Origin: Stieleria neptunia
GTDB lineage: Bacteria; Planctomycetota; Planctomycetia; Pirellulales; Pirellulaceae
Direction: 5' to 3'
DNA: 64,000 nt
Assembly (NCBI RefSeq): GCF_007754155.1
Contig: NZ_CP037423.1
Span: 1,984,001 to 2,048,000, forward strand
Shown: positions 1 to 64,000 of the stretch, one piece after another
Numbering within the stretch: the first letter of the stretch is position 1
Layout of the letters: the number at the start of each line of letters is the position of its first letter
Notes under the pieces: generated by a model
Databases searched by the model: none
The model's input: the letters and a program-made list of their open reading frames with translations, nothing else
What the model was told of the DNA's origin: nothing
Translations under genes and position numbers: made by a program

Positions 1-705
1 GGATGCGGGTTTGAGTTTGCCGTCTTTTCCGGGCCCGCCGTGGTGCTGCAACACGATCGGGCCCCGTTCTGGAATGCCCGGCAATTTCGCCTGCTCCAGA
101 ACCAGGTGGTCATTCAAGAGCACCGTGACCCTGTCTCCGATCAAAATGATCACAAACGAATTCCACTCCCCGATCGGTTTGTCGGCGTTGATCCGCGGGG
201 TGACGCCGGCGCGGATTTCCGGCGGCGTGTTGGGGTTGTTGCGAATCCCATACACCTCGCCCGAACCGACCGGCCAATGCCAGATGTTCAGCTGCGCTTG
301 GGGATGCCCGCGCAGGTAGATCCCCGAGTCGGCATTGGGCATCTTGATCGTCAGTTTCTGGCCGGCGGCATCGGTCAGGTAGCTTCCGTCGCCGAGCACG
401 ATCGGGACGTCGTAGGACCCGGAGGCTTCTTTGATCCGCCAATCGATCTTCAAGATGAAGTCGCCGTACTCCGCGGCGGTCTTCAGGTTTCGGTCGCCGG
501 TTGCCTCGCTGCGTGCGTCGTAGTCGATGACGCCGGCGACGACTTTCCAATGGCCGTTGTCGCCGTCGGGGATCACCCAACCGGAGAGGTCTTCGCCGTT
601 GAACAGCGACTGATAGCCGTCTTCGGTCTCATACTGAGCGTTGGCGCCAACGCTCCACAGAAGGTTGCTGACAACCAGCAGGACGATGGATTGAGACAGC
701 CGCAT
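1..705 (-). CDS. DUF1080 (3-keto-disaccharide hydrolase-type) secreted protein, C-terminus cut by window edge
   Basis: The reading frame opens at ATG 705 and stays open to base 1, giving 235 residues without a stop. It begins with a signal peptide (MRLSQSIVLLVVSNLLWSVG, cleaved near ANA-Q) followed by the DUF1080 hallmark YQSLFNGEDLSGW. Later segments match the jelly-roll fold of the family: DFILKIDWRIK, NADSGIYLRG, PIGEWNSFVI, VLLNDHLVLE and GPIVLQHHG. Family members are exported proteins linked to 3-keto-glycoside hydrolysis or glycan binding and are greatly expanded in planctomycetes. The gene is divergent from the membrane protein at 869. The substrate cannot be inferred from the sequence. 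Confidence 0.85.
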   Translation of the reverse strand, partial: MRLSQSIVLLVVSNLLWSVGANAQYETEDGYQSLFNGEDLSGWVIPDGDNGHWKVVAGVIDYDARSEATGDRNLKTAAEYGDFILKIDWRIKEASGSYDVPIVLGDGSYLTDAAGQKLTIKMPNADSGIYLRGHPQAQLNIWHWPVGSGEVYGIRNNPNTPPEIRAGVTPRINADKPIGEWNSFVIILIGDRVTVLLNDHLVLEQAKLPGIPERGPIVLQHHGGPGKDGKLKPAS

Positions 706-868
706 GATGATGCTCCGAAAGGTGCTGGGGAATTAGAACGCGGTAGTGTAACCTCGTTGTCCGACGCGTGCCGCTTGGCGGCCGACCGCTTTCGCATTCC
801 AACCCAACGTCTGACTCTTGACGCTTTCCTCCAACACCACCGCCACCGATGCACCCGCGACGGAGTCG

Positions 869-2092
869 ATGCCGCCGATTGCAGCCAACCGGTTTGCCCG
901 GGTCTGGGCGACGGGGCTGGTGGTCTTGATCCTGGTCACGTTTCCGATCTGGATCCCGCCCTGGGGGCGCGACCCCGGTTTTCCACGCGTCCCTTGGATC
1001 GCGGTTCCCGCTGCCGAATGGTTGGTTGCCGCGGTGGAGTCGGTCGCACTGGCGGTGCTGGTGATCGGTTTGGTTGCGGTCGTCTACCGTGGCGCCGACC
1101 GACGGTGTTGGTGGGGCGTTGCCGCGGCGCTTGCGATCTTGATTGTGCTGGACCAACATCGATTGCAACCCTGGGCCTATCAGTCGTTGCTGTATGCCGT
1201 CCTGCTGGCCGGGATGTCCTGGCGGGAAGGCCGTCGCTGGGTGATTGCGATCGCGATCAGCATCTATTTCTACAGCGCGTCGGGCAAGTTTGATTATCAA
1301 TTCATCCACACCGTTGGACATCAAATGGTCCAAGCGCTGGCCGCGCCGATCGGTGGCGTTGGTGATGCGACGGCGACCCGATTTGCCTTGGCGCTGCCGA
1401 TCGGCGAGCTTGCGATCGCGATTGCGTTGGCGTTGCCGCGAACACGCCGAATCGGGGGCGTTTGCGCCATCGCGATGCACGTGACGTTGATCGGGTTGCT
1501 CGGCCCGTGGTCGCTCTCGCACAGCTTGGGCGTGTTGGCATGGAACGGTTTGCTGGCCATCCAGGGTGCGCTGTTGTTCGTCGTTTCCCCGCGACCGATG
1601 GAGCGGTCCGATTTGCACGAACCGCCACCGGCCCCGCGGTTGCTCTGCTGGCCGATTCGATTGGCCGTTGTCGCGGCGTTGCTTTTGCCCCTGGCCGAAC
1701 GATCGGGGTATTGGGATCACTGGACCTCGTGGGCGCTTTACTCGCCGCACAACAGCCGCGCCGAAATCCAAATCCATTCTTCGGCGATCGATCGGATGCC
1801 GAGTGACGTCTTCGCCTTTTTGGACGACCCGGATGGTGATCGGTGGCATGACTTGGACATCGGGCAATGGTCTCTGGAGAGGCGGTGGGTGCCGATTTAT
1901 CCGCAAGCCAGGTATCAGCTTGATCTGGCCGTCCGGCTTGCCGAGCGACACGATTTGGGCCAGGCGATCCGTGTGAAGGTGAAACGTGTTTCCGATCGCT
2001 GGACCGGAGAACGTCAAGAGACATTCCTGATCGGTGCATCGGAATTGAAGCGACAGGCAGCGCGGTATTGGCTGGGGGGCGTCTCGCCGTAG
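869..2092 (+). CDS. Integral membrane protein, HTTM/DoxX-like, function unknown
   Basis: About 407 residues from ATG 869; an in-frame TTG at 818 would add 17 hydrophilic residues. The first ~270 residues hold about eight hydrophobic helices, including GLVVLILVTFPIW, LAVLVIGLVAVVY and LVAALL-type stretches. One helix has the motif YFYSASGKFDYQFIHTVGHQ, which recalls the conserved Ser-x-x-Lys region of HTTM/DoxX-type proteins. The C-terminal ~120 residues are soluble, with repeated Trp/Arg (WTSWALYSPHNSRAEI) and a terminal basic segment. The gene is divergent from the DUF1080 gene and convergent with the LuxR gene. The resemblance to vitamin-K-dependent-carboxylase-like membrane domains is an inference from pattern only. 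Confidence 0.6.
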   Translation: MPPIAANRFARVWATGLVVLILVTFPIWIPPWGRDPGFPRVPWIAVPAAEWLVAAVESVALAVLVIGLVAVVYRGADRRCWWGVAAALAILIVLDQHRLQPWAYQSLLYAVLLAGMSWREGRRWVIAIAISIYFYSASGKFDYQFIHTVGHQMVQALAAPIGGVGDATATRFALALPIGELAIAIALALPRTRRIGGVCAIAMHVTLIGLLGPWSLSHSLGVLAWNGLLAIQGALLFVVSPRPMERSDLHEPPPAPRLLCWPIRLAVVAALLLPLAERSGYWDHWTSWALYSPHNSRAEIQIHSSAIDRMPSDVFAFLDDPDGDRWHDLDIGQWSLERRWVPIYPQARYQLDLAVRLAERHDLGQAIRVKVKRVSDRWTGERQETFLIGASELKRQAARYWLGGVSP

Positions 2093-2199
2093 TGCTCGGT
2101 CACGATCTTAAACTTGGGGTAAGACCGGACGGCTCACGCCGTTCCGCTAACGACGACGCACGGATGGTAGCGGCAGGGCGCAAGCGGGCTGTCGTTTTT

Positions 2200-2266
2200 G
2201 TGAGCCGCGACGCGTAAGCGGCCGGGCATTGCGACGCTGCCCGAGGCCTTACGGCCAGCGGCTCAC
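2200..2266. repeat. Dispersed palindromic repeat, family B, copy 1
   Basis: An imperfect palindrome begins GTGAGCCGCGACGCGTAAGC and ends CCTTACGGCCAGCGGCTCAC. It is nearly identical to 5223-5289, and the identity extends into the flanking TTGACTCAGCAGATCCC. It sits between the convergent stop codons of the membrane protein (2092) and the LuxR regulator (2351), a terminator-like location. The rest of this gap carries shorter related pieces such as gcaagcgggctgtcg and its complement. Confidence 0.8.
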
Positions 2267-2350
2267 CGTTGACTCAGCAGATCCCGACTAAATCGACAGC
2301 CCGCAAGCCCTCCGGTCTTGCGGAACCGGGCGTCTCGAAACCGATCCCTC

Positions 2351-3088
2351 TTAAACCGCCAAGGCGGAGACCTGGTCTGCATTGCGTGCCGTTTTCCACT
2401 GCGTGTCCGCATCAGTCTTGGTCCATTCGCGAAGCAATTCGAGCTGCGCGAGCTTGGAGATCAATTCGGCAAGGGTCGTTGCGTGGAAGTGTTTCATGAT
2501 CGCGGCTCGACGGCGTTCGACGGTTCGATCTGAAATGTCCAACTCGCGTCCGATCACACGATTCATCTTGCCTTGCATGATCCGCTCGGCAACGGCGCGT
2601 TCCTGATCCGTCATTTGGCTGGCGGCATGCTCGAGCGATTCGAGTTGCTGGATCCTCTGCATGTGTCGGCGAACACTCTCGGTCACATCTCGCGCCAGAT
2701 GGTGGCGTCGCACGATCGGGCCGCCTTCGTGCTGGGCAATGCCGACGGTGTAGACGGAGAGGATGCGGGGATTGCCCGTCGCGTCTCGAACACAGCGCAG
2801 GGTGTGAAGGCTGCCGCCACCGCTGAGGTCCGCGTGCTGGCATTCGGCGACATCGTCGTTGAGCGGGTCGCCCTGGCAAAGGAACGATTCGTAAGACCGC
2901 CCCGCCATCGCATTCGGGGCGTAGCCCAACACCTTTTCGACCGAAGGGCTGACGAAGGTGATCTCCGACAGGCCGCGGTGGGAAATAAAGAAGTAGGGAT
3001 CCACAAAGTCGGTCGGCCGAGGCTGGTCCAATGCCCAATCACTGATCACGTCAACGGCTCCTGTTCGGATAACGGGTGTGCGAGTCAT
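2351..3088 (-). CDS. PAS-domain LuxR-family transcriptional regulator
   Basis: A 245-residue protein from ATG 3088. The N-terminal half is a PAS domain (PYFFISHRGLSEITFVSPSVE and GYAPNAMAGRSYESFL). It is followed by a PAS-associated C-terminal segment and a short coiled linker (RRHMQRIQQLESLEHAASQ). The C-terminal ~55 residues form a GerE/LuxR helix-turn-helix: TDQERAVAERIMQGKMNRVI, then ELDISDRTVERRRAAIMKHF. There is no phospho-receiver domain, so the signal is probably sensed directly by the PAS domain in the cytoplasm. No neighbouring gene suggests a target. Confidence in the fold is high and in the ligand nil. Confidence 0.85.
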   Translation of the reverse strand: MTRTPVIRTGAVDVISDWALDQPRPTDFVDPYFFISHRGLSEITFVSPSVEKVLGYAPNAMAGRSYESFLCQGDPLNDDVAECQHADLSGGGSLHTLRCVRDATGNPRILSVYTVGIAQHEGGPIVRRHHLARDVTESVRRHMQRIQQLESLEHAASQMTDQERAVAERIMQGKMNRVIGRELDISDRTVERRRAAIMKHFHATTLAELISKLAQLELLREWTKTDADTQWKTARNADQVSALAV

Positions 3089-3200
3089 CAAAGTAGTTCA
3101 CCGTTGCGGCGTTCCTACGCAATCCCGCCGTTCTGACCGGCAACCCTCAATTTGGAGTGCCGGCTCGTAAGGGAATTCGTCGGGGGGAATGACGGGAGGG

Positions 3201-3386
3201 GCAGAACGATGGGGGCAGAATGATGGGGGCAAAACGATGGGGGCAAAACGATGGGGGCAAAACGATGGGGGCAGAATGATGGGGGCAGAACGATGGGGGC
3301 AAAACGATGGGGGCAGAATGATGGGGGTGGCAGAATGATGGGGGTGGCAGAATGATGGGGGTGGCAGAATGATGGGGGTGGCAGAA
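3201..3386. repeat. Minisatellite of 15- and 18-bp G-rich units
   Basis: In the gap between the LuxR start (3088) and the truB stop (3560) there are about eight 15-bp units of the type GCAGAATGATGGGGG or GCAAAACGATGGGGG. Four 18-bp units TGGCAGAATGATGGGGGT follow. The same units recur at 59150-59208. Open frames across the array encode only Pro/His-rich repeats and are not genes. I see nothing else in 3089-3559. Confidence 0.9.
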
Positions 3387-3559
3387 ATCGCGAGCCAGGG
3401 GGTCGCGGGGGGTGGGACCATGGCGGCGAGGATGTCTGCGGGTAGAGTGGTGAATTGGTGTTGATCGGGGCGGGGATTGTTTTGCCCCATCTGCCTGCGG
3501 GTGGTCCTGATGATGGCAGAGCCTGGGAACCAGTCGGGACCCCAACACGGGCGGACGGC

Positions 3560-4450
3560 TTAACCGGGGAAGACTCGCTTGGGGCACCAGCTCGATTGCT
3601 TCTGGATCAAGATCGCTTTGAGATGCCCGTCCGGGGTGATCGCCGCAACATGCTCGGGATCTCCATCCGCGACACCCGGCGTGTCGGGTTGTCGCGAGCC
3701 GAGACACAACCCGTTGGCTAGGCGTTTGCATTCGTCCGGATGGACGATCATTCGGGGCAAGTGCGAAACACCGATCGCCGCGGGCAACAGCATGGACTCG
3801 ATTTCGTTTTCACGGAGCTGCGTTTCCGAAACGGAATCCGAGATCGAGAACTCGCCGACGCGCGTGCGGACCAACGAAGTCATCACCGCGACGGTGCCCA
3901 CCGCTTTGGCGAGATCCATGCCCAGGGTGCGAATGTAGGTACCGGTTCCGCAGGTGATTTGCAGCTGCAGATCGGGGTAGTGATAGGAGAGGATTTCGAT
4001 CGCTTCGACGTGAACCTGCCGCGGCGGCATCACCACGTCCTGTCCTTCGCGGGCCATCAGATAAGCCCGTTTGCCGTCGACTTTGATGGCCGAATAAGCC
4101 GGCGGGATCTGCTCGATGCTTCCTGTCAGGGTTCGACACGCCGAAGCGAGTTCCTGGGCGGTCGGGATCGGATGGTCGGGATACACGGTGGGTTCAAATT
4201 CCATGTCGCCGGTCGGACTTTCGGCGGCCAATCGAAACGTCGCGTGATAGCTTTTGGACGCTTCGTGCACGAAGGGGGTCAGCCGGGCGGCCGGTCCGAC
4301 GCCGACGACCAGCACGCCGCTGGCCAGCGGATCGAGCGTGCCGCAGTGCCCCACCTTGACCTTTCGTCCGCGCAGTCGTCCCTGGACGATGTTGACCAGG
4401 TCGCGTGATGAAAAGCCGATCGGCTTGTCGCAATTGAGAAATCCGAACAT
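3560..4450 (-). CDS. truB: tRNA pseudouridine(55) synthase TruB
   Basis: TruB isomerises U55 of the tRNA T-arm to pseudouridine. The start is set at ATG 4450 (MFGFLNCDKPIGFSSRDLVN), the normal TruB N-terminus; the frame extends upstream but that part does not look like TruB. The catalytic Asp40 lies in the motif GHCGTLDPLASGVL. Later signatures are PPAYSAIKVDGKRAY and CGTGTYIRTLGMDLA. The 296-residue length fits the family, and the C-terminal ~60 residues resemble the usual PUA-like extension. It is divergent from the Nudix gene. It is not with infB/rbfA, its common bacterial partners. Confidence 0.95.
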   Translation of the reverse strand: MFGFLNCDKPIGFSSRDLVNIVQGRLRGRKVKVGHCGTLDPLASGVLVVGVGPAARLTPFVHEASKSYHATFRLAAESPTGDMEFEPTVYPDHPIPTAQELASACRTLTGSIEQIPPAYSAIKVDGKRAYLMAREGQDVVMPPRQVHVEAIEILSYHYPDLQLQITCGTGTYIRTLGMDLAKAVGTVAVMTSLVRTRVGEFSISDSVSETQLRENEIESMLLPAAIGVSHLPRMIVHPDECKRLANGLCLGSRQPDTPGVADGDPEHVAAITPDGHLKAILIQKQSSWCPKRVFPG

Positions 4451-4568
4451 GTTTCCTTGGTGTGGAGGATGGGTGAGGCAGGCGGTGGATTGTCCAAAAA
4501 CGCAGGGCTCGCGTAACATATCCGGCTGACGAACCAAGACAACATGCTGACAAAATGGTTGACGACCG

Positions 4569-5096
4569 ATGATCCGAGACGACGATCCCGCAGAACCGAT
4601 GCTTTTAAAGGGTGCCAGGTTCAACGTTCACCGGATGACGTTGACCGGCGACGACGGCCGGCTTTATCAACGGGAGGTGATCCGCCATCCCGGTGCGGTC
4701 GTTTTGCTTCCGATCCTCGACGACGGCCGCGTCGTTCTGATCGAAAACACGCGACCGACGGTGGGCGAGACGCTGTTGGAACTCCCGGCCGGAACGCGTG
4801 AACCGGGCGAAGAGGCTCTGGTGACGGCCGCGCGAGAGTTGATCGAAGAAACCGGCTACCGGGCGGGCAAGCTGGAATTGATCCATGAGTTCTATTCTGC
4901 GCCGGGCATCTGCGACGAACTGATGCATCTGTACCGAGCGACCGAACTGGTCGCCGGCGATCCCGACCGCGAAGCGACCGAGTCGATTGTCAATCGGATC
5001 GCGACGCGGGATGAAATTCGAGATTGGATCGCCGGAGGAAAAATCCGCGATGCCAAGACCTTGGTGGGGCTGTACGCGTTGCTGTCGGCAGGTTGA
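4569..5096 (+). CDS. Nudix hydrolase, ADP-ribose pyrophosphatase type
   Basis: A 175-residue protein with a complete Nudix box, G75-x5-E81-x7-R89-E90-L-x-E93-E94-x-G96-Y97. The glutamates of the box bind the divalent cation used to cleave a nucleoside diphosphate linked to another moiety. The preceding ELPAG and the ENTRPTVGETLLELPAG arrangement are typical of the ADP-ribose/ADP-sugar pyrophosphatase subgroup (NudF-like), and so is the C-terminal YSAPGICDELMHLYRA segment. It starts at ATG 4569, divergent from truB with about 118 bp between the starts. The exact substrate cannot be fixed from sequence alone. Confidence 0.9.
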   Translation: MIRDDDPAEPMLLKGARFNVHRMTLTGDDGRLYQREVIRHPGAVVLLPILDDGRVVLIENTRPTVGETLLELPAGTREPGEEALVTAARELIEETGYRAGKLELIHEFYSAPGICDELMHLYRATELVAGDPDREATESIVNRIATRDEIRDWIAGGKIRDAKTLVGLYALLSAG

Positions 5097-5222
5097 ATGG
5101 GCGCGCCCCTTGCCATCTACTTTGACGCCAAGCGGTTTTTTTGTTAGCGGTAGGGCGCGAGCCCTCCGGTCTTTCACAGTGTTTTTGAAACGCGACCGGA
5201 CGGCTCGCGGGCTGTCGATTTT

Positions 5223-5289
5223 GTGAGCCGCGACGCGTAAGCGGCCGGGCACTGCGACGCTGCCCGGGGCCTTACGGCCAGCGGCTCAC
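5223..5289. repeat. Dispersed palindromic repeat, family B, copy 2
   Basis: This copy differs from 2200-2266 at only a few positions and continues into the same 3' tail (ttgactcagcagatccc). Like copy 1, it lies between convergent genes (Nudix stop 5096, DUF3500 stop 5335). Upstream of it are related short pieces (gcgagccctccggtc and its near-complement) that extend the palindromic structure. Confidence 0.8.
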
Positions 5290-5334
5290 CATTGACTCAG
5301 CAGATCCCAACACGTTCACGCGGTAACCGAGCGT

Positions 5335-6354
5335 CTACGGCGTCAAATCGAAATCGCCGGACAGGTCGCGCCAGACGCAATGGATATGGTTGGCGGGGTT
5401 GCCGGCGGCATCGGCTTGAGTGTTGACGAACTCGATCAAGAACCGTTTTCCCTGCACTCGGTAATAATGACCGATGCCCGGCTTGGTGGGTCCCGCCCAG
5501 GCGAAATGGACTTCGTCCCAGCCGTCTTCTTCGATCTGGGCACGACGCTCGTTGGCGACCGGTTCGGTGACGGCGTCGATGTAGGTGTTGACCAGTTTGG
5601 TCAGCAACGCCTTGGACTCATCGCTCAGTTCCCGATAGGTGATGCCGACCGGTTCCTCGACGTCTGCTTGAGCTTCGCCCGCAAAGCGGATTTCATCGGG
5701 CGCGTCTTGGTCGATGATCGCGATGTCTTTCTGGCTCGTTTCGAGCGAGGCGACCAGATCAAACGCGAGTTGTTCTTCGTCGCGCAGCACGCGCGTTCCC
5801 TTGCCCAGAGGACCGGAAACTTCGTCCATCACGGTGGCGGGATTGGCGGCGAAAAATTGCGGGGTGCTGTCGACCAGCGCGCCGTCACGGAAACTGAAAT
5901 TCATCGACAGGTGGTGCCCTTCGAAACTGAGGCCCCATTTGCCTTCGTCGCCGGGTGTGCCGAAGATCGTCACAAAGTATTTGTGCGGATCCCGTTCCCA
6001 GTTGCGGTCTTCCCCCTCCAATTCCCTCAACACGCCTTCGAGCAACATGATCTTGCTGGCCTTTCCGTAGCCGGCTTCGCTGAGGGCGCTGCGAAGCATC
6101 CGCAACGCGGAGACCCGTTGGGACTCATTCATGTTGCGAAGCATCAGCCCTTTGCGAGTCTTTTTGGGGATGAAGTGCCAATCGACGCGTTTGTCGCTGT
6201 CGTAGGGCATCGTCGCGGTCGATTTCTGGTCGTCGTCCAGCTGTTCCAAGAAATTGTTCGCGAACAGGGCGACTTGGGAACCGGCGTCATCGCCGACCTT
6301 CAGCCCGGCAACGACCAGGCACAACAAGACAAACGCAACGGATAGTATTCGCAT
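5335..6354 (-). CDS. DUF3500 domain protein, exported
   Basis: A 339-residue protein. The start is placed at ATG 6354 because it opens a clean signal peptide (MRILSVAFVLLCLVVAGLKV); the frame runs further upstream with no recognisable sequence. The body matches DUF3500: FLEQLDDDQKSTATMPYDSD near the N-terminus, then WHFIPKKTRKGLMLRNMNES, GTPGDEGKWGLSFEGHHLSM, and C-terminal HFAWAGPTKPGIGHYYRVQG with FVNTQADAAGNPANHIH. Members are secreted proteins of unknown activity, common in planctomycetes. The conserved His residues (GHH, GHYYR, NHIH) look metal-binding or catalytic, but that is my inference. Confidence 0.85.
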   Translation of the reverse strand: MRILSVAFVLLCLVVAGLKVGDDAGSQVALFANNFLEQLDDDQKSTATMPYDSDKRVDWHFIPKKTRKGLMLRNMNESQRVSALRMLRSALSEAGYGKASKIMLLEGVLRELEGEDRNWERDPHKYFVTIFGTPGDEGKWGLSFEGHHLSMNFSFRDGALVDSTPQFFAANPATVMDEVSGPLGKGTRVLRDEEQLAFDLVASLETSQKDIAIIDQDAPDEIRFAGEAQADVEEPVGITYRELSDESKALLTKLVNTYIDAVTEPVANERRAQIEEDGWDEVHFAWAGPTKPGIGHYYRVQGKRFLIEFVNTQADAAGNPANHIHCVWRDLSGDFDLTP

Positions 6355-6574
6355 GGAACGGAGTCTCACGAGAGGGGTGGGGAGGGTGTTGGGTGGGCGC
6401 ACGGAAATGGCCGGCTGCCGACGCCACGCCCCTGCCATGCTGTCGTGGCAGGCGTCTGTCGCGTTCAGCGTGGTGCCGTGCGCCCCAATTCTACCGCAAG
6501 CCGGCGTCGATACCCAGTCAGGCTTTCCCGGACGGATCGGTTACAATTCAGTTGCGTATTGTCGACAAGAGTGA

Positions 6575-6602
6575 GCCCTCCACCCTGTGCCCTCCACCCT
6601 GT
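6575..6602. repeat. Direct 14-bp duplication
   Basis: Two exact copies of GCCCTCCACCCTGT lie end to end, finishing 23 bp before the start of the PAS-AraC gene, where its leader should be. I see no other feature in 6355-6625. Confidence 0.8.
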
Positions 6603-6625
6603 GTATCGCATAGACGACCGAAAAA

Positions 6626-7399
6626 ATGACTGCATCCTCGTCCGGTAGCCCCCGTCAGCTTCAAGAACAGTTTTTTGAGGCGATGGGTGGTCCCCAGCAA
6701 TTTCAGCAACTGTTCACGTATCTCCCGGACGTCTACTTTTTCGTCAAGGATGCCCAAAGCCGGATGATGGCGGTCAGCTCCGCCATCCTGAATCGGCTGG
6801 GGGTGTCCAGCGAAGCCGAAATCATCGGGACCACCGACTATGAACACTTTCCCGCACAGCTTGCCGACGAGTTTGTCCGCGACGATCGGGCGGTGATCGA
6901 AACCGGCCGGCCGTTGATCAATCGCGTCGAGATTTGGTACACCGAACATCGTCTGTTGGACTGGTTCGTCACCACCAAGCTGCCGGTCCGCAGCACCCGT
7001 GGCGAAGTGATCGGGGTGATGGGGACGGTGCGGGATTACAATGGCGCGCGTGCCGAGATCCAAGCTTACTCGCAAATCGACGACATCCTGAATCACATCC
7101 ACCAAAATCTGGATCGCAAGATCGGCGTCAACGAACTGGCGGCGATCGCCGGAGTTTCGTCACGCCAGCTGCATCGCCGGTTCGTGGAACTGTTCGGGTT
7201 GAACGTGCAAGAGTTTTTGGCCAAGACGCGGATCAAAGCGGCCAGTGACGCGCTGATCAATTCCGATCTGAGCGTCGGAGACATCTCCGTGAAATTCGGT
7301 TTCTGCGACCAAAGCGCGTTCACGCAACAGTTCAAAAAACACATCGGTGAAACTCCGCTCAAATTCCGTAAACGTCAGCGCGTCCTGCCACGCATTTGA
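6626..7399 (+). CDS. PAS-domain AraC-family transcriptional regulator
   Basis: A 257-residue protein with a PAS domain at about residues 25-140 (YLPDVYFFVKDAQSRMMAVS, GTTDYEHFP, VRSTRGEVIGVMGTVRDYNG). An AraC-type DNA-binding domain with two helix-turn-helix motifs occupies about residues 150-250. Motifs are GVNELAAIAGVSSRQLHRRF and DISVKFGFCDQSAFTQQFKK. PAS-AraC fusions are common one-component regulators in planctomycetes. The sulfatase gene begins 44 bp downstream on the same strand, so the two may be co-transcribed, and the regulator may control sulfatase expression. That regulatory link is inferred from position only. Confidence 0.9.
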   Translation: MTASSSGSPRQLQEQFFEAMGGPQQFQQLFTYLPDVYFFVKDAQSRMMAVSSAILNRLGVSSEAEIIGTTDYEHFPAQLADEFVRDDRAVIETGRPLINRVEIWYTEHRLLDWFVTTKLPVRSTRGEVIGVMGTVRDYNGARAEIQAYSQIDDILNHIHQNLDRKIGVNELAAIAGVSSRQLHRRFVELFGLNVQEFLAKTRIKAASDALINSDLSVGDISVKFGFCDQSAFTQQFKKHIGETPLKFRKRQRVLPRI

Positions 7400-7443
7400 T
7401 TGACACCCTCGAAACCACACTCCCCCGATAAAGCGACTCCCTG

Positions 7444-9087
7444 ATGACACGTTCCGGTTGGTTGATTGAAATACGAAGGCTCGTCGGTCTGGTTGTTTTC
7501 CTTTGCGGATGGGCGGCGGTGCCCCCGTCGGTCTGCCAGGCCCAGACCCGGCGTCCCAATATCTTGATCGCGATCTCCGATGACCAGTCCTATCCCCACG
7601 CATCGGCCTACGGCGACGCCGCGATTCGGACGCCGAGTTTCGATCGCGTGGCCAAAGCCGGCGTGTTGTTTCAAAACGCGTTCACACCGGCGCCAGGTTG
7701 CAGCCCGATGCGGGCCGCTTTTCTGACCGGCCGCGAGATCTGGCAAATCCGTGAAGCCGGGACACACGCCAGTTACTTTCCCACCGACTTGCCGGTCTTC
7801 ACCAGCCAGCTGGAACAGAGCGGCTACCACGTCGGGATGACGGGCAAGGGATGGGCGCCGGGCAAGGCCGTCGGTTGGCCCCACAACCCTGCGGGCAAAT
7901 CGTATGGTAAGCGAAAACTGAAGGCGCCCAAGGGCATCTCCTCGAACGACTACGCCGCAAATTTCGACGACTTCCTCGATGCCCGCGGCGACGACCAACC
8001 GTTTTGTTTTTGGTTCGGCGCTTCCGAACCCCACCGCGTGTTCGGCAAGGGGTTGGGTAAAGCAAACGGCGTCGACACCGACGCGATCTCGGTGCCCAAG
8101 TTTCTGCCCGACGAACCGGAAATCCGCAGCGACATCGCCGATTACATGTACGAGATCCAATGGTTCGATTCGCACTTGGGACGCATGCTCGATCGGCTGC
8201 AGCGAGACGGCCAGCTGGACAACACGCTGGTGATCGTCACCAGCGACAACGGCATGTCGTTCCCCCGCGCCAAAGCGAATTTGTACGAGTACGGGATTCA
8301 CATGCCGCTGGCGATCGCCTGGCCGGCGAGAATTCCCGCCGGCCAAGACACCGATGACCTGGTCAGTTTGATCGATGTGACGCGCACCCTTTTTGCCGCT
8401 GCGGGCGTCGTGCCCGAGCAAGCCGATCAGATGCCGGGAATCAACCTGTTGCCCCGATACAGTGACCGAGCGGACAAAGTCGCGGCGCCCCGAGAGGCAG
8501 TTTTCAGTGGTCGCGAACGTCACTCGTCGTCGCGGTTTCGCACGCTGGGGTATCCCTGTCGCTGCGTCCGGACCGACACGCATCTCTATATCCGCAACTT
8601 CGCGCCCGAACGGTTTCCCGCCGGGACGCCACAGAAATACGACCGCGCCAAATTCGACGAATCGGGCAAGCTGGTCAGCTACGAATTGGGGCCGGCCGAC
8701 GGCGGCTATCACGATATCGATGCCTGCCCGACGCTGGACTGGATGATCGCCAACCAAGATCGACCGGACGTCGCTCGGCTGATGCAAGGGTCGGTCGGCT
8801 TGCGCCCCGGCGAAGAACTGTACAACATCGTCGACGACCCCGATTGTATCCACAATCTGGCCGCCGATCCGACGTTCGGCGAGATTCGAGACCGTCTGTC
8901 CAACCTGCTCGATCGCTACCTGCGTCGTACCGGAGACGTCCGCGTCACTGCGCCCGACAAGGCGAACGTGTGGGAGACCTATCCGCGGGTCAGCGGCTTG
9001 CGCTGGTTCCCGGAACCGGAGTGGGCGCGGCAGCATCCCGAGTGGGTCCCCGAGCAACCGTGGCTGGAAGAGCGCCGGCCGAAGTGA
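7444..9087 (+). CDS. Secreted sulfatase (type I, formylglycine-dependent)
   Basis: A 547-residue enzyme predicted to hydrolyse sulfate esters, probably of sulfated polysaccharides. A signal peptide covers residues 1-33 (cleavage after CQA). The metal-binding pair D46-D47 sits in IAISDDQSY. Cys86 in CSPMRAAFLTGR matches the C-x-P-x-R sulfatase signature; this Cys is converted to formylglycine by a maturation enzyme not found in the window. The second metal site is TSDNGMSFPRAKANLYEYG, and the catalytic Lys/His region is GMTGKGWAPGKAVG. The C-terminal domain is of the N-sulfoglucosamine sulfohydrolase-like kind. The gene directly follows the PAS-AraC regulator. The exact glycan target is not determinable here. 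Confidence 0.95.
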   Translation: MTRSGWLIEIRRLVGLVVFLCGWAAVPPSVCQAQTRRPNILIAISDDQSYPHASAYGDAAIRTPSFDRVAKAGVLFQNAFTPAPGCSPMRAAFLTGREIWQIREAGTHASYFPTDLPVFTSQLEQSGYHVGMTGKGWAPGKAVGWPHNPAGKSYGKRKLKAPKGISSNDYAANFDDFLDARGDDQPFCFWFGASEPHRVFGKGLGKANGVDTDAISVPKFLPDEPEIRSDIADYMYEIQWFDSHLGRMLDRLQRDGQLDNTLVIVTSDNGMSFPRAKANLYEYGIHMPLAIAWPARIPAGQDTDDLVSLIDVTRTLFAAAGVVPEQADQMPGINLLPRYSDRADKVAAPREAVFSGRERHSSSRFRTLGYPCRCVRTDTHLYIRNFAPERFPAGTPQKYDRAKFDESGKLVSYELGPADGGYHDIDACPTLDWMIANQDRPDVARLMQGSVGLRPGEELYNIVDDPDCIHNLAADPTFGEIRDRLSNLLDRYLRRTGDVRVTAPDKANVWETYPRVSGLRWFPEPEWARQHPEWVPEQPWLEERRPK

Positions 9088-9089
9088 CC

Positions 9090-9110
9090 CAGGCTGGAAG
9101 CCTATCCCAC
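9090..9110. repeat. Half-copy of repeat family A
   Basis: The reverse arm CAGGCTGGAAGCCTATCCCA(C) of family A occupies nearly all of the 25-bp gap between the convergent stop codons of the sulfatase (9085-9087) and the MMPL transporter (9113-9115). No forward arm is present, so this copy cannot form the usual hairpin by itself. Confidence 0.8.
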
Positions 9111-9112
9111 GT

Positions 9113-11473
9113 TTAGCGATCCAAACTGCGAACCAGCGCCGGCAGGACGCTTAAGTTGATCAGCGTTCCGATCACCAACGTCCATGCGACCAGCGTCCCG
9201 AAGGTCGCCGTGGGAATGAATTCGCTGGTCGAAAGCACGCTGAATCCCGCGACCAGCGCAAAGGTGGCCAACATCACGGGGGCACCGATGTTGCCGGCCG
9301 CGGAAACACAGGCCTGGCCGGGGTTGCGGCCGATCGATCGTCGACGTCGATAAACCGTCAAGAGATGCACCGAACCGTCGATGGACAGCCCCACCGAGAC
9401 CGCGGCGATCATCGCGGCGCCCATGTTGATCCGGCCGCCGCCGAGCGAAACGGTTGCCAGAACCAAAAAGGCGGGAAGCAGGTTGGGCACCAACGCCGCC
9501 GTCGCCAGACGCAGACTGCGGGTGGCGATGCCCATCAGCAGCCATATCAACAGCGCCGAAACGAGAAAGCAGCGCCATTGGTCCGACACCAGCTGGTCGA
9601 CCAAGCGAGTCATGATCACGTAGTACCCCGTCACGGTCACGCGCTCGGACAAGGATGGATCAGCCAGCGTTTGATCGGACGGCGTTTGATCGGACAGCGC
9701 TTGATCGGTTGTGGTGCGCTCGGACTCCGCTTCCCAGCGTTGCAAATGTTCCGCCGCGATGCGTTGCACGTCGGCGATCAGCGTGCGTTTGGTGTCTGCC
9801 GGCAACCCCTCGGCGCTGCGCAACATGATCCTCAGCTTGCGGCGTTGCGGCGGTTCGCCGATCGGATCTGAGATCAACGCCCCGATGAAGGTTGGCAAAC
9901 GAGTCCGCATGGCGGCGATCCGTACCGATGCCGGCATCCATTTTCCGGCGGACGAACGCCCCAGGACTTCGGTGGCATCGGCGATACTGATCGCCTTGCT
10001 CAGCCCCGCATCGCCGCCGAGTTCGCCGAGCAGGTCGCGTTGAAGCGTTTGCACCTGCAACAGAAAGGGATTGGACAGGGTCGCCGGCACGTCGAGCACC
10101 AGGTCCCAGACGCCGGCTCCCCCCAAGTTGTTTTCGACGTTGCCGTAATCCTGGACGATGGTGCTGTCGACGCGAAAGTTGCGTAGAAAACTGGTTTCGG
10201 TTTCTCCCCGCGTGACGGCAACCACGGCAACGGCCATCACGACGGCCGCACCGGAAACGGTCCATTTGCGATGCCCCGCAAACCAGGCGGCGACGCGAAA
10301 GCAAAGTCGACGCAAGGTGCGCGTCAGCAGATGTCGTGTCGGCACGATGCGCCGAATCCAACGAAGTTCGGGAAGCATCAAACAAGTTGGCGTGAACAGC
10401 AAGATCGCAACAAACACGTTCATCGCCGCCAGTGCAACCATCAATCCGAACTGACGCACGGGCAGGATTTCCGAAAACCAGAGCGCGGCGAATCCCGCCG
10501 CATCGGTCGCGCACGTCCAAAAGATCGGCGCGGCCATCCGTTGCATGACTTCTTCGGTCGATTCGATCTGGGAAAACCCGCGTCCGCGACGACTGTGATA
10601 GCGAACGCCCAAGTGCAGCACCGCGGTGACCGCCACCACCGTGACGATGGCCGTCAAAATGGATGCGATCAACGACAACGAGATGCCGGCCAAAAACATC
10701 GTCGCTTTGGTGATCACGACCGACCACCCGATCACGAGCGCCAACAGCAGCACCAATCGCAGGTCCCACAGCGCCAGGGTCAACACCAGCGATAACAACG
10801 CGACGGTCACAAGCGCCAATCGCGCACCGTCGCGCCGCACCAGCGCGAACGCTTCGTCGACAAGCACGGGTTCGCCGACCAGGGAAACGTCGCGGACCAT
10901 GTGTTGTCCGGACCACCAGGCCGTGATGTCGCGCAGCCCCGCGACGGTCGACGCGGTTTGCCGGTCGTCGATCATCACCACGACGGCCGCGTGCGAATAG
11001 TCCGCCGAATGCGTGTAGCCGGAAAAGATGTCGCTCAGTCCCTTGCCGACCGGGTCATCGGGACGCATCAGTGCCGGAGTCTTGTCGGCCGGCGCTGCCT
11101 CTCCGAGTCCGAAGGGGAGCAACTTGGTTTGATTCATGCCCTCGGCCGCTTCGTTGAGCACCCAAGGCGAGAGGGTCGCGGTGACTCCCTTTAGCGCCCT
11201 GACCTTTTCGGTCAATTGGCGGCTTCGCTCGATGCCGCCTGGCGTCGGCAGCGCTTCGTCGCGGTACATCAGCACCAACACATCGTCTTCGCCGAACCAA
11301 CGCTTCAGGTTTTCGTACTGCTGCAACGTGACGTCTTCATCACCAAACAACGACGACACGCTCTGTTCGGTCGTCAATCGGGTGGAGACGGGATACGCGC
11401 CGGCCAGGGTCACGATGCCGAGGGCCATCAGGACCAATCGCCAACGAATCGCGTATTGAATCAAGAACTGCAT
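9113..11473 (-). CDS. RND/MMPL-family exporter
   Basis: A 786-residue inner-membrane protein with the RND layout: one N-terminal helix (residues ~12-30), a large periplasmic loop, five clustered helices (about residues 220-370, e.g. VTVALLSLVLTLALWDLRLV), another helix near 405, a second periplasmic loop, and a final helix cluster. The last cluster includes GAAMIAAVSVGLSIDGSVHL, which matches the GxSxDxxxH-type transmembrane motif used in proton relay by MMPL/sterol-sensing-like RND proteins. Such proteins export lipids or hopanoid-like compounds. In the second loop a Ser/Asp/Gln-rich stretch (about residues 590-612) comes from short internal DNA repeats at 9663-9712. No adaptor gene is adjacent. 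Confidence 0.88.
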   Translation of the reverse strand: MQFLIQYAIRWRLVLMALGIVTLAGAYPVSTRLTTEQSVSSLFGDEDVTLQQYENLKRWFGEDDVLVLMYRDEALPTPGGIERSRQLTEKVRALKGVTATLSPWVLNEAAEGMNQTKLLPFGLGEAAPADKTPALMRPDDPVGKGLSDIFSGYTHSADYSHAAVVVMIDDRQTASTVAGLRDITAWWSGQHMVRDVSLVGEPVLVDEAFALVRRDGARLALVTVALLSLVLTLALWDLRLVLLLALVIGWSVVITKATMFLAGISLSLIASILTAIVTVVAVTAVLHLGVRYHSRRGRGFSQIESTEEVMQRMAAPIFWTCATDAAGFAALWFSEILPVRQFGLMVALAAMNVFVAILLFTPTCLMLPELRWIRRIVPTRHLLTRTLRRLCFRVAAWFAGHRKWTVSGAAVVMAVAVVAVTRGETETSFLRNFRVDSTIVQDYGNVENNLGGAGVWDLVLDVPATLSNPFLLQVQTLQRDLLGELGGDAGLSKAISIADATEVLGRSSAGKWMPASVRIAAMRTRLPTFIGALISDPIGEPPQRRKLRIMLRSAEGLPADTKRTLIADVQRIAAEHLQRWEAESERTTTDQALSDQTPSDQTLADPSLSERVTVTGYYVIMTRLVDQLVSDQWRCFLVSALLIWLLMGIATRSLRLATAALVPNLLPAFLVLATVSLGGGRINMGAAMIAAVSVGLSIDGSVHLLTVYRRRRSIGRNPGQACVSAAGNIGAPVMLATFALVAGFSVLSTSEFIPTATFGTLVAWTLVIGTLINLSVLPALVRSLDR

Positions 11474-11560
11474 CGCGACAGGCTACGTGGACGCCCTAGG
11501 ACTCGTCAAGCATGCGTCGGGAGGTCATCCCCCCACGCTGATCGACCGTCGGAAGTATAA

Positions 11561-11617
11561 GTGGGATAGGCTTCCAGCCTGTCATGGCGAAAACGACAGG
11601 CTGGAAGCCTATCCCAC
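11561..11617. repeat. Complete palindromic repeat, family A
   Basis: The forward arm GTGGGATAGGCTTCCAGCCT(GTC) and a perfectly matched reverse arm are separated by a short A-rich spacer (atggcgaaaac). It forms a long hairpin in the gap between the divergent MMPL (11473) and GT39-like (11739) genes, so this copy is not at gene 3' ends. Confidence 0.9.
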
Positions 11618-11738
11618 AATCAATCCCCGCCACCGATTCTTTCGACGGTCCTAACACCTTGAGAGCCAACGTAAACGCTGTGAACCGGCATGCCCGACGG
11701 TCGACCAGACTGATAGAATTGTCGGGGTCCGTCCCGCG

Positions 11739-13160
11739 TTGTCGCGTCCAGGTTGTTACCCCAGAGCCGTTCCCTTGCCCTCTCGATCGACCCTGCGAAT
11801 GCTGCTGTTGGCCATCGGGCTGACGCTGTCGATTCGAGGTCTGGCGACGTTTCTTGATCCCGATGCATTCGCCGCCGATCCGGATGCCTATCGCGTGATC
11901 GCAAAAACGCTCCGGCAATCGGGAGTTTTTGGATTGACCGGGGCGGACGGATCGACACGACCGATCGCGTTTCGGCCGCCGCTGTATCCCTGGTTGCTGT
12001 CGATCGGCATGCCCGGCGGACAAGCATCGCGATTGGCCGTCGCAACGCTGCACCTGGTGTTGGCCGCACTGACGTCCTGCTTCGTTTTCCTTGCCACCCG
12101 ACACTACGTGGTGCAACTGAGGGCCGCCGGAAGAACGACTGACGGTCTGCAAGCGTGGCGTAAGCTTCCCGCTTGCGATTCCGGCGACCGCTTGGGTTTG
12201 GCCGCGGCTCTCCTGACGGCGATCGATCCGATTTTGTTGCGGCAATCGGTCGAAGTGATGACCGAAACGCTGGCCGCGACTCTAACGGTCGCGGTGATCT
12301 GGATGTGGAGCCGGTGGGACGCCGAGGATGCGACCACCACCGGGCAGCGTGCTTCGATCTTTTTCCCACTGGGAATCGGGAGCTTGCTCGCGTTGGCGTA
12401 CCTCTGCCGGCCGACATTTTTGGTCTGGGCGGTGCTGCTGGTTCTCGCCACGCCAATCCGTTTTCGAAACCGACGCGGTGTGCGATCGGCGCTGTTGATC
12501 GCTTCGATCGTTGCTCTCGCGGTCGGCGGTTGGACCTGGCGGAACACGCGCGTCCTGGGGCACCCGATCTGGGCCACGACCCATGGCGGGTACACGTTGT
12601 TATTGGCCAACAACGAGTCGTTCTATCGCTATCTTTCCGAAGGGCAATTCGGACAAGCCTGGGATGCCACGTCGTTCTTGAATGCGTACGCGCATCGCTA
12701 CGAGGGGGACCCGCGCGAGGCGGCGTTTTGGCGGCGCGATTGGACCGGGGCACCGAGTTACGACGCAACGGTCTCGGAGTTTGACGATGATCGGTTGTGC
12801 TATGAATCGGCCGTGGCCACGATCACGCGGCACCCGTCTGTGTTTGCATGGTCGGTGGTCGTGCGTGTGGGGCGTTTGTGGAGCCCGTTTCCGCATGCGG
12901 TTGCGGGGCGTTCCACGCCGGCTGCTTTGGCCGTCGGCGTGTTTTACATCGCGCTTTATGTCGCGGTGATCGTCACGGTCGTGCGCCATCGCCGCCGAGT
13001 CTTTGCCGGACGCTGGTGGGCGATCTGGTTATTGGCGATCACGCTGACGGGCGTGCACGCGGTCTACTGGAGCAATTTACGGATGCGAGCCCCGATCATG
13101 CCCGCGATCGCGATCCTGGCGGTGTGTAGTGTGGTCGGGAAGCAACCAGCGGACGATTAG
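11739..13160 (+). CDS. GT39-like polytopic membrane glycosyltransferase
   Basis: About 473 residues. The ORF starts at TTG 11739, but TTG 11775 or ATG 11799 are possible, the latter just before the first membrane helix (MLLLAIGLTLSIRGLATF). The first periplasmic loop has DPDAYRVIAKTLRQSGVFGL and RPPLYPWLLSIG, typical of ArnT/PMT-like (GT39) enzymes where acidic residues bind the sugar donor or metal. About ten helices follow. Such proteins transfer sugars from polyprenyl phosphates on the periplasmic side. Residues encoded by 12155-12183 (AWRKLPACD) derive from a dispersed repeat that is intact downstream at 13160-13215, and the stop codon abuts that downstream copy. The acceptor is unknown. 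Confidence 0.75.
   Translation: MSRPGCYPRAVPLPSRSTLRMLLLAIGLTLSIRGLATFLDPDAFAADPDAYRVIAKTLRQSGVFGLTGADGSTRPIAFRPPLYPWLLSIGMPGGQASRLAVATLHLVLAALTSCFVFLATRHYVVQLRAAGRTTDGLQAWRKLPACDSGDRLGLAAALLTAIDPILLRQSVEVMTETLAATLTVAVIWMWSRWDAEDATTTGQRASIFFPLGIGSLLALAYLCRPTFLVWAVLLVLATPIRFRNRRGVRSALLIASIVALAVGGWTWRNTRVLGHPIWATTHGGYTLLLANNESFYRYLSEGQFGQAWDATSFLNAYAHRYEGDPREAAFWRRDWTGAPSYDATVSEFDDDRLCYESAVATITRHPSVFAWSVVVRVGRLWSPFPHAVAGRSTPAALAVGVFYIALYVAVIVTVVRHRRRVFAGRWWAIWLLAITLTGVHAVYWSNLRMRAPIMPAIAILAVCSVVGKQPADD
12155..12183. repeat. Repeat half-copy in frame inside the GT39-like gene
   Basis: Twenty-eight of 29 bases match the forward arm of the repeat at 13160-13215 (starts GTGGCGTAAGCTTCC). The piece is read in frame and falls between two predicted membrane helices of the glycosyltransferase, presumably in a loop. 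Confidence 0.75.
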
Positions 13161-13215
13161 TGGCGTAAGCTTCCAGCTTGCGATTCCGACACCGCAAGCT
13201 GGAAGCTAACGCCAC
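13160..13215. repeat. Palindromic repeat, family A variant (GTGGCGTAAGC type)
   Basis: The arms are GTGGCGTAAGCTTCCAGCTT and its near-complement AAGCTGGAAGCTAACGCCAC, separated by a GCGATTCCGACACCGC core. The first base is the last base of the GT39-like gene's TAG stop. The element fills the space to the convergent helicase stop (13221), so it may act as a bidirectional terminator. Confidence 0.85.
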
Positions 13216-13220
13216 ACGAT

Positions 13221-15134
13221 TCAGTCACTGCCGAATTCGAACACGCTTCGATAGGCGCCTTGTGCTTCGAAGTACTCGAGCATTCGGCGGTAGAATTCGT
13301 TGCCGCCCAGGGTGGCGCTATCGCCGATCACGATCAGCTTTCGTCGGGCGCGGGTCAGCGCGACGTTGGTCCGCCGGGTGTCGGCCAGGAAGCCGATTTC
13401 GCCGCGATCGTTGCTGCGTGTCAGCGTGATCAAGACGACTTCCTTTTCTCGGCCCTGGAAACCATCGACGGTGTCGATTTCGACGTCACGCAATTCCGGG
13501 CGATTGCGGAGCCAGCGCACTTGCGCCGCGTAGGGTGCGATGATGGCGATTTGATCCGGCTGGACTCCGGCCTCGATCAATTCGGTCGCGAACCGGGTGA
13601 CCAGCTTGCCTTCGCCCGGATTGAGTTTGCTTTCGCCGTCGCGTTCCAGTTCTTCGTTCAGGTTGGCTCCGGCCGTGTCGACCAACATCAACGGCTGTTC
13701 GGTCATCGGCGACGGCTGGACGCCCGCAAGATCGCACAAACGATGCTCGGCAACGCTGCGATCGGCGATCAGCGAATCGTCATAGAACTCTTGTGAAGAG
13801 AACTCCATGATCGGTTCGTTCATGCGGTACTGCACCGTCAGTCGCCGATAGATCGCTTGGCCTTCGCGTTCGATTAACCGATGCATCATCGAATCGCGCA
13901 TCCCTTCGGCCGCCGCCTGGTCGGACAGCACCGTCGGCGGAAGCTGGCAGTGATCGCCGGCCATGACGACCATGTCGGCGCGCAAGACCGCCTGCCAGAC
14001 ACTCGATTCGGTGCACTGGCAGGCTTCGTCGATGACGACCAAATCGAACCGTGCGTCCCCCAACAGGTCTTCGTCGATCGTCGTCGTGGTGCAGATCACG
14101 TCGGACCCTTCGATGACGCCTCGGACGACGCTTCGTTCCAGCGATCGGATTTGGCCGCGGAGATCACCGGCGGTGGAGTACAGCAAACTGCGTCGCTTTT
14201 TTCCGTCCCGCCCGCGATGCGACCGCGCCGCCGATCGCATCAGTTCGGATAACTCGCGGCGCATATCGCGGATCACCGCCGACGACGGGTCGGCGTCGAC
14301 GAGTTCGTCCAGCGTGTGGCCGCGCAGCGATTCGAAGACGCGTGCCGGGTGGCCGACCCGCAGCACGTTGGGCATCATCGCGACCAACCGTTCCAGCAAA
14401 TTGTCCACCGCGGTGTTGCTGGGGGCACAGGCCAACACGCGGTCGCCACGCATCACCGCTTGATAGATGACTTCGGCCAGCGTCGTCGTTTTGCCGGTGC
14501 CGGGCGGTCCATGCAAAATTGCCACGTCGGGTGCGGCCAACGCAAACAGGACTGCGTCCCGCTGTGGCGGGTTCAAATCGCTGCGGAATTCGATCGGGTC
14601 CGGATCGCCGTAACGGATCGGACGCTGGCCCAGCAACAGGTCACGCATCTGCTTGGCCCGTCCGCTGGCGCAGCGGGCCGACGCCATCGCCGCAAGCTGT
14701 CGGCGACGCGTGGTTTCATCGGGTGAAAGATCCAGGCGAAAGTACCTGGCGTCGGGCCACTTTTCCGAAGCCACCTGGATCACCGATTGGCTGCGCCGAC
14801 TGACGACGCCCGCGATCCCCTGGTCGCCCGGATCGTCGGCATCGGAAATCACGACCGGCGAACCGACTTTCAATCGATTCAGCGGCAACGGTTTCCCGCC
14901 GGCTTTGGCAAAATCGAACAGAAACCGTCCGGCCAGCCCCGTCTGGTGGTCTTGAAGTTGCAACCCCAGAATCGTCTCACCGGTCCGTTCGGCGTCGCGG
15001 GTGTTTCGCATCTGCCGTCGCAGCGCCATCCGGGCGCGTTCGGCTTCCGCTTCCAAATCCAACCAGGACGAAAGCACGTCGAAGTAGTCATCGACGCTCA
15101 ATCGGTCGAGTGGTTGTTTCGTGATGATCGTCAT
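13221..15134 (-). CDS. Superfamily 1B DNA/RNA helicase (UPF1/IGHMBP2-like)
   Basis: A 637-residue cytoplasmic ATPase with all SF1 motifs: Walker A GPPGTGKTTT (about residues 209-218), motif Ia ACAPSNTAVDNLLERL, Walker B VIDEACQCTES, motif III AGDHCQLPPT, motif IV region RLTVQYRMNEPIMEFSSQEF, motif V DTVDGFQGREKEVVLI and motif VI NVALTRARRKLIVIGD. An N-terminal ~180-residue beta-rich domain matches the 1B domain of the DNA2/NAM7/SMUBP2 group. These helicases unwind nucleic acids 5' to 3', but the cellular role in planctomycetes is unknown. The start codon overlaps the stop of the upstream DUF1080 gene (ATGA at 15131-15134), implying translational coupling. Confidence 0.93.
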   Translation of the reverse strand: MTIITKQPLDRLSVDDYFDVLSSWLDLEAEAERARMALRRQMRNTRDAERTGETILGLQLQDHQTGLAGRFLFDFAKAGGKPLPLNRLKVGSPVVISDADDPGDQGIAGVVSRRSQSVIQVASEKWPDARYFRLDLSPDETTRRRQLAAMASARCASGRAKQMRDLLLGQRPIRYGDPDPIEFRSDLNPPQRDAVLFALAAPDVAILHGPPGTGKTTTLAEVIYQAVMRGDRVLACAPSNTAVDNLLERLVAMMPNVLRVGHPARVFESLRGHTLDELVDADPSSAVIRDMRRELSELMRSAARSHRGRDGKKRRSLLYSTAGDLRGQIRSLERSVVRGVIEGSDVICTTTTIDEDLLGDARFDLVVIDEACQCTESSVWQAVLRADMVVMAGDHCQLPPTVLSDQAAAEGMRDSMMHRLIEREGQAIYRRLTVQYRMNEPIMEFSSQEFYDDSLIADRSVAEHRLCDLAGVQPSPMTEQPLMLVDTAGANLNEELERDGESKLNPGEGKLVTRFATELIEAGVQPDQIAIIAPYAAQVRWLRNRPELRDVEIDTVDGFQGREKEVVLITLTRSNDRGEIGFLADTRRTNVALTRARRKLIVIGDSATLGGNEFYRRMLEYFEAQGAYRSVFEFGSD

Positions 15135-15907
15135 TCGATTGGCGTTTCTTTCTGCCCGTCACGGATGTACGGTTTGCGGGTTGGTTCGCCCTTGACCGGC
15201 GTCAGTTCGCGCACCCAGATGTTACGGAACCGGACCGGATTGCCGTGGTCTTGGATCGAAATCGGACCTCGGGGCGGGTGCGCCTTGTAGGCCGGCGGGC
15301 GGTTGTACGGCGTATCGCCGAGCAGCTCAAAATGATTCTGGATGACCACGCCGTTGTGGATCGCGGTGATGTAAGCCGGCGACTTCAACGATCCGTCATC
15401 ATGAAACCGCGGCGCGGTCCAGATGATGTCGTAGGTGTTCCACTGGCCGGGGGCACGCATTGCGTTGGCCATCGGAGGTGTTTGTTTGTAGATCGCACCG
15501 GCCTGGCCGTCGTGATAGGTTTCGGCCTGGTAGGAATCCAGGATTTGGATTTCATAGGTGCCCATCAAAAACAGTCCGCTGTTGCCGCGGCCCTGACCGT
15601 TTCCCTTGGCAGGATTCGGGGCCGACCATTCGATGTGAACTTGGCAATCGCCGAACTCGTCTTTGGTGACGATCTGGCCCTTGCCGACCGTCACCACCCC
15701 ATCGGCGACCGGCCAGTTTTCACCGTTTTTCCACTTCGACATGTCGGTCCCGTCGAACAGGACGATGGCATCGGACGGCGGGTCGGCCGCGCTGGGCCCG
15801 GGCTGGACGACCGGGGGAGCCTGCCAGGTGATGCCGTTCAGGTATTCGCCTGCGGAGAGCGGAATCGCCACCAACGCGAGGGACGCGATCAAGAGAATTC
15901 GTGACAT
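15131..15907 (-). CDS. DUF1080 (3-keto-disaccharide hydrolase-type) secreted protein
   Basis: 258 residues from ATG 15907, which opens a signal peptide (MSRILLIASLALVAIPLSAG). Codons upstream of it are not conserved-looking. Family motifs are present throughout: IVLFDGTDMSKWKNGENWPV, VHIEWSAPNPAKGNGQGRGN with NSGLFLMGTYEIQILDSYQ, WNTYDIIWTAPRF, and the terminal PISIQDHGNPVRFRNIWVRE. The last motif (QDHG...FRNIW) is the most conserved part of the family. The stop overlaps the helicase start by 4 bp, an odd pairing of a secreted carbohydrate-active-type protein with a cytoplasmic helicase. Confidence 0.92.
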   Translation of the reverse strand: MSRILLIASLALVAIPLSAGEYLNGITWQAPPVVQPGPSAADPPSDAIVLFDGTDMSKWKNGENWPVADGVVTVGKGQIVTKDEFGDCQVHIEWSAPNPAKGNGQGRGNSGLFLMGTYEIQILDSYQAETYHDGQAGAIYKQTPPMANAMRAPGQWNTYDIIWTAPRFHDDGSLKSPAYITAIHNGVVIQNHFELLGDTPYNRPPAYKAHPPRGPISIQDHGNPVRFRNIWVRELTPVKGEPTRKPYIRDGQKETPIE

Positions 15908-16103
15908 GATTGATTGCACGGCTGGGGGGAGAATTTGGAGGGAGATGATTCGGAGCGGCATTATGGTCGCTCGACGCCGATGCCGCCAGCGTCCGGGCAG
16001 CTTTACTCTTTCACCCGTCTCGCCCGACAAACGCAACTCTGCATCTCAATCCGGACAGAACACTCGCCTGAGGTGAACGCAGCGACAAGGATCGAGAATA
16101 AAA

Positions 16104-16176
16104 CCCACCGATGGCAGCGCGAACCCACGGATGACAGGAGACAAGAAATCCGTGGGGCCGCGCTGCCATCCGTGGG
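16104..16176. repeat. Long intergenic hairpin (29-bp arms)
   Basis: The arms 16104-16132 and 16148-16176 are complementary with three mismatches around a 15-base loop; the core is GATGGCAGCGCG. It lies after the MacB-like operon stop (16298, leftward) and before the DUF1080 start, so it could end that operon's transcript. A related CCATCCGTGGGG piece occurs near 35205. Nothing else is seen in 15908-16297. Confidence 0.75.
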
Positions 16177-16297
16177 CTCAGTGGTGACCCTTTTTTCGCT
16201 CCGCAAACCTAACCCGATTTTCAAACCTGGACGGAACGCTCGACACCAACGTGCGTCCGGCTCATTCACGATGTTGATAGAGCGTGATCGGGTTGTG

Positions 16298-17632
16298 TTA
16301 CTCGTGCCGCAGGGCTTCGATCGGGTTCATCCGAGCCGCTCGGATGGCGGGGTACAATCCGCTGACCAATCCGACCAAGACGGCGATCAGGACCGCCAAC
16401 GGGATCGTTTCATAAACGATCGTCGGCTTGGCTTCGCGAATCGCATCGGGCAGGGCGGCGAATTTGTCCGGGAATCCTTCGCGGACGATATAGATCATGC
16501 CTTCATACATCGCCGGGCCGAGAAACCCGAGCAGGATGCCGAGCGCGGCGCCACAGAAACTAAGCACCAACGTCTCGACCAGAAACTGACGCACGATGTC
16601 GACGCGTTTGGCGCCCAAGGCTCGACGGATTCCGATTTCCCGTGTCCGTTCGGTGACGCTGGCCAGCATGATGTTCATGATCCCGATCCCGCCGACGATC
16701 AGCGAGATACAGGCGATCAAGATCCCGATGCCCAGAAACATCAATCGCAGGTTCCGTGCCTGTTCGAGCAATTCCAGGGGGAAGACGACGGCAACATCGC
16801 CCATCTTGGCATGGTTTCGGTCGAGCAATCGTTCGATCATCGCCGCACTCGAACGCACCTCGTCGACGCTGCCGACCTGCAGGGTGATCTGATTGAGTTC
16901 CATGATTTCGATTTGGAACTGTCCGCTGCGGCGGGTCACGATGCGGTCGCCGACGCGGCTGCGAATCGTTTGGATCGGCACGTAGACGTCGGACGAGAAA
17001 TCCTGTGAATCGAGCGATCCGCCGATGGCCGCGGAGGGATTGCGGGGCTCCAGGACGCCGACGACGCGGTAGTAATCCTTGCTTTCGGGGATGTAAACGC
17101 GTTTGCCCAACGGGTCTTCGTAGGGGAACAAGCGTTCGGCGACGCCGGCGGAAACGACGCACACGGTATCGGCGCGAATGCCATCGGCATCACTCAAAAA
17201 TCGGCCGCCACGGTTGCGAATGGCCAGCGTGTTGACGTCGGCGTAGCCGGGCGTGCAACCGACCAACCGCCCATCGATGGTGCGATCACGAAACGCGAAT
17301 TGACGCCGAATCTCTCGAATCGGGACGGCGGTTTTGATCGTCGGGACGCTGGCGAGAATGGTGTCCAAATCGCGTCGCAACAGGCCGTACTGACTGGCGA
17401 ACCCGCCGGCGGCCAACTTTTCTTCCGGCGGTTTTTGGCTGCGAACGATGATCGTGTTCGCACCGAGCGATTCAATCTGCTTTTGAACTTGATCGCTGGC
17501 ACCCTGGCTGACCGCGGTCAACAGGATGACGGCCCAGACACCGATCAAGATGCCGAGCATCGTCAACCCGCTGCGGAGCGGGTGGAGGGCGAGGCTTTTG
17601 ACCCCCAGTCGAAGTGTGCGGAGCCAAATCAT
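16298..17632 (-). CDS. MacB-type ABC transporter permease
   Basis: A 444-residue MacB-like permease with one N-terminal helix (GLTMLGILIGVWAVILLTAV), a MacB periplasmic core domain (about residues 45-260) with SLGANTIIV, and a C-terminal FtsX domain with three helices. The FtsX part includes GIGIMNIMLASVTERTREIG and the conserved IGIRRALGAKRVDIVRQFLV segment that contacts the ATPase. The C-terminus ends in the usual PAIRAARMNPIEALRHE. It is the third gene of a leftward operon (adaptor, ATPase, permease), one base after the ATPase stop. The complex is a mechanotransmission-type exporter rather than a classical importer. The substrate is unknown. Confidence 0.95.
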   Translation of the reverse strand: MIWLRTLRLGVKSLALHPLRSGLTMLGILIGVWAVILLTAVSQGASDQVQKQIESLGANTIIVRSQKPPEEKLAAGGFASQYGLLRRDLDTILASVPTIKTAVPIREIRRQFAFRDRTIDGRLVGCTPGYADVNTLAIRNRGGRFLSDADGIRADTVCVVSAGVAERLFPYEDPLGKRVYIPESKDYYRVVGVLEPRNPSAAIGGSLDSQDFSSDVYVPIQTIRSRVGDRIVTRRSGQFQIEIMELNQITLQVGSVDEVRSSAAMIERLLDRNHAKMGDVAVVFPLELLEQARNLRLMFLGIGILIACISLIVGGIGIMNIMLASVTERTREIGIRRALGAKRVDIVRQFLVETLVLSFCGAALGILLGFLGPAMYEGMIYIVREGFPDKFAALPDAIREAKPTIVYETIPLAVLIAVLVGLVSGLYPAIRAARMNPIEALRHE

Positions 17633-17633
17633 C

Positions 17634-18455
17634 TTAACGGTCGACCTCTTTCAGCAGTTGCTCGACATGCTTGCGTTGGAAATCTCGTGCGGCTTTGCGC
17701 GAGTCTTCGTCGTTGATTTCGTCTTTGTGCAGTTTTCCGTCTTTGAGACGCACGACGCGCTTGGCCCGCGCGGCGACGAAATCTTCGTGGGTGACCAGGA
17801 TGATCGTGCGTCCCTCTTCGTTGAGCTGATCGAAAATCGTCAGGATTTCTTCGGTGGTGACGGAGTCCAGGTTTCCGGTCGGTTCGTCGGCGAGCACAAA
17901 GTACGGGTCGTTGACCAGTGAGCGGGCGATTGCCACGCGCTGCTGTTGCCCCCCGGACAATTGCGTGGGGCGGTGATCCAGGCGGTCTCCCAATCCGACA
18001 CGTTCGGCCAGTTCGATCGAACGGGCGCGTTCCTTGGCGCCGATGTTGCCCTGGTAATACAGCGGCACCTGGATGTTCTCGACGACACTCAGCTGTTGGA
18101 TCAGGTTGTAGGATTGAAACACGAACCCGATCCGCTCGGAACGGATCTCGGCGAGTTCATCATCACTCATCGTGGCGATGTCGTCGTCACCGAGCATCAA
18201 CGAGCCCTTGGTCGGTTTGTCCAGGCAACCGAGCAGGTTGAGCAGTGTACTTTTTCCGCTCCCCGACGGCCCCATGATCGCGACGTAGTCGCCTTCGGGG
18301 ACGTCAAAGGAGACACCCCGCAGGGCTTTCACGGTTTCGCTTTTGAGCACGTAGTGCTTTTGCAGGTCTCGGATCGAGGTGGCCAGGCGTTTCGGCGTGG
18401 TCGCGCCGCCGCTCGGATCGGCCTCGGAGGACCGGTAGGCATCAGTCATCGACAT
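17634..18455 (-). CDS. MacB/LolD-type ABC transporter ATPase
   Basis: A 273-residue ATP-binding subunit with Walker [11 protein letters not shown]-loop [14 protein letters not shown], signature [15 protein letters not shown], Walker [14 protein letters not shown] and H-loop ILVTHED. The sequence around the P-loop ([20 protein letters not shown]) is characteristic of the MacB/LolD/FtsE group. A charged, possibly coiled C-terminal tail of ~40 residues ([20 protein letters not shown]) extends beyond the usual end. It begins seven bases after the adaptor stop and ends one base before the permease, so the three are surely co-expressed. Confidence 0.96.
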
Positions 18456-18462
18456 GTCCGGT

Positions 18463-20268
18463 TCAACCTCCCGACCGCTGGCGGATCATCGTCATGATTT
18501 CAGCGCGGGTGATGGCACCATCGCCGTCGCTATCGGCGGCGGAGATGCGATCTCGCATACTGGGATCGAGCGAACTGAGTTCTTCGGCGGAAATCGTGCC
18601 GTCTCCATCTTGATCACCGCTTTCCATCATCCGGGAAACGATCGTCGCCGGGTCGGGTCGGCCGCCACCGCCACCGGGTCCACCGCCTGGGCGTCCCGCT
18701 CCGCCGGGGCCGCCTGGGCGTCCGCCGCCGCCGGGACCGTCTTCGACTTGGACGGGTTTGGCATTGGGATCGACATTGGCGATTTCACGCATCTCGCTGT
18801 TGTCGTCGGCGGAGACGTCGGGCAAATTCATCAGATTCAGATGCTCGCGAAGATTGAGCACCACCATTTCGCCCTCTTTGAGGCCATCCTGGATCGTTGC
18901 CATCGTGTCATTGGTCGCGCCGATGGTGACTTCGGTGGTTCGGAATGATTCCGGTCCGTCCTTGACCAACGCGAACATGCGGTTGTCGTGTTCGTACAGC
19001 CCTTGGATGGGCATTTGGATGGCGTCTTCGAGTTGCTGGACAAAAATCTGAACCTCCGCGGTCATCCCGGTACGGATATTTTCCGGCGGATTCAAGATAT
19101 CGACCAAGACCGCATACTCCTTGATGCCGGAGCTGGTAAAGCTACTCGGTTCGGCATAACGATTGACCTTGGTCACGCGGCCTTTGAGGGTCAGTCCGGG
19201 GATCGAGGAAACGGCAATTTTGACCGCCATGCCTTCTTTGATCAGCGTGATTCGCGATTCGTTGACCTTGCTTTTGACCTGCATCTTGCTGGGGTCCGGC
19301 AGATAAATGATCTCCTGGCGTTCTCGGACTGACGCCCCGGCTTCGACCACAAATTCGGCGTTCCCGCCGCGGCTGCTGTACTTGTTGGCGTGAACGACGA
19401 CGCCCGCCGCCGGGGCCGTCATGATGCAATTCTTGATTTGCTGTTCGGTATCGGCCAATTGAATCTGTTGTTCCAGCAGCTCACTTTCATAGGCGGTCAA
19501 CTGGGCCTGGGCGGCTTCGATGTCGCTGTCGAACTGGACCAGCATTTTTTTCTTGGTCAGGTTCTGAAGCACGCGGAGCCGGCCCTCGGCGGCTTCGAGT
19601 TCATTGCGTGCCTTGGCGACGGCGAACTTGTCGGCATCCAGCTGCAGCGACTTGATCAGCCCCTTGGCGACCAAACGCTGGCTGCTTTCGAGGGCCTTTT
19701 GGGCTTTGACCAAATCCTGTTCGGCGATCAGTTTTTCATTTTGGATCGCACGTTCGTCGGTCATGTAGACGCCTTCCAGGTATTCCTGGCGGGCGATTTT
19801 GGCTTGCTCGACCTGGGCCTTGGCCGTGGTCACGTTGGCCTCGGCGGCGATCACGCGGATCTTGTCTTCGTTGAGTGTTTGTTCCAGTTGCGACGAGTCC
19901 AGCTCAACCAATTTGTCGCCTTCTTCCACACGGGCGCCCTCATCGATCACCCACAAGATCGATGTGCCGCCGGTGCCGCTGCCCCGAGACTTGACCAGAC
20001 AGATCACTTCGATGTTGCTGCTGCTCTCGATTTCGCCTTGTTCCAGCACGATGTGGTCGAACGGCCCCTTGACGACATTCGCCGTGATCAACTCGCCGGT
20101 GTTGATCCCCTCGCCACCGCCAAAGAACAGGGCGTAGCCGATTCCGCCGAGAACTCCGGCGATCACCAAACAGGCCACCACGGCTCCTAGAGCACCGCCA
20201 CGACGCGGGCGCAGCGGCGAAAAACGGGGAAACGGTGTGCTCTCAGCGGGGCGCGGATTCAATTTCAT
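18463..20268 (-). CDS. MacA-like periplasmic adaptor with C-terminal EF-hand pair
   Basis: 601 residues from ATG 20268 (MKLNPRPAES). A signal anchor lies at about residues 25-50 (GALGAVVACLVIAGVLGGIG). Then come a lipoyl/biotinyl-like hairpin (IDEGARVEEGDKLVELDSSQ), a long alpha-hairpin coiled coil (about 110-270), and a beta-barrel region with INRTG-like ILNPPENIRTGMTAEVQIFV. This is the membrane-fusion protein of the MacAB-type operon. Unusually, a Gly/Pro/Arg linker (about 505-535) leads to two EF-hand loops, DQDGDGTISAEE and DSDGDGAITRAE, each with the full set of calcium ligands. Calcium may therefore tune the exporter; that is inference. Confidence 0.93.
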   Translation of the reverse strand: MKLNPRPAESTPFPRFSPLRPRRGGALGAVVACLVIAGVLGGIGYALFFGGGEGINTGELITANVVKGPFDHIVLEQGEIESSSNIEVICLVKSRGSGTGGTSILWVIDEGARVEEGDKLVELDSSQLEQTLNEDKIRVIAAEANVTTAKAQVEQAKIARQEYLEGVYMTDERAIQNEKLIAEQDLVKAQKALESSQRLVAKGLIKSLQLDADKFAVAKARNELEAAEGRLRVLQNLTKKKMLVQFDSDIEAAQAQLTAYESELLEQQIQLADTEQQIKNCIMTAPAAGVVVHANKYSSRGGNAEFVVEAGASVRERQEIIYLPDPSKMQVKSKVNESRITLIKEGMAVKIAVSSIPGLTLKGRVTKVNRYAEPSSFTSSGIKEYAVLVDILNPPENIRTGMTAEVQIFVQQLEDAIQMPIQGLYEHDNRMFALVKDGPESFRTTEVTIGATNDTMATIQDGLKEGEMVVLNLREHLNLMNLPDVSADDNSEMREIANVDPNAKPVQVEDGPGGGGRPGGPGGAGRPGGGPGGGGGRPDPATIVSRMMESGDQDGDGTISAEELSSLDPSMRDRISAADSDGDGAITRAEIMTMIRQRSGG

Positions 20269-20467
20269 AAGAAAACCGTAGAAACGGAGGGCAGGATGTC
20301 TTTGGGGGCGGGATGTCAAAGCACACAAGCCGGTTGCGAGAAGGGGTCCATTTGATGAAACCGTGGTTCCGGCAAATGGTTCCGCTCACATCCAAATTTC
20401 AGCCATTGAAGTGCTTCAACGTATGCGGTCTTGCGGATCGGTGACCAACGACCGCCAAACCAGACCG

Positions 20468-20539
20468 AGGTGCCAGGAGACAGGTGCCAGGAGACAGGTG
20501 TCGGGGGACAGATGTCGGTGGACAGAGATCTCGGGGGAC
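20468..20539. repeat. Degenerate 14-bp tandem repeat
   Basis: Two exact units AGGTGCCAGGAGAC are followed by diverged units AGGTGTCGGGGGAC, AGATGTCGGTGGAC and a 16-bp variant. The array sits between the adaptor start (20268) and the LplA-like stop (20671). No gene is recognised in 20269-20670. Confidence 0.85.
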
Positions 20540-20670
20540 AGGGCTTGGCTTGGGTGGGGCGAATGCGACCTGCGACAGGCCAACGCCTGCGACCACAATC
20601 GTCCCACATGGTAGTCTACTCCGGTGACAAAGGGGACAATGCTAAAACTTGTCGTCGACCGGGCGAATTT

Positions 20671-21399
20671 TCAGTGCCGGAAACGCCAGTCTTCGCAACT
20701 GTAACGTTTTGACACCAACTCGACCGCGCGGGCCATGATGGCCTCGGGGACCTGGCCCGACGGCGGATCGAATCGCTGGGCGAAATCGAACCCGGCGGCC
20801 AAATCATCCGCCAGCGTCGCAGGATTCAACGGGACATTGGTGATAAAGGACTGGTGATCGCGGCCGTCGCGATAGTCGGGCTGGCGGGGGGCGAAAGCTA
20901 AACACCTCGCCACGTTTTCCAAATCGGCCGCGTATAAAACGGTCCCGTGGTAGAGCACGTGGCTGCGTGTGATCCGCAACGCATTGCCGGAAAACTTGCG
21001 ATTGCGCCAGGTCAAATCGCAAATCCCCTGGAGCCGGATCTCGGGCAACTGACGTTGCGCCGCCGTCAGCACTCGCTGCATCACAAACGTGTGGGCTTCG
21101 TCGATTTTTGCCAGATGGGGAGCATGCTCCAACGACAGCACGACACTGTACATCAGACAACCCGGCCCGCCGACGATGGACGCCCCACCACTGCAGCGGC
21201 GATAGATTCCGATGCCGTGGCGATCGCAGTGCTCGCGGTCGGTCTCACGATCCGCCTTGGATGATCGCCCCAACACGACCGTCGGGTTGGGAAATTCCCA
21301 CGTCCGAAAACTGGGGCCGATCTCGCCCGATTCGGCCCCCATCAGAAACGCCTCATCCAACGCCAGCAACATCGCAGGGTCCAACACGGTTCCTCTCAC
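20671..21399 (-). CDS. Lipoate-protein ligase A/octanoyltransferase family protein
   Basis: About 242 residues from GTG 21399, which overlaps the upstream permease stop as GTGA; GTG 21387 and ATG 21372 are alternatives. Family motifs are FRTWEFPNPTVVLGRSSK, the ligand loop YRRCSGGASIVGGPGCLMYS and KFSGNALRITRSHVLYHGTV, which correspond to the RR.SGG and K.GN.Q motifs of the BPL/LplA/LipB fold. Such enzymes attach or transfer lipoate or octanoate to a carrier lysine. The coupling to an ABC permease gene is unusual, because lipoylation genes normally sit with dehydrogenase components. The function could be a divergent acyltransferase. Confidence 0.8.
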   Translation of the reverse strand: MRGTVLDPAMLLALDEAFLMGAESGEIGPSFRTWEFPNPTVVLGRSSKADRETDREHCDRHGIGIYRRCSGGASIVGGPGCLMYSVVLSLEHAPHLAKIDEAHTFVMQRVLTAAQRQLPEIRLQGICDLTWRNRKFSGNALRITRSHVLYHGTVLYAADLENVARCLAFAPRQPDYRDGRDHQSFITNVPLNPATLADDLAAGFDFAQRFDPPSGQVPEAIMARAVELVSKRYSCEDWRFRH

Positions 21400-24300
21400 G
21401 TTCCCCTCAGCGATTCCAACAGCGGCATCCGGACGACTTTGAACGCGGCAATCAGCCCCGCGATCAATCCAAACACGACGATCGCAAGCACCACGACGAT
21501 CGGTTCCAGGATCGGTGGCCGCACCCCGCCCGCCAGGGCATGGGGCAGCACCGCGACGACCGCACAGGCGACGCCGCAACCGATGCCGATCAATAACAGG
21601 GACGCGGTTTCCCCCATCACCATCGCCGCCAAGCGGACTTGGGTGAACCCGATCGCCCGCATCACGGCTAGCTCGTTGCGGCGCTCGAGCACGTTGCGCA
21701 GTTGCGCGATCGCCAACCCGACGGTGCCCAACAACAGCCCCAATCCGCCCAGACTTTGAAACGTTCTCAAGTACGTGTTCTGAACCGCCATCATGCCGCT
21801 GAGCACTTGGCGGGCATCGGAAACGTCGAAACCGATGTCGCCCAGACGGGTTTCCATGGCCGAGGCGATCGCGTCGGAGGGTTGACCGTCGGTGTTGATC
21901 AACACATAGCGATAGCCGCTGATCTCAGGAAACGAGGATTCAAAATTGGTCTCCCCGACGATCAGCCGACCTTGCAACAGGGAGTTTTCGAGCAATCCGA
22001 CGACCTCGAAATGCAGCGTGCGGTTGTCATAGACGAACGCCTTGCGCTCGCCGATCCCCTTGATCATCTGCAAGCTCCACATCGCCGTGTTCTGATCGAC
22101 GATCATCGGAATCGGATCGTCTTGGCTGCCGCTCGCTTTGCGGCCGAGCAACGACCACGCCGTTTGGCCTTCGACATCGGGGTCGGCCGACGCGTAGAAG
22201 CGGAACCTGCCCAGCGATTCGGCGGCCTGATCGGGAATGCCCAGCACGGTCGGTTCGGTGGCTTGGTAAAGATTGTTGCAACTGGCGTCTTGTCCGCTGC
22301 GGACACGCAGTGAAACGATCGTGGCCGATGAAACGAGTTTGGCGTCGTTCCCCAACAGCCCCCTCTGGACGTCGGCGTCGGCCAGATCTTCGTACAACGG
22401 CTGAGCGGTCTCGGCGACCAGATCAAACCCGCCGGTGCCTTCATCGGAAGGTTGCAATCGAAACGCGGTGATCGCGACGATCAAAAACGATGCGGTCGCC
22501 ATCAACCCGATCGTCAACGTGCTCCGCAGCGGCGCCCGCGTCGAGTTGCTGCGGGCCAGTCGGCCGAGTGAATAGCCGGGAGCGGAATCGTGATCGCGTT
22601 TGGATTTTCGCAACCCTTCGTAGACCAGCATCAAGATCGCAATCAACAACAACATCCCACCGCCGACGAATCCGCCGGCGGCAGTTTGGCCACCCGACAT
22701 CGCCCCCGCGATGCCTGCGCCGATCGCCATCACGAACAACGCGATCGCAATCCGACGCGGCCACGAGCTGATGTTTTTTTCCGCCTGGACTTCATCCGAT
22801 GCGTCCGCGCCACGCAACAACGTGACGGCTTGGTTGTTCAGCATCGAACGCAACGTCCACCACAGTGTGCCCGCCCCGATCAACAATCCGACCAACCCGC
22901 CGCCGATCAGACTTTGCGGGGTCGCATGGAAGGTGAGAAACGGGACGGTGACCGCGCCGACCCAGTAGGTCCGCAGCGCCGCCAAGACCGCGTGGGCGTA
23001 GCCGACGCCACCGGCCACCCCCAGCAACACGCCGATCAACGCAATCACCACGCCTTCGCCGAGAAAAAAACGTGAGACTTGCTTGCGCTGCAATCCGATC
23101 GCCATCAACGTCCCCAGTTCACGGCCGCGGCGGACCAGCCCCAACCGGAACAACATCGCGATCAACATCACGGCCGAAAAGATCACAAAAAAGCTGAGCG
23201 CCAGAAACAGCCCGTCAAACGGCGTGGTGCCTTTGGACGCGGCCAATTGATCCGCCCGAATCGGACGCGGATGCCAACCGAGTTCCGGCAAGACGGGCTG
23301 GAGCGCCGCAACCACCTGTGTTCGCAACGCATCGACGTCGGCGGCGACCGTCGGATCGATTCGCAATCCGGTCGTTTCACCGAACCGGCTGCCGAACAAG
23401 CGTTGTCCGTCGGCCAGCGGGATGAAGGCCTTGGGGGTCAGCCGATGGTTTTTCCAATAGTTGTCGTCTTCGGCCGGCACGTCACGCGTCAATTCGAACG
23501 GCGTGTCCCAATCACTCATCGAATCTTGGTCGGTCACGCCGGGAACCGTGGGGGTCAAATTGGGATCGTTGTAGCGCGTCGGTTCACGGTCAAACACCGC
23601 GGGACGGCTGCGGAAATAACGTTTGGCCGGCTCGGTGATCGGCACGATTCCGGTGACGACGGCCTGAAACGTGCGCTCGATTTCCTTTCCGTTTTCGACT
23701 TCCGGTTCGAAGTAGGCGATCCGAAGACTGGCCCCCACGTCGACGCCGAGGCGTTCGGCGGTCCATGAGTTGATCACCATCGGGACGACATCGTCGTCCG
23801 GATCCGAATCGCCGAAATCCAACGGCAGCTCGGGCGATGAATCGATCGCCGTGATCGTGCTGTACGTCACCGTCGCCGATGCTTCCCCGCGATCGTCGAG
23901 TGTTTCGATGGCGTTGGCCAAGTAGGTCATCGCCGGAGTCACCGAACCGTTCGGCAGGGCTGCGGTGATCGTTTCGACGGCGGTGTCGTCCAGCATCAAC
24001 CGATCGCTGGTGACGCTGTAGTAATCAAAAATCGTCTGGTCTTGGAAGGTCTTGGTGACGCGTTCCAATTGCAGCCCCAGGTCGGACAGGCCGACGCGAA
24101 TTTTTTCAGGATCGATCGCGACCGACGCCAACGCGACGTTTGCTTGTCCCTCACGCTCCAGGACTTCGCCGATGACGTCGCGCGACAGAAACACGTTCTT
24201 CGGCGTCGCTTGGGCCGGCGAGAGTGAAAACCGTGCCAGGCCGCGATCGGGCAGAATGTCGACCACCGTCAGCCGCGGAATCCCCTCGGTTTGAACGTCA

Positions 24301-24851
24301 CGCCGACCGAGCGGGCTGTCCGCCGGCACCGCCTGTTCGACCGGCAAACGCACCGTGACCTGATCACCGACCTGAACGCCCAGTTCCACCGCCAACGCTT
24401 CGGTCAAGACGATCGAATCGTCGCCCGGCATCGTCGTGGGCGAAACCCCGGAAACGTCCAGATCCCAGAACGACTGGTCGCAGCCGATCGTCTGAACCGC
24501 GCCGGCACGACGCGATTCGGCCGACCCGACGGTTTCGATGACCGCGCGGTCGAACAGCAACACCGTCGCCAATTGCGTGGGATCCACGCCCAACGTCGTG
24601 GCGGCGTTGTCAGCGGCAAAGAACCCGCCGGGGGCGAGAACCGACTCGATCTTGCCCAGTCGTTGGACCGTCAGGCCACGCAGACTGCCCCGCATCGAAT
24701 CGCCGACCAGCAAGGCGCCGACGATCACTGCCGTCGCAATGGCGACCCCCAACGCGACCGCCAACGACGTCCGCCAGTTGTAACGGACACCGGAAACAAC
24801 CATCGAACCGGCACTCAATCGGGCAGGCGCGGCGGGAGGCGGAGGGTTCAT
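21396..24851 (-). CDS. Large FtsX/MacB-family ABC permease (1151 aa)
   Basis: An 1151-residue membrane protein of the duplicated FtsX type. It has an N-terminal helix (SLAVALGVAIATAVIVGALLVGD) and a periplasmic domain of ~600 residues. A helix cluster follows at about 640-800, including the LVRRGRELGTLMAIGLQRKQVSRFF coupling segment. A second periplasmic domain precedes a C-terminal FtsX cluster containing RNVLERRNELAVMRAIGFTQ. The two coupling segments imply that one polypeptide supplies both permease halves for an ATPase dimer. No ATPase gene lies in this transcription unit; the nearest is at 17634, or the partner is elsewhere. The adaptor gene at 25078 lies just upstream and the LplA-like gene overlaps downstream. 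Confidence 0.9.
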   Translation of the reverse strand: MNPPPPAAPARLSAGSMVVSGVRYNWRTSLAVALGVAIATAVIVGALLVGDSMRGSLRGLTVQRLGKIESVLAPGGFFAADNAATTLGVDPTQLATVLLFDRAVIETVGSAESRRAGAVQTIGCDQSFWDLDVSGVSPTTMPGDDSIVLTEALAVELGVQVGDQVTVRLPVEQAVPADSPLGRRDVQTEGIPRLTVVDILPDRGLARFSLSPAQATPKNVFLSRDVIGEVLEREGQANVALASVAIDPEKIRVGLSDLGLQLERVTKTFQDQTIFDYYSVTSDRLMLDDTAVETITAALPNGSVTPAMTYLANAIETLDDRGEASATVTYSTITAIDSSPELPLDFGDSDPDDDVVPMVINSWTAERLGVDVGASLRIAYFEPEVENGKEIERTFQAVVTGIVPITEPAKRYFRSRPAVFDREPTRYNDPNLTPTVPGVTDQDSMSDWDTPFELTRDVPAEDDNYWKNHRLTPKAFIPLADGQRLFGSRFGETTGLRIDPTVAADVDALRTQVVAALQPVLPELGWHPRPIRADQLAASKGTTPFDGLFLALSFFVIFSAVMLIAMLFRLGLVRRGRELGTLMAIGLQRKQVSRFFLGEGVVIALIGVLLGVAGGVGYAHAVLAALRTYWVGAVTVPFLTFHATPQSLIGGGLVGLLIGAGTLWWTLRSMLNNQAVTLLRGADASDEVQAEKNISSWPRRIAIALFVMAIGAGIAGAMSGGQTAAGGFVGGGMLLLIAILMLVYEGLRKSKRDHDSAPGYSLGRLARSNSTRAPLRSTLTIGLMATASFLIVAITAFRLQPSDEGTGGFDLVAETAQPLYEDLADADVQRGLLGNDAKLVSSATIVSLRVRSGQDASCNNLYQATEPTVLGIPDQAAESLGRFRFYASADPDVEGQTAWSLLGRKASGSQDDPIPMIVDQNTAMWSLQMIKGIGERKAFVYDNRTLHFEVVGLLENSLLQGRLIVGETNFESSFPEISGYRYVLINTDGQPSDAIASAMETRLGDIGFDVSDARQVLSGMMAVQNTYLRTFQSLGGLGLLLGTVGLAIAQLRNVLERRNELAVMRAIGFTQVRLAAMVMGETASLLLIGIGCGVACAVVAVLPHALAGGVRPPILEPIVVVLAIVVFGLIAGLIAAFKVVRMPLLESLRGT

Positions 24852-25040
24852 CGCAGGCTTCGTTGATGTTCGAGAAATCCGGACAATTCAATGCGGTCGA
24901 TTGTCCGCCAACGAAGGCGATGACGCAACGCGTCTGTGAGGGAGGTGGGAGGAGCGGCGGAGAGGGCAGGAAAATCGGGGGCAGAAAAATGGGTGGGAGC
25001 AGGACGAGAAGGAGAGACAGGAAAATGGATGACAAGAAAA

Positions 25041-25075
25041 CCTGAAACCTGAAACCTGAAACCTGAAACCTGAAA
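25041..25075. repeat. Heptanucleotide tandem repeat (CCTGAAA)x5
   Basis: Five exact CCTGAAA units lie immediately 3' of the adaptor stop codon (25078-25080). The adjoining 24870-25040 stretch is purine-rich on the plus strand (agaaaaatggg, aggaaaat) and resembles degenerate units of the 3201 and 59150 minisatellites. Confidence 0.95.
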
Positions 25076-25077
25076 CC

Positions 25078-26043
25078 TTATTCCACCAGCAACGCTCCCG
25101 AGGCTCCGGATCCGATCTTTCCGTCGGGGTTGTCGACGGTCGCCCAGAGGCGGACTTGGCCGGTGACGGGGTGCAGTTCGGGGGAGACGAAGGTGACGCG
25201 GCCGCGGAGGGGCTCGCCGTCGCTGGCCCCGGCGGGCGTGAACTCGACGGCGCGTCCGACCAGTTGCGGGCCGTGCTGCTTGCCGTCGACAAAGCCTTCG
25301 ACGCGAATCGGGTCGAGGGACAGGATGCGGACGATCGGTTCGCCGGCGTCGACCCACTCGCCGGGTTGCACGTCGATTTCCGCGACCATGCCATCGACAC
25401 CCGTCCGCACGGTGTGCTGCTCCAGTCGAGTCTGGGCGATCGAAACGGCGGCCTGTTTTTCCACGGCGGCGGCCGCGGCGACCATCAAGTCGTGCTGGGC
25501 TTGCTCGATCGCCAACGCGGCCTGATCGACTTTCAAGCGAATTTCTTCCAGCTCAAACTCGCTGACCGCCCCCGGATAAGCCTGGTTGGCCAATCGGCTT
25601 TGCTGCATCTCATGCTCACGGACTTGCAAGGTCCGTTTGGCGTATCGCAAATTGACGTCGTTGTCGCTTTCCAAGCGGGCGGCGTCCAAAGCGGCTTTGG
25701 CGGCGATCAGTTCTTTTTCCGCCAGGTCTGCTCGCAAACGGACCAGCACCGCATCGGCTTGCACCTGATCGCCTTCCTGCACGGCGACCGATGAAACGAC
25801 CCCGGACAACGGCGCGGCGATGAATGCGTTTTTGATCAGCGAGGTCTGGGCGCCTTCGATCACTAATGCATCCGAGGGTGACGCGGCGTCTGCATCGGCA
25901 TCGATGTCGACCGCTTTGTCGGCCTGTGCGGTGACGTTGCCGCCCACAAGGATCATCGAGGAAACGATCGTGAGTGCAAAACCGGCGATCCGAATCACCG
26001 AACGAATCGAACGAAGCCGGGGGTGAGAGATCGTCATGGACAT
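25078..26043 (-). CDS. HlyD/RND-type periplasmic adaptor (membrane fusion protein)
   Basis: 321 residues. An uncleaved or cleaved N-terminal signal (VIRIAGFALTIVSSMILVGG) is followed by a lipoyl half-motif (APLSGVVSSVAVQEGDQVQA), a coiled-coil hairpin (about residues 105-205) and the second lipoyl half (VRTGVDGMVAEIDVQPGEWV). A barrel domain follows, ending WATVDNPDGKIGSGASGALL. It is shorter than the adaptor at 18463 and has no EF-hands. It lies upstream of and on the same strand as the 1151-residue permease, with ~226 bp of repeat-rich spacer, so the pair may form an export system. Confidence 0.88.
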   Translation of the reverse strand: MSMTISHPRLRSIRSVIRIAGFALTIVSSMILVGGNVTAQADKAVDIDADADAASPSDALVIEGAQTSLIKNAFIAAPLSGVVSSVAVQEGDQVQADAVLVRLRADLAEKELIAAKAALDAARLESDNDVNLRYAKRTLQVREHEMQQSRLANQAYPGAVSEFELEEIRLKVDQAALAIEQAQHDLMVAAAAAVEKQAAVSIAQTRLEQHTVRTGVDGMVAEIDVQPGEWVDAGEPIVRILSLDPIRVEGFVDGKQHGPQLVGRAVEFTPAGASDGEPLRGRVTFVSPELHPVTGQVRLWATVDNPDGKIGSGASGALLVE

Positions 26044-26318
26044 GGGGACATCGGTGGCGACGGGGATCGGGCCGCGCTAGGTCACAATCAATGGCGCGGG
26101 TTCGGAAAACCAAATTATTTCAGCGAATCGAAGAAACAAGCGACGGTGTGGCGCAAGTCGTTCGGCCATCGCCGGATCGAACGGGTCGTGCGGAAAATCG
26201 GGATTGTTCCCGTTACCAATCCGGCATCGCCCGCTGCCTCCGCCGCTAAAATGGCAAATCCCGCGGTGCGGTGATCGAGTGGACGGGTTTTCCAGGGCTC
26301 AAAGGAGAGATTGCGACG

Positions 26319-26819
26319 GTGGCACTTGAAGACAAATTGGTTGAATGGGACGGCAAGTCGGCGGAGTTTTTGCGAGACGTCTACGAACGGTCCGTCGAGG
26401 GCGAACATTTCCTAGACGATTTGTTTCCGCTGTTGACCGAGCCGAAGTTTCAAACCGCGGCGACGTGGTTGTTGAAACGTCATCTCGATGAGGGGCATTC
26501 GATCTCCGGGACACAGAAAGCCGCCTTGATTCGTTCGTTAAAATCGCTTGATGATTGGGAGTCAAAGCTGCACGCGTTGCAGTGCTTGCCCCATCTTTCG
26601 ATCACCCGGGGGCAAGCAAAACCGACGGCGGTCTTCCTGCGCCATTGTTTGCAAGAGAAAAACAAATTTGTCAGGGCGTGGGCGTACGGCGGTTTTCATC
26701 TGCTGTCAGAGCAGCACGAGGACTATCGAGAGGAGGCAACCGAACGCATCGCGTGGGCCGTCGAGCACGAATCGCCTTCGATCCGTGCGCGGATTCGTCA
26801 AGTCCGCCGGACGCGTTAA
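26319..26819 (+). CDS. HEAT-like repeat protein, function unknown
   Basis: About 166 residues. The start is placed at GTG 26319 because AAAGGAGAG at 26301-26309 is an excellent ribosome-binding site at the right distance; the frame itself opens at GTG 26271. The sequence is alpha-helical throughout: FLDDLFPLLTEPKFQTAATW, LIRSLKSLDDWESKLHALQC, then KNKFVRAWAYGGFHLLSEQH and SPSIRARIRQVRRTR. These have the spacing of HEAT/adaptin-like helical pairs. There are no membrane segments or catalytic motifs. It overlaps the convergent histidine kinase gene by four bases. Probably a small scaffold or a stand-alone helical-repeat protein. Confidence 0.7.
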   Translation: MALEDKLVEWDGKSAEFLRDVYERSVEGEHFLDDLFPLLTEPKFQTAATWLLKRHLDEGHSISGTQKAALIRSLKSLDDWESKLHALQCLPHLSITRGQAKPTAVFLRHCLQEKNKFVRAWAYGGFHLLSEQHEDYREEATERIAWAVEHESPSIRARIRQVRRTR

Positions 26820-27541
26820 ACGATTCGCTTGAGCACGGGGAACTGGAGCGTGAATTTGGTTCCGCGTCCGACTTCGCTCTGCACGCTGATGCGACCGCCG
26901 TGGGCTTCGATGATTTTTCGCGCCGTCGGCAATCCTAATCCGCTGCCGCCTTCCTTGGTCGTGTAGAACGGTTCGAACATGTGCATGATGGTGTTGTTGT
27001 CCACGCCGCGACCGCTGTCGATCAGATCCAGCGCGACGCTGGTTTGAGTCGAATAGGTTCGCGCCATCAGTTGTCCGCCGCGCCCGGTCGCTTCGAGTGC
27101 GTTTTTGACCAGATTCATCAATGCCGCTTGCAGCGAGTCGCTGTGCAGTGCGATCGACGGCAGATCGCTGTCCAGATAGCGTTTGACTTCGATGCCCCGC
27201 TGCGCCGCCTCGGCCTTGTAGGCGCGGAGCACGGTATCGACCTGGTCGTTCAGCGATCCGGAAACCAGATCGATGTCTCTCAGTCGAGCGTAGCGCAGGA
27301 AATCTCGCAGCAATCCCTGCATCCGCTCGCACTGCTCGCGCACGATATTGACCCGTTCGATCGACCGTCGACTTTGCGGCGAGTCCCAATCGGCCAGATC
27401 TTCGCTCAACAGGTCGATATTCATGTGGATCACCGACAACGGATTTTTAATCTCGTGGGCGAGCGATCCGGCGAGTTCGGCGAGTTCTTCGTACTGAGCC
27501 CGCAAGGCGTCGATGGGGGAGGTTTTCTCGTTGGAAGTCAT
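26816..27541 (-). CDS. Soluble sensor histidine kinase
   Basis: A 241-residue cytoplasmic kinase without membrane helices or an obvious sensor domain. A short coiled N-terminus leads to the HisKA domain with H29 in ELAGSLAHEIKNPLSVIHMN. The ATPase domain has the N-box ALMNLVKNALEA, G1 DLIDSGRGVDN, F-box MFEPFYTTKEGGSG and G2 GSGLGLPTARKIIEAHGG. The architecture resembles NtrB/ZraS catalytic cores lacking the PAS or periplasmic sensor. No response regulator is adjacent, so it is an orphan and its signal probably comes from a partner protein. Confidence 0.93.
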   Translation of the reverse strand: MTSNEKTSPIDALRAQYEELAELAGSLAHEIKNPLSVIHMNIDLLSEDLADWDSPQSRRSIERVNIVREQCERMQGLLRDFLRYARLRDIDLVSGSLNDQVDTVLRAYKAEAAQRGIEVKRYLDSDLPSIALHSDSLQAALMNLVKNALEATGRGGQLMARTYSTQTSVALDLIDSGRGVDNNTIMHMFEPFYTTKEGGSGLGLPTARKIIEAHGGRISVQSEVGRGTKFTLQFPVLKRIV

Positions 27542-27684
27542 TGCTGGCGGTCAGGGGCGAGGTCAATCGATGGATGCGATAGTGGCGACCTTCGTCGGTG
27601 TCAGGTACGATTGTAACGATGGTCCCACTGCCAGATAGTCGGCGATGGATGCGGCCTGCCGTTTTACGCCGGCGTTGAAGTGCG

Positions 27685-28224
27685 ATGAATGATTTGGATG
27701 GCCAACCGCCCCCGCTGAACCCGTTTGCCCCGACCTCGCATCTCGGTTCGGTCGACTTTGATGAGGCGGCGTCCAAGTCCGCGGAGTTCTCCAATCTTCG
27801 CATCATTCTCTCGGTCATCGCGTCGGTGACGGCCTCCGGCGGGCTGTTCGGGGTTGTGCTCTCGGCGGTCGCCTTCGGATCGATCCTGTTGTTCGGCGGG
27901 ATGTCGGAGTTCGGTACTGATGTGCTGCCGCTTGTTTGGGCGGTTGCGTTTGCGACGGCCGCCGGGCTGGTCATCGCCGGCGTCGCCTCGGCGATCTTGG
28001 TGCCGCTCGTTTTTTTGCTCTCCAGCAGCCTGAAACCGTCCGGATCGCCGCATTGGGATCGCAGATCGATCAACAAGTTCGGAGCCATCTGCGGTTTTCT
28101 GAGCGGCTGGATCCCGGCGATTTTTCTGACCGGATCTGGGATTTCGGGCGTCTTGGTGGGGCTGATCCCGGCCGGATTCGCCGTGGTGGTGGCCCCCCTG
28201 CTGTTGCGTCGGCTGCTTCGTTAA
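27685..28224 (+). CDS. Small membrane protein, unknown function
   Basis: 179 residues with a soluble Asn/Pro-rich N-terminus (residues 1-38) and about four hydrophobic helices: IILSVIASVTASGGLFGVVL, AVAFATAAGLVIAGVASAIL plus LVPLVFLL, a helix near residue 140, and AGFAVVVAPLLL. Gly and Ala are frequent in the helices. The tail is RRLLR. No family is recognised. It is followed 125 bp later by the SLC13 transporter on the same strand. Confidence 0.65.
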   Translation: MNDLDGQPPPLNPFAPTSHLGSVDFDEAASKSAEFSNLRIILSVIASVTASGGLFGVVLSAVAFGSILLFGGMSEFGTDVLPLVWAVAFATAAGLVIAGVASAILVPLVFLLSSSLKPSGSPHWDRRSINKFGAICGFLSGWIPAIFLTGSGISGVLVGLIPAGFAVVVAPLLLRRLLR

Positions 28225-28348
28225 TGCGTCGTCGACGTTGGGATGCGAATCTGAACCCCATCTGAACATCGGGCGTCTGAGTGACTATTGTTTCACTTCT
28301 CCGCCTGTTCCCTTTCCCCGTCGTTCCACCCCTATCGTCAGCCGGTCC

Positions 28349-30154
28349 ATGATCTGGGAAGCCTGGTTATCGCTCGCCGTTTCGCTCGGACTGCTGGCCA
28401 GTTTGGCGACGCGGATCGCATCGACGGACCTGTTGGCGATGGTGTTTTTGGCGGTTTTGGTGATCGTCCAAGACTTGACCGGGACGCCCAACTTGCCCAG
28501 TCCGGCCGAAGCGGTGTTGGGGTTTGGCAATCAGGGGCTGCTGACGATCGCGCTGTTGTTCGCCGTGGTCGCGGGTTTGGAGATGACCGGCGGCACAAAA
28601 TTGGCGACCGGCTGGTTTCTCGATCGCGCGAAGACGTTTCGTGATGCGCAGTTGCGGATTCTGCTGCCGGTCGCGATGTGCAGCGGGTTCTTGAACAACA
28701 CGCCGGTCGTCGCGGCGCTAATGCCGATCGTCGATGACGTCTGCAAGCGGCTGGGGGCCAGTGCCAGTCGGTTGCTGTTGCCGCTTTCCTACGCCGCGAT
28801 CCTGGGCGGGATGTGCACCGTGATGGGGACCAGCACGAATCTGATCGTGCGTGAGGAATTCGAAGCCAAGCACGACGGCGAGATCAGTTTCTTTGCCCCG
28901 GCCGTGGTCGGGGTGCCCGCCGCGATTCTGGGCGTCGGCTACATGATCCTGTTTTCGACCAAGTTGATTCCTGCGCGGAAAGCCGCCGTCAGCGCCAGCG
29001 ACGATCCCAAGCAATACACCGTCGAAATGCAGGTCGATCCGCACGGCCCGTTGGTCGGGAAATCGATCCAGGATGCGGGACTGCGAAGTTTGCCGGGGCT
29101 GTACATCGCCGAAATCCAGCGTGGCGACTCGGTCATCCCGGCCAAGCCGATCGAAAAACTGCAAGCCGACGATGCGTTGATCTTGGTCGGCGCGTTGGAG
29201 TCGGTGGTCGACTTGAGGAAGACCCGCGGTCTGCTGACCCCCGACGACCAAGGTCGCAAGTTGGAAGTCCCCGCCTGGCGTCGGACGTTGATCGAAGCGG
29301 TCGTCAGCCCACGCTGCTCGCTGTTGGGCAAGACGATTCGCGAGGGGCGTTTTCGCAGCAATTACAACGCGGCGGTGGTGGCGGTGGCGCGCGGCGATCG
29401 TCGGCTGACCGGCAAAATCGGCAACGTCGAATTGGAAACCGGTGACGTGCTGTTGCTCGAAGCCTCGCCGTCGTTTCTGCACCGCGCCAAGGAACTGCGT
29501 GATTTTTATCTGGTCAGTCGAGTCGGCTCGGACGTCGTCCGCCGCCACGATCACGCTTGGCACGCCATCGTCATCATGGTGGCCATGGTGTTGATCGCGG
29601 CGCTCAAGATCACCTCGATCTTGACCGCCGCGCTGGCCGCGGCGCTGGCGATGATCCTGTTGCGATGCTGCACCGCGAGCGAAGCGAGACGCTCGGTCGA
29701 CTGGAGCATTCTGATTGTGATCGGTGCGACCATTGGGATCGGCAGGTCACTGGAAACCAGCGGTGCGGCCCAGGCGATCGCGCAGGAGATGATCAATTTG
29801 GCCGGTGGGAACCCGCGGCTCAGCCTGGCGTTGGTGTACTTGGTCACGATGTTGTGCACCGAATTGATCACCAACACCGCCGCGGGGCTGATCATGTTGA
29901 CGATCGCCATCGGGGCGGCCGGGACCTTGGGGGTCAGCGAAGTGCCGTTTGTGATCGCCGTGATGGTCGCAGCCTCGGCAAGTTTTCTGACCCCGTTCGG
30001 TTATCAAACCAATTTGATGGTCTACACCGTCGGCGGTTACCGCGCGAGTGATTACTTGCGTTTCGGGTTGCCCCTGTCGCTGATCGTGTTCGCCGTCTCG
30101 ATGGTCGTGATCCCGATCGCATTCCCGTTCGTGGTGCCACCACCGCTGCCGTAG
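28349..30154 (+). CDS. SLC13/DASS-family anion transporter with two RCK_C domains
   Basis: 601 residues from ATG 28349 (MIWEAWLSLAVSLGLLASLA). N-terminal helices carry the DASS-type substrate loop FLNNTPVVAALMPIVDDVCK and GMCTVMGTSTNLIVREEFEA. Two TrkA_C (RCK_C) domains interrupt the protein at about residues 225-300 and 310-385 (PHGPLVGKSIQDAGLRSLPG; SPRCSLLGKTIREGRFRSNY). The second helical half has TELITNTAAGLIMLTIAIG and FLTPFGYQTNLMVYTVGGY. This arrangement is standard for YfbS-like sodium/sulfate or dicarboxylate symporters. It ends one base before the GNAT gene, so the two are likely co-translated. The transported anion is not determinable. Confidence 0.93.
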   Translation: MIWEAWLSLAVSLGLLASLATRIASTDLLAMVFLAVLVIVQDLTGTPNLPSPAEAVLGFGNQGLLTIALLFAVVAGLEMTGGTKLATGWFLDRAKTFRDAQLRILLPVAMCSGFLNNTPVVAALMPIVDDVCKRLGASASRLLLPLSYAAILGGMCTVMGTSTNLIVREEFEAKHDGEISFFAPAVVGVPAAILGVGYMILFSTKLIPARKAAVSASDDPKQYTVEMQVDPHGPLVGKSIQDAGLRSLPGLYIAEIQRGDSVIPAKPIEKLQADDALILVGALESVVDLRKTRGLLTPDDQGRKLEVPAWRRTLIEAVVSPRCSLLGKTIREGRFRSNYNAAVVAVARGDRRLTGKIGNVELETGDVLLLEASPSFLHRAKELRDFYLVSRVGSDVVRRHDHAWHAIVIMVAMVLIAALKITSILTAALAAALAMILLRCCTASEARRSVDWSILIVIGATIGIGRSLETSGAAQAIAQEMINLAGGNPRLSLALVYLVTMLCTELITNTAAGLIMLTIAIGAAGTLGVSEVPFVIAVMVAASASFLTPFGYQTNLMVYTVGGYRASDYLRFGLPLSLIVFAVSMVVIPIAFPFVVPPPLP

Positions 30155-30155
30155 C

Positions 30156-30695
30156 ATGTTCTCACGCCAAGTCACCGATCAGATCACCTTGCGGCTCGCG
30201 CTGCCGTTCTACGCCGAGCCGTTGTTTCGATTGACGGATGAAAACCGGGGGTATCTGCGGCGTTGGCTGCCCTGGTTGGACGCCGTCACGGAAGTCGATC
30301 AAACGCGTCGTTTTCTGGTCGCCCAATTGGACCGTTTCGCCAAAGGAGACGCGTTGTGCGTGTTGATCTTTTGGGAACATGAACTCATCGGCGTTGCCGG
30401 GTTTCACACGATCGATGCCACCAACCAAATCGGCACGATCGGGTATTGGCTGGCCGAAGCGTTCACCGGACGCGGGATCATGACCCATGTCGTGCAATCA
30501 TTGATCGACGTCGGTCAACAATACTATTGGTTACAACGATTCGAAATCCGCTGTGCGGTCGACAACCACGCCAGCCGAGCGATCCCCGAACGACTGGGAT
30601 TCAAACTCGAAGGAGTGCTCCAGCGGGCGGAAAAGATCTACGGTCGTTGGCACGACATGGCGGTCTACGCGTTGCTGCGGTCGCCGCCTCGGTGA
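30156..30695 (+). CDS. GNAT-family N-acetyltransferase (RimJ/RimL-like)
   Basis: 179 residues with the RimL-type layout: ITLRLALPFYAEPLFRLTDE and RRWLPWLDAVTEVDQTRRFL near the N-terminus, then ELIGVAGFHTIDATNQIGTI, the acetyl-CoA loop GYWLAEAFTGRGIMTHVVQS (a Gly-Arg-Gly core), and DNHASRAIPERLGFKLEGVL. The group acetylates protein N-terminal amines, antibiotics or small amines. ATG 30156 follows the SLC13 TAG by one base, suggesting one transcript. The substrate cannot be named. Confidence 0.92.
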   Translation: MFSRQVTDQITLRLALPFYAEPLFRLTDENRGYLRRWLPWLDAVTEVDQTRRFLVAQLDRFAKGDALCVLIFWEHELIGVAGFHTIDATNQIGTIGYWLAEAFTGRGIMTHVVQSLIDVGQQYYWLQRFEIRCAVDNHASRAIPERLGFKLEGVLQRAEKIYGRWHDMAVYALLRSPPR

Positions 30696-30805
30696 CCGAT
30701 GTCACCTTCCCTGAATGTCCGCAAACGTAAACGAGAGCGATTGGCCAACGGCCATCAACAAATGTCTCTCCCCACCGATCGATCCCCCCCTTGCCATTGG
30801 TTTCC

Positions 30806-32962
30806 ATGTTTCGCACTTTCGTCTTGACGTCCTGGCTGGTCATCAGCCCCCTGGGTTTTGTTCCTTGCCCGGCCAACGAAGGTGGCCAAAATGAGATCGG
30901 TTCAACGACGATCCGCGATGAATATCGACTGGATTGGTCCGGTGTGGGCGATCGAGCCAACCAGCTCCGCGTGTCGCAGCGTGACGGCGTGGTTTCGTTT
31001 TTAACTTTGGGAAACGATCCGTTCTTTTACTTTCAGTTGCCCCCGTTGCCGACGGCCGAGCGAGACTGGATTCTTGAACTGGAATACTTCTGCACCGACG
31101 GGATTCGGGGCATCGAGTGGAGAAGCGGGCGCGGGATTCATCGGCCCGCCGCCACCGCGCTGCCCAAGATGCCCAGCGCCGAGGGCTGGACGAAGTACGC
31201 GTTCGCGCTCAACGAATTGCCACCCGATGTGATCGGCGGTGATGCCGAAGTTCCAGTCCGCATCGATTGGGGCAGCCGATCGGGAATCCAGTTGCAGGTG
31301 CGCGGCATCGTCGTTCGACCCATGAACGACTCGGAGCTCAGGCAACGCGAGGAAGCCGCCCAACGGACGTCGCAGAAGACGGCATTGGCCGAGCGGATCA
31401 ACGATTATCGGTCGCGTCGTTGGCCGGCGAAGATTGATTCGATCGAATTCGATGGCGAACGGATTCAGGTGGCGGGAACATTTTCGCCATCCACTGCGAT
31501 TCGCTCGGCGTTCTTGATCGCGCGGCATCCCGATTCCGTCTCCGCCGATCCGCCGACAACGGAGGAGTTGGCACAACGTTGGCCGGTCACCATCGATCGG
31601 GCCGGCCGGCGAGTGACGGCGCGGATTGTTTCGCCGGTCGGCTCGTCCTGGTTGGACGCCGGGGTTCGGTTTCAGCTGTTTCAGCAATCCGACGATGCCG
31701 CGACGTCGACGCCACCGACCGCGATCTCGGCAGCCCGATATCTGGACTGGAATCCCGACGCGGACGTCCGGCCGACCAAGACACTTTCGGCCGCCAAAGG
31801 ATTGACGTGTATCACCTCCCGTTTCTCCCCCGATCAACTTCGCGCACTCGGGATCCAGCATGCTTCGGTCAACATCGTCGTCAGTGGATTGGTCAGCGAA
31901 ACGGCGCGTCCCGGTTGGGAACCGTTCGAATTCAACGGGCGGACTTGGTGGAGCAATCAACCGCGACTGCGGCATCAAGACCGTGACATTCGAACCGCGA
32001 CCGACGCGGGCGCCGTCGTCGCGGGCATTTTGCTGATCCCGACCTCGTCACGCGGACCGTCCCCGATCGCCCACCCCGAATCGACGGATGCCGGTACCTA
32101 CGCGATGCCGAACTTGACCGATCGGCAAGCCGTCGCGCGCTACTGTGCCGCACTGCACGTGCTCGGCCAGCGCTACAGCGGAAACGATTCGGCACACGGC
32201 CGGGTGGATCACTGGATTGTGCACAACGAAGTCGATTATGGTTGGCAGTGGACCAACATGGGCGAGCAACCCGTTGAGGTCTTTATGGATCACTATGTCC
32301 GGTCGATGCGGTTGGTCGATGCAGCGACCCGGCGATTCAATCCCCACGCACGTGCGTTCATCTCTTTGACGCACCGCTGGAACACGACCGACAACCAACA
32401 CTGGAAAACCTATGCACCGAAAGAGTTGTTGGAGCGGCTGATCCAGGATAGCCGACTCGAAGGCGACTTTCCCTGGGGCGTCGCCTATCATCCGTATCCG
32501 CAAAGTCTTTGGAAAGCCGACTTCTGGAACGACACCCATGTCTCCGACGATTTTGAGACGCGATTGATCACGATCAAGAACTTGCAGGTTCTCGATCGTT
32601 TCATGCATCTGCCATCGAGTCGAACCGTCGACGGTCGGCTTCGTCCGGTGATCTGTAGCGAACAGGGGTTCCACGCCGACGAGGACGATCCACAACAGCT
32701 CCGCACCCAGGCCGCCGCGTTGCTGCTGACTTGGAAGAAACTCCGCCAATGTCCCTCCATCATCGCCTTTGATTACCACCGGCCCAGTGATCATCCCAAT
32801 GAAGGCGGCCTGCGATTGGGGTTGCGTGGATTACCGACCCCGACGCACCCGCTGGGCGCCGAGAAACCCGCCTGGGACGTTTTCTCAGCCATCGGAACCG
32901 ACCGCGAAGCCGAGATGATCCGCCGTTACCAGCCGGAATGGAAGGGGGACGTGGGGGAGTGA
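30806..32962 (+). CDS. DUF5722 protein, glycoside-hydrolase-like, secreted
   Basis: 718 residues from ATG 30806 with a signal peptide (MFRTFVLTSWLVISPLGF). The N-terminal ~190 residues look like a beta-sandwich. The C-terminal ~400 residues match DUF5722, a TIM-barrel hydrolase-like domain. It includes SVNIVVSGLV, ARYCAALHVLGQRYSG, DHWIVHNEVDYGWQWTNMG, GVAYHPYPQSLWKAD and PVICSEQGFHAD. The Asn-Glu in HNEVDYGW and the Glu in CSEQGF occupy the places of the acid/base and nucleophile in clan-A glycoside hydrolases, so an enzymatic role on exported glycans is plausible. The gene stands alone, convergent with the EEP gene. Confidence 0.8.
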   Translation: MFRTFVLTSWLVISPLGFVPCPANEGGQNEIGSTTIRDEYRLDWSGVGDRANQLRVSQRDGVVSFLTLGNDPFFYFQLPPLPTAERDWILELEYFCTDGIRGIEWRSGRGIHRPAATALPKMPSAEGWTKYAFALNELPPDVIGGDAEVPVRIDWGSRSGIQLQVRGIVVRPMNDSELRQREEAAQRTSQKTALAERINDYRSRRWPAKIDSIEFDGERIQVAGTFSPSTAIRSAFLIARHPDSVSADPPTTEELAQRWPVTIDRAGRRVTARIVSPVGSSWLDAGVRFQLFQQSDDAATSTPPTAISAARYLDWNPDADVRPTKTLSAAKGLTCITSRFSPDQLRALGIQHASVNIVVSGLVSETARPGWEPFEFNGRTWWSNQPRLRHQDRDIRTATDAGAVVAGILLIPTSSRGPSPIAHPESTDAGTYAMPNLTDRQAVARYCAALHVLGQRYSGNDSAHGRVDHWIVHNEVDYGWQWTNMGEQPVEVFMDHYVRSMRLVDAATRRFNPHARAFISLTHRWNTTDNQHWKTYAPKELLERLIQDSRLEGDFPWGVAYHPYPQSLWKADFWNDTHVSDDFETRLITIKNLQVLDRFMHLPSSRTVDGRLRPVICSEQGFHADEDDPQQLRTQAAALLLTWKKLRQCPSIIAFDYHRPSDHPNEGGLRLGLRGLPTPTHPLGAEKPAWDVFSAIGTDREAEMIRRYQPEWKGDVGE

Positions 32963-33002
32963 GAGTTGGTGTGCAGGCTTCAGCCGCCCCATCTCGCTGC
33001 TC

Positions 33003-33169
33003 GGGACGTCGATTCTTTTGCTGCAGGATTTTGCAACCCATTTAGTTTCTCTCCCTCTGGGAGAGACGGCGTTTGCGCAGCAAGCAAACGCCAGAGAGGG
33101 CCGGCGGCTTGCGAAAGTCTTGACGCCTGCCGCGACGATCAAATCCATCACTTTTACAATTGACGTCCC
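33003..33169. repeat. MITE-like element, family C, copy 1
   Basis: A 167-bp element bounded by GGGACGTCGATT and AATTGACGTCCC, which are near-perfect terminal inverted repeats. Its centre is a hairpin, GGCGTTTGC-GCAGCAA-GCAAACGCC, inside CTCCCTCTGG...AGAGAGGG. The reverse complement recurs at 62683-62846. Together with the family D element at 33281 it occupies most of 32963-33390 between convergent genes. Confidence 0.85.
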
Positions 33170-33280
33170 CCCGCAGCGCGTGGGGATGCGCCTGAAGGAA
33201 CTGTCCCGCTTAGGACGATGCGAAGCGCGACGAATCCTAATGAACGAGTCGATTGAGTGTGATGCGGTCAGCGGACCGTT

Positions 33281-33346
33281 GTACGACGTCTTTTTTAGGT
33301 CGTCGTCGGGAGTTCAGCGGACGACGGCCCGGAAGGGCCATCGTAC
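33281..33346. repeat. Palindromic element, family D, copy 1
   Basis: A 66-bp element with ends GTACGACGTC and GGCCATCGTAC. Its reverse complement matches 48903-48968 over the full length, including the CGACGACCTAAAAA block. It contains the inner hairpin GACGGCCCGGAAGGGCC. Confidence 0.82.
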
Positions 33347-33390
33347 TCAAGAAACCGGTCGTCCGAAGTTGGACAGTCCCTTTAGCCGAC

Positions 33391-34245
33391 CTACTCGTCC
33401 ACCGAAACCACCACCTGCACCGGCAGGTGATCACTGGCGAAACGCCCCCGGTCGGTCTTGGGGTCGTCAACGGCTACCCGCAGCACATCGACCGAGCGGA
33501 CGAAGACGTGGTCGATGATACGATCGGGTGCGATCTTGCTGAAGCCGTTCCAGGTGCTGGTCGGTCCGGTCGGTTTGGACTTGCTGGCCTTTCGTGCGTC
33601 GGTCAGCGACGTCACGATCGCGTTGTACGGTTCCGAATCGATCAAGGTATTAAAATCGCCCATCAGAATGATCGGCAAGTCCTGGGGCAACTTACCAAGA
33701 CGCTCGGCCAACAGTTTCCCACTTTCGGCCCGCGCTTTCGCGCCTCGATGATCAAAGTGGGTGTTTGCGACATACAACTCGGCGCCGTTTCGTCGGTCGC
33801 GAAAGTGGATCCAGGTGCAGGTCCGGGGCAATGCCGCGTCCCAGCCTTTCACGCCGACCGTTTCGGGCGACTCGCTCAACCAAAAGGTCCCCTTGTCGAG
33901 AATCTCGAACTTGTCCTTGCGATAAAAGATCGGCGCGTGCTCCCCGCCGCTTTTCCCATCGTCGCGACCGACGCCGTAGGAACCAAAGTCGCTCAGCCCG
34001 GCTCGCAATTGAGCGAACTGGGGTTCGGTGACTTCTTGCAGGCCGATGATGTCGTTGTGCTTGCAGTACTCAATCACGAACTCCTGGCGATGGGGCCAAA
34101 CGTCTTTTCCATCGTTCGGGTTGGCATAGCGGATGTTGTAGGTTGCGACTTTCAACGAGTCGGTTTGCCCATCGGCGGGAGCTTGGGCGATCGACAAAGA
34201 CGTGGTCGATGCAAGCAGCGATAGAAACAACAGTGATCGAAACAT
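33391..34245 (-). CDS. Secreted endonuclease/exonuclease/phosphatase family protein
   Basis: 284 residues with a signal peptide (MFRSLLFLSLLASTTSLSIA). The DNase I-like fold is shown by LKVATYNIRYANPNDGKDVW (Asn), IIGLQEVTEPQF (catalytic Glu), VANTHFDHRG (His/Asp), LPIILMGDFNTLIDSEPYN (Asp and Asn) and the terminal RGRFASDHLPVQVVV (Asp-His pair). All key residues are present. Planctomycetes and Bacteroidetes carry many secreted members, where the substrate may be nucleic acid, phospholipid or a sugar phosphate. It begins six bases after the stop of the upstream unknown gene, so they form an operon. Confidence 0.93.
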   Translation of the reverse strand: MFRSLLFLSLLASTTSLSIAQAPADGQTDSLKVATYNIRYANPNDGKDVWPHRQEFVIEYCKHNDIIGLQEVTEPQFAQLRAGLSDFGSYGVGRDDGKSGGEHAPIFYRKDKFEILDKGTFWLSESPETVGVKGWDAALPRTCTWIHFRDRRNGAELYVANTHFDHRGAKARAESGKLLAERLGKLPQDLPIILMGDFNTLIDSEPYNAIVTSLTDARKASKSKPTGPTSTWNGFSKIAPDRIIDHVFVRSVDVLRVAVDDPKTDRGRFASDHLPVQVVVSVDE

Positions 34246-34251
34246 AGACAG

Positions 34252-35109
34252 CTACGGGGACGCGGGGAAATCAGCTCGGAACCGCCGGATCAACGCGTGC
34301 GCATCCGCCGGGACGACGTACAGCTTACCTCGAATGTGTTTCGTTTGCCCGGGCGCCAAACCGCCGATCCGAAAATCATTGTGCATGCAAGTGATGACGC
34401 CCTGGAAGATCTCCTGGTACGGATCCCAGGCGACCGCCAGGATCGTTGTTTCGTCGGCGGAGAAACAGCCGGTCAAGCCGCTGGAAGGAACAACATCACT
34501 GAGAGGACGCGGATTGACATCATCACGATCAACGTGTTTGGGGGCGTAGACTTGGCCGGGAATATAGCGAGCCTCCAGCGCCCAGGGAGAAGTCGGAAGA
34601 CGCGTCAGTTTTCCGTCGACCAACAGGAAACACTTTTTGATGTAGGGCGGATAGACCTCGCGGGCATTGGCAGGATCGGCGCCGGTGAAACGGTCCACCC
34701 GCATGCAGGGCTGTGCCCAATGGGCTTCGGAAGCTTTCTCGGTCGGGTTGGTCGCCGTCAACTGAAACGTCACTTCGTCTTCGCCGGCGAGGATCACATG
34801 ATCGACGATCACGCCGTCGGCCAGTGTGTCACGAATTTCAATGCGTTTTCGATCCGGCGTCGCCTTGATCAACTCACTGGTGTGCTTGATCACCGTTTGA
34901 TGCCAGTCTCGGTCGGTTGATCCGGGACGGCAATAAGCTTCCAGATAGTGCGTGCGAATGAAGTCGCCCGGAATGTTCGCACCGTGGACATCCAGGTACC
35001 GACCATCCCACTGGATCGTCAGCCCGGTCGCGGGGGGCTCAGCCCGGATCGTCAAGGCGTGGGGTGTGATGAGAAACGACACAAGTGTGGCAAGTAGAAT
35101 CCGTAGCAT
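34252..35109 (-). CDS. Secreted protein of unknown function
   Basis: 285 residues from ATG 35109, where a signal peptide begins (MLRILLATLVSFLITPHALT); the in-frame extension upstream is not protein-like. The mature part is probably all beta: GLTIQWDGRYLDVHGANIPG, IEIRDTLADGVIVDHVILAG, VTFQLTATNP, HWAQPCMRVDRFTG, and FSADETTILAVAWDPYQEIF with CMHNDFRIGGLAPGQTKHIR. It contains several His/Asp/Trp residues suggestive of a carbohydrate-binding or jelly-roll protein. I do not recognise a named family. It is co-transcribed with the downstream EEP gene. Confidence 0.7.
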   Translation of the reverse strand: MLRILLATLVSFLITPHALTIRAEPPATGLTIQWDGRYLDVHGANIPGDFIRTHYLEAYCRPGSTDRDWHQTVIKHTSELIKATPDRKRIEIRDTLADGVIVDHVILAGEDEVTFQLTATNPTEKASEAHWAQPCMRVDRFTGADPANAREVYPPYIKKCFLLVDGKLTRLPTSPWALEARYIPGQVYAPKHVDRDDVNPRPLSDVVPSSGLTGCFSADETTILAVAWDPYQEIFQGVITCMHNDFRIGGLAPGQTKHIRGKLYVVPADAHALIRRFRADFPASP

Positions 35110-35327
35110 CGTGAATTGCCTGGGGGATGGAGTGAACGCGATTGCATCGATGATCGCTCGTGACCGAGTCAACGATGGACAGTGACATCCGTGGGTACGC
35201 CTTGCCATCCGTGGGGTGAGTGAACGCGATGGAGGGTCGTCGGTCTTGACGACATCCGCCACGGTGAGAGATCGAGTTGGGGAGGGCTGTCAGGATCGAT
35301 GATCCTGGGATGTCAAATCTGGAAGCA

Positions 35328-36776
35328 CTAGACCAGGATCGGATCGATGATTTCTCCGTGCACGTCGGTCAAACGAAAACGACGGCCTTGGTAGCGATAG
35401 GTCAGCCGTTCGTGGTCGATGCCCAGCAAATGCAGAATCGTGGCTTGGAAATCATGCACGCTGACACCATCGGCGGCCACGCTGAATCCGAATTCGTCGG
35501 ACTCGCCGTGGGTGACGCCGGGCTTGATCCCGCCGCCGGCCATCCACAGTGTAAAAACGTACGGATGATGGTCGCGGCCCCAACGCTGGGTGTCTTCGAT
35601 TTTGCCTTGCAGGAACGGGGTTCGTCCGAATTCGCCGCCCCAGATCACCAGCGTGTCGTCCAACAACCCGCGTTGTTCCAAGTCTTTGATGAGCGCCGCC
35701 GAAGGGGCGTCGGTGTCGCGGCACTGGATTTCCAATTGGCTATTCAGATTTCGATGCTGGTCCCAACCGGCATGCATCAATTGGATGAAGCGGGTGCCAC
35801 GCTCGGCCAGTCGCCGCGCGATCAGACAGTTGTAGGCATAAGATCCCTTGCGCGTCACGTCGGGGCCGTACATCGCAAGCGTCGACTCGGATTCCGTCGA
35901 CAGGTCGGTCAGTTCTGGTACCGAGGCTTGCATGCGATAGGCCATTTCATACTGTTTGATCCGCGTCGCAATTTCCGGGTCGCCGACCACATCGAGTTGT
36001 TCTTGATTGAGTGCGGCGAGATCGTCCAGCATGCCCCGGCGACGATCACGATTCATGCCGGGCGGATCCGACAGATACAACACCGGATCGCCGCTGCCGC
36101 GGAACTTCACGCCTTGATGCACCGTCGGCAGAAAACCGCTGCCCCAGTAATAGTCGTAAAAGATCTGTCCACACGACGCTTCCTTGTCGCGCGAGGTCAT
36201 GGCGACAAACGCGGGCAGTTCTTCGGTTTCGCTGCCCAGACCGTAGCTGAGCCAAGCTCCCATGCTCGGTCGGCCGGGGCGTTCATCGCCGGTCAGAAAG
36301 TACGTGATCGCCGGAGCGTGATTGACCTGCGTCGTGTGCATCGATTTGATGAAACACAACTTGTCAGCAATCTTCGCCGTCTCGGGAAGAAAGCTGGAAA
36401 CCGTCGCGCCGCTTTGGCCGTGACGGGCGAACGTCGTGATCTCCTTCAAGCACGGTCGCGCGGTCTGGCCGCCGGTCATCGTGCTGAATCGGGCTCCGCC
36501 GACGACCGAATCGGGGATCTGCTGGCCGTGCAATTGGGTCAACATCGGTTTGTGATCAAACAAGTCGACGTGCGACGGTGCTCCGTTCTGGAGCAAATAG
36601 ATCACCCGTTTGGCCTTGGCCGGATAGTGCGGCAGCGTCGGCAACCCGCCCGCACCACTGGCGGCGCGGTTGCCCAACAAGGTCGCCAAGGCCGCCAGGG
36701 CGATTCCGGTCCCGGCCGAACCGAACAACTGGCGACGTGTTTGATGAATCGGATGAGTGTTCAATGGGGGCGTCAT
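35328..36776 (-). CDS. DUF1501 Tat-exported sulfatase-like protein
   Basis: 482 residues from ATG 36776; codons further upstream derive from the family A repeat. A Tat-type leader (HQTRRQLFGSAGTGIALAAL) heads the protein. DUF1501 motifs are AKRVIYLLQNGAPSHVDLFD, SFLPETAKIADKLCFIKSMH, HAPAITYFLTGDERPGRPSMG, SYAYNCLIARRLAERGTRFI and WGGEFGRTPF, with GRDHHPYVFTLWMAGGGIKP near the end. The family is related to alkaline phosphatase/sulfatase folds and is almost always paired with a PSD1/cytochrome protein, as here (36885). The pair is believed to act in envelope or polymer processing, but no reaction is established. Confidence 0.95.
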   Translation of the reverse strand: MTPPLNTHPIHQTRRQLFGSAGTGIALAALATLLGNRAASGAGGLPTLPHYPAKAKRVIYLLQNGAPSHVDLFDHKPMLTQLHGQQIPDSVVGGARFSTMTGGQTARPCLKEITTFARHGQSGATVSSFLPETAKIADKLCFIKSMHTTQVNHAPAITYFLTGDERPGRPSMGAWLSYGLGSETEELPAFVAMTSRDKEASCGQIFYDYYWGSGFLPTVHQGVKFRGSGDPVLYLSDPPGMNRDRRRGMLDDLAALNQEQLDVVGDPEIATRIKQYEMAYRMQASVPELTDLSTESESTLAMYGPDVTRKGSYAYNCLIARRLAERGTRFIQLMHAGWDQHRNLNSQLEIQCRDTDAPSAALIKDLEQRGLLDDTLVIWGGEFGRTPFLQGKIEDTQRWGRDHHPYVFTLWMAGGGIKPGVTHGESDEFGFSVAADGVSVHDFQATILHLLGIDHERLTYRYQGRRFRLTDVHGEIIDPILV

Positions 36777-36808
36777 GGATTCTGCATTCCAGCGACGAGT
36801 GTGCGTAG

Positions 36809-36865
36809 GTGGGATAGGCTTCCAGCCTGTCATTTTGGAGTCGACAGGCTGGAAGCCTATCGCAC
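36809..36865. repeat. Complete palindromic repeat, family A
   Basis: A forward arm beginning GTGGGATAGGC and the reverse arm ending GCCTATCGCAC are separated by an attttggagtc spacer. It sits between PSD1 (stop 36885) and DUF1501 (start 36776), inside a leftward co-directional pair, so a hairpin here would form in the mRNA of the operon. Confidence 0.9.
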
Positions 36866-36884
36866 TGAGAATCGCGGCAAGGCG

Positions 36885-39827
36885 TTACGGTTTGGACAAC
36901 GTTTCATCCAGGTTCAACAGGATGGAGCAAACGACGGTGTAGGCGGCATGCTCCGCGGGGTCGAGTTGTGAATCACGCGGCGACTGGCCCACCGACAGCA
37001 ACTGCAACGCGTCTTCGGGGTTGGACTTAAAATCGCGGCGCAGTTGTTCGACGCGGTTTTCCAAAACCGCCAATTCACGGTCCTTGGGTTTGCGCGCCGT
37101 GGCCAATCGAAATGCGTAACCCAAGCGCCCTGTCTGTGTTTCTTTTTCATCAAGCACGCGCTGGGCCATCATGCGGGCCGATTCAACAAACGTGGTCTCA
37201 TTGAGTGTCGTCAATGCGTGCAGCGGAGTGTTGGTTCGGGTCGGTTTGACTTCACACGTTTGTCGTTTGGCTCCGTCAAAGAACATGGTCGGCCCGACGA
37301 TTCGGCGCCAAAAGATGTACAGGCTGCGTCGATAAATTTTTTCGCCGGAGTCGGGCGTGTAGCGGATCTTTCCGAACGTGGCTTCCGCCCAAATCCCCTC
37401 GGGCTGGTAAGGCTTGACCGCGGGCCCGCCCAGTTCGGGGCTCAACAGCCCGCTGACCGATAACGCTTGATCGCGGAGCATCCAGGAGGGGAGTCGATAG
37501 CGCGGCGCCCTGGCAAACCACTTGTTCTGCGGATCGGATTGAAGGGCTGCTTCGCTGACCTGCGATGATTGTCGATAGGTCGCACTCATCACGATCAGTT
37601 TGTGAAGCTGTTTGACGTTCCACCCGCTTTCGACAAATTGGGTGGCCAACCAGTCCAGCAGATCGGGATGGGTTGGGCGATCACCTTGCAAACCAAAATC
37701 TTCGGTGGATTCAACGATCCCGCGTCCGAAAAACGTTTGCCAATCGCGATTCACGGTCACACGGGCGGTCAGCGGGTTGGCTGGGTCCACGAGCCAGCGG
37801 GCGAGCGTCAGACGGTTGCGGGGAGCATCGGTCGGCAAGGGCGGAAGCGCCGCCGGCGTGCCGGGTTGCACGGCCACGTCGGTCGGCTTGTCGTAGCCCC
37901 CGCGTTCCAGGATCAGCGTCTGGCGTCGCCGGTCACTCGGCAAGTCATCCATCACCATCACCGTGACCGCTTGCTTCTCTAACGCGGCGAGTTGTTTGTT
38001 TAGCTGATCACGCCGCGCCGCAAGGGGCTTCCACTGGGGCCAGTGGTTGGACCGGAAGTGTTCTCGCAAGACGGTGCGCTGCTCCGGCGTCCGTTTCTGC
38101 CGCTCTGTCTTGACTGCGGCGACCACTTCGGTCGGCAATCCGAAAACCGATTCGCTGGTCTTGTTGAAATAAAACCCTCCGATCCCTCCGGTGTTGACGA
38201 TCTTGATCAGCAATTCGTTTTCGCCGGGCGCCAATTCGATCTGCAATCGTTCTTGATCGGCGGCGGCTGCCCTGGCGGTAAACTTCGCCAGCACTTGTTT
38301 GCCGCCGAAGAAGACTTTGATGGCGTCGTCGCTACCGAGAGACAGTTCGACGGTGCGTTCGGAAGACGACTCGATCTTGCGATAGAAATACGTCGCGCCG
38401 ACGGTCTCCGGCAAGGGGTGCACGACGCCGTCTTTGATGTCCGCGCGCTTGGTCCAGGTGAGCTCGCCGACGGTTGAGGTGAGATCGACAGCGGATTCGG
38501 GACCGAGATCCCGGTCGAATGCTTGACGTCCGTCAGCCGGGATCGGTCCCAATTGCCACCAGGGCCCGAGCTTGGCTGAACCGCTGTCGGACGCCAGTTT
38601 GGCACGCAACTCGATTTCCCATGCGGCTTGGTCGTTGTCCAAATCGGGAAGCGGCGCCGTCAGTTCGGCTTCAATCGATCGCAGTTGGGCCGCGACATCG
38701 TCTCGCCGCCGGCGTTGATCCTCGTCCAGGTAGTTCAACACCGGCGCCGTCTTGCCGCGACCGCTGCGTCCTGTTTCCGAGGTGTTGTCGAAGAACGCGT
38801 AGAACTGAAAGTATTCCTTCAGCGAGATCGGATCGAATTTGTGGTCGTGACAACGACAGCAGGTCATCGTCAGACCCAGCCACACGGTGCCGGTCGTTTC
38901 CGCGCGATCGAAGACGTTTTCGACACGCGTTTCTTCGGCGATTCGTCCGCCTTCTCCGTTGAACATGTGATTGCGATTGAACCCCGTCGCCAAGATCTGT
39001 TCGGGTGTCGGGTTGTCCAGCAGGTCGCCGGCGAGCATTTCGATCGTGAACTGGTCAAAGGGCATGTTGGCATTGAGCGCGTTGACCAACCAATCGCGCC
39101 ACGGCCACATGGTTCGCGTCGGGTCGCCTTGAAAACCGTCGGTGTCGGCATAGCGGGCGGCGTCGAGCCACTGCCACGCCATCCGCTGGCCGTAACGTGG
39201 TGACGCCAGCAGTCGATCGACCAACCGTTCGTACGCGCCATCGGACTTGTCGGCCAAAAACGCGTCGACTTCTTGTGGCGTCGGCGGCAACCCGGTCAAG
39301 TCCAAGGTCACCCGGCGAATCAATGTTTCGCCATCGGCTTCGGGTTGCGGCGAGAGTCCCGCCGCGATCGCGCGGGCTCGGATGAACCGATCGATTTCAT
39401 TTCGTGACCACGACGACGGATCCTCCGGGACATCGGGCATCTTTGGAGGGACAAACGACCAGTGTTCCGACCACGTGGCCCCCGACTCGACCCACGTTTG
39501 CAGGATCTTTTTTTCCCCCGCCGTCAATGTCAGCTTGGAATCCGGCGGAGGCATGACTTCGTCGGGATCGCTGGACAAAACTCTCCGTAGGCCTTCGCTG
39601 TTTTCAACGTCGTGGGGGACAAAGGCGGCGTACCCGCCCAGATCAGCCCGCGCCCCCTCGACGGTGTCCAACCGCAAGTCCGCTTCACGGGTGGCTTCGT
39701 CGGGACCGTGGCACTGAAAACATTTGTCCGACAGGATCGGGCGGACCTGGGAGTCAAAATCGACGTCAGCAGCAGCGACGTGAAGAACCGTAAGGGTGAC
39801 CAGAATGGTGCAGAACAGGCGGTACAT
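36885..39827 (-). CDS. PSD1 and planctomycete cytochrome c domain protein (DUF1549/DUF1553)
   Basis: A 980-residue exported protein. The signal peptide ([20 protein letters not shown]) is followed by a planctomycete-type cytochrome c domain with C36-x2-C39-H40 (CFQCHGPDE), and a distal [20 protein letters not shown] segment that may supply the Met ligand. A DUF1549 domain follows ([40 protein letters not shown], the Cys-rich [20 protein letters not shown]). A PA14/beta-sandwich-like insert lies at about 450-560, then DUF1553 ([40 protein letters not shown]). It is the first gene of the leftward cluster ending with DUF1501. Haem attachment is expected in the periplasm. Confidence 0.96.
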
Positions 39828-40003
39828 GAAAGAGAGGTGGGCGTTCCGGGCGTGGGGGGAAGGATTCTATTGTAGCTTAGCGGACAATCGGATGTTCACC
39901 GACTCGATTCAACGGCGAAACGCGAACCTGGGTTCGTTGTCCGATGTCATGGAGACATCAATTCTGTTTCGACCGGATGGACCTGGTGCCCAGGCCGTGA
40001 CGT

Positions 40004-41215
40004 ATGTTCCGTGATTACCTCCAATTACCGCTGCCCGTGCGGATCCTGTGCTTGGGATCGCTGATCAACCGCGCCGGTTCGTTCGTGCTGGTTTTCTTGG
40101 CGATCTACGCCAGTGAACAGCTCGGGTTCGGCGTGCCTTTTGCCACCGCGTGTATCGGCGTGCTGGGCTTGGGCTCAATGGCCGGTTCGTTGCTCGGTGG
40201 TCATTTGGCTGACAAAGTTGGACGGCGCGGCGTGATGTTGCTGGCGCTGTTCGGCGGGGCGGCGATTCTGTTGTTGCTGTCGACCGTGACCCACCGTTGG
40301 TGGTTCATGCTGTCGGTCGGGGTGTTCGCCTTGGTGGCGGACCTGTATCGGCCGGCCGCGGCGGCGATGATCGGTGATTTGGTTTCGATCGATCGTCGAC
40401 CGCATGCGTTTGCGTTGATGTACATCTCGATCAATTTGGGCTTTGCGATCGCACCGCCGATCGGCGGGCTGCTGGCCGGTTATTCGTTCGAGTGGCTGTT
40501 CTGGATCGATGCCGCTTCGATGATCGCGTACGGATTGATCATTGCGCTGACGATCGAGGAAACCCATCCACGTCGAGTGTCTGTCGAAGCGGAACCTTCG
40601 CCGTCGCCGCGCGCCTCTTGGATCGTGTCCGTCAGAACGATCGGATTGGATCTTCCGTTCCTGTCGTTTTGTATCTCGACCTTGTTGATTGCATTGGTGT
40701 TTGTGCAAGGATTGTCCACGTTACCGATCTACATTCGGCAATTGGGTTACAGCAACCTGCAATTCGGATTGCTGATGTCCGTCAACGGGTTGTTGATCGT
40801 GGTCCTTCAATTGCCGCTGACGCATTGGTTGTCACGCTTTAACGCGATGACGATCGTGTTGATCGGCGGCGTGTTGATCTCGATCGGGTTCGGGCTGACG
40901 GCCACCGGCAGCGGTCTGGTCTTTGTCGCGGTGTGCATCGCGATTTGGACGTTGGGGGAGATTCTTCAAGCCCCGTTCAACCAGACGATCGTCACCGACA
41001 TGGCGCCGGACGAATTGCGTGGCAGCTATCTGGGCTTGTTCACGATGTGCTACGCATCAGCCCTGACGATCGGTGCTCCGGTCGGCGGCGCGGTGTTGTA
41101 CCGTTTCGGCCCGACGGCACTGTGGACGGGCACGTTTGTCGTCGCGATGATCGCCGTGGCCGTGTACGGCTTGATCTATGCGTCGGTGACGCGTCGTGTG
41201 GCGAGAGTGGGATAG
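40004..41215 (+). CDS. MFS transporter (DHA1-type)
   Basis: 403 residues with twelve predicted helices. The MFS signature between helices 2 and 3 is GGHLADKVGRRGVMLLALFG. An antiporter-like segment in helix 5 reads SINLGFAIAPPIGGLLAGYS, and the related second-half motif is SRFNAMTIVLIGG. The closest pattern is the MdtH/YfcJ drug or metabolite exporter group. The final codons GTG GGA TAG belong to the repeat array that begins at 41207, so the natural C-terminus appears to be redefined by the repeat. No regulator is adjacent. Confidence 0.92.
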   Translation: MFRDYLQLPLPVRILCLGSLINRAGSFVLVFLAIYASEQLGFGVPFATACIGVLGLGSMAGSLLGGHLADKVGRRGVMLLALFGGAAILLLLSTVTHRWWFMLSVGVFALVADLYRPAAAAMIGDLVSIDRRPHAFALMYISINLGFAIAPPIGGLLAGYSFEWLFWIDAASMIAYGLIIALTIEETHPRRVSVEAEPSPSPRASWIVSVRTIGLDLPFLSFCISTLLIALVFVQGLSTLPIYIRQLGYSNLQFGLLMSVNGLLIVVLQLPLTHWLSRFNAMTIVLIGGVLISIGFGLTATGSGLVFVAVCIAIWTLGEILQAPFNQTIVTDMAPDELRGSYLGLFTMCYASALTIGAPVGGAVLYRFGPTALWTGTFVVAMIAVAVYGLIYASVTRRVARVG

Positions 41216-41400
41216 GCTTCCAGCCTGTCAGGTGCGGGAGTGGGATAGGCTTCCAGCCTGTCAGACAGCGGGAGTGGGATAGGCTGGAAGCCTATCCCAC
41301 TTGGCAAGCTGGAAGCTTACCCCACTTGGCAAGCTGGAAGCTTACCCCACTTGGCAAGCTGGAAGCTTACCCCACTTGGCGAGCTGGAGGCCTATTCCAC
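41207..41400. repeat. Family A repeat array filling a convergent intergenic gap
   Basis: The array contains two forward arms (41207-41230, 41240-41263), a compact palindrome GTGGGATAGGCT-GGA-AGCCTATCCCAC (41274-41300), then four tandem 25-bp units. Three of these read ttggcaagctggaagcttac-cccac and the last is diverged (41376-41400). The array runs from the last codons of the MFS gene to the last codons of the ECF sigma gene and supplies the TAG stop of both. There is no unique spacer DNA. Confidence 0.95.
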
Positions 41401-42000
41401 TTCGCCGAGATGTTGGCGGAGTCGCCGGAGGATGCGGCTGCGTGTTTGCCGAACCGTCGCCGGAGTGATGTTGAATTCTTCGGCGACGGTTGCCGACGGA
41501 ATCTCGTCGATGACCGCACGCTCAAAAATTTGCCACGTCTTGTCCGCGAATTCGCGGCGAATCTGTTTCAATCCCCGAGCGAGCAGCTCATTGATTTGGT
41601 CGTCACCGGTCGGTTCTTCGTCGGGGACGGCCATTGGATCGGGGACTTTGCTCAGCGTCCGATACGCCGTGCTTCCCCCATCGGCTCGGATGTGTCGCGC
41701 GTCAGCACGGTGACGATCCTTCGCCTTGTTGGACGTGATCGTCCACAACCACCCACGGAATGAGCCGCGGGTGTGCTTCGTTTCGAATTGTTCGATCGAT
41801 CGCGCCACCGCGGCAAACACCTCTTGAGTGCAATCGGCGGCGGCATGGGGATCCAACCCACAGCGACCACACCAATGCGCGATCAAGGGGCCGTACAGAT
41901 CCACCAGTTCGCTCCAGGCCAACGGGTCACGCTCCCGGGCGCGACCGAGCAGGCTGGTTCGTGTGGCGTGTGAATCGGCGTTTTGAGAAACCACTGTCAC
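41392..42000 (-). CDS. ECF-family RNA polymerase sigma factor
   Basis: 202 residues from GTG 42000 (GTG 41994 is also possible). Region 2 has WSELVDLYGPLIAHWCGRCG, DCTQEVFAAVARSIEQFETK and FRGWLWTITSNKAKDRHRAD. Region 4 has FERAVIDEIPSATVAEEFNI and TPATVRQTRSRILRRLRQHL. It is divergent from the Ser/Thr kinase gene with ~100 bp between the starts, the arrangement of the planctomycete ECF groups whose partner is a kinase rather than a classical anti-sigma factor. The last codons GTG GAA TAG come from the repeat array, so the C-terminal few residues are repeat-encoded. Confidence 0.95.
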   Translation of the reverse strand: MTVVSQNADSHATRTSLLGRARERDPLAWSELVDLYGPLIAHWCGRCGLDPHAAADCTQEVFAAVARSIEQFETKHTRGSFRGWLWTITSNKAKDRHRADARHIRADGGSTAYRTLSKVPDPMAVPDEEPTGDDQINELLARGLKQIRREFADKTWQIFERAVIDEIPSATVAEEFNITPATVRQTRSRILRRLRQHLGEVE

Positions 42001-42101
42001 ACCCGGATCGTTCTAGGAAATAGCGGACCAATTGCGTGCATCAGTCTAAATGATGTTAGCATCGAATTGTCACACACTCCACCAACGGCTGTCACCCCAT
42101 C

Positions 42102-45100
42102 ATGATCATGGCCAAGACCGACGCTTGCTTGAAATCCAGTACGCTGCGTGATTACCTGGGAGGTTCCGTGGATGATCTCCAATCCGCCGCGATCGAATCG
42201 CACCTGGCGGTCTGTCGGTCCTGCGAAGAAACGCTCGCATCGTTGGAGGAAGACGGCGACACGATCGTGCGGCGCCTGCGCGCCGGATCGGGATCAACCG
42301 GCCAATCGACTCCGCTGGATCCCGTCGTGCAGAATGCCTTGGACTCCTCTCGAATGCTATTCGGCGAAGCCCCATCCAATCACTTCAACACCGTAAACGG
42401 AACGATGGTACCGGGCAACCGGATCGGGCCGTACGAATTGCTTCGGCCGATCGGCCGCGGCGGCATGGGGACCGTCTACCTGGCACGTCATCGCGACCTC
42501 GGCAAGCAGGTGGCGATCAAGGTGCTGCCGGTCGCGACGACGGAGAACGATCCACGATTGGAGCGGTTCTTGCGTGAGATCCGTGCGGCTGGAAGTTTGG
42601 AACACGCGTCGATCGTCAATGCGACCGATGCGGGACAACATGACGGCGTGCACTATTTGGCGATGGAATACATCGACGGATTGGATCTCAGCCAGATCGC
42701 CCGTGTCGTGAAACTCTCCGTCGCCGATGCGTGCGAAGTCGTGCGTCAGGCCGCTCTCGGTCTCTCCCACGCCCACGCCGAGGGCATCGTCCACCGTGAC
42801 ATCAAACCCTCGAATCTGATGTTGCGCCGCGATGGGGAGGTGAAGATTTTGGACTTCGGGCTCGCGCAAGTGAGCCGTTGGGACGGCGAGATGGCCGAAT
42901 TGACGACGGTCGGTCAGCTGATGGGGACGCTGGATTACATGTCACCCGAACAAGCCGAGCAGCCGACCGCGGTCGACTATCGGGCCGATCTGTATTCACT
43001 CGGCGCGACGTTGTTCCGTCTGCTGGTCGGCCGTGCCCCGCTCGCAGCCGCCCCCGATCTGTCGCCGTTGGCAAAACTGCGATTGCTGGCCAACCATCGG
43101 CCGCCCCGGCTGGATACGTTGCGCGATGATTTGCCGCCCGATCTGGTGGATTTGACCGCCAATCTGTTGTCCGCCGCCGACCGGCGGCCGGCCAGCGCGT
43201 CGCACGTGGCCGAGGCGTTGTCGCAATTTTGCGTCGGATGCGATTTGGCCGCGTTGGTCCACGACGCATCGAACGAAATGCCGCGCGACTCGATTCCCGA
43301 GCCTCCAACCGGCCCCGCGACACGGACGTTGTCCGCGGCTGATCGACACCCCCCGCCGCGTCGTCGCTGGTGGATCGCCATCGCTGCGCTGCCGTTGTTC
43401 TTCATTGCGGGGATTGCAATCATCCTGAAGACCAACGAGGGGCAACTGGTGATCGAATCGGAAGTCGACGATGTCTCGGTCCGTCTGATCCAAGACGGCC
43501 AGCCGGCTGCGCAACTCAACGTCGAACCCGGGGTGAATACGACGCGTTTGAGATCAGGTGCTTACCAGGTGGTCTTGGGGGCGGGCAGTGATCAAGTGAC
43601 GATCGACAAGGGGGCGATTGTGATTCGACGCGGCGAGACCACGATCGCACGGATCCGCGAAACGAAGGATTCACAATCAGTGGCGGTCGCCGCACAACCT
43701 GGCGCGAGTGATTTCATCGCCGCCTTCAAAGGCCGCTCGCCGATCCCCGCGTCGGACCAACCGTTGGTGCCTGGACAACGATTGAAGTTGACGTCATCGG
43801 TCGCCAATGAGCTTGAAATGGAATTGACGGTGATGGCCGATGCGACGATCAAGCCGCCTTTGCTGGGTGTCGTCTCGGTGCGCAACCAAACGCTCCAACA
43901 GGTCGAAACAAGACTCAACCAGGCGTACAAGAAATGGTACACCGAACCCGCGGTCGAGCTGTTCATGCATTTCGACACGCCTCGAACCGGCAGCCCCATC
44001 GGCTTGCCCGGGCCGCCCCACCTTCCGCTCGGATCAGGTGCGAGTGCAACCAACAATCGCATCGCTGAGAAGGCTCCCGTCTATGAAGGTCAAACGCTGC
44101 AGCAATGGTTGGACGTGATCGAGACCGAACGCGAGGGGGATCGGTTGAAAGCGGCCATGCAAGCCGTGTTGGCGTTGGCGACACCCCGCGATGCGGCAGC
44201 GGTGATCGACATCCTGATCTCCAATCATGGACGAATTCCCAAGGTCGAGGTCGCCCGGGCGCTGGGGATCGTGATCGCCGAGGATGAATTGGCGACGTTC
44301 CTGATCCAGCAGCTCGAAAGTGGCGATCCGCAGTGGGCTGCGAAAATGATCGATGCGAGTCGGATCGCAAGCGACGATCCCGAGACGCACGAAGCGATTT
44401 GCCGCTGGATCGTGCAAAACGTGCTGGTCTCTGACGGTCGTGTTCAGTTGGTCTACGAGGCACGTGATTTCTGCTTGGCGATCGCCTTTGATCCCGACTA
44501 CGACGCAACGTTGCGAAAACAACTGCGTGACCGTCTTCGCGAAGTGTCGCTCTCGGATGATCCCCTGATCTCGCCGATGTTTTGGTTGGGCAATTGGGGC
44601 TGGGAAACGGACGGTGGTTGGACGGGCGAATTGATTTTCGACCTCTGCAAACAATTGATCGTCGACGATGAAACAGAGCCGGTCGAGTTGTCCGCCGCAC
44701 TTGCGGTCTTGAGGCTGAAACAGGACAAACATCTCGAATTTGCGTCGCGCGTCAGTGGTGATGAATCATTGACCGAGGCAATCGTCAAACGATTTGACGA
44801 AACGAGTCGCCTGGAATGGAGCAATACGTATCCGCCGCTCGGCCATCCCTACTTCAACGGACACGTGCCCGGTCAATTCGCGGTGCGGAATTATCCGGAA
44901 AGCTGGGTCTCACACATCAGTGCCAGCTCTCCGCTTGATTGCCGGCACTCCGATCCGATCGTGGAACTATTACGATTAGTGGGCCCATTGCGATTGGCCA
45001 AGACGCTCGCCCCGCAGCTGGAACGGCTGCAGAAAGAAACGGCGAATGGTTACAACGCGGTGCAAAATCTCTTCAAACAGAGCGACCTGAGCCTCGTTTC

Positions 45101-45254
45101 GGTCGACTGGGAATCGATGACGCCTGCACAAGTGCGTTGGAAGCGGAGCAAAGCGGAATCCAACGGACTCACGACGGATGATCTGCCCACGCGCCAAGAC
45201 TGGTTCGATGCGTATGTCCACATCCACGCCAGCGATTTGCTCGGTCAGCAGTAG
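42102..45254 (+). CDS. Multidomain Ser/Thr protein kinase with zinc-finger anti-sigma-like N-terminus
   Basis: 1050 residues. Residues ~10-60 carry a ZAS/zf-HC2-like motif H34-x3-C38-x2-C41, as in zinc anti-sigma factors. The Hanks-type kinase domain spans about 108-385: P-loop IGRGGMGTVYLARH, Lys140 in VAIKVL, HRD at 231-233, DFG at 251-253 and the APE-like MSPEQAEQ. A membrane helix (WWIAIAALPLFFIAGIAIIL) at about 425-446 is followed by an extracytoplasmic part. The first section resembles an SLBB/polysaccharide-export segment (LLGVVSVRNQTLQQVETRLN), and the rest is a HEAT-like helical region. It is divergent from the ECF sigma gene and probably controls it through binding and phosphorylation. 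Confidence 0.9.
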   Translation: MIMAKTDACLKSSTLRDYLGGSVDDLQSAAIESHLAVCRSCEETLASLEEDGDTIVRRLRAGSGSTGQSTPLDPVVQNALDSSRMLFGEAPSNHFNTVNGTMVPGNRIGPYELLRPIGRGGMGTVYLARHRDLGKQVAIKVLPVATTENDPRLERFLREIRAAGSLEHASIVNATDAGQHDGVHYLAMEYIDGLDLSQIARVVKLSVADACEVVRQAALGLSHAHAEGIVHRDIKPSNLMLRRDGEVKILDFGLAQVSRWDGEMAELTTVGQLMGTLDYMSPEQAEQPTAVDYRADLYSLGATLFRLLVGRAPLAAAPDLSPLAKLRLLANHRPPRLDTLRDDLPPDLVDLTANLLSAADRRPASASHVAEALSQFCVGCDLAALVHDASNEMPRDSIPEPPTGPATRTLSAADRHPPPRRRWWIAIAALPLFFIAGIAIILKTNEGQLVIESEVDDVSVRLIQDGQPAAQLNVEPGVNTTRLRSGAYQVVLGAGSDQVTIDKGAIVIRRGETTIARIRETKDSQSVAVAAQPGASDFIAAFKGRSPIPASDQPLVPGQRLKLTSSVANELEMELTVMADATIKPPLLGVVSVRNQTLQQVETRLNQAYKKWYTEPAVELFMHFDTPRTGSPIGLPGPPHLPLGSGASATNNRIAEKAPVYEGQTLQQWLDVIETEREGDRLKAAMQAVLALATPRDAAAVIDILISNHGRIPKVEVARALGIVIAEDELATFLIQQLESGDPQWAAKMIDASRIASDDPETHEAICRWIVQNVLVSDGRVQLVYEARDFCLAIAFDPDYDATLRKQLRDRLREVSLSDDPLISPMFWLGNWGWETDGGWTGELIFDLCKQLIVDDETEPVELSAALAVLRLKQDKHLEFASRVSGDESLTEAIVKRFDETSRLEWSNTYPPLGHPYFNGHVPGQFAVRNYPESWVSHISASSPLDCRHSDPIVELLRLVGPLRLAKTLAPQLERLQKETANGYNAVQNLFKQSDLSLVSVDWESMTPAQVRWKRSKAESNGLTTDDLPTRQDWFDAYVHIHASDLLGQQ

Positions 45255-45262
45255 TGCATGCC

Positions 45263-46047
45263 TTACAACGCCGTTTCGGCGGCGATCTTTCGGTAGGTTT
45301 CGATCGCCCGGTCGTACGTCTCTCTCGCTTCGGGGCGTTCGTCTTCGGCGATGAATCGCTCGCGGTTTTTCCATAACAAGTGAATCGTCTCCTCGCACCA
45401 GCGGGCGCTCGCTGCGGGACGCCCGAATCGGCTCGCCGGCGACGATCACGTTGACGGGGTTGGTGTGTAGTTGGGGGAACTGGCGCAACGCCACCCAACT
45501 GCTCTGTTTGATCGGGACGTCAAACTTCAAGTCGTGAATCTGGCCATCGGCGGGGATTTCACGTGAATCGACGACGTTGCCGTTGACGCTGATTTCCAAG
45601 TCGTACTTCAGGATCGTCGTCGGCTCGCTGACCGTGTCGGCGATCGGTGCGATAGATCTGGGGTTGAAAGAAAAAATCCGGTGCCAGCCGTTTCATTTGC
45701 GGCGGGTACAGATGGCCCAATTTGTCGCGAAACGTCAATCGTGCGGTGGTCGGCGTGCCGTCAACATCCGTGATCCGCAGCTTGATCGGCCTGGCCGGCT
45801 GGACGTCAAACAAGACGGGCAACTCGCCGCGGAATCCGATGTCCTGGGTTCCGGCACCGACGTCAAAGCCGAGCGTCGCTTCGCGCTTGCCGCTTTCGCT
45901 GGAATAGATCATCGCCAACGCGTATTCCACTTCCAGCCCACTCAGTTGCGGTGGCATCGGCTGGGCGTGGTACATTTCAAGGTCCAGGAAACGATCGGTG
46001 GCGCGATCGATATTCTCGTTCTCTTGGTTCTTCGTGGATTTTAGTGG
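45263..46047 (-). pseudogene. Remnant of a CehA/McbA-type metallohydrolase gene
   Basis: Reading leftward, the first frame encodes DRATDRFLDLEMYHAQPMPP and SGLEVEYALAMIYSSESGKR, then TPTTARLTFRDKLGHLYPPQ and APDFFFQPQIYRTD. It then shifts frame near 45645 into DTVSEPTTILKYDLEISVNG and SWVALRQFPQLHTNPVNVIV, and shifts again near 45425 into RWCEETIHLLWKNRERFIAE and AIETYRKIAAETAL-stop at 45263. The first part is typical of the N-terminal region, and the last of the extreme C-terminus, of these ~800-residue proteins. The metal-binding core is absent, so it is an internal deletion plus two frameshifts. The intact relative at 46297 is adjacent. Confidence 0.82.
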
Positions 46048-46131
46048 CTAATCGCTCAGGACCCAGGTTTTTCGAGGCATTGCTGCGATGTCCGAATGGG
46101 GAGAGCGAGGACAAACGCTCGGTTCAAACGA

Positions 46132-46161
46132 CCCTCCGCCGACACGGGGGCCGGCGGAGGG
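46132..46161. repeat. GC-rich hairpin
   Basis: A perfect 10-bp stem, CCCTCCGCCG/CGGCGGAGGG, lies between the pseudogene and the family A repeats. No run of T follows, so it is not a classical terminator. Confidence 0.6.
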
Positions 46162-46207
46162 CACGAAGCACCTTCGGCGCATCGCAGACCAGGTGATTCC
46201 TCAGGAA

Positions 46208-46294
46208 GTGGGATAGGCTTCCAGCCTGTCAACCAAGTGGGATAGGCTTCCAGCCTGTCAAAATCCAGCATGACAGGCTGGAAGCCTATCCCAC
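46208..46294. repeat. Family A repeats: two forward arms and one reverse arm
   Basis: Forward arms lie at 46208-46231 and 46237-46260, and a reverse arm at 46271-46294. The last ends two bases before the stop of the leftward CehA/McbA gene, so it follows that gene's 3' end. Confidence 0.92.
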
Positions 46295-46296
46295 GG

Positions 46297-48819
46297 TTAG
46301 GGTTGATCGGCCAGCCGTTTCAATTCCCCATCGATGTCATCGCCTTCGTAAAACCACAATCCGCCGCTGACGGTGACCGTCCGGCCGGGGGCGCAATCGG
46401 GAAAGACCGGGTCGGAGTGGATGCAGGGCACCGGCGGATTGGCCCAGACGCGATGGTTCGGCTGCCACGCCGTGATGATCCAGCGGTTTGAGTCTTCCGC
46501 ACGAACGGCGACAAACGGTGGTGCGGTGACGCTGTCGAGTGTTTCTTGAACGTTGAATCCGACGGCACCCTTGAGCATCACGCAGACCTGGACGCGCAAC
46601 CCCGTCAGTGTTCCCCGAGTGCCGTTGGTCAGTTTTAATTCCATCTTGGCTGCACCGTCTTGCTCGTTCACACGACTTTCGATCACGATCCCGCCGGGCA
46701 GCTTTCGCTGGACGTTCAACGCGCCGTCATTCATCGACCATTCCAACCGCGGCAGATCGATGCCTTGTTCGGTCCAGATCGTCGGGATGTGTTCGTGCGC
46801 CAAATAGGTCAGCCCCAGATTCGAGAATACCGCTTCGGGCACATCCACGACCACGTAGCCCCCGTCGGACCAAGGAGTGAACACGCTGACTTTCGTTTCA
46901 CGTTGCGGCCGAATCGCTCCGTCGAGGAAACCGATCCGCGGATGTCGGCCACCGGGATAGGGCAAGATGCGGAACCCGGATTTGGGCCGTTGGTTGGCAC
47001 GCTGTTCCATCGCGGTGATGGCGTCAGCGGTTGGCAAGCCGGTCGCCCGCCTGACTTCGTCGACGTCAAAGCGGTGATCGGTGATCATGTTGTCCAACCA
47101 ACGTTCGAGTGGTTGTCCTTCGGATTGTCTCGCTTCGGCCGCTACGTCGGCCGTATCGTCGTGCACGTCCAGTGATCGATAGAACGCCAGCGCTCGCTCG
47201 TATTCTTGCATCGCGGCATCGGGAACGATGCCGCGGCTGCGTCGCATTTCGTTTTCGACCCGAGAGACCAAGTAGCGTTTCTCATGGGCCATCGGGCGAA
47301 CCGGGGCATCACCGATCTCGACGTACCAGGGGGCCGAGTGGACGAACCGCGACTGCCCGTCATCGCGGGGTTCCCAAAACCGGACCGCGAACCATCCCGA
47401 TCGTTTTGGCGACACGTCGATGGAAAATGCCGATCGAAACGCTCCATCGGACGTGACTTGGTTTTGCGGCCGAAGCAGCGATTCCGGGCGGCCGTTGATC
47501 AGCAGTTCCCCGTAGGACAATTTGGTCTGGGACAGGAGATCGATCGCCAGCGGTATCGTTTGCGGTTGGCTAAATCGGAAGACGTGTCCGGGATCATTGC
47601 CCGCGGCGTGGGTGTACAGCATCGGCCCCGTCGTGACGAACGACCGCCCCGCCTTCAATCCCTGCATCCAGCCTTGGTCATCAAATCCGTCCGGTTGGTG
47701 CACGTAGACGCGGCCGAACCCCGCCGGAACCGGATGCACGCCGTTGGCCGTTCCCGCCGACGGCGGCATGCGAAACCCACAATTGAGCAGCGTGTAGTAC
47801 ATGCCCAAGGTGTAATCGATCCATTGACGATGCCCGCCTTCGCTGGCGCCAAACGGGGGTTGCATGTAGGCCGGTGCGGGCGTGTTCCATTTTCGAAAGG
47901 CGAATTCGGTTCGCCAAACATGGTTGTTAGACAATTCATACAACGCATCGGGCACGATCGTCGGCAACACCATCGCGAACGGCCAATCCAGTTTGTCCAT
48001 GTCGAACAACACGCCCGGGTCGCTGGCCTGGACCGATTCGACGACCGGACGCCATGGGGGCACGTCCGTCTCCAGCCCGTTTCGATGTCCGAGCACGAAC
48101 AACGCACCGAGCGTGTGTCGCTGTCCGGCGACGGTAAAGATTTCGTACTCGGTGTTGCGCGGCCAAATCACGTGCGTCGGATCGACGACGACCAGTCCCT
48201 CAGGGATGTCGGTCAAATTTTTGTTGCCCGCACGCGGTGCCTGGTCGGCGATCGTCACCCAATTCGTCAGCGGCAATGCGACATTCAAATCTTCTGCGAC
48301 GATCACATTTTTCAGTTCATCGATCGTGCGGTGCAGGTGCGTGTCCCCGGAATACCAACCGCGCGCTTGGGGATCATTCCAGCGTTTCAATGGCACCGTC
48401 AGATCAAGGTCGTCCACACCGACCGTCAACGTCTGTTGATGTGGAAAGTAAGTCTTGCCACGCTCGACGATCAAGCGGTACTCGCCTTCGGGCACCGTCG
48501 CCGAGCAGCGGTGTGCCGAGACGGTGGTGTGGTATTCGACGGATTGTTGGTTGATCCAGTTTCGTTTTTCGTATCGAACCGCCGAACCGGTTGGGTCATC
48601 GGATCGAAAATAAAACGGGACGCCGGCGGTTGATTGCAGGTACAACCGCGCGGCCAGGGGCGCGCCCGTGTCGGAATCAACGACGGTCAGCTTGATCGTC
48701 CGCTCCTCCGCAACGCAGCGTCCTGACGCGACGGCGGAAACCATCACTAGGAAGGCGACCAACACCAGGCGGTTCGGCCGTCGTCGGGGCCTAATGGCCA
48801 TGTCGGCGGGATCAAGCAT
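46297..48819 (-). CDS. CehA/McbA-family metallohydrolase, secreted
   Basis: 840 residues; ATG 48819 or ATG 48801 lies just before the signal peptide (RLVLVAFLVMVSAVASGRCV). A carboxypeptidase-regulatory-like beta domain (TIKLTVVDSDTGAPLAARLY, VPEGEYRLIVERGKTYFP) is followed by the PHP-like metallohydrolase core, starting GWYSGDTHLHRTIDEL (His ligands) and continuing NWVTIADQAP, HPVPAGFGRVYVHQPDGFDD and GRSFVTTGPMLYTHAAGNDP. A C-terminal beta domain ends in WFYEGDDIDGELKRLADQP. The family includes carbaryl hydrolase CehA and the microcin maturase McbA, but most members are uncharacterised exported hydrolases. The decayed paralogue downstream suggests a past tandem duplication. Confidence 0.88.
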   Translation of the reverse strand: MLDPADMAIRPRRRPNRLVLVAFLVMVSAVASGRCVAEERTIKLTVVDSDTGAPLAARLYLQSTAGVPFYFRSDDPTGSAVRYEKRNWINQQSVEYHTTVSAHRCSATVPEGEYRLIVERGKTYFPHQQTLTVGVDDLDLTVPLKRWNDPQARGWYSGDTHLHRTIDELKNVIVAEDLNVALPLTNWVTIADQAPRAGNKNLTDIPEGLVVVDPTHVIWPRNTEYEIFTVAGQRHTLGALFVLGHRNGLETDVPPWRPVVESVQASDPGVLFDMDKLDWPFAMVLPTIVPDALYELSNNHVWRTEFAFRKWNTPAPAYMQPPFGASEGGHRQWIDYTLGMYYTLLNCGFRMPPSAGTANGVHPVPAGFGRVYVHQPDGFDDQGWMQGLKAGRSFVTTGPMLYTHAAGNDPGHVFRFSQPQTIPLAIDLLSQTKLSYGELLINGRPESLLRPQNQVTSDGAFRSAFSIDVSPKRSGWFAVRFWEPRDDGQSRFVHSAPWYVEIGDAPVRPMAHEKRYLVSRVENEMRRSRGIVPDAAMQEYERALAFYRSLDVHDDTADVAAEARQSEGQPLERWLDNMITDHRFDVDEVRRATGLPTADAITAMEQRANQRPKSGFRILPYPGGRHPRIGFLDGAIRPQRETKVSVFTPWSDGGYVVVDVPEAVFSNLGLTYLAHEHIPTIWTEQGIDLPRLEWSMNDGALNVQRKLPGGIVIESRVNEQDGAAKMELKLTNGTRGTLTGLRVQVCVMLKGAVGFNVQETLDSVTAPPFVAVRAEDSNRWIITAWQPNHRVWANPPVPCIHSDPVFPDCAPGRTVTVSGGLWFYEGDDIDGELKRLADQP

Positions 48820-48902
48820 CGATGTACCTACAGGAGTTCATCGGGAGGTGTTGGTGTCCAGGCTTTCGGGACCGTTCCGCTTCAGGCGACCGCTTTTCTG
48901 AT

Positions 48903-48968
48903 GTACGACGGCCCTTCCGGGCCGTCGCCCGTGGGGCTCTGCGCGACGACCTAAAAAGGACGTCGTAC
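48903..48968. repeat. Palindromic element, family D, copy 2
   Basis: The reverse complement of 33281-33346 with a diverged centre. The ends GTACGACGGCCC and GACGTCGTAC are conserved, with an inner hairpin GGCCCTTCCGGGCC. It lies in the 48820-49132 gap, in which I see nothing else. Confidence 0.82.
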
Positions 48969-49132
48969 ACCACTCCGCCGACCACCGCTCAACCATTCTG
49001 TCAGATCATTCGAATTTGTCGCGTTTCGCGCCAACACTAAGCTGGACGGTCCCTCAAGGCTGCACACCAACGAAGGCTGCACAGCCGTCGGCGGTGCCGG
49101 TGCCTATCGCACGGGCCGTCCATTCTATCGGA

Positions 49133-50086
49133 TCACTCCGCCCCGGGCGTGCGTTCGGTTTTCAACAGCCAGGGCTGGGCGATCACCGCTGCCAGGATCA
49201 CGGCGGTTCCGACGTAGAAACTGTTTCCCAGCAGTTCGTGATCGCCAAAGCACAACGCCCCCAGCGAGATGCCGTAGACGGGTTCCAGGTTGTTGGCAAA
49301 GTTGATCGTGAACACGGAAAGCCGGTCCAGCAGCTCGACGTAGATCTGGTAGGCCAGGACCGTGCCGGCCAGCACCAGAATCGCCAACCAGAGCCATTCC
49401 AGGGACGTCGGCAGGTAGCGGTCCGAATCGAGCGGAAATCCCGACGCGTCGGCCGTGACCAGCGCCAAGCCGCAGAACACGGCGGCACCGGCCATCTCGT
49501 ACAGGACAACGGACTGCTGATGGACTTTGCCCGCGAACAGTCCGTTGATGATCGAAAACAGCGTGGCCACGACCGCGCCCGCCAACGCCACCAACAGCCC
49601 GTAGTGAAACCGCGTCTCGGTGCGGTAAATCCAATAAACCGCCGCAATCACGACACAGCCCAACAGCAGGTTGCCCCACTGAAAACGAACCTTGCGAACC
49701 AGAATCGGTTCCAGCAGCGCCGTCCAAAACGACGTGGTGGCCATGCCGATCATGCAAATCGAAACGTTGGCGATTTTGACCGCCAGGAAAAACAGAATCC
49801 AATGCGCCCCGACCAGCATCCCGTTGACGATCAAGGCAACGGCAAGCCGCTTTGAAACCGCAGCGCGGCGCGGCAGCAGGGCGAACAAAATCGCGGCCGC
49901 GGCGGCACTGCGGTACAACACGACTTGGGTCGCACTCAGTTCGATCAGCTTTCCCAACACCGCGGTGAAGCCCCAAATCAAGACGACGAAGTGGAGTTTC
50001 AGGTAGTCGCGCACGAATGAAAACGACAGGTGTGGGGGGCGAGGAGCCTGATCGTTGTGGGGATTCGAACTTCCTCCCAATTGCAC
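49133..50086 (-). CDS. EamA/DMT-superfamily transporter
   Basis: 317 residues from GTG 50086; GTG 50014, just before the first helix, is an alternative. About ten helices form two EamA repeats. The first repeat includes FVVLIWGFTAVLGKLIELSA, VVLYRSAAAAAILFALLP and WILFFLAVKIANVSICMIGM; the second includes GLLVALAGAVVATLFSIING, LAILVLAGTVLAYQIYVELL and TINFANNLEPVYGISLGALC. The last matches the conserved helix-9 region of EamA proteins. Members export amino acids or small metabolites. It is divergent from cmk. Confidence 0.9.
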   Translation of the reverse strand: MQLGGSSNPHNDQAPRPPHLSFSFVRDYLKLHFVVLIWGFTAVLGKLIELSATQVVLYRSAAAAAILFALLPRRAAVSKRLAVALIVNGMLVGAHWILFFLAVKIANVSICMIGMATTSFWTALLEPILVRKVRFQWGNLLLGCVVIAAVYWIYRTETRFHYGLLVALAGAVVATLFSIINGLFAGKVHQQSVVLYEMAGAAVFCGLALVTADASGFPLDSDRYLPTSLEWLWLAILVLAGTVLAYQIYVELLDRLSVFTINFANNLEPVYGISLGALCFGDHELLGNSFYVGTAVILAAVIAQPWLLKTERTPGAE

Positions 50087-50150
50087 AACGTTGTTTGCGC
50101 CATCACCATAGGCGGTGATCTTACTTCGTCAATTGCAGGATGTTTTTACG

Positions 50151-50807
50151 TTGATCGTCACCATCGATGGCCCCGCCGGCGCCGGCAAAAGCAGTATCGC
50201 GCACCAAGTTGCGGCACAACTGGCGTTCGAATTTCTGGACACCGGCGCGCTCTATCGAGCCGCGACGCTGGCCGCGATCCGCGCCCAAATCGATTTGCAA
50301 GATACCGAACGACTGTCCGAATTCGTCGCTACCCTCAAGTTGTCGTGGCAGGCTCGCACCGTCCATCTCGACGGGGAAGATGTTTCGGAATTGATTCGCA
50401 CTCCCGAGGTCACCGCGTCGATTCGCTACTTGGCCGACGTCCCCGCCGTCCGCGGGCAACTGTCACAGATCCAACGGGACATTGCCGAGGGACGCGACAT
50501 CGTCACCGAGGGGCGCGATCAAGGCGCCGAAGTGTTTCCACATGCCGATTGCAAAATCTTCTTGACCGCGTCGCCGGTCGAACGCGCCAAACGACGGATG
50601 CGGCAATTGGCCGATTCCGGACGCTACGTCTCGCTGGAAGACGTCCTGTCGGCGCAAAACCAACGCGACCTGGAAGACCGGATGCGCGACGTCGGGCGAC
50701 TCCGCGCCGCCGAAGACGCCGTGGTCGTCAACACCGACGGCATGCTGCCCGAAGAGGTGCTGCAGCAGATCGTGTCGTTGGTCCGATCCCGGATCGCGTC
50801 GCCGTAG
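50151..50807 (+). CDS. cmk: Cytidylate kinase
   Basis: Phosphorylates CMP and dCMP with ATP. The start is placed at TTG 50151, giving the canonical N-terminus LIVTIDGPAGAGKSSIAHQV; the frame is open from GTG 50115. Motifs are the P-loop GPAGAGKSS, the substrate region FLDTGALYRAATLAAI, the conserved IVTEGRDQGAEVFPHADCKI (usually GRD.GT.VFP; the Thr is Ala here) and the LID segment KRRMRQLADSG with QNQRDLEDRMRDVGRLRAAE. The 218-residue length fits the family. It is divergent from the EamA gene and not next to rpsA, its frequent partner. Confidence 0.93.
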   Translation: MIVTIDGPAGAGKSSIAHQVAAQLAFEFLDTGALYRAATLAAIRAQIDLQDTERLSEFVATLKLSWQARTVHLDGEDVSELIRTPEVTASIRYLADVPAVRGQLSQIQRDIAEGRDIVTEGRDQGAEVFPHADCKIFLTASPVERAKRRMRQLADSGRYVSLEDVLSAQNQRDLEDRMRDVGRLRAAEDAVVVNTDGMLPEEVLQQIVSLVRSRIASP

Positions 50808-50899
50808 CGGTAGGAAGATTTTGGCGCGCGGCTTGTGAGCGGGAAAATTTTCTTACCTCCAAAAATTTTCTTAACCCACCGGCATCCGCCGCTCGCCCC

Positions 50900-51751
50900 T
50901 CATTCTCGCGTGCAGACCAAAAACAGCCCGCTGGCGTTCCATGCCGATTGCGTCAATTCGCCGCCATCCAAGCCCACGCGGTCGATCCGCTGCACGGTCC
51001 AGCCGGCGGCTTTCAGTTCCGATTGAATCTCACGCTCGCTGAAGCGGTGCATGAACATCTTGTCGAGCCCGCGGTAGGCATAGGTCGCGTCGCCGAATTC
51101 CGCCTCGCCTCGAAACGAATCGATCCAACTGCGCAGCAGACGCCGCATTCCGCCGGTTTCCCGCAACGCCGCCCAGCGTCGGTGGACATGCAGGATCAAG
51201 CAGCCGCCGGGGCGAACGGCGCGCGCGATATGGCACAGAAAGCGAACACGATTGGCTCGGCCTTGAATCATACCGATCGTGCTGAACATACAAATCGCGT
51301 GATCGGCGATGGCGTCGGCGAGCGCGTCGAGCTGTACCAAATTGGCGCGCATCGGCAGGATCGTTCCGGCCGCGGGCGTCTGCGTCGCCGCTCGATCACC
51401 GTGGCGCTCGAGCAGCGTTTCCAGCATGGACTGACTGAGATCGACGGCCAGGACGTCGTACCCGAGTTGACGGACGGGATCGGCCAAACGACCGGTACCG
51501 GCCCCCAGATCGAGGATCAGGGGTGGGAAATCATCGGATTCCGCGCCAAGCGTTGCAGCCGGAGCGGGCGAAACGGCGGCAAGCGTTTCCAACACGTAGC
51601 GTCGATCGAGCTCGCAGAGCGGTGTGTCCGCCACAAAGTCGTCATAGTGGCGGGCGATCGTCCGCTGATGGACGTATTGCCAAGTTCCCGCGGCAACGCC
51701 GGGCGGGCGCAGCCAGTCCGGGGGACGGGGGGAATGCGGGGGCTGGTTCAA
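50900..51751 (-). CDS. Class I SAM-dependent methyltransferase
   Basis: 283 residues from TTG 51751. Motif I is PPLILDLGAGTGRLADPVRQ. Motif II follows as LGYDVLAVDLSQSMLETLLE, with the Asp that binds the ribose hydroxyls. The post-II region is DHAICMFSTIGMI, and motif III is AVRPGGCLILHVH. A C-terminal cap follows (RFSEREIQSELKAAGWTVQR). The acceptor cannot be inferred, and no biosynthetic neighbours are present. Confidence 0.9.
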   Translation of the reverse strand: MNQPPHSPRPPDWLRPPGVAAGTWQYVHQRTIARHYDDFVADTPLCELDRRYVLETLAAVSPAPAATLGAESDDFPPLILDLGAGTGRLADPVRQLGYDVLAVDLSQSMLETLLERHGDRAATQTPAAGTILPMRANLVQLDALADAIADHAICMFSTIGMIQGRANRVRFLCHIARAVRPGGCLILHVHRRWAALRETGGMRRLLRSWIDSFRGEAEFGDATYAYRGLDKMFMHRFSEREIQSELKAAGWTVQRIDRVGLDGGELTQSAWNASGLFLVCTRE

Positions 51752-51767
51752 AACGGATTTGTGTTCC

Positions 51768-51773
51768 TATAAT
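51768..51773 (+). promoter_or_regulatory. Candidate -10 element upstream of gapA
   Basis: A perfect TATAAT lies about 157 bp upstream of the gapA start, preceded at 17-bp spacing by a weak -35 (GGTTCA, 51745-51750). It would give a long 5' leader containing the small frame at 51783. No mapped transcript supports it. Confidence 0.4.
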
Positions 51774-51782
51774 CCCGGCGTC

Positions 51783-51914
51783 ATGATCAGCGCCACAACT
51801 GCAGCTCATCGCAGCGATTCGCAGCTTCTCCAAGCGAGTGAGAATGGGCTCCCGCTGACTCATCGAACCTTTATCCGATGCCGGCCAGCGAATTGGCTGA
51901 GTCTACCCCAATGA
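51783..51914 (+). CDS. Possible 43-aa leader peptide upstream of gapA
   Basis: ATG 51783 opens a 43-codon frame (MISATTAAHRSDSQLLQASE...) ending at TGA 51912-51914. The stop overlaps the gapA ribosome-binding site (TGAGGAG), so ribosomes finishing here could affect gapA initiation. The peptide resembles no known leader, has no run of a single amino acid, and may be fortuitous. It begins about 10 bases after the candidate -10 element, which leaves little room for a ribosome-binding site of its own. Confidence 0.3.
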   Translation: MISATTAAHRSDSQLLQASENGLPLTHRTFIRCRPANWLSLPQ

Positions 51915-52925
<1,011 letters not shown>

Positions 52926-52980
52926 GTGTTGCTCCAGGAACGGTGACGATCCGTTGCCGCACCACTGACAAGAAACGAAA

Positions 52981-53014
52981 CAGGCTCGCTGGAAACAGCG
53001 AGCCTGCTTTTTTT
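52981..53014 (+). terminator. Intrinsic terminator of gapA
   Basis: A perfect 11-bp stem CAGGCTCGCTG/CAGCGAGCCTG with a GAAA tetraloop is followed by CTTTTTTT. It is the clearest rho-independent terminator in the window. Confidence 0.95.
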
Positions 53015-53116
53015 GGCATTGACAGACGTTGGCGTTCCCGTTTTGGTTGGGGGTGGAAAACGCGGCTCGCCCGACTTGCCCATACCCGACGCCATCATCT
53101 TGCCCCCGGAAACGAC

Positions 53117-53533
53117 ATGCCGATCAACGAAGTGCTGCGACCGAGCGACCTGACCGCAGAATTATTGGACGCCATCTTTGAGCCCACGGATCTGGAAGTC
53201 CGCCGTGACAACGACGGCGACCTGGTCGTGACCCGCGGCGTTTCCTGCTACGTGATGCAAACGGCCGAGAACGAGCGGCTGATGTTGATGACCTTCGTCG
53301 GCGTCAAAGAAAACACCGATCGCTCCGCGAAACTGGAGTTCGTCAATCGCGTCAACAACGACATCTCCACGGTCCGAGCGCACGTTAACGAACGAGAGTC
53401 CATCGTGTTCGATTACCACATCCCGATCCGGGGCGGCATCGGCGCGGAAGCCATTGTCGAAGCGACCCGATTCTTTTTACTGGCCAGCGCCCACGCGATC
53501 GACCGCTGCGACCAAGACGACATCGTCCGCTGA
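53117..53533 (+). CDS. YbjN-domain protein
   Basis: 138 residues from ATG 53117 (MPINEVLRPSDLTAELLDAI). The sequence has the YbjN-type alpha/beta pattern also seen in type III secretion chaperones: DLEVRRDNDGDLVVTRGVSC, MLMTFVGVKENTDRSAKLEF, VNRVNNDISTVRAHVNERES, FDYHIPIRGGIGAEAIVEAT and FFLLASAHAIDRCD. YbjN proteins are small cytoplasmic proteins of unclear role, with overexpression effects on motility and stress reported in E. coli. It lies downstream of the gapA terminator and so has its own transcript. It is convergent with the DUF4153-like gene. Confidence 0.85.
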   Translation: MPINEVLRPSDLTAELLDAIFEPTDLEVRRDNDGDLVVTRGVSCYVMQTAENERLMLMTFVGVKENTDRSAKLEFVNRVNNDISTVRAHVNERESIVFDYHIPIRGGIGAEAIVEATRFFLLASAHAIDRCDQDDIVR

Positions 53534-53589
53534 ACCGGAATCGTGCGCTGAATCGGAACCCTCACACCACTGCGTGCGGTCCGCACAGA

Positions 53590-55206
53590 TCAGTACCATT
53601 GCATGGCATAATTGCGGAACGACTCGATGGCATCCCGCCTCGCCTCGGCGTCTCGAAATTCGATCCACTCCGATTCATGTTCGGCCAATCGCCGCTTGAG
53701 GAGTGTGCGGGATCCCTGGAACTGCGTCCAATGTGTTTGCGGTAAGTCGTCCATTTCAAGCTGACGCTGGGCCAGCAACGCCAGCACTCCGTTGCGAATG
53801 ATTTCGTCCTCGCAGTGCGTCAGACGTAGCAATGGCAAGACCCCTTCGTCGTCTTTCGGTTTGACCGCGATCATGACCGATGGATGAAGGTAACCTGCAT
53901 CGACCGTGGCCGCGTTGTATCGATGAGCCACATAGTCGACAGGAAAAACGCTGTAGGCAATCACGGCCAACATCAGCGCGATCAGTTGGGCGCGAATCAG
54001 CCACCAGAAGCTTCGGTTTTGACCGATCTTGTAAACGACCAAGCAGAATCCGACGACGACGAGCGTGGTGCCGAAAAATCCGACCGTTCGCATGCGTGTC
54101 ATTCCGTTGTAGCCGACGTAGATCATCAACCGGTTGTACACCGCGGCGGCCAACAACAGGTTCTGAGCGGACCAGATCCACGACAATCGGCGTAGCGACC
54201 CCAGCCGATCGTCGCTCAACATCGTCCCGCTAAACGCCAATGATAGAACCGCCGTGGCGAGTGCGAGTGCGAAGGTCAACCAGGCCGCTCCCTGGTGCGC
54301 GTATCCGGCATAATAGAAGCCTGCAGGAAAATCACGCTTCCAAAGCGTGATGAATTCGAATGACAGATAAACCGCAAACAGGACGATCAACGTCCAAAGC
54401 GTGTTTCGCAGCGGCGTATAGAGAGTCGAACGAGCTGCTTCGGCCGTTGGCGGTTCTTCCGGATCAGTGGGGCCGATTCGAAGCATCGGAAGCACAGGGC
54501 GCATCAGACCCGCTCCGATCAACAGAGCCAGTGCACAAAACGGGATCTCCCAAGGCGAAATCTTCTCAAACCAAATCTGAAAGCCTTCGGCTAGTCGCGT
54601 CATCCGCAACGAGACCCACTCAAACAGATTCGGATTCGCGAACACGAAGATCGAACCAAACACGACCGCGGCAATCGTTGGCAGCAACCACGCTAGCATC
54701 CGCGGACTCGACAGATTCGAGCCACTTGGGTCACTCGAGTCCGACGGCAGCCGATACGTCCCCAGTCGCCGAGCCCCATCGAGGATCACGCGTCCCGCAA
54801 GGACGAACCCTTCCAAAACAAGCGGCACATACCCGGCAGCCGACATCGCGAGCGCCACCACAAGCACGACGCCAGAAAAGATCGTCGATGCGGAACCGGA
54901 CCAGATCAATCGAACGGTGACCACCAGCAAGCACCCGACAATCAACTTCCAAGCCGGACCACGACGGAGTTCATCGCAACCGATCAAGAACAGCAACGGC
55001 ACGATCCCAAAGAAGACACCGGGGCCGCTGAATCCGTGGGCGCGAAAGATCAGCAGATCCGCCATCAGCGTCCAGAGCGCGACGGCGACGACCTCGCGTC
55101 GCAACACCGGTCGCACCAACACGGCGTCGACGGGGGAAACGCCGCCGGGATCTCCGAATGGGGTTGCCGCGGACTCCGATGGTTCACCCGACAAGTCACC
55201 AGCCAT
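53590..55206 (-). CDS. DUF4153/DUF4173-like polytopic membrane protein
   Basis: 538 residues from ATG 55206, supported by GGAGG eight bases upstream. An acidic soluble N-terminus of ~40 residues precedes about twelve helices: VVAVALWTLMADLLIFRAHG, GIVPLLFLIGC, LPTIAAVVFGSIFVFANPNL, WLTFALALATAVLSLAFSGT and others. The segment LMIYVGYNGMTRMRTVGFFG matches the most conserved part of DUF4173/DUF4153 proteins. The C-terminal ~110 residues are soluble and helical (LRLTHCEDEIIRNGVLALLA), perhaps HEAT-like. The function is unknown. It is transcribed toward the YbjN gene. Confidence 0.8.
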   Translation of the reverse strand: MAGDLSGEPSESAATPFGDPGGVSPVDAVLVRPVLRREVVAVALWTLMADLLIFRAHGFSGPGVFFGIVPLLFLIGCDELRRGPAWKLIVGCLLVVTVRLIWSGSASTIFSGVVLVVALAMSAAGYVPLVLEGFVLAGRVILDGARRLGTYRLPSDSSDPSGSNLSSPRMLAWLLPTIAAVVFGSIFVFANPNLFEWVSLRMTRLAEGFQIWFEKISPWEIPFCALALLIGAGLMRPVLPMLRIGPTDPEEPPTAEAARSTLYTPLRNTLWTLIVLFAVYLSFEFITLWKRDFPAGFYYAGYAHQGAAWLTFALALATAVLSLAFSGTMLSDDRLGSLRRLSWIWSAQNLLLAAAVYNRLMIYVGYNGMTRMRTVGFFGTTLVVVGFCLVVYKIGQNRSFWWLIRAQLIALMLAVIAYSVFPVDYVAHRYNAATVDAGYLHPSVMIAVKPKDDEGVLPLLRLTHCEDEIIRNGVLALLAQRQLEMDDLPQTHWTQFQGSRTLLKRRLAEHESEWIEFRDAEARRDAIESFRNYAMQWY

Positions 55207-55530
55207 CGCGAAAACCTCCGGAAAGCAGACGAGACACACGCAGACCAATTCGAACCGTCTGGGGATTCCCTACGGCCCCCGACTGGCATCGGTTCAGTTA
55301 CTCTCGATACCAGCCGCGAGGGTTGGACCAGCCGCACGCAGGAAAAAGATTCGCTCGGACGCTTCGGTCCCGACACCGATGCAGATTAGCGGCTTCAACG
55401 CAGTTTCGCCACGATTTGGTCCGGGATTTCGAGAAGAGTGCAGCGAAGGAATTTCGCTACGATGCTGAGGTCGATGCAACCGCCAGCGCGAAGAAATCGC
55501 GTTTTCTCTGTTCGGTGCGATCGCACTCAT
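55207..55530. other. Intergenic gap without recognisable gene
   Basis: 324 bases between the DUF4153-like start and the DUF559 stop. Both genes read leftward, so this must hold the former's promoter. I found no repeat or convincing coding frame here; it ends at the left hairpin copy of the DUF559 element. Confidence 0.5.
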
Positions 55531-55989
55531 TCATTCTGGCTCCCTTCTCCCCCGCGGCGAGAGCGAGTGGTGCTCGCTCTCGTCGTGGGGGAGAAGGGCT
55601 GGGGATGAGGGGGCACGTCCTTCCATCCGCTCGTCAATCGCCTGCTCGATCCGGCGCCGCACGGCAACAGCATTCCTCAAGACCTCGTAACCGAGAACCC
55701 GCACGACGTGATATCCTCCCTCGGCCAAATATCGGTCGCGACGCTGATCATGCTGACGGCCTTCATTGGTCTGATGAGGTTCACCATCAACCTCAACAAT
55801 CAACTTCAAGGCCACACAACAGAAGTCGACTGTATACGGAGAAATTGCGTATTCGCGCCGAAACTTCTGATTTCGACACCGGCGATTGCGCAACATTTGC
55901 CAAACATCCTGAGCAAACTCGTTTGCGCGGACCCGTTGATCGCGGGCGAAGGAAATCGCCTTTGGATCCCTTCGAGCTCTTCTGTTCAT
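55531..55989 (-). CDS. DUF559 (Vsr-like PD-(D/E)XK) nuclease-domain protein
   Basis: 152 residues from ATG 55989 (a TTG at 56007 is also open). The DUF559 core is complete: ANEFAQDVWQMLRNRRCRNQ, KFRREYAISPYTVDFCC (Asp55), LKLIVEVDGEPHQ (Glu67 and Asp69, the ExD of the nuclease-like site), RDRYLAEGGYHVVRVLGYEV and a terminal helix. DUF559 proteins share the very-short-patch-repair endonuclease fold; their activity is largely untested. Residues 125-152 (from about RAPSSPALLPHDESEHH onward) are translated from the left hairpin repeat, so the repeat extends the protein. The gene is framed by inverted copies of that repeat. Confidence 0.92.
   Translation of the reverse strand: MNRRARRDPKAISFARDQRVRANEFAQDVWQMLRNRRCRNQKFRREYAISPYTVDFCCVALKLIVEVDGEPHQTNEGRQHDQRRDRYLAEGGYHVVRVLGYEVLRNAVAVRRRIEQAIDERMEGRAPSSPALLPHDESEHHSLSPRGRREPE
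55537..55616 (-). repeat. DUF559-element hairpin repeat, left copy (family F)
   Basis: An 80-bp repeat with outer end TGGCTCCCTTCTCCCCC and inner end GGGGATGAGGGGGCA. It contains an inner stem CGGCGAGAGCGAG/CTCGCTCTCGTCG with one mismatch. In reverse complement it matches 56022-56102 at both ends. It overlaps the 3' end of the DUF559 reading frame. Confidence 0.9.
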
Positions 55990-56021
55990 GCTGCCCCTAC
56001 GATTCAAGGGTGACGCCTGCT

Positions 56022-56102
56022 TGCCCCCTCATCCCCAACCCTTCTCCCCCTTCGATGAAAGCGAGCACGACTCGCTTTCATCGAAGGGGGAGAAGGGAGC
56101 CA
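56022..56102 (+). repeat. DUF559-element hairpin repeat, right copy (family F)
   Basis: This 81-bp copy has inner end TGCCCCCTCATCCCC and outer end GGGGGAGAAGGGAGCCA. Its stem CTTCGATGAAAGCGAG/CTCGCTTTCATCGAAG is perfect but has a different sequence from the left copy's stem. The remaining 56103-56355 stretch, before the PhoD stop, shows no convincing gene. Confidence 0.9.
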
Positions 56103-56355
56103 GTATAGAGGTAGGCCGGCCACCGAGTGGAAATCGCAAATTCGCACTCTGTCCAATGCCGGACGCAGATTGAAACGCCCGCTTTCACCGCATCGGTTGG
56201 ACCATTCGACGCATTTTTCGCAGTTTTCTTCTTGCAGTCGGTGGCGGACACCGTCGCGCGGTTTGACGTGCAATTTGTACGCGCCGGCGGCTGTCGCCGG
56301 CGGGACGATGGGATGCTGGTCGGCGAGCTGGCCGAATCGCAGCCTGCCTGCGATC

Positions 56356-58248
56356 TCAACGCTCGGTCGAAATCGATTCGGCGTAGGCGAGTTCTCCCGT
56401 TCGGCCGTCGTAGTACTGGAACACGACTTGCGGGTGTGGGTAGGCGACCAAGCGTTTGCCGCCCAGTTTCTGCGGCATGTTGAATACGTTGTTGACCTGA
56501 ACGACACAGAAGTACGGATACAACCGCTCCAGCCGTGGCAGATCCGGCAGGATGTAACTGCTCCAGCGGATGTCGCACTCCCGCGGTCCGAATTTAAACT
56601 TGCCCGTCGCCGGGCGGTCGCTCTCGTCGTTGACGGGCACGTGGTTGACGCTGTTGTGCGGTCCGCAACAGAACTCCCAGACGTTGTCGGTGACCTTGAT
56701 CGCAAAGCTGTTGTGCAGATCACCCGTCATCACAAACACACGCTTGCCGATCTTTTCCCACTCGGCGATCAAAAACTCGCGTTCATCAAAGAACCCCGTC
56801 CAGGCTTCTTCCTTGTTCGCCGCGTCGGCTTCGAATCCGCCCGCACCGCTATGCGGGATCATGAACGGGACGGTCGAGATCACGAAGCGGAAATCGGCGT
56901 CGCTTTCACGCATGCTGCGCAGCAACCATTCCCGTTGCGGCCGACCCAGCATCGAAACGCCCGGCTTGTCCCGCTCGGTGACGTCGTGCATTTGACGATC
57001 GCCGCGCGTGTCGATGAAATAAAATTCGCAATTGCCGACGCGTTTCTTTCCATAGCTTCGTCGACCGATCGAATAGCTGACGTTGGTGTCGTCGATTTTC
57101 GCCGGCATGTGCAACCGCAATGTGTGCGGGTCGATGACTTCGACGATGTCATAGACGTAGGAGTTCTTGTGGCCGGCATCGTCATCGAATTCCATGTCGT
57201 TGACACCGGCTTCGGGCGTGCCCCAGTGGACGTGCAGGTTGCCCATTTCCGAAAGCGGCATCTTGGTGAAGTCGGCGTTTTGATCGTACAGCAGATCGCT
57301 GTCCCGGCGCATCGTCGCTTTACCGAAATGAATCGGATGGTGGTATTCGGTCGGATTGGCCCAGCCCAGGTAGTCGTACCAGGCTTGTGTTCCGATGTCG
57401 CGAAAAACCGTGCGGCGGTGACGTTTGCCGGTTTCCGCCGAGCCCCAAATGTCGTTGACCAGTTCGTGATCATCGAAGGTGAAGTAGCTGGGCACATGGC
57501 GATGCCAATGCGACAGCGATTCACCGCGGTCCAGGTACAATTTGTAGTTCTCCCAGACGCCGATGATCGTGGGCGCGATTTGGGCGACTCGCGGTTTGGC
57601 GCTGGCCCCTTGGACGAGCTGCCAGGCGTCCGGCGGATACCGCCGCTGTTCTTCGTACAGCCAATCGCCGTTCATCACGTGGAAGTGGACCTTGTCGGCC
57701 CAGTCGCGACCCAGGTGCTCGTAGGTCGTTGCCCGATGTCCGCCGCCGTGCAGCGGGTTTTGGTTGGCGCACGATCCGATCTGGAAACGGAAATTGAACA
57801 GCCCGTCGGGATTGTAGGTTTCGTTCCGCGACTGATCCGCACTGGGCAGCGTCCGGAAGCTGCCCGGCAAGCCGTGGGGCCGCGCGTTGACCCAGACCTG
57901 ATAGTGATACCGGGTGTCGCTTGATAACCCGACCAAATCAACGACGCCGGTGTTGTCGTGACCGATCGTCGTCTGGCCGGGCTCACTGACCAAATCCATG
58001 TTGTCCGCCGCGGTGCCGTAATGGACTTCGAATTGTCCCGGATCCGACGTCCGTGCCCAGACCCGCATCGATGTCGCCGTGGGCTGGCCCAGCATCGGCC
58101 CATGGGTCAACCGGATCGGATCCCGGGCCGTGGAGATGGTGATCGAGGCATCGGCCGGATCGGCAACGTGATGCTTGGGTGGCGGAGCGTCTTGTGCGTG
58201 AACGATCGATCCGAGAGCGAGCAAAAACAAGGCCAGCGTGGTTCGCAT
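56356..58248 (-). CDS. PhoD-like alkaline phosphatase family protein, secreted
   Basis: 630 residues with a signal peptide (MRTTLALFLLALGSIVHAQD). An N-terminal Fn3-like PhoD domain has THGPMLGQPTATSMRVWART and DTRYHYQVWVN. The metallophosphatase core has FRFQIGSCANQN, KVHFHVMNGDWLYEEQRRYP, the His/Asp-rich PSYFTFDDHELVND, and FYFIDTRGDRQ. Near the end are ISTVPFMIPHSGAGG and KRVFVMTGDLHNSFAIKVTD. The spacing of GD, DDHE and GDLH motifs is that of PhoD enzymes, which hydrolyse phosphodiesters and monoesters in the periplasm with calcium and iron. The 630-residue length is slightly long. It is co-oriented with the GDPD-like gene upstream. Confidence 0.9.
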   Translation of the reverse strand: MRTTLALFLLALGSIVHAQDAPPPKHHVADPADASITISTARDPIRLTHGPMLGQPTATSMRVWARTSDPGQFEVHYGTAADNMDLVSEPGQTTIGHDNTGVVDLVGLSSDTRYHYQVWVNARPHGLPGSFRTLPSADQSRNETYNPDGLFNFRFQIGSCANQNPLHGGGHRATTYEHLGRDWADKVHFHVMNGDWLYEEQRRYPPDAWQLVQGASAKPRVAQIAPTIIGVWENYKLYLDRGESLSHWHRHVPSYFTFDDHELVNDIWGSAETGKRHRRTVFRDIGTQAWYDYLGWANPTEYHHPIHFGKATMRRDSDLLYDQNADFTKMPLSEMGNLHVHWGTPEAGVNDMEFDDDAGHKNSYVYDIVEVIDPHTLRLHMPAKIDDTNVSYSIGRRSYGKKRVGNCEFYFIDTRGDRQMHDVTERDKPGVSMLGRPQREWLLRSMRESDADFRFVISTVPFMIPHSGAGGFEADAANKEEAWTGFFDEREFLIAEWEKIGKRVFVMTGDLHNSFAIKVTDNVWEFCCGPHNSVNHVPVNDESDRPATGKFKFGPRECDIRWSSYILPDLPRLERLYPYFCVVQVNNVFNMPQKLGGKRLVAYPHPQVVFQYYDGRTGELAYAESISTER

Positions 58249-58336
58249 GGGGAGCAGTCAAGTGCGCGGGGAGACACGGGGAAACGGGGGCTGCAGTTTA
58301 TCCGATCTGCCGCGATCACGTGCGGTGCTCAATGCG

Positions 58337-59137
58337 TCATCGGGACCGCAAGAATTCGGCCAGCCCGACCAGGTCGTCGGTGTTGATCAGGTCCACGCCC
58401 GCGTCGGCCAGGGCCGCCCATACGGTTGGCTTGTCTGGCGTCGCCCAAAATCGCACCCGCCGTCGGTCGGCATGAGCTTGCTGCAGGACACGTGTCAATT
58501 TTTCGCGATCCGCCTGCGGCATTTCGCCGACACCGCGCCATTGGAAATTGCGTCCCCAGTGATCGCTGATCAACGGCAAGAGGTCTGGTGAGAGGTCGCT
58601 GTCCAGGTCTGAAAGCCGGCCGTCGATTCCCGCGTAACGCGTCGGGTCGGCCTGAATCTCTTTGACTGCACGATTGCCGCTGATGATCGCGGTGACGGCG
58701 CCGGGGTGGACGCCCTGTTCGTCGACGTGGGTCAAGATGTCTTGATAGTCGGACAATACAGTGTCCAAGGCTCGATAGGTTGATTCCCCTTCGGATTTGA
58801 TGTCGATCAACAACGTCAACGTTTGTCCGTCGCCGTAGACGCTGCCACCGGACTGGTGAATGTGTTTGCGGAGCGGATCGAGGTAGAGGCTCTTCAACGT
58901 CCGCTCGGGCGACGTTTTGTCTCGATCATGCGCGACCAAGAGTTCGCCGTCGATGAGATAGATGTCCGCTTCAACGCTACAAAACCCGTTGTCCAAGGCG
59001 TCCAGCAAGGGACGGTCGTGCAAGTAATCGTTGTGGGCGTGGGCTTGCCGCGCGGGGGTGACGGATTGGGCGAAGCGGGGCGATGCGATGCCGATGTTGA
59101 GGGTGAACAGGAGACAGGTGATCGCAGTTCGGTGCAT
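58337..59137 (-). CDS. GDPD/PI-PLC-like secreted phosphodiesterase
   Basis: 266 residues from ATG 59137, which opens a signal peptide (MHRTAITCLLFTLNIGIASP). Codons upstream come from a minisatellite. Motifs of the PLC-like phosphodiesterase barrel are ARQAHAHNDYLHDRPLLDAL (His/Asn), GFCSVEADIYLIDGELLVAH (Glu-x-Asp) with a following HDRDKTSPERTLKSLYLDPL, LLIDIKSEGESTYRALDTVL, RFWATPDKPTVWAALADAGV and NTDDLVGLAEFL. The His, Glu and Asp needed for metal and phosphodiester chemistry are present. It reads toward the PhoD gene 89 bp away, and both may scavenge phosphate from exported phosphodiesters. Confidence 0.88.
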   Translation of the reverse strand: MHRTAITCLLFTLNIGIASPRFAQSVTPARQAHAHNDYLHDRPLLDALDNGFCSVEADIYLIDGELLVAHDRDKTSPERTLKSLYLDPLRKHIHQSGGSVYGDGQTLTLLIDIKSEGESTYRALDTVLSDYQDILTHVDEQGVHPGAVTAIISGNRAVKEIQADPTRYAGIDGRLSDLDSDLSPDLLPLISDHWGRNFQWRGVGEMPQADREKLTRVLQQAHADRRRVRFWATPDKPTVWAALADAGVDLINTDDLVGLAEFLRSR

Positions 59138-59149
59138 GGTGGTGGAGGG

Positions 59150-59208
59150 CAAAACGATGGGGGCAAAACGATGGGGTGGCAGAATGATGGGGTGGCAGAA
59201 TGATGGGG
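59150..59208. repeat. Minisatellite, second locus of the 15/18-bp G-rich units
   Basis: Two CAAAACGATGGGG(G) units and two TGGCAGAATGATGGGG units, matching 3201-3386 some 56 kb away. They begin 13 bp upstream of the GDPD-like start, where that gene's leader and perhaps promoter should lie. Confidence 0.85.
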
Positions 59209-59260
59209 CGGCCGGAACGTAGGGCATGCTGTGCATGCCAAGTTCAACGTTGACGGAGCA

Positions 59261-59623
59261 CTAGAAGTCGAGTCGTTTGAGGAACCGTTGGCCGAAGCGG
59301 CCGTAATCTTGGCCGTCCACATCGCGGTCGCCATCGGTGTCGCCGAAATGTCGGAAGAACGCGTCGGGCGCTTGATCGCCGAAAGAGACGTCGTCGTCCA
59401 TGGTCAGCCCGCCGGACATGAACTCCGCAGCGATCACGGTCAGTTCGTAGTTGCCGTCTTGAAGCGAATGGAGGCCGGTCGCGTGGGTGACCACGGCGGG
59501 GCCGGGCAAGAACGTCAACGTGGCGACGGTCTTGCCGTTTTGGATTTCGGTCGCAAGCGAAAGATCCACCTGTCGGCGATCCAACCGATTGACTCTGTTC
59601 GTGCGATTCCGTGTCTTTTTCAT
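59261..59623 (-). pseudogene. C-terminal fragment of a dockerin-type planctomycete surface protein
   Basis: A 120-codon frame that resembles only the last ~100 residues of the large LEPR-XLL/dockerin surface proteins of planctomycetes: QVDLSLATEIQNGKTVATLT, LHSLQDGNYELTVIAAEFMS, DAFFRHFGDTDGDRDVDGQD and YGRFGQRFLKRLDF. DTDGDRDVDGQD is a calcium-binding dockerin/EF-like loop. The N-terminus (MKKTRNRTNRVNRLDRRQ) lacks a signal peptide and looks accidental, so this is probably a truncated remnant. It could still be transcribed as a short protein. Confidence 0.6.
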
Positions 59624-59630
59624 TCGCGGA

Positions 59631-60086
59631 TTATAATTGCGACACGATCGCCCATGTAAAACTGATGGTCAGGCTGGCCAACACGAGTGTCACGGAAACA
59701 CAACCCGAGCGTCGGGATTCGACAGCCGATGGGCCGGAGTTCGGCGCGTCCGGGTTCGCCTTGAGTTGGTTGATCCGCGAATCGACAAACGCGCGACATT
59801 CCCGCAGCGATTTTCCGGTCAGCTTCCGATAATGCTTGACCGCGTGCAGTCTTTTGCCCTCTGCGAGCGCTTGGTCGATCTGTTGCATCACCTCGTCCCT
59901 TTCCGCCGAGGACGTCCCCGCGGGGCCGCGATCGTCGGGGTCACTCTGGATGGCTTCGACCGCGTTTTTGGCTTCAAGTAGTGAACATTCCATCCAGTCC
60001 TTGTACAACTTGACCGCTGCGATCTTGCCCTGCCGTTTGAGTGCGGACTGAATCTGATCACGCTGTGCTTGGCTGAGTGGTTTCAT
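59631..60086 (-). CDS. Tail-anchored protein with two ribosomal L7/L12 C-terminal-like motifs
   Basis: 151 residues from ATG 60086. Two copies of a helix-helix motif resembling the L7/L12 C-terminal domain are seen. The first is IQSALKRQGKIAAVKLYKDW then SLLEAKNAVEAI, at about residues 12-46. The second is IDQALAEGKRLHAVKHYRKL then SLRECRAFVDSRI, at about 70-106. A hydrophobic C-terminal segment (CVSVTLVLASLTISFTWAIV, ending SQL) looks like a single tail anchor. The L7/L12 domain normally recruits GTPase translation factors. What a membrane-anchored tandem would bind is unknown. Confidence 0.75.
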   Translation of the reverse strand: MKPLSQAQRDQIQSALKRQGKIAAVKLYKDWMECSLLEAKNAVEAIQSDPDDRGPAGTSSAERDEVMQQIDQALAEGKRLHAVKHYRKLTGKSLRECRAFVDSRINQLKANPDAPNSGPSAVESRRSGCVSVTLVLASLTISFTWAIVSQL

Positions 60087-60144
60087 GAAACTTTTGTTTG
60101 ATTTGGTTCAGCGTTGATTTTTATTTTTGCCAATTGGCATCCAC

Positions 60145-60160
60145 TGGCACTGATTTTGTG
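60145..60160 (+). promoter_or_regulatory. Weak sigma-54-like -24/-12 site upstream of the small cytochrome
   Basis: TGGCAC-N5-TTGTG matches the sigma-54 consensus except that the -12 GC is GT. It lies 94 bp before the cytochrome start. An activator-binding site was not recognised. Confidence 0.25.
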
Positions 60161-60253
60161 GCACACGAGCGACCGATCACCTATATCTATCGCTATCCGG
60201 AGGAGCGCCCGGGCCGGTTTTTCTTCATGGTACCATTAAGAGAGTTGACAACG

Positions 60254-60634
60254 ATGCGAGCGAAGATTTTCGGTGGCCTAGTTTGTTTGGTCGCCGTGGC
60301 CTTGGTCGGCCTGCCTGCGATTGCCGCAGACGATGACAGTGACAAGCCCAAGTTCAAAACGAAGCAGGTGATGAAAGAGGCCTTCAAGGGTCCGCTGCTG
60401 AAAAAGGTTGCCGGTGGCGACGGATCGGCCGAAGACGCCAAGAAGTTGCACGCGATGCTGGTCGCCCTTTCCAAGAACGAGCCGCCGCGTGGCGAGGAAA
60501 AAAGTTGGAAAGAACTGACCGGTGCCTTGGTCAAAGCCGGCAAGGCCGCGGTCGAAGGTGACGCCGACGCCGGCGCGATGCTGAAAAAAGCGGCCAACTG
60601 CAAAGCCTGTCACAGCAAGCACAAGCCCAGCTAG
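60254..60634 (+). CDS. Small secreted cytochrome c-like protein
   Basis: 126 residues from ATG 60254, which opens a signal peptide (MRAKIFGGLVCLVAVALVGL, cleaved after AIA). The mature part is Lys-rich and helical (VMKEAFKGPLLKKVAGGDGS, AEDAKKLHAMLVALSKNEPP). It ends with a single haem-attachment motif CKACHSKHKPS, very close to the C-terminus, an arrangement seen in cytochrome c'-like proteins. A distal haem ligand is not obvious. The TAG stop lies inside the terminal arm of the palindromic element at 60631. It probably works in periplasmic electron transfer. Confidence 0.8.
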   Translation: MRAKIFGGLVCLVAVALVGLPAIAADDDSDKPKFKTKQVMKEAFKGPLLKKVAGGDGSAEDAKKLHAMLVALSKNEPPRGEEKSWKELTGALVKAGKAAVEGDADAGAMLKKAANCKACHSKHKPS

Positions 60635-60776
60635 GCTCTGTCCCTAAAGTCCTGCGAGCGAAAAGGGGGTCAGGAGTCAATAGTGCGAAGCACCCGTAGG
60701 GCCGTTCCGGCTATTGACTCCTGACCCCGTTTTCGCGGCTTACTGGCGGTGAACGTGGTTTAGGGACAGAGCCTAG
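60631..60776. repeat. 146-bp nested palindromic element with perfect 18-bp ends (family E)
   Basis: The outer arms CTAGGCTCTGTCCCTAAA and TTTAGGGACAGAGCCTAG are perfect inverted repeats (60631-60648, 60759-60776). Inner arms at 60658-60683 and 60711-60736 pair over 26 bases with one mismatch and share the block GGTCAGGAGTCAATAG. It exactly fills the gap between the convergent cytochrome and decarboxylase genes, and the TAG stop of each is within an outer arm. Confidence 0.95.
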
Positions 60777-62485
60777 CCGACCGTCTTGCTCATCCGATCG
60801 GCAAGATTTTTGAGCGTATCACTGCCATCACCCTCGACCAGTTTTGCATGAATCAAGTGCGGCTGGTCGAGTGTGTCCCAGGCATCTTGGAGTGCCTTTT
60901 CAAACTCCAGTTCCGTTTCCGCATAGTGGCTCTTTCCGCAACCGTAGACGTCGAGCAACTTGCCGTAGTTCCAATGATGGATTTCGTTGTATTTCCAATC
61001 GCCGGCGTGTAAGTAACGCTCGGTGCCATAGCCGTGGTTATCGAGCAGGATCACGATCGGGCAGTGGCCGCAGCGAATCAAGGTGCTGAGTTCCTGGCCG
61101 GTCATCTGGAATGCGCCGTCACCGACGAGCACGACGACACGGTGATCGGGTCGAGCGGTTGCCGCACCCAACGCGGCGGGAACGCTGAAACCCATCGACG
61201 TGTAATAGGCCGGGCTCAAGAATTCACCCCGCTCGTGAATCGTCAGTTCCGTCGCCGCAAACAAGGAGTCGCCCACATCCGCGATCACGATCGTGTCGGC
61301 GTCGATCAAGCGATTCAGCCGGCTCATCATCCAGCTCGTCCGCAAGCCACCCTCGCCGGGTTCGCCGTGCTTTGACGAGGAGCGTTTGGTCGATGAGAGC
61401 TGTTCGGGAATCGAACGCGGTTGCGGAACCAGGCCGGATTCCACGAGCCCGACAATGAACTCTTTTAAACCGACGTTGTGATAGTGGTGGTGAGAGATAC
61501 GCAGTGTTTCACTGGTCGCGTACACGCAGCGTGCGGGATTGAGGTTGGCGGAAAAAATCCCCAAATTGATGTCGCTCATGAACGCGCCCAACAGCAGGAC
61601 CAGGTCGCTGTTCTCGACAAACTGTGTGACGGCTTGATCCCCCAAGGCGCCTTCGTACAGCCCGATGAACATCGGATGACGTTCACTGATCACACTCTTG
61701 CCCAGCATCGTGGTGGCGATCGGAATGTTGGCTGCTTCGGCCAACTGCAGTAATTCGTCTTGCAACCCGAAACGATGCACTTCCACACCGGCCAGGATGA
61801 CCGGACAGTTTGCCGATTCGATCAAGCGGCTGGTTTCACGAATGGCTTCCGTCGTCGCCTGTTGGTCGTTGACGTGACTGGATCCGCGATAGCCGTGGAC
61901 GATCGGCGGCACGACGTGCACCATGTCACGCGGCAATTCCAAGTACACCGGACGTTTGAAACGATCACAGGCGTCCAGCACGCGATCGATCTCGGCGAAT
62001 GCCGTCAGCGGATCGGAAAGCTCCGCGCCGGCGATCGTGAACTTTTCGAACACTTCGTATTGGGTCCGAAAGTCACGCACCATGTGATGCAACAACGCCC
62101 CGCTGGATCGTTCCTTTAGCCCCGGTGATCCGGTGACGACCACGACCGGCGATTTTTCCGCGAACGCGCCGGCGATCGAGTTGCAGACGCTGAGCCCGCC
62201 GACGCAGTAGGTGACGCACACCGCCCCCATGCCGTTGAGCCGTGAGTAGGCGTCGGCTGCGAACCCCGCGCAGTCCTCACGTGTGCAGCCGATCATTTCG
62301 ATCGGACTCTTTTCCAGTTCGCTGTACAGCGACAACACATAGTCGCCGGGGATGCCGAACATGTGCCCGATCCCGTAGTCTTGCAAACGCTGGATCAAGT
62401 ACTGCGCGATCGAAACATTCGCAGTCACACGTCGAGGTGATCCGGTGGCAACAGATTTTGACATCGTCGATTGAGAGGCATCCAT
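60773..62485 (-). CDS. Thiamine-diphosphate-dependent 2-keto acid decarboxylase (PDC/IPDC family)
   Basis: 570 residues. The N-terminal PYR domain has IAQYLIQRLQDYGIGHMFGI and PGDYVLSLYSELEKS, Glu70 in CTREDCAGFAADAYSRLNG (activates the cofactor), and VCVTYCVGGLSVCNSIAGAF. A central domain follows. The PP domain near residue 450 has the cofactor motif VVLVGDGAFQMTGQELSTLI plus CGHCPIVILLDNHGYGTERY. A His-His pair in ALLHHMVRDF corresponds to the HH motif of pyruvate and indolepyruvate decarboxylases rather than acetolactate synthases. A cytoplasmic enzyme that makes an aldehyde and carbon dioxide from a 2-keto acid. It stands alone, and its stop lies in the family E element. Confidence 0.92.
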   Translation of the reverse strand: MDASQSTMSKSVATGSPRRVTANVSIAQYLIQRLQDYGIGHMFGIPGDYVLSLYSELEKSPIEMIGCTREDCAGFAADAYSRLNGMGAVCVTYCVGGLSVCNSIAGAFAEKSPVVVVTGSPGLKERSSGALLHHMVRDFRTQYEVFEKFTIAGAELSDPLTAFAEIDRVLDACDRFKRPVYLELPRDMVHVVPPIVHGYRGSSHVNDQQATTEAIRETSRLIESANCPVILAGVEVHRFGLQDELLQLAEAANIPIATTMLGKSVISERHPMFIGLYEGALGDQAVTQFVENSDLVLLLGAFMSDINLGIFSANLNPARCVYATSETLRISHHHYHNVGLKEFIVGLVESGLVPQPRSIPEQLSSTKRSSSKHGEPGEGGLRTSWMMSRLNRLIDADTIVIADVGDSLFAATELTIHERGEFLSPAYYTSMGFSVPAALGAATARPDHRVVVLVGDGAFQMTGQELSTLIRCGHCPIVILLDNHGYGTERYLHAGDWKYNEIHHWNYGKLLDVYGCGKSHYAETELEFEKALQDAWDTLDQPHLIHAKLVEGDGSDTLKNLADRMSKTVG

Positions 62486-62561
62486 CGCAAAAGTCTCCCT
62501 GGGGAAGTCGAGTTCGAGTCATCCTCTATTTTAGGCATTGATCGCGACACATCTGCGGTCA

Positions 62562-62654
62562 CCCTCCCTGGCAGGGAGGGTCGAGTGCGGCGAGGGGAGG
62601 GGCGAGCGGTCGTCACTGAGCGATTCCCTGTCACATCGCCCCTCCCCGCTCCGC
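62562..62654. repeat. Nested GC-rich hairpins
   Basis: CCCTCCC-tggca-GGGAGGG (62562-62580) is followed by long arms 62587-62605 and 62636-62654 that pair at 17 of 19 positions. The latter lies just before the family C element at 62683. Together they fill most of the 62486-62938 gap, where no gene is seen. Confidence 0.7.
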
Positions 62655-62682
62655 GCATCAACTCCTTCGCGACCCTCCCCGA

Positions 62683-62846
62683 GGGACGTCGATTGTATAA
62701 GTGACGGATTTGCTCGTAGCGGTAAACGCCAAGACTTTTACAGCGCGAGCCCTCTCTGGCGTTTGCTTGCTGCGCAAACGCCGTCTCTCCCAGAGGGAGA
62801 GAGACGAAATGGGTTGCCAAAAGCTGCAGCGAATGAATCGACGTCC
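62683..62846. repeat. MITE-like element, family C, copy 2
   Basis: A 164-bp inverted relative of 33003-33169 that keeps the terminal GGGACGTCGATT and AATCGACGTCC ends and the central hairpin. It lies between two leftward genes rather than at a convergent junction. Confidence 0.85.
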
Positions 62847-62938
62847 AGAGGGAGGGTGACTTCGACTCTTGCGACTTGAGTGGACACCAATGCTGCCAGC
62901 GAGCGTGCCTTCGGCTATGTCGAGACCCACGAGGTGAA

Positions 62939-64000
62939 TCACTCGATTCGCGTCACTTTAATTTCATCCAACAGGACACTTCCAAATTTTGGGTCGGTGA
63001 TTTCGATGCGGATTTGCAACGAAACGATCGACGCGTCTGTGCGCGGAATCGAAAACTCGCCCGCCCGTCGGGTCCAGGTGTTTCGCTCGCCCGCCAGATC
63101 CAGACGCAGCAACTCATCGCCGGCGTGACGCACCACGAGTTGCGCGGTTTGTTGTGCCGCGTCTTGGGATTGAACCCGTGCCGCGACGCGATAATCCTGA
63201 CCCGTTGTTGCGGGGATGGTTTGGGACAATGACCAACTGCCGGCGGGCCGCTCGCGCTCGGTGCGGCGAATCGCCAAACACGAATTGTTCGATGACGCAT
63301 CGTCCGATCTTGCATCGTCCGCCACGACGGCCAAGGGAGGGCTGCCGCCGAGCATCGGTTCGTCGGAGTTGCCGGACGGGCTGGCGGATTCGAGTTGCCA
63401 ATAGGTTTCCAGCGGCAACTCGAAATCTCCCCCGAGCAGCGGCAACGTGGCCGGCGGGCGGTCACTGGATGAGTCGACGATTTGGTTGACCGACGCAATC
63501 GGCAGCGACGTGATTTTGTCGAGGAAGGTCTTGAGTGCCTGGATCTGACCGAGTGCTTGCTGTTTCTCGCTCTCGTCGGACGCCGCCCTGGCGCGCAACA
63601 ACAAGCGTCTGGCTTCGGTACGTGTCAAATCCAGGAACTGGGAAACGTCACAAGCCGGGTCGAGCGTTCGGGCCGATTCGATCGCCGCGATCGCTTCGTC
63701 GAGTGTTCCCCGTTGCAGCGCCTGTTTGGCCAGCCCGAACCAAGCGGTCGACCGATGCCGCTGGGAAACGGCGGCGTCGATGGCGGCACGGTACCACGTG
63801 TCGGATTGTTCAAGACGTCCGCTCTGACTCGGCTGCGTGATCGATTCCTGAGCGTCGATTTGTTCGGCGACGCGTGCGGCACCGATCAGTGAAACGGCGT
63901 CGTCGGGTGACAGACGAATCGCGTTTTCAAAATGTCGCTGCGCCGTTTCCCAAGCCTGGTCATGCAGCGCGCACCAACCGGCGATCTGGTGGGCGCGTGA
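62939..64000 (-). CDS. TPR-repeat protein with C-terminal beta domain, N-terminus outside the window
   Basis: 354 codons are present and the frame is open at the right window edge. The visible N-terminal part is tetratricopeptide-like: AGWCALHDQAWETAQRHFEN and AIRLSPDDAVSLIGAARVAE, then STAWFGLAKQALQRGTLDEA and IAAIESARTLDPACDVSQFL. After a linker, the C-terminal ~160 residues form a jelly-roll-like domain (FELPLETYWQLESASPSGN, TGQDYRVAARVQSQDAAQQT, FGSVLLDEIKVTRIE) that resembles carbohydrate-binding or discoidin-like modules attached to TPR proteins. This is probably an envelope or secreted scaffold. It may continue with kinase or membrane domains upstream, which I cannot see. Confidence 0.75.
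   Translation of the reverse strand, partial: SRAHQIAGWCALHDQAWETAQRHFENAIRLSPDDAVSLIGAARVAEQIDAQESITQPSQSGRLEQSDTWYRAAIDAAVSQRHRSTAWFGLAKQALQRGTLDEAIAAIESARTLDPACDVSQFLDLTRTEARRLLLRARAASDESEKQQALGQIQALKTFLDKITSLPIASVNQIVDSSSDRPPATLPLLGGDFELPLETYWQLESASPSGNSDEPMLGGSPPLAVVADDARSDDASSNNSCLAIRRTERERPAGSWSLSQTIPATTGQDYRVAARVQSQDAAQQTAQLVVRHAGDELLRLDLAGERNTWTRRAGEFSIPRTDASIVSLQIRIEITDPKFGSVLLDEIKVTRIE

Follow-up and report, generated by a model that had tools for sequence, protein, structure and literature searches.

The window, a 64,000-nt stretch of the Stieleria neptunia genome, contains a compact unit comprising a DUF559 gene and two hairpin repeats (Table 1); no other gene lies in the 566 bp. 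The original prediction placed this gene between two inverted repeats of about 80 bp, and this layout was confirmed, with repeats of 79 and 81 bp. The outer ends are complementary, as had been proposed (55533-55553 against 56086-56106, 95% over 21 nt), as are the inner ends (55587-55615 against 56022-56050, 97% over 29 nt), and alignment confirmed that the two copies have their ends in common and differ in the middle of their stems. The left repeat (55537-55615) has the outer end TGGCTCC from 55537, 26-nt arms (55542-55567 and 55573-55598; 92% complementary) and a tail (55599-55615). The right repeat (56022-56102) has a tail (56022-56038), 27-nt arms (56039-56065 and 56071-56097; 100% complementary) and its outer end at 56102. 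Both follow one plan, in which a conserved outer part, TGGCTCCCTTCTCCCCC, is followed by a variable stem, the complement GGGGGAGAAGGG and a gene-side tail, (C/T)TGGGGATGAGGGGGCA. The G-rich tail of each repeat, on the gene side, is a mirror of the purine arm of its hairpin.

Table 1 Features of the DUF559 unit and its surroundings (window coordinates).
Feature	Position	Strand	Remarks
Whole unit, outer end to outer end	55537..56102		566 bp; one of seven full-length genomic copies
Left hairpin (gene 3′ side)	55537..55598	+	Conserved outer TGGCTCCC, variable stem
Left tail CTGGGGATGAGGGGGCA	55599..55615	+	Mirrors purine arm GGGGGAGAAGGG, 12/12 with A to T allowed
DUF559 (PF04480) Vsr-like PD-(D/E)XK nuclease gene	55531..55989	-	About 27 last codons inside the left repeat
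Right tail TTGGGGATGAGGGGGCA (minus reading)	56022..56038	-	Purine-arm mirror, 12/12 with A to T allowed
Right hairpin (gene 5′ side)	56039..56102	-	Perfect 27-nt stem; outer end GGAGCCA on plus
Direct repeat TCGCACTC, left copy	55521..55528	+	Flanks the unit
Direct repeat TCGCACTC, right copy	56142..56149	+	Possible target-site duplication or deletion scar
Left arm beyond hairpin, common to copies	55469..55536	+	Parts found elsewhere without the unit
Right arm beyond hairpin, common to copies	56103..56206	+	Ends CGGTTGGACCA

The window ORF belongs to DUF559 (PF04480; E 1.2e-24, 86.7 bits against a curated cut-off of 20.6), and a Pfam scan of the gene returned DUF559 and MTES_1575 only. The Y1 HUH transposase (PF01797) is absent inside the unit, in agreement with the proposal that a nuclease stands in place of the usual tyrosine transposase. 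Translation likely starts at the ATG at 55989, not at the TTG of the mechanical ORF (55531-56007, minus strand). The nearest named protein matches are from Stieleria sedimenti and Rhodopirellula sp. SM50. In a profile of 51 relatives, R25, W36, F49, R50, D61, F62, G75, D87, R90 and R103 are invariant, and E72 and D74 are kept at 90% or more. Sequence relatives in the PDB below E 1e-3 are 3hrl (endonuclease-like, 1.7e-34), 3r3p (a mobile intron protein, 5e-5) and PvuRts1 I; we take 3r3p to be the Vsr-like homing endonuclease I-Bth0305I. The AlphaFold model of the window protein has a pLDDT of 82.5, and PADLOC gave no match for this protein and two weak matches for one relative. Within the same family, YcjD was earlier related to Vsr (PMC1189080), and the Caulobacter DUF559 protein VsrA, linked to a solitary methyltransferase, was proposed to be a Vsr-like repair nuclease (PMC12907096).

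Copies, selection and occurrence in relatives

The unit is multicopy and dispersed in the S. neptunia genome, a single contig of 10,975,817 bases. With the left repeat and its flank as the query, we found at least 46 matches, a lower bound since 40 of the 56 first-look candidates were scored, and the repeat is abundant elsewhere in both the genome and the genus, as the original prediction requires. The left outer arm occurs at nine genome sites, seven of which hold the whole pair at a spacing of 565–566 bp, which argues that the unit is not a product of chance. These full units lie at different sites (A, the window copy, and B, C, D, F, G and H; each 565 or 566 bp outer-to-outer). Copies A, B and C are near-identical at their three sites, and copy D has a one-base gap in its gene relative to the others. 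Copy E is split, its left and right ends lying about 9 kb apart, and copy I is a solo hairpin consisting of the left half of a left hairpin and the right half of a right hairpin. Comparison of the copies revealed shared sequence outside the hairpins of roughly 70 nt on the left and 105 nt on the right, beyond which the flanks of the full copies differ. Gene-less repeats, solo and paired, also occur in the genome. A second family comprises L039, L041, L042 and L043, with L038 standing apart. It keeps the end plan but has different stems, and the DUF559 remnants inside it match the N-terminal part only; these four copies are nested within TTAGCGG..CCGCTAA palindromes, in both orientations.

The family-1 units are hosted by a dispersed repeat with the imperfect palindromes CGGTTGGACCAACCG, CGGTCGATGCAACCG and CGGTGTCGGACACCG (window 55321-55500 and the flanks of copies A–I). 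A 94% copy of this host repeat is present at G005:C120, and its arms are joined without the unit at G002:C205 and C125.

The original prediction read the C terminus of the protein from the left repeat. This holds for the window copy, in which about 27 residues are so encoded, and is not a fixed property of the copies: in A, B and C the reading frame continues into the repeat, whereas in D, F, G and H a TAG immediately precedes it. Database homologues include proteins of 122–123 and of 150–153 residues, and several of the longer ones end in residues resembling translated repeat. Together with the read-through in A, B and C, these longer homologues indicate that a repeat-coded C terminus recurs but is not fixed.

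The intragenomic DUF559 paralogues are under purifying selection. Over a 110-codon core, the six pairs among A, F, G and H gave dN/dS of 0.13–0.19 at dS of 0.09–0.70, as would be expected were spread to depend on the protein; all 15 pairs obtained with two units of related genomes added gave 0.09–0.21. Selection for hairpin folding, a further part of the original prediction, is supported by two lines of evidence. Two-sided changes affect three stem pairs in four right hairpins and two pairs in six left hairpins, with 97 and 100% of the cells paired, compared with 48–67% when the partner was slid. This comparison draws on only 4 and 6 distinct sequences, and its shuffle control is modest: among 500 shuffles, 14 to 114 reached the values measured for the right hairpin and 36 to 378 those for the left. 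In addition, all 27 of the 27 distinct inner stems fold above the shuffle mean, the observed stem being reached by at most 6 of 200 shuffles.

The gene and the repeat co-occur across the order. We counted the pattern GGAGAN{0,1}GGGNNNGGGN{0,2}TGAGGG in 60 genomes, S. neptunia included, of which 32 have a protein match at E 1e-3; the reversed-pattern control gave one match each in three genomes. At least three repeat copies were found in 20 of the 26 genomes that have a DUF559 match at or below E 1e-10 versus 3 of the 34 others (Fisher test, phylogeny ignored, 7e-8); with phylogeny likewise ignored, the other five cut-off combinations gave 1e-6 to 9e-4, and the genomes outside the genus (11/15 versus 3/31) gave 2.6e-5. 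The association is incomplete in both directions: three genomes (G040, G055 and G056) carry 9–41 repeats without a close DUF559 gene, and among the 26 DUF559 genomes four have no pattern match (G007, G019, G049 and G059) and six have fewer than three.

Flanks of this type were predicted for the DUF559 genes of relatives, and many of these genes, not all, have them. At a cut-off of 30 bits, we detected inverted repeats between the flanks at 20 of 33 DUF559 loci and none at the other 13, in a count run without a control; one of the 20, L047, is a long inserted block. A wider sample was the best 80 of 584 confirmed candidates from one scan of GTDB species genomes and hence not random. Here we took the best inverted repeat between the 400 bp upstream and the 400 bp downstream of each gene, which scored at least 30 bits at 43 of 80 DUF559 loci and below this at the remaining 37. 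In the controls, the same score was reached by 7 of 206 neighbouring ORFs, by 19 of 240 mispaired flanks and by none of 136 pseudo-genes displaced by 1.7 kb. The passing loci include Planctomycetota, Chloroflexota, Alpha-, Beta- and Gammaproteobacteria, Desulfobulbaceae, Nitrospirales, Binataceae and others; several of the 80 are orthologous or congeneric and thus do not represent independent events. Protein and repeat similarities are correlated across 50 loci (Mantel r 0.324, 0/5000), and the correlation is lost for distant proteins (r 0.019), so this link may reflect shared descent; coevolution of protein and repeat was set aside, since the significance is carried by closer relatives only.

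Relation to BoxC/TM repeats and other known systems

In E. coli, the BoxC/PIT/TM repeats have been recognised since the 1990s; their motif has been reported from more than 260 genomes, triplex formation by the E. coli motif has been published in vitro, and triplex motifs have been linked to instability (PMC4666352). In the class II purine-motif intrastrand triplex, a 5′ pyrimidine arm is followed by a complementary purine arm and an antiparallel (mirror) 3′ third strand, in which A or T may lie over A-T (PMC4666352). Both window repeats fit this definition (12/12), and they are, by their sequence, BoxC/TM-type triplex motifs. In E. coli, 23 K-12 TM copies are given in Table 1 of PMC4666352, five pairs being inverted, and a table row for BoxC gives, as read, 56 bp and 32 known copies (PMC2267715). 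The window repeats share with the E. coli motif the pyrimidine arm, the purine arm and the mirror third strand, as well as the inverted pairing, and TM copy 9 lies beside the DUF559 gene ycjD; they differ in that their arms are longer, with 12 triads and an additional variable stem, and in that BoxC/TM repeats have been described without a mobility gene.

The mirror arrangement extends to other DUF559 loci. We compared tails with purine arms at 162 flanks, the two of the window included and symmetric arms left out. Among the 86 flanks with a match, 40 were mirror, 7 direct and 39 ties (1e-6 on the 47 deciding). Across the best 80 loci, the inward mirror motif is present on any side at 57 and on both sides at 27, compared with 5 and 0 of 136 shifted controls; the outward motif is found at 39 and 12 of the 80, respectively. 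A strict four-G-run motif occurs inward at 70 and outward at 34 of 160 flanks (shuffled, 3/160; shifted, 1/276). The inward orientation is therefore a bias, not a rule. An initial reading of the four G-runs as a G-quadruplex was replaced by the mirror/triplex reading after the tail test; a quadruplex may form. We also rejected the rule, reported for E. coli pairs, that one end always has loop type A and the opposite end type B: the 13 loci typed on both sides, some with unsure strand calls, gave BA 4, BB 4, AA 2, oo 2 and Ao 1.

The layout was originally likened to REP/RAYT (TnpA-REP) units, and both sides of this likeness were borne out, as the gene lies between inverted hairpins and gene-less pairs and solos are scattered in the genome. 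The systems differ in their enzyme, which in the window is PD-(D/E)XK and Vsr-like rather than Y1 HUH, and in the window tail, which mirrors the arm; moreover, the unpaired GTAG at the hairpin end of REPs (PMC3733652) is absent from both window repeats. The S. neptunia genome has eight Y1 transposase (RAYT-like) genes (L172–L179), and neither the window repeat nor the inward mirror motif was found at any of these eight loci. Several of them have REP-type flanks of their own, including GTAG-type hairpins and long inverted arrays.

Of the features of a classical IS transposon, the window unit has the inverted ends; the TCGCACTC direct repeat around it is at most a possible target-site duplication, and no duplication is seen at an E. 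coli pair site. The window protein is related to the mobile intron endonuclease 3r3p by profile search (E 5e-5), but no intron or intein was seen at the window unit, which has inverted triplex-type ends instead. YcjD and VsrA, of the same Pfam family, have been studied as repair or DNA-damaging nucleases, and the accessible parts of those reports describe no association with repeats. In the open-licence literature we found no link between DUF559 and BoxC/TM, and no account of DUF559 with inverted repeats or of REP with very short patch repair, although an unseen report is possible; DUF559 together with hairpin returned methyltransferase work only there, with no DUF559 title on repeats. The original finding is real and goes beyond what was first described; the analysis establishes the layout, the copy number, the selection and the multi-phylum association.

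Signs of mobility

In Bradyrhizobium, the unit is present at three loci (L123/L152/L161, L133/L156 and L145), between which homology is confined to about 400–600 bp. Between the same two genes that flank the L133/L156 unit, the L145 genome has a unit-free spacer of 215 bp. A 165-bp gene-less inverted hairpin pair adjoins that unit (L156 3424-3588, L133 3426-3590); its spacer is inverted between L133 and L156, which belong to two species, and tens of copies of the pair are listed in the Bradyrhizobium genome G061.

The E. coli DUF559 gene, ycjD (K-12 1351407-1351760), has TM copy 9 (1351239-1351204; PMC4666352 Table 1) between it and fabI (end at 1351039), about 170 bp from ycjD. The TM repeat is on one side only, and its arm mismatch led to rejection by our mirror script. 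The last ycjD codons run into CCCTCTCCCTGA, which we interpret as a decayed repeat. The 51-nt E. coli repeat, used as the query of a distant search, matched 5376 of 5426 E. coli genomes at a median of 19 places per genome, and a ycjD query was covered to at least 80% in 3330 of the 5426. We discarded ycjD as an empty-site test: the three ycjD-less strains opened have efflux genes after sapF (also PMC12817139), so the difference is not a clean insertion. The hrpB-mrcB region, including its TM pair, has at least 80% coverage in 3521 of the 5426 genomes. We read three variants: War keeps one fused hairpin, and the pair is missing from E. coli 536 and EcN_Sk, where the joint shows a few differing bases and no duplication. 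At alx-sstT, two strains read keep one hairpin. Other TM pairs were unsuitable as clean empty sites (NCTC10444 has other sequence at alx-sstT, and S8 a different neighbour at ygfF-gcvP). The fused-solo state is also found in the genome of the window (copy I) and in G002 (L269). None of these sites bears a duplication.

The empty sites envisaged by the original prediction did not appear in clean form for copies A, B and C in 14 genomes of the genus, in which the flanks were located but the spacers were rearranged or on separate contigs. A related repeat that lacks the unit (L271, G002:C125) has TCGCACTC once, and because the copies share arms with TCGCACTC, the direct repeats cannot be read as independent target duplications. 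No consistent target-site duplication was found across the sites examined.

A candidate mobile system and its alternatives

We consider that the window unit is probably a REP/RAYT-like self-spreading unit, in which a Vsr-fold DUF559 (YcjD family) nuclease is combined with BoxC/TM ends and relics. DUF559 is a good candidate enzyme for the BoxC repeats, because gene and repeat occur together in several phyla. On balance, we lean slightly towards the wider proposal that DUF559/YcjD proteins are the missing enzymes of the BoxC/TM repeats and form a separate class of mobile element, present in many phyla, which would move by means of a lone Vsr-fold nuclease acting on hairpin or triplex ends, in parallel with REP/RAYT but independently of it. 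In single-stranded DNA, for example at a fork, each end would fold into a hairpin, with the tail returning on the purine arm as a third strand; this end structure is proposed because of the mirror symmetry and the two-sided stem changes. The nuclease, whose action on the repeat we infer from the sequence, would recognise the structure of the end, not a fixed sequence in the stem, and would nick at or beside this structure. The freed or copied strand may then be joined elsewhere by host repair, often in intergenic or other repeat DNA. Deletion, or putative movement of the ends in trans, would leave lone ends, gene-less inverted pairs and fused solos, which would constitute the scattered BoxC/TM repeats; all three states were observed in Stieleria-type genomes and E. 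coli.

It is unlikely that the unit is a homing-type element, in which DUF559 would cut intact targets and recombination would copy the unit, the hairpins being boundaries or the cut site. The sequence relation to 3r3p suggests such a role, as do the location of the copies within another repeat, members of which are also found free of the unit, and that of the family-2 copies inside TTAGCGG palindromes. However, the flanks of the full copies differ beyond the shared arms, gene-less repeats are more numerous than units and, to our knowledge, inverted, structure-conserved ends are no hallmark of homing, which further counts against it.

We regard as quite improbable that DUF559 is a passenger caught between repeats mobilised by another agent, such as a Y1/RAYT enzyme. 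Gene-less solos and pairs, the three genomes with many repeats and no close DUF559, and the presence of Y1 transposase genes in the genome are what a passenger would predict, but the repeat is at none of the eight Y1 loci, several of which have their own REP-type repeats; one gene family would have had to be captured repeatedly across different phyla; and the paralogue dN/dS is 0.13–0.19. The 2015 survey, in its available text, also looked for and reported no transposase or integrase remnants, mobility genes or mobile elements near the E. coli copies (PMC4666352). Very unlikely, in our judgement, is a unit that is not mobile at all, with DUF559 a repair or mismatch nuclease and the triplex repeats unstable spots where such genes persist. 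This would accord with the repair role proposed for VsrA (PMC12907096) and with the instability of triplex motifs (PMC4666352), but the near identity of A, B and C, which lie at three sites, the constant spacing, the dispersed remnants and the confinement of homology between Bradyrhizobium loci to the unit all argue against it.

As the same kind of repeat frames a nuclease gene in several phyla and adjoins ycjD in K-12, the question of the origin of BoxC/TM repeats becomes accessible at the bench in a laboratory strain. If the self-spreading reading is correct, a REP-like mobile system can also be driven by a nuclease of the Vsr type.

Some DUF559 loci have more elaborate arrangements. At L112, L126 and L117, each side has two or more oppositely oriented hairpins, and long inverted blocks result. 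Among the DUF559 loci of a plasmid collection, one of six passes 30 bits; this locus, on the Deinococcus plasmid NZ_CP026518 (L307), is a hairpin-flanked DUF559 gene that lies within an hpa catabolic gene cluster, on the opposite strand. At L284 (G034:C5:328500-340500), five DUF559 matches with repeats form a direct array, mostly about 1.5 kb apart, with repeat blocks 95–98% alike.
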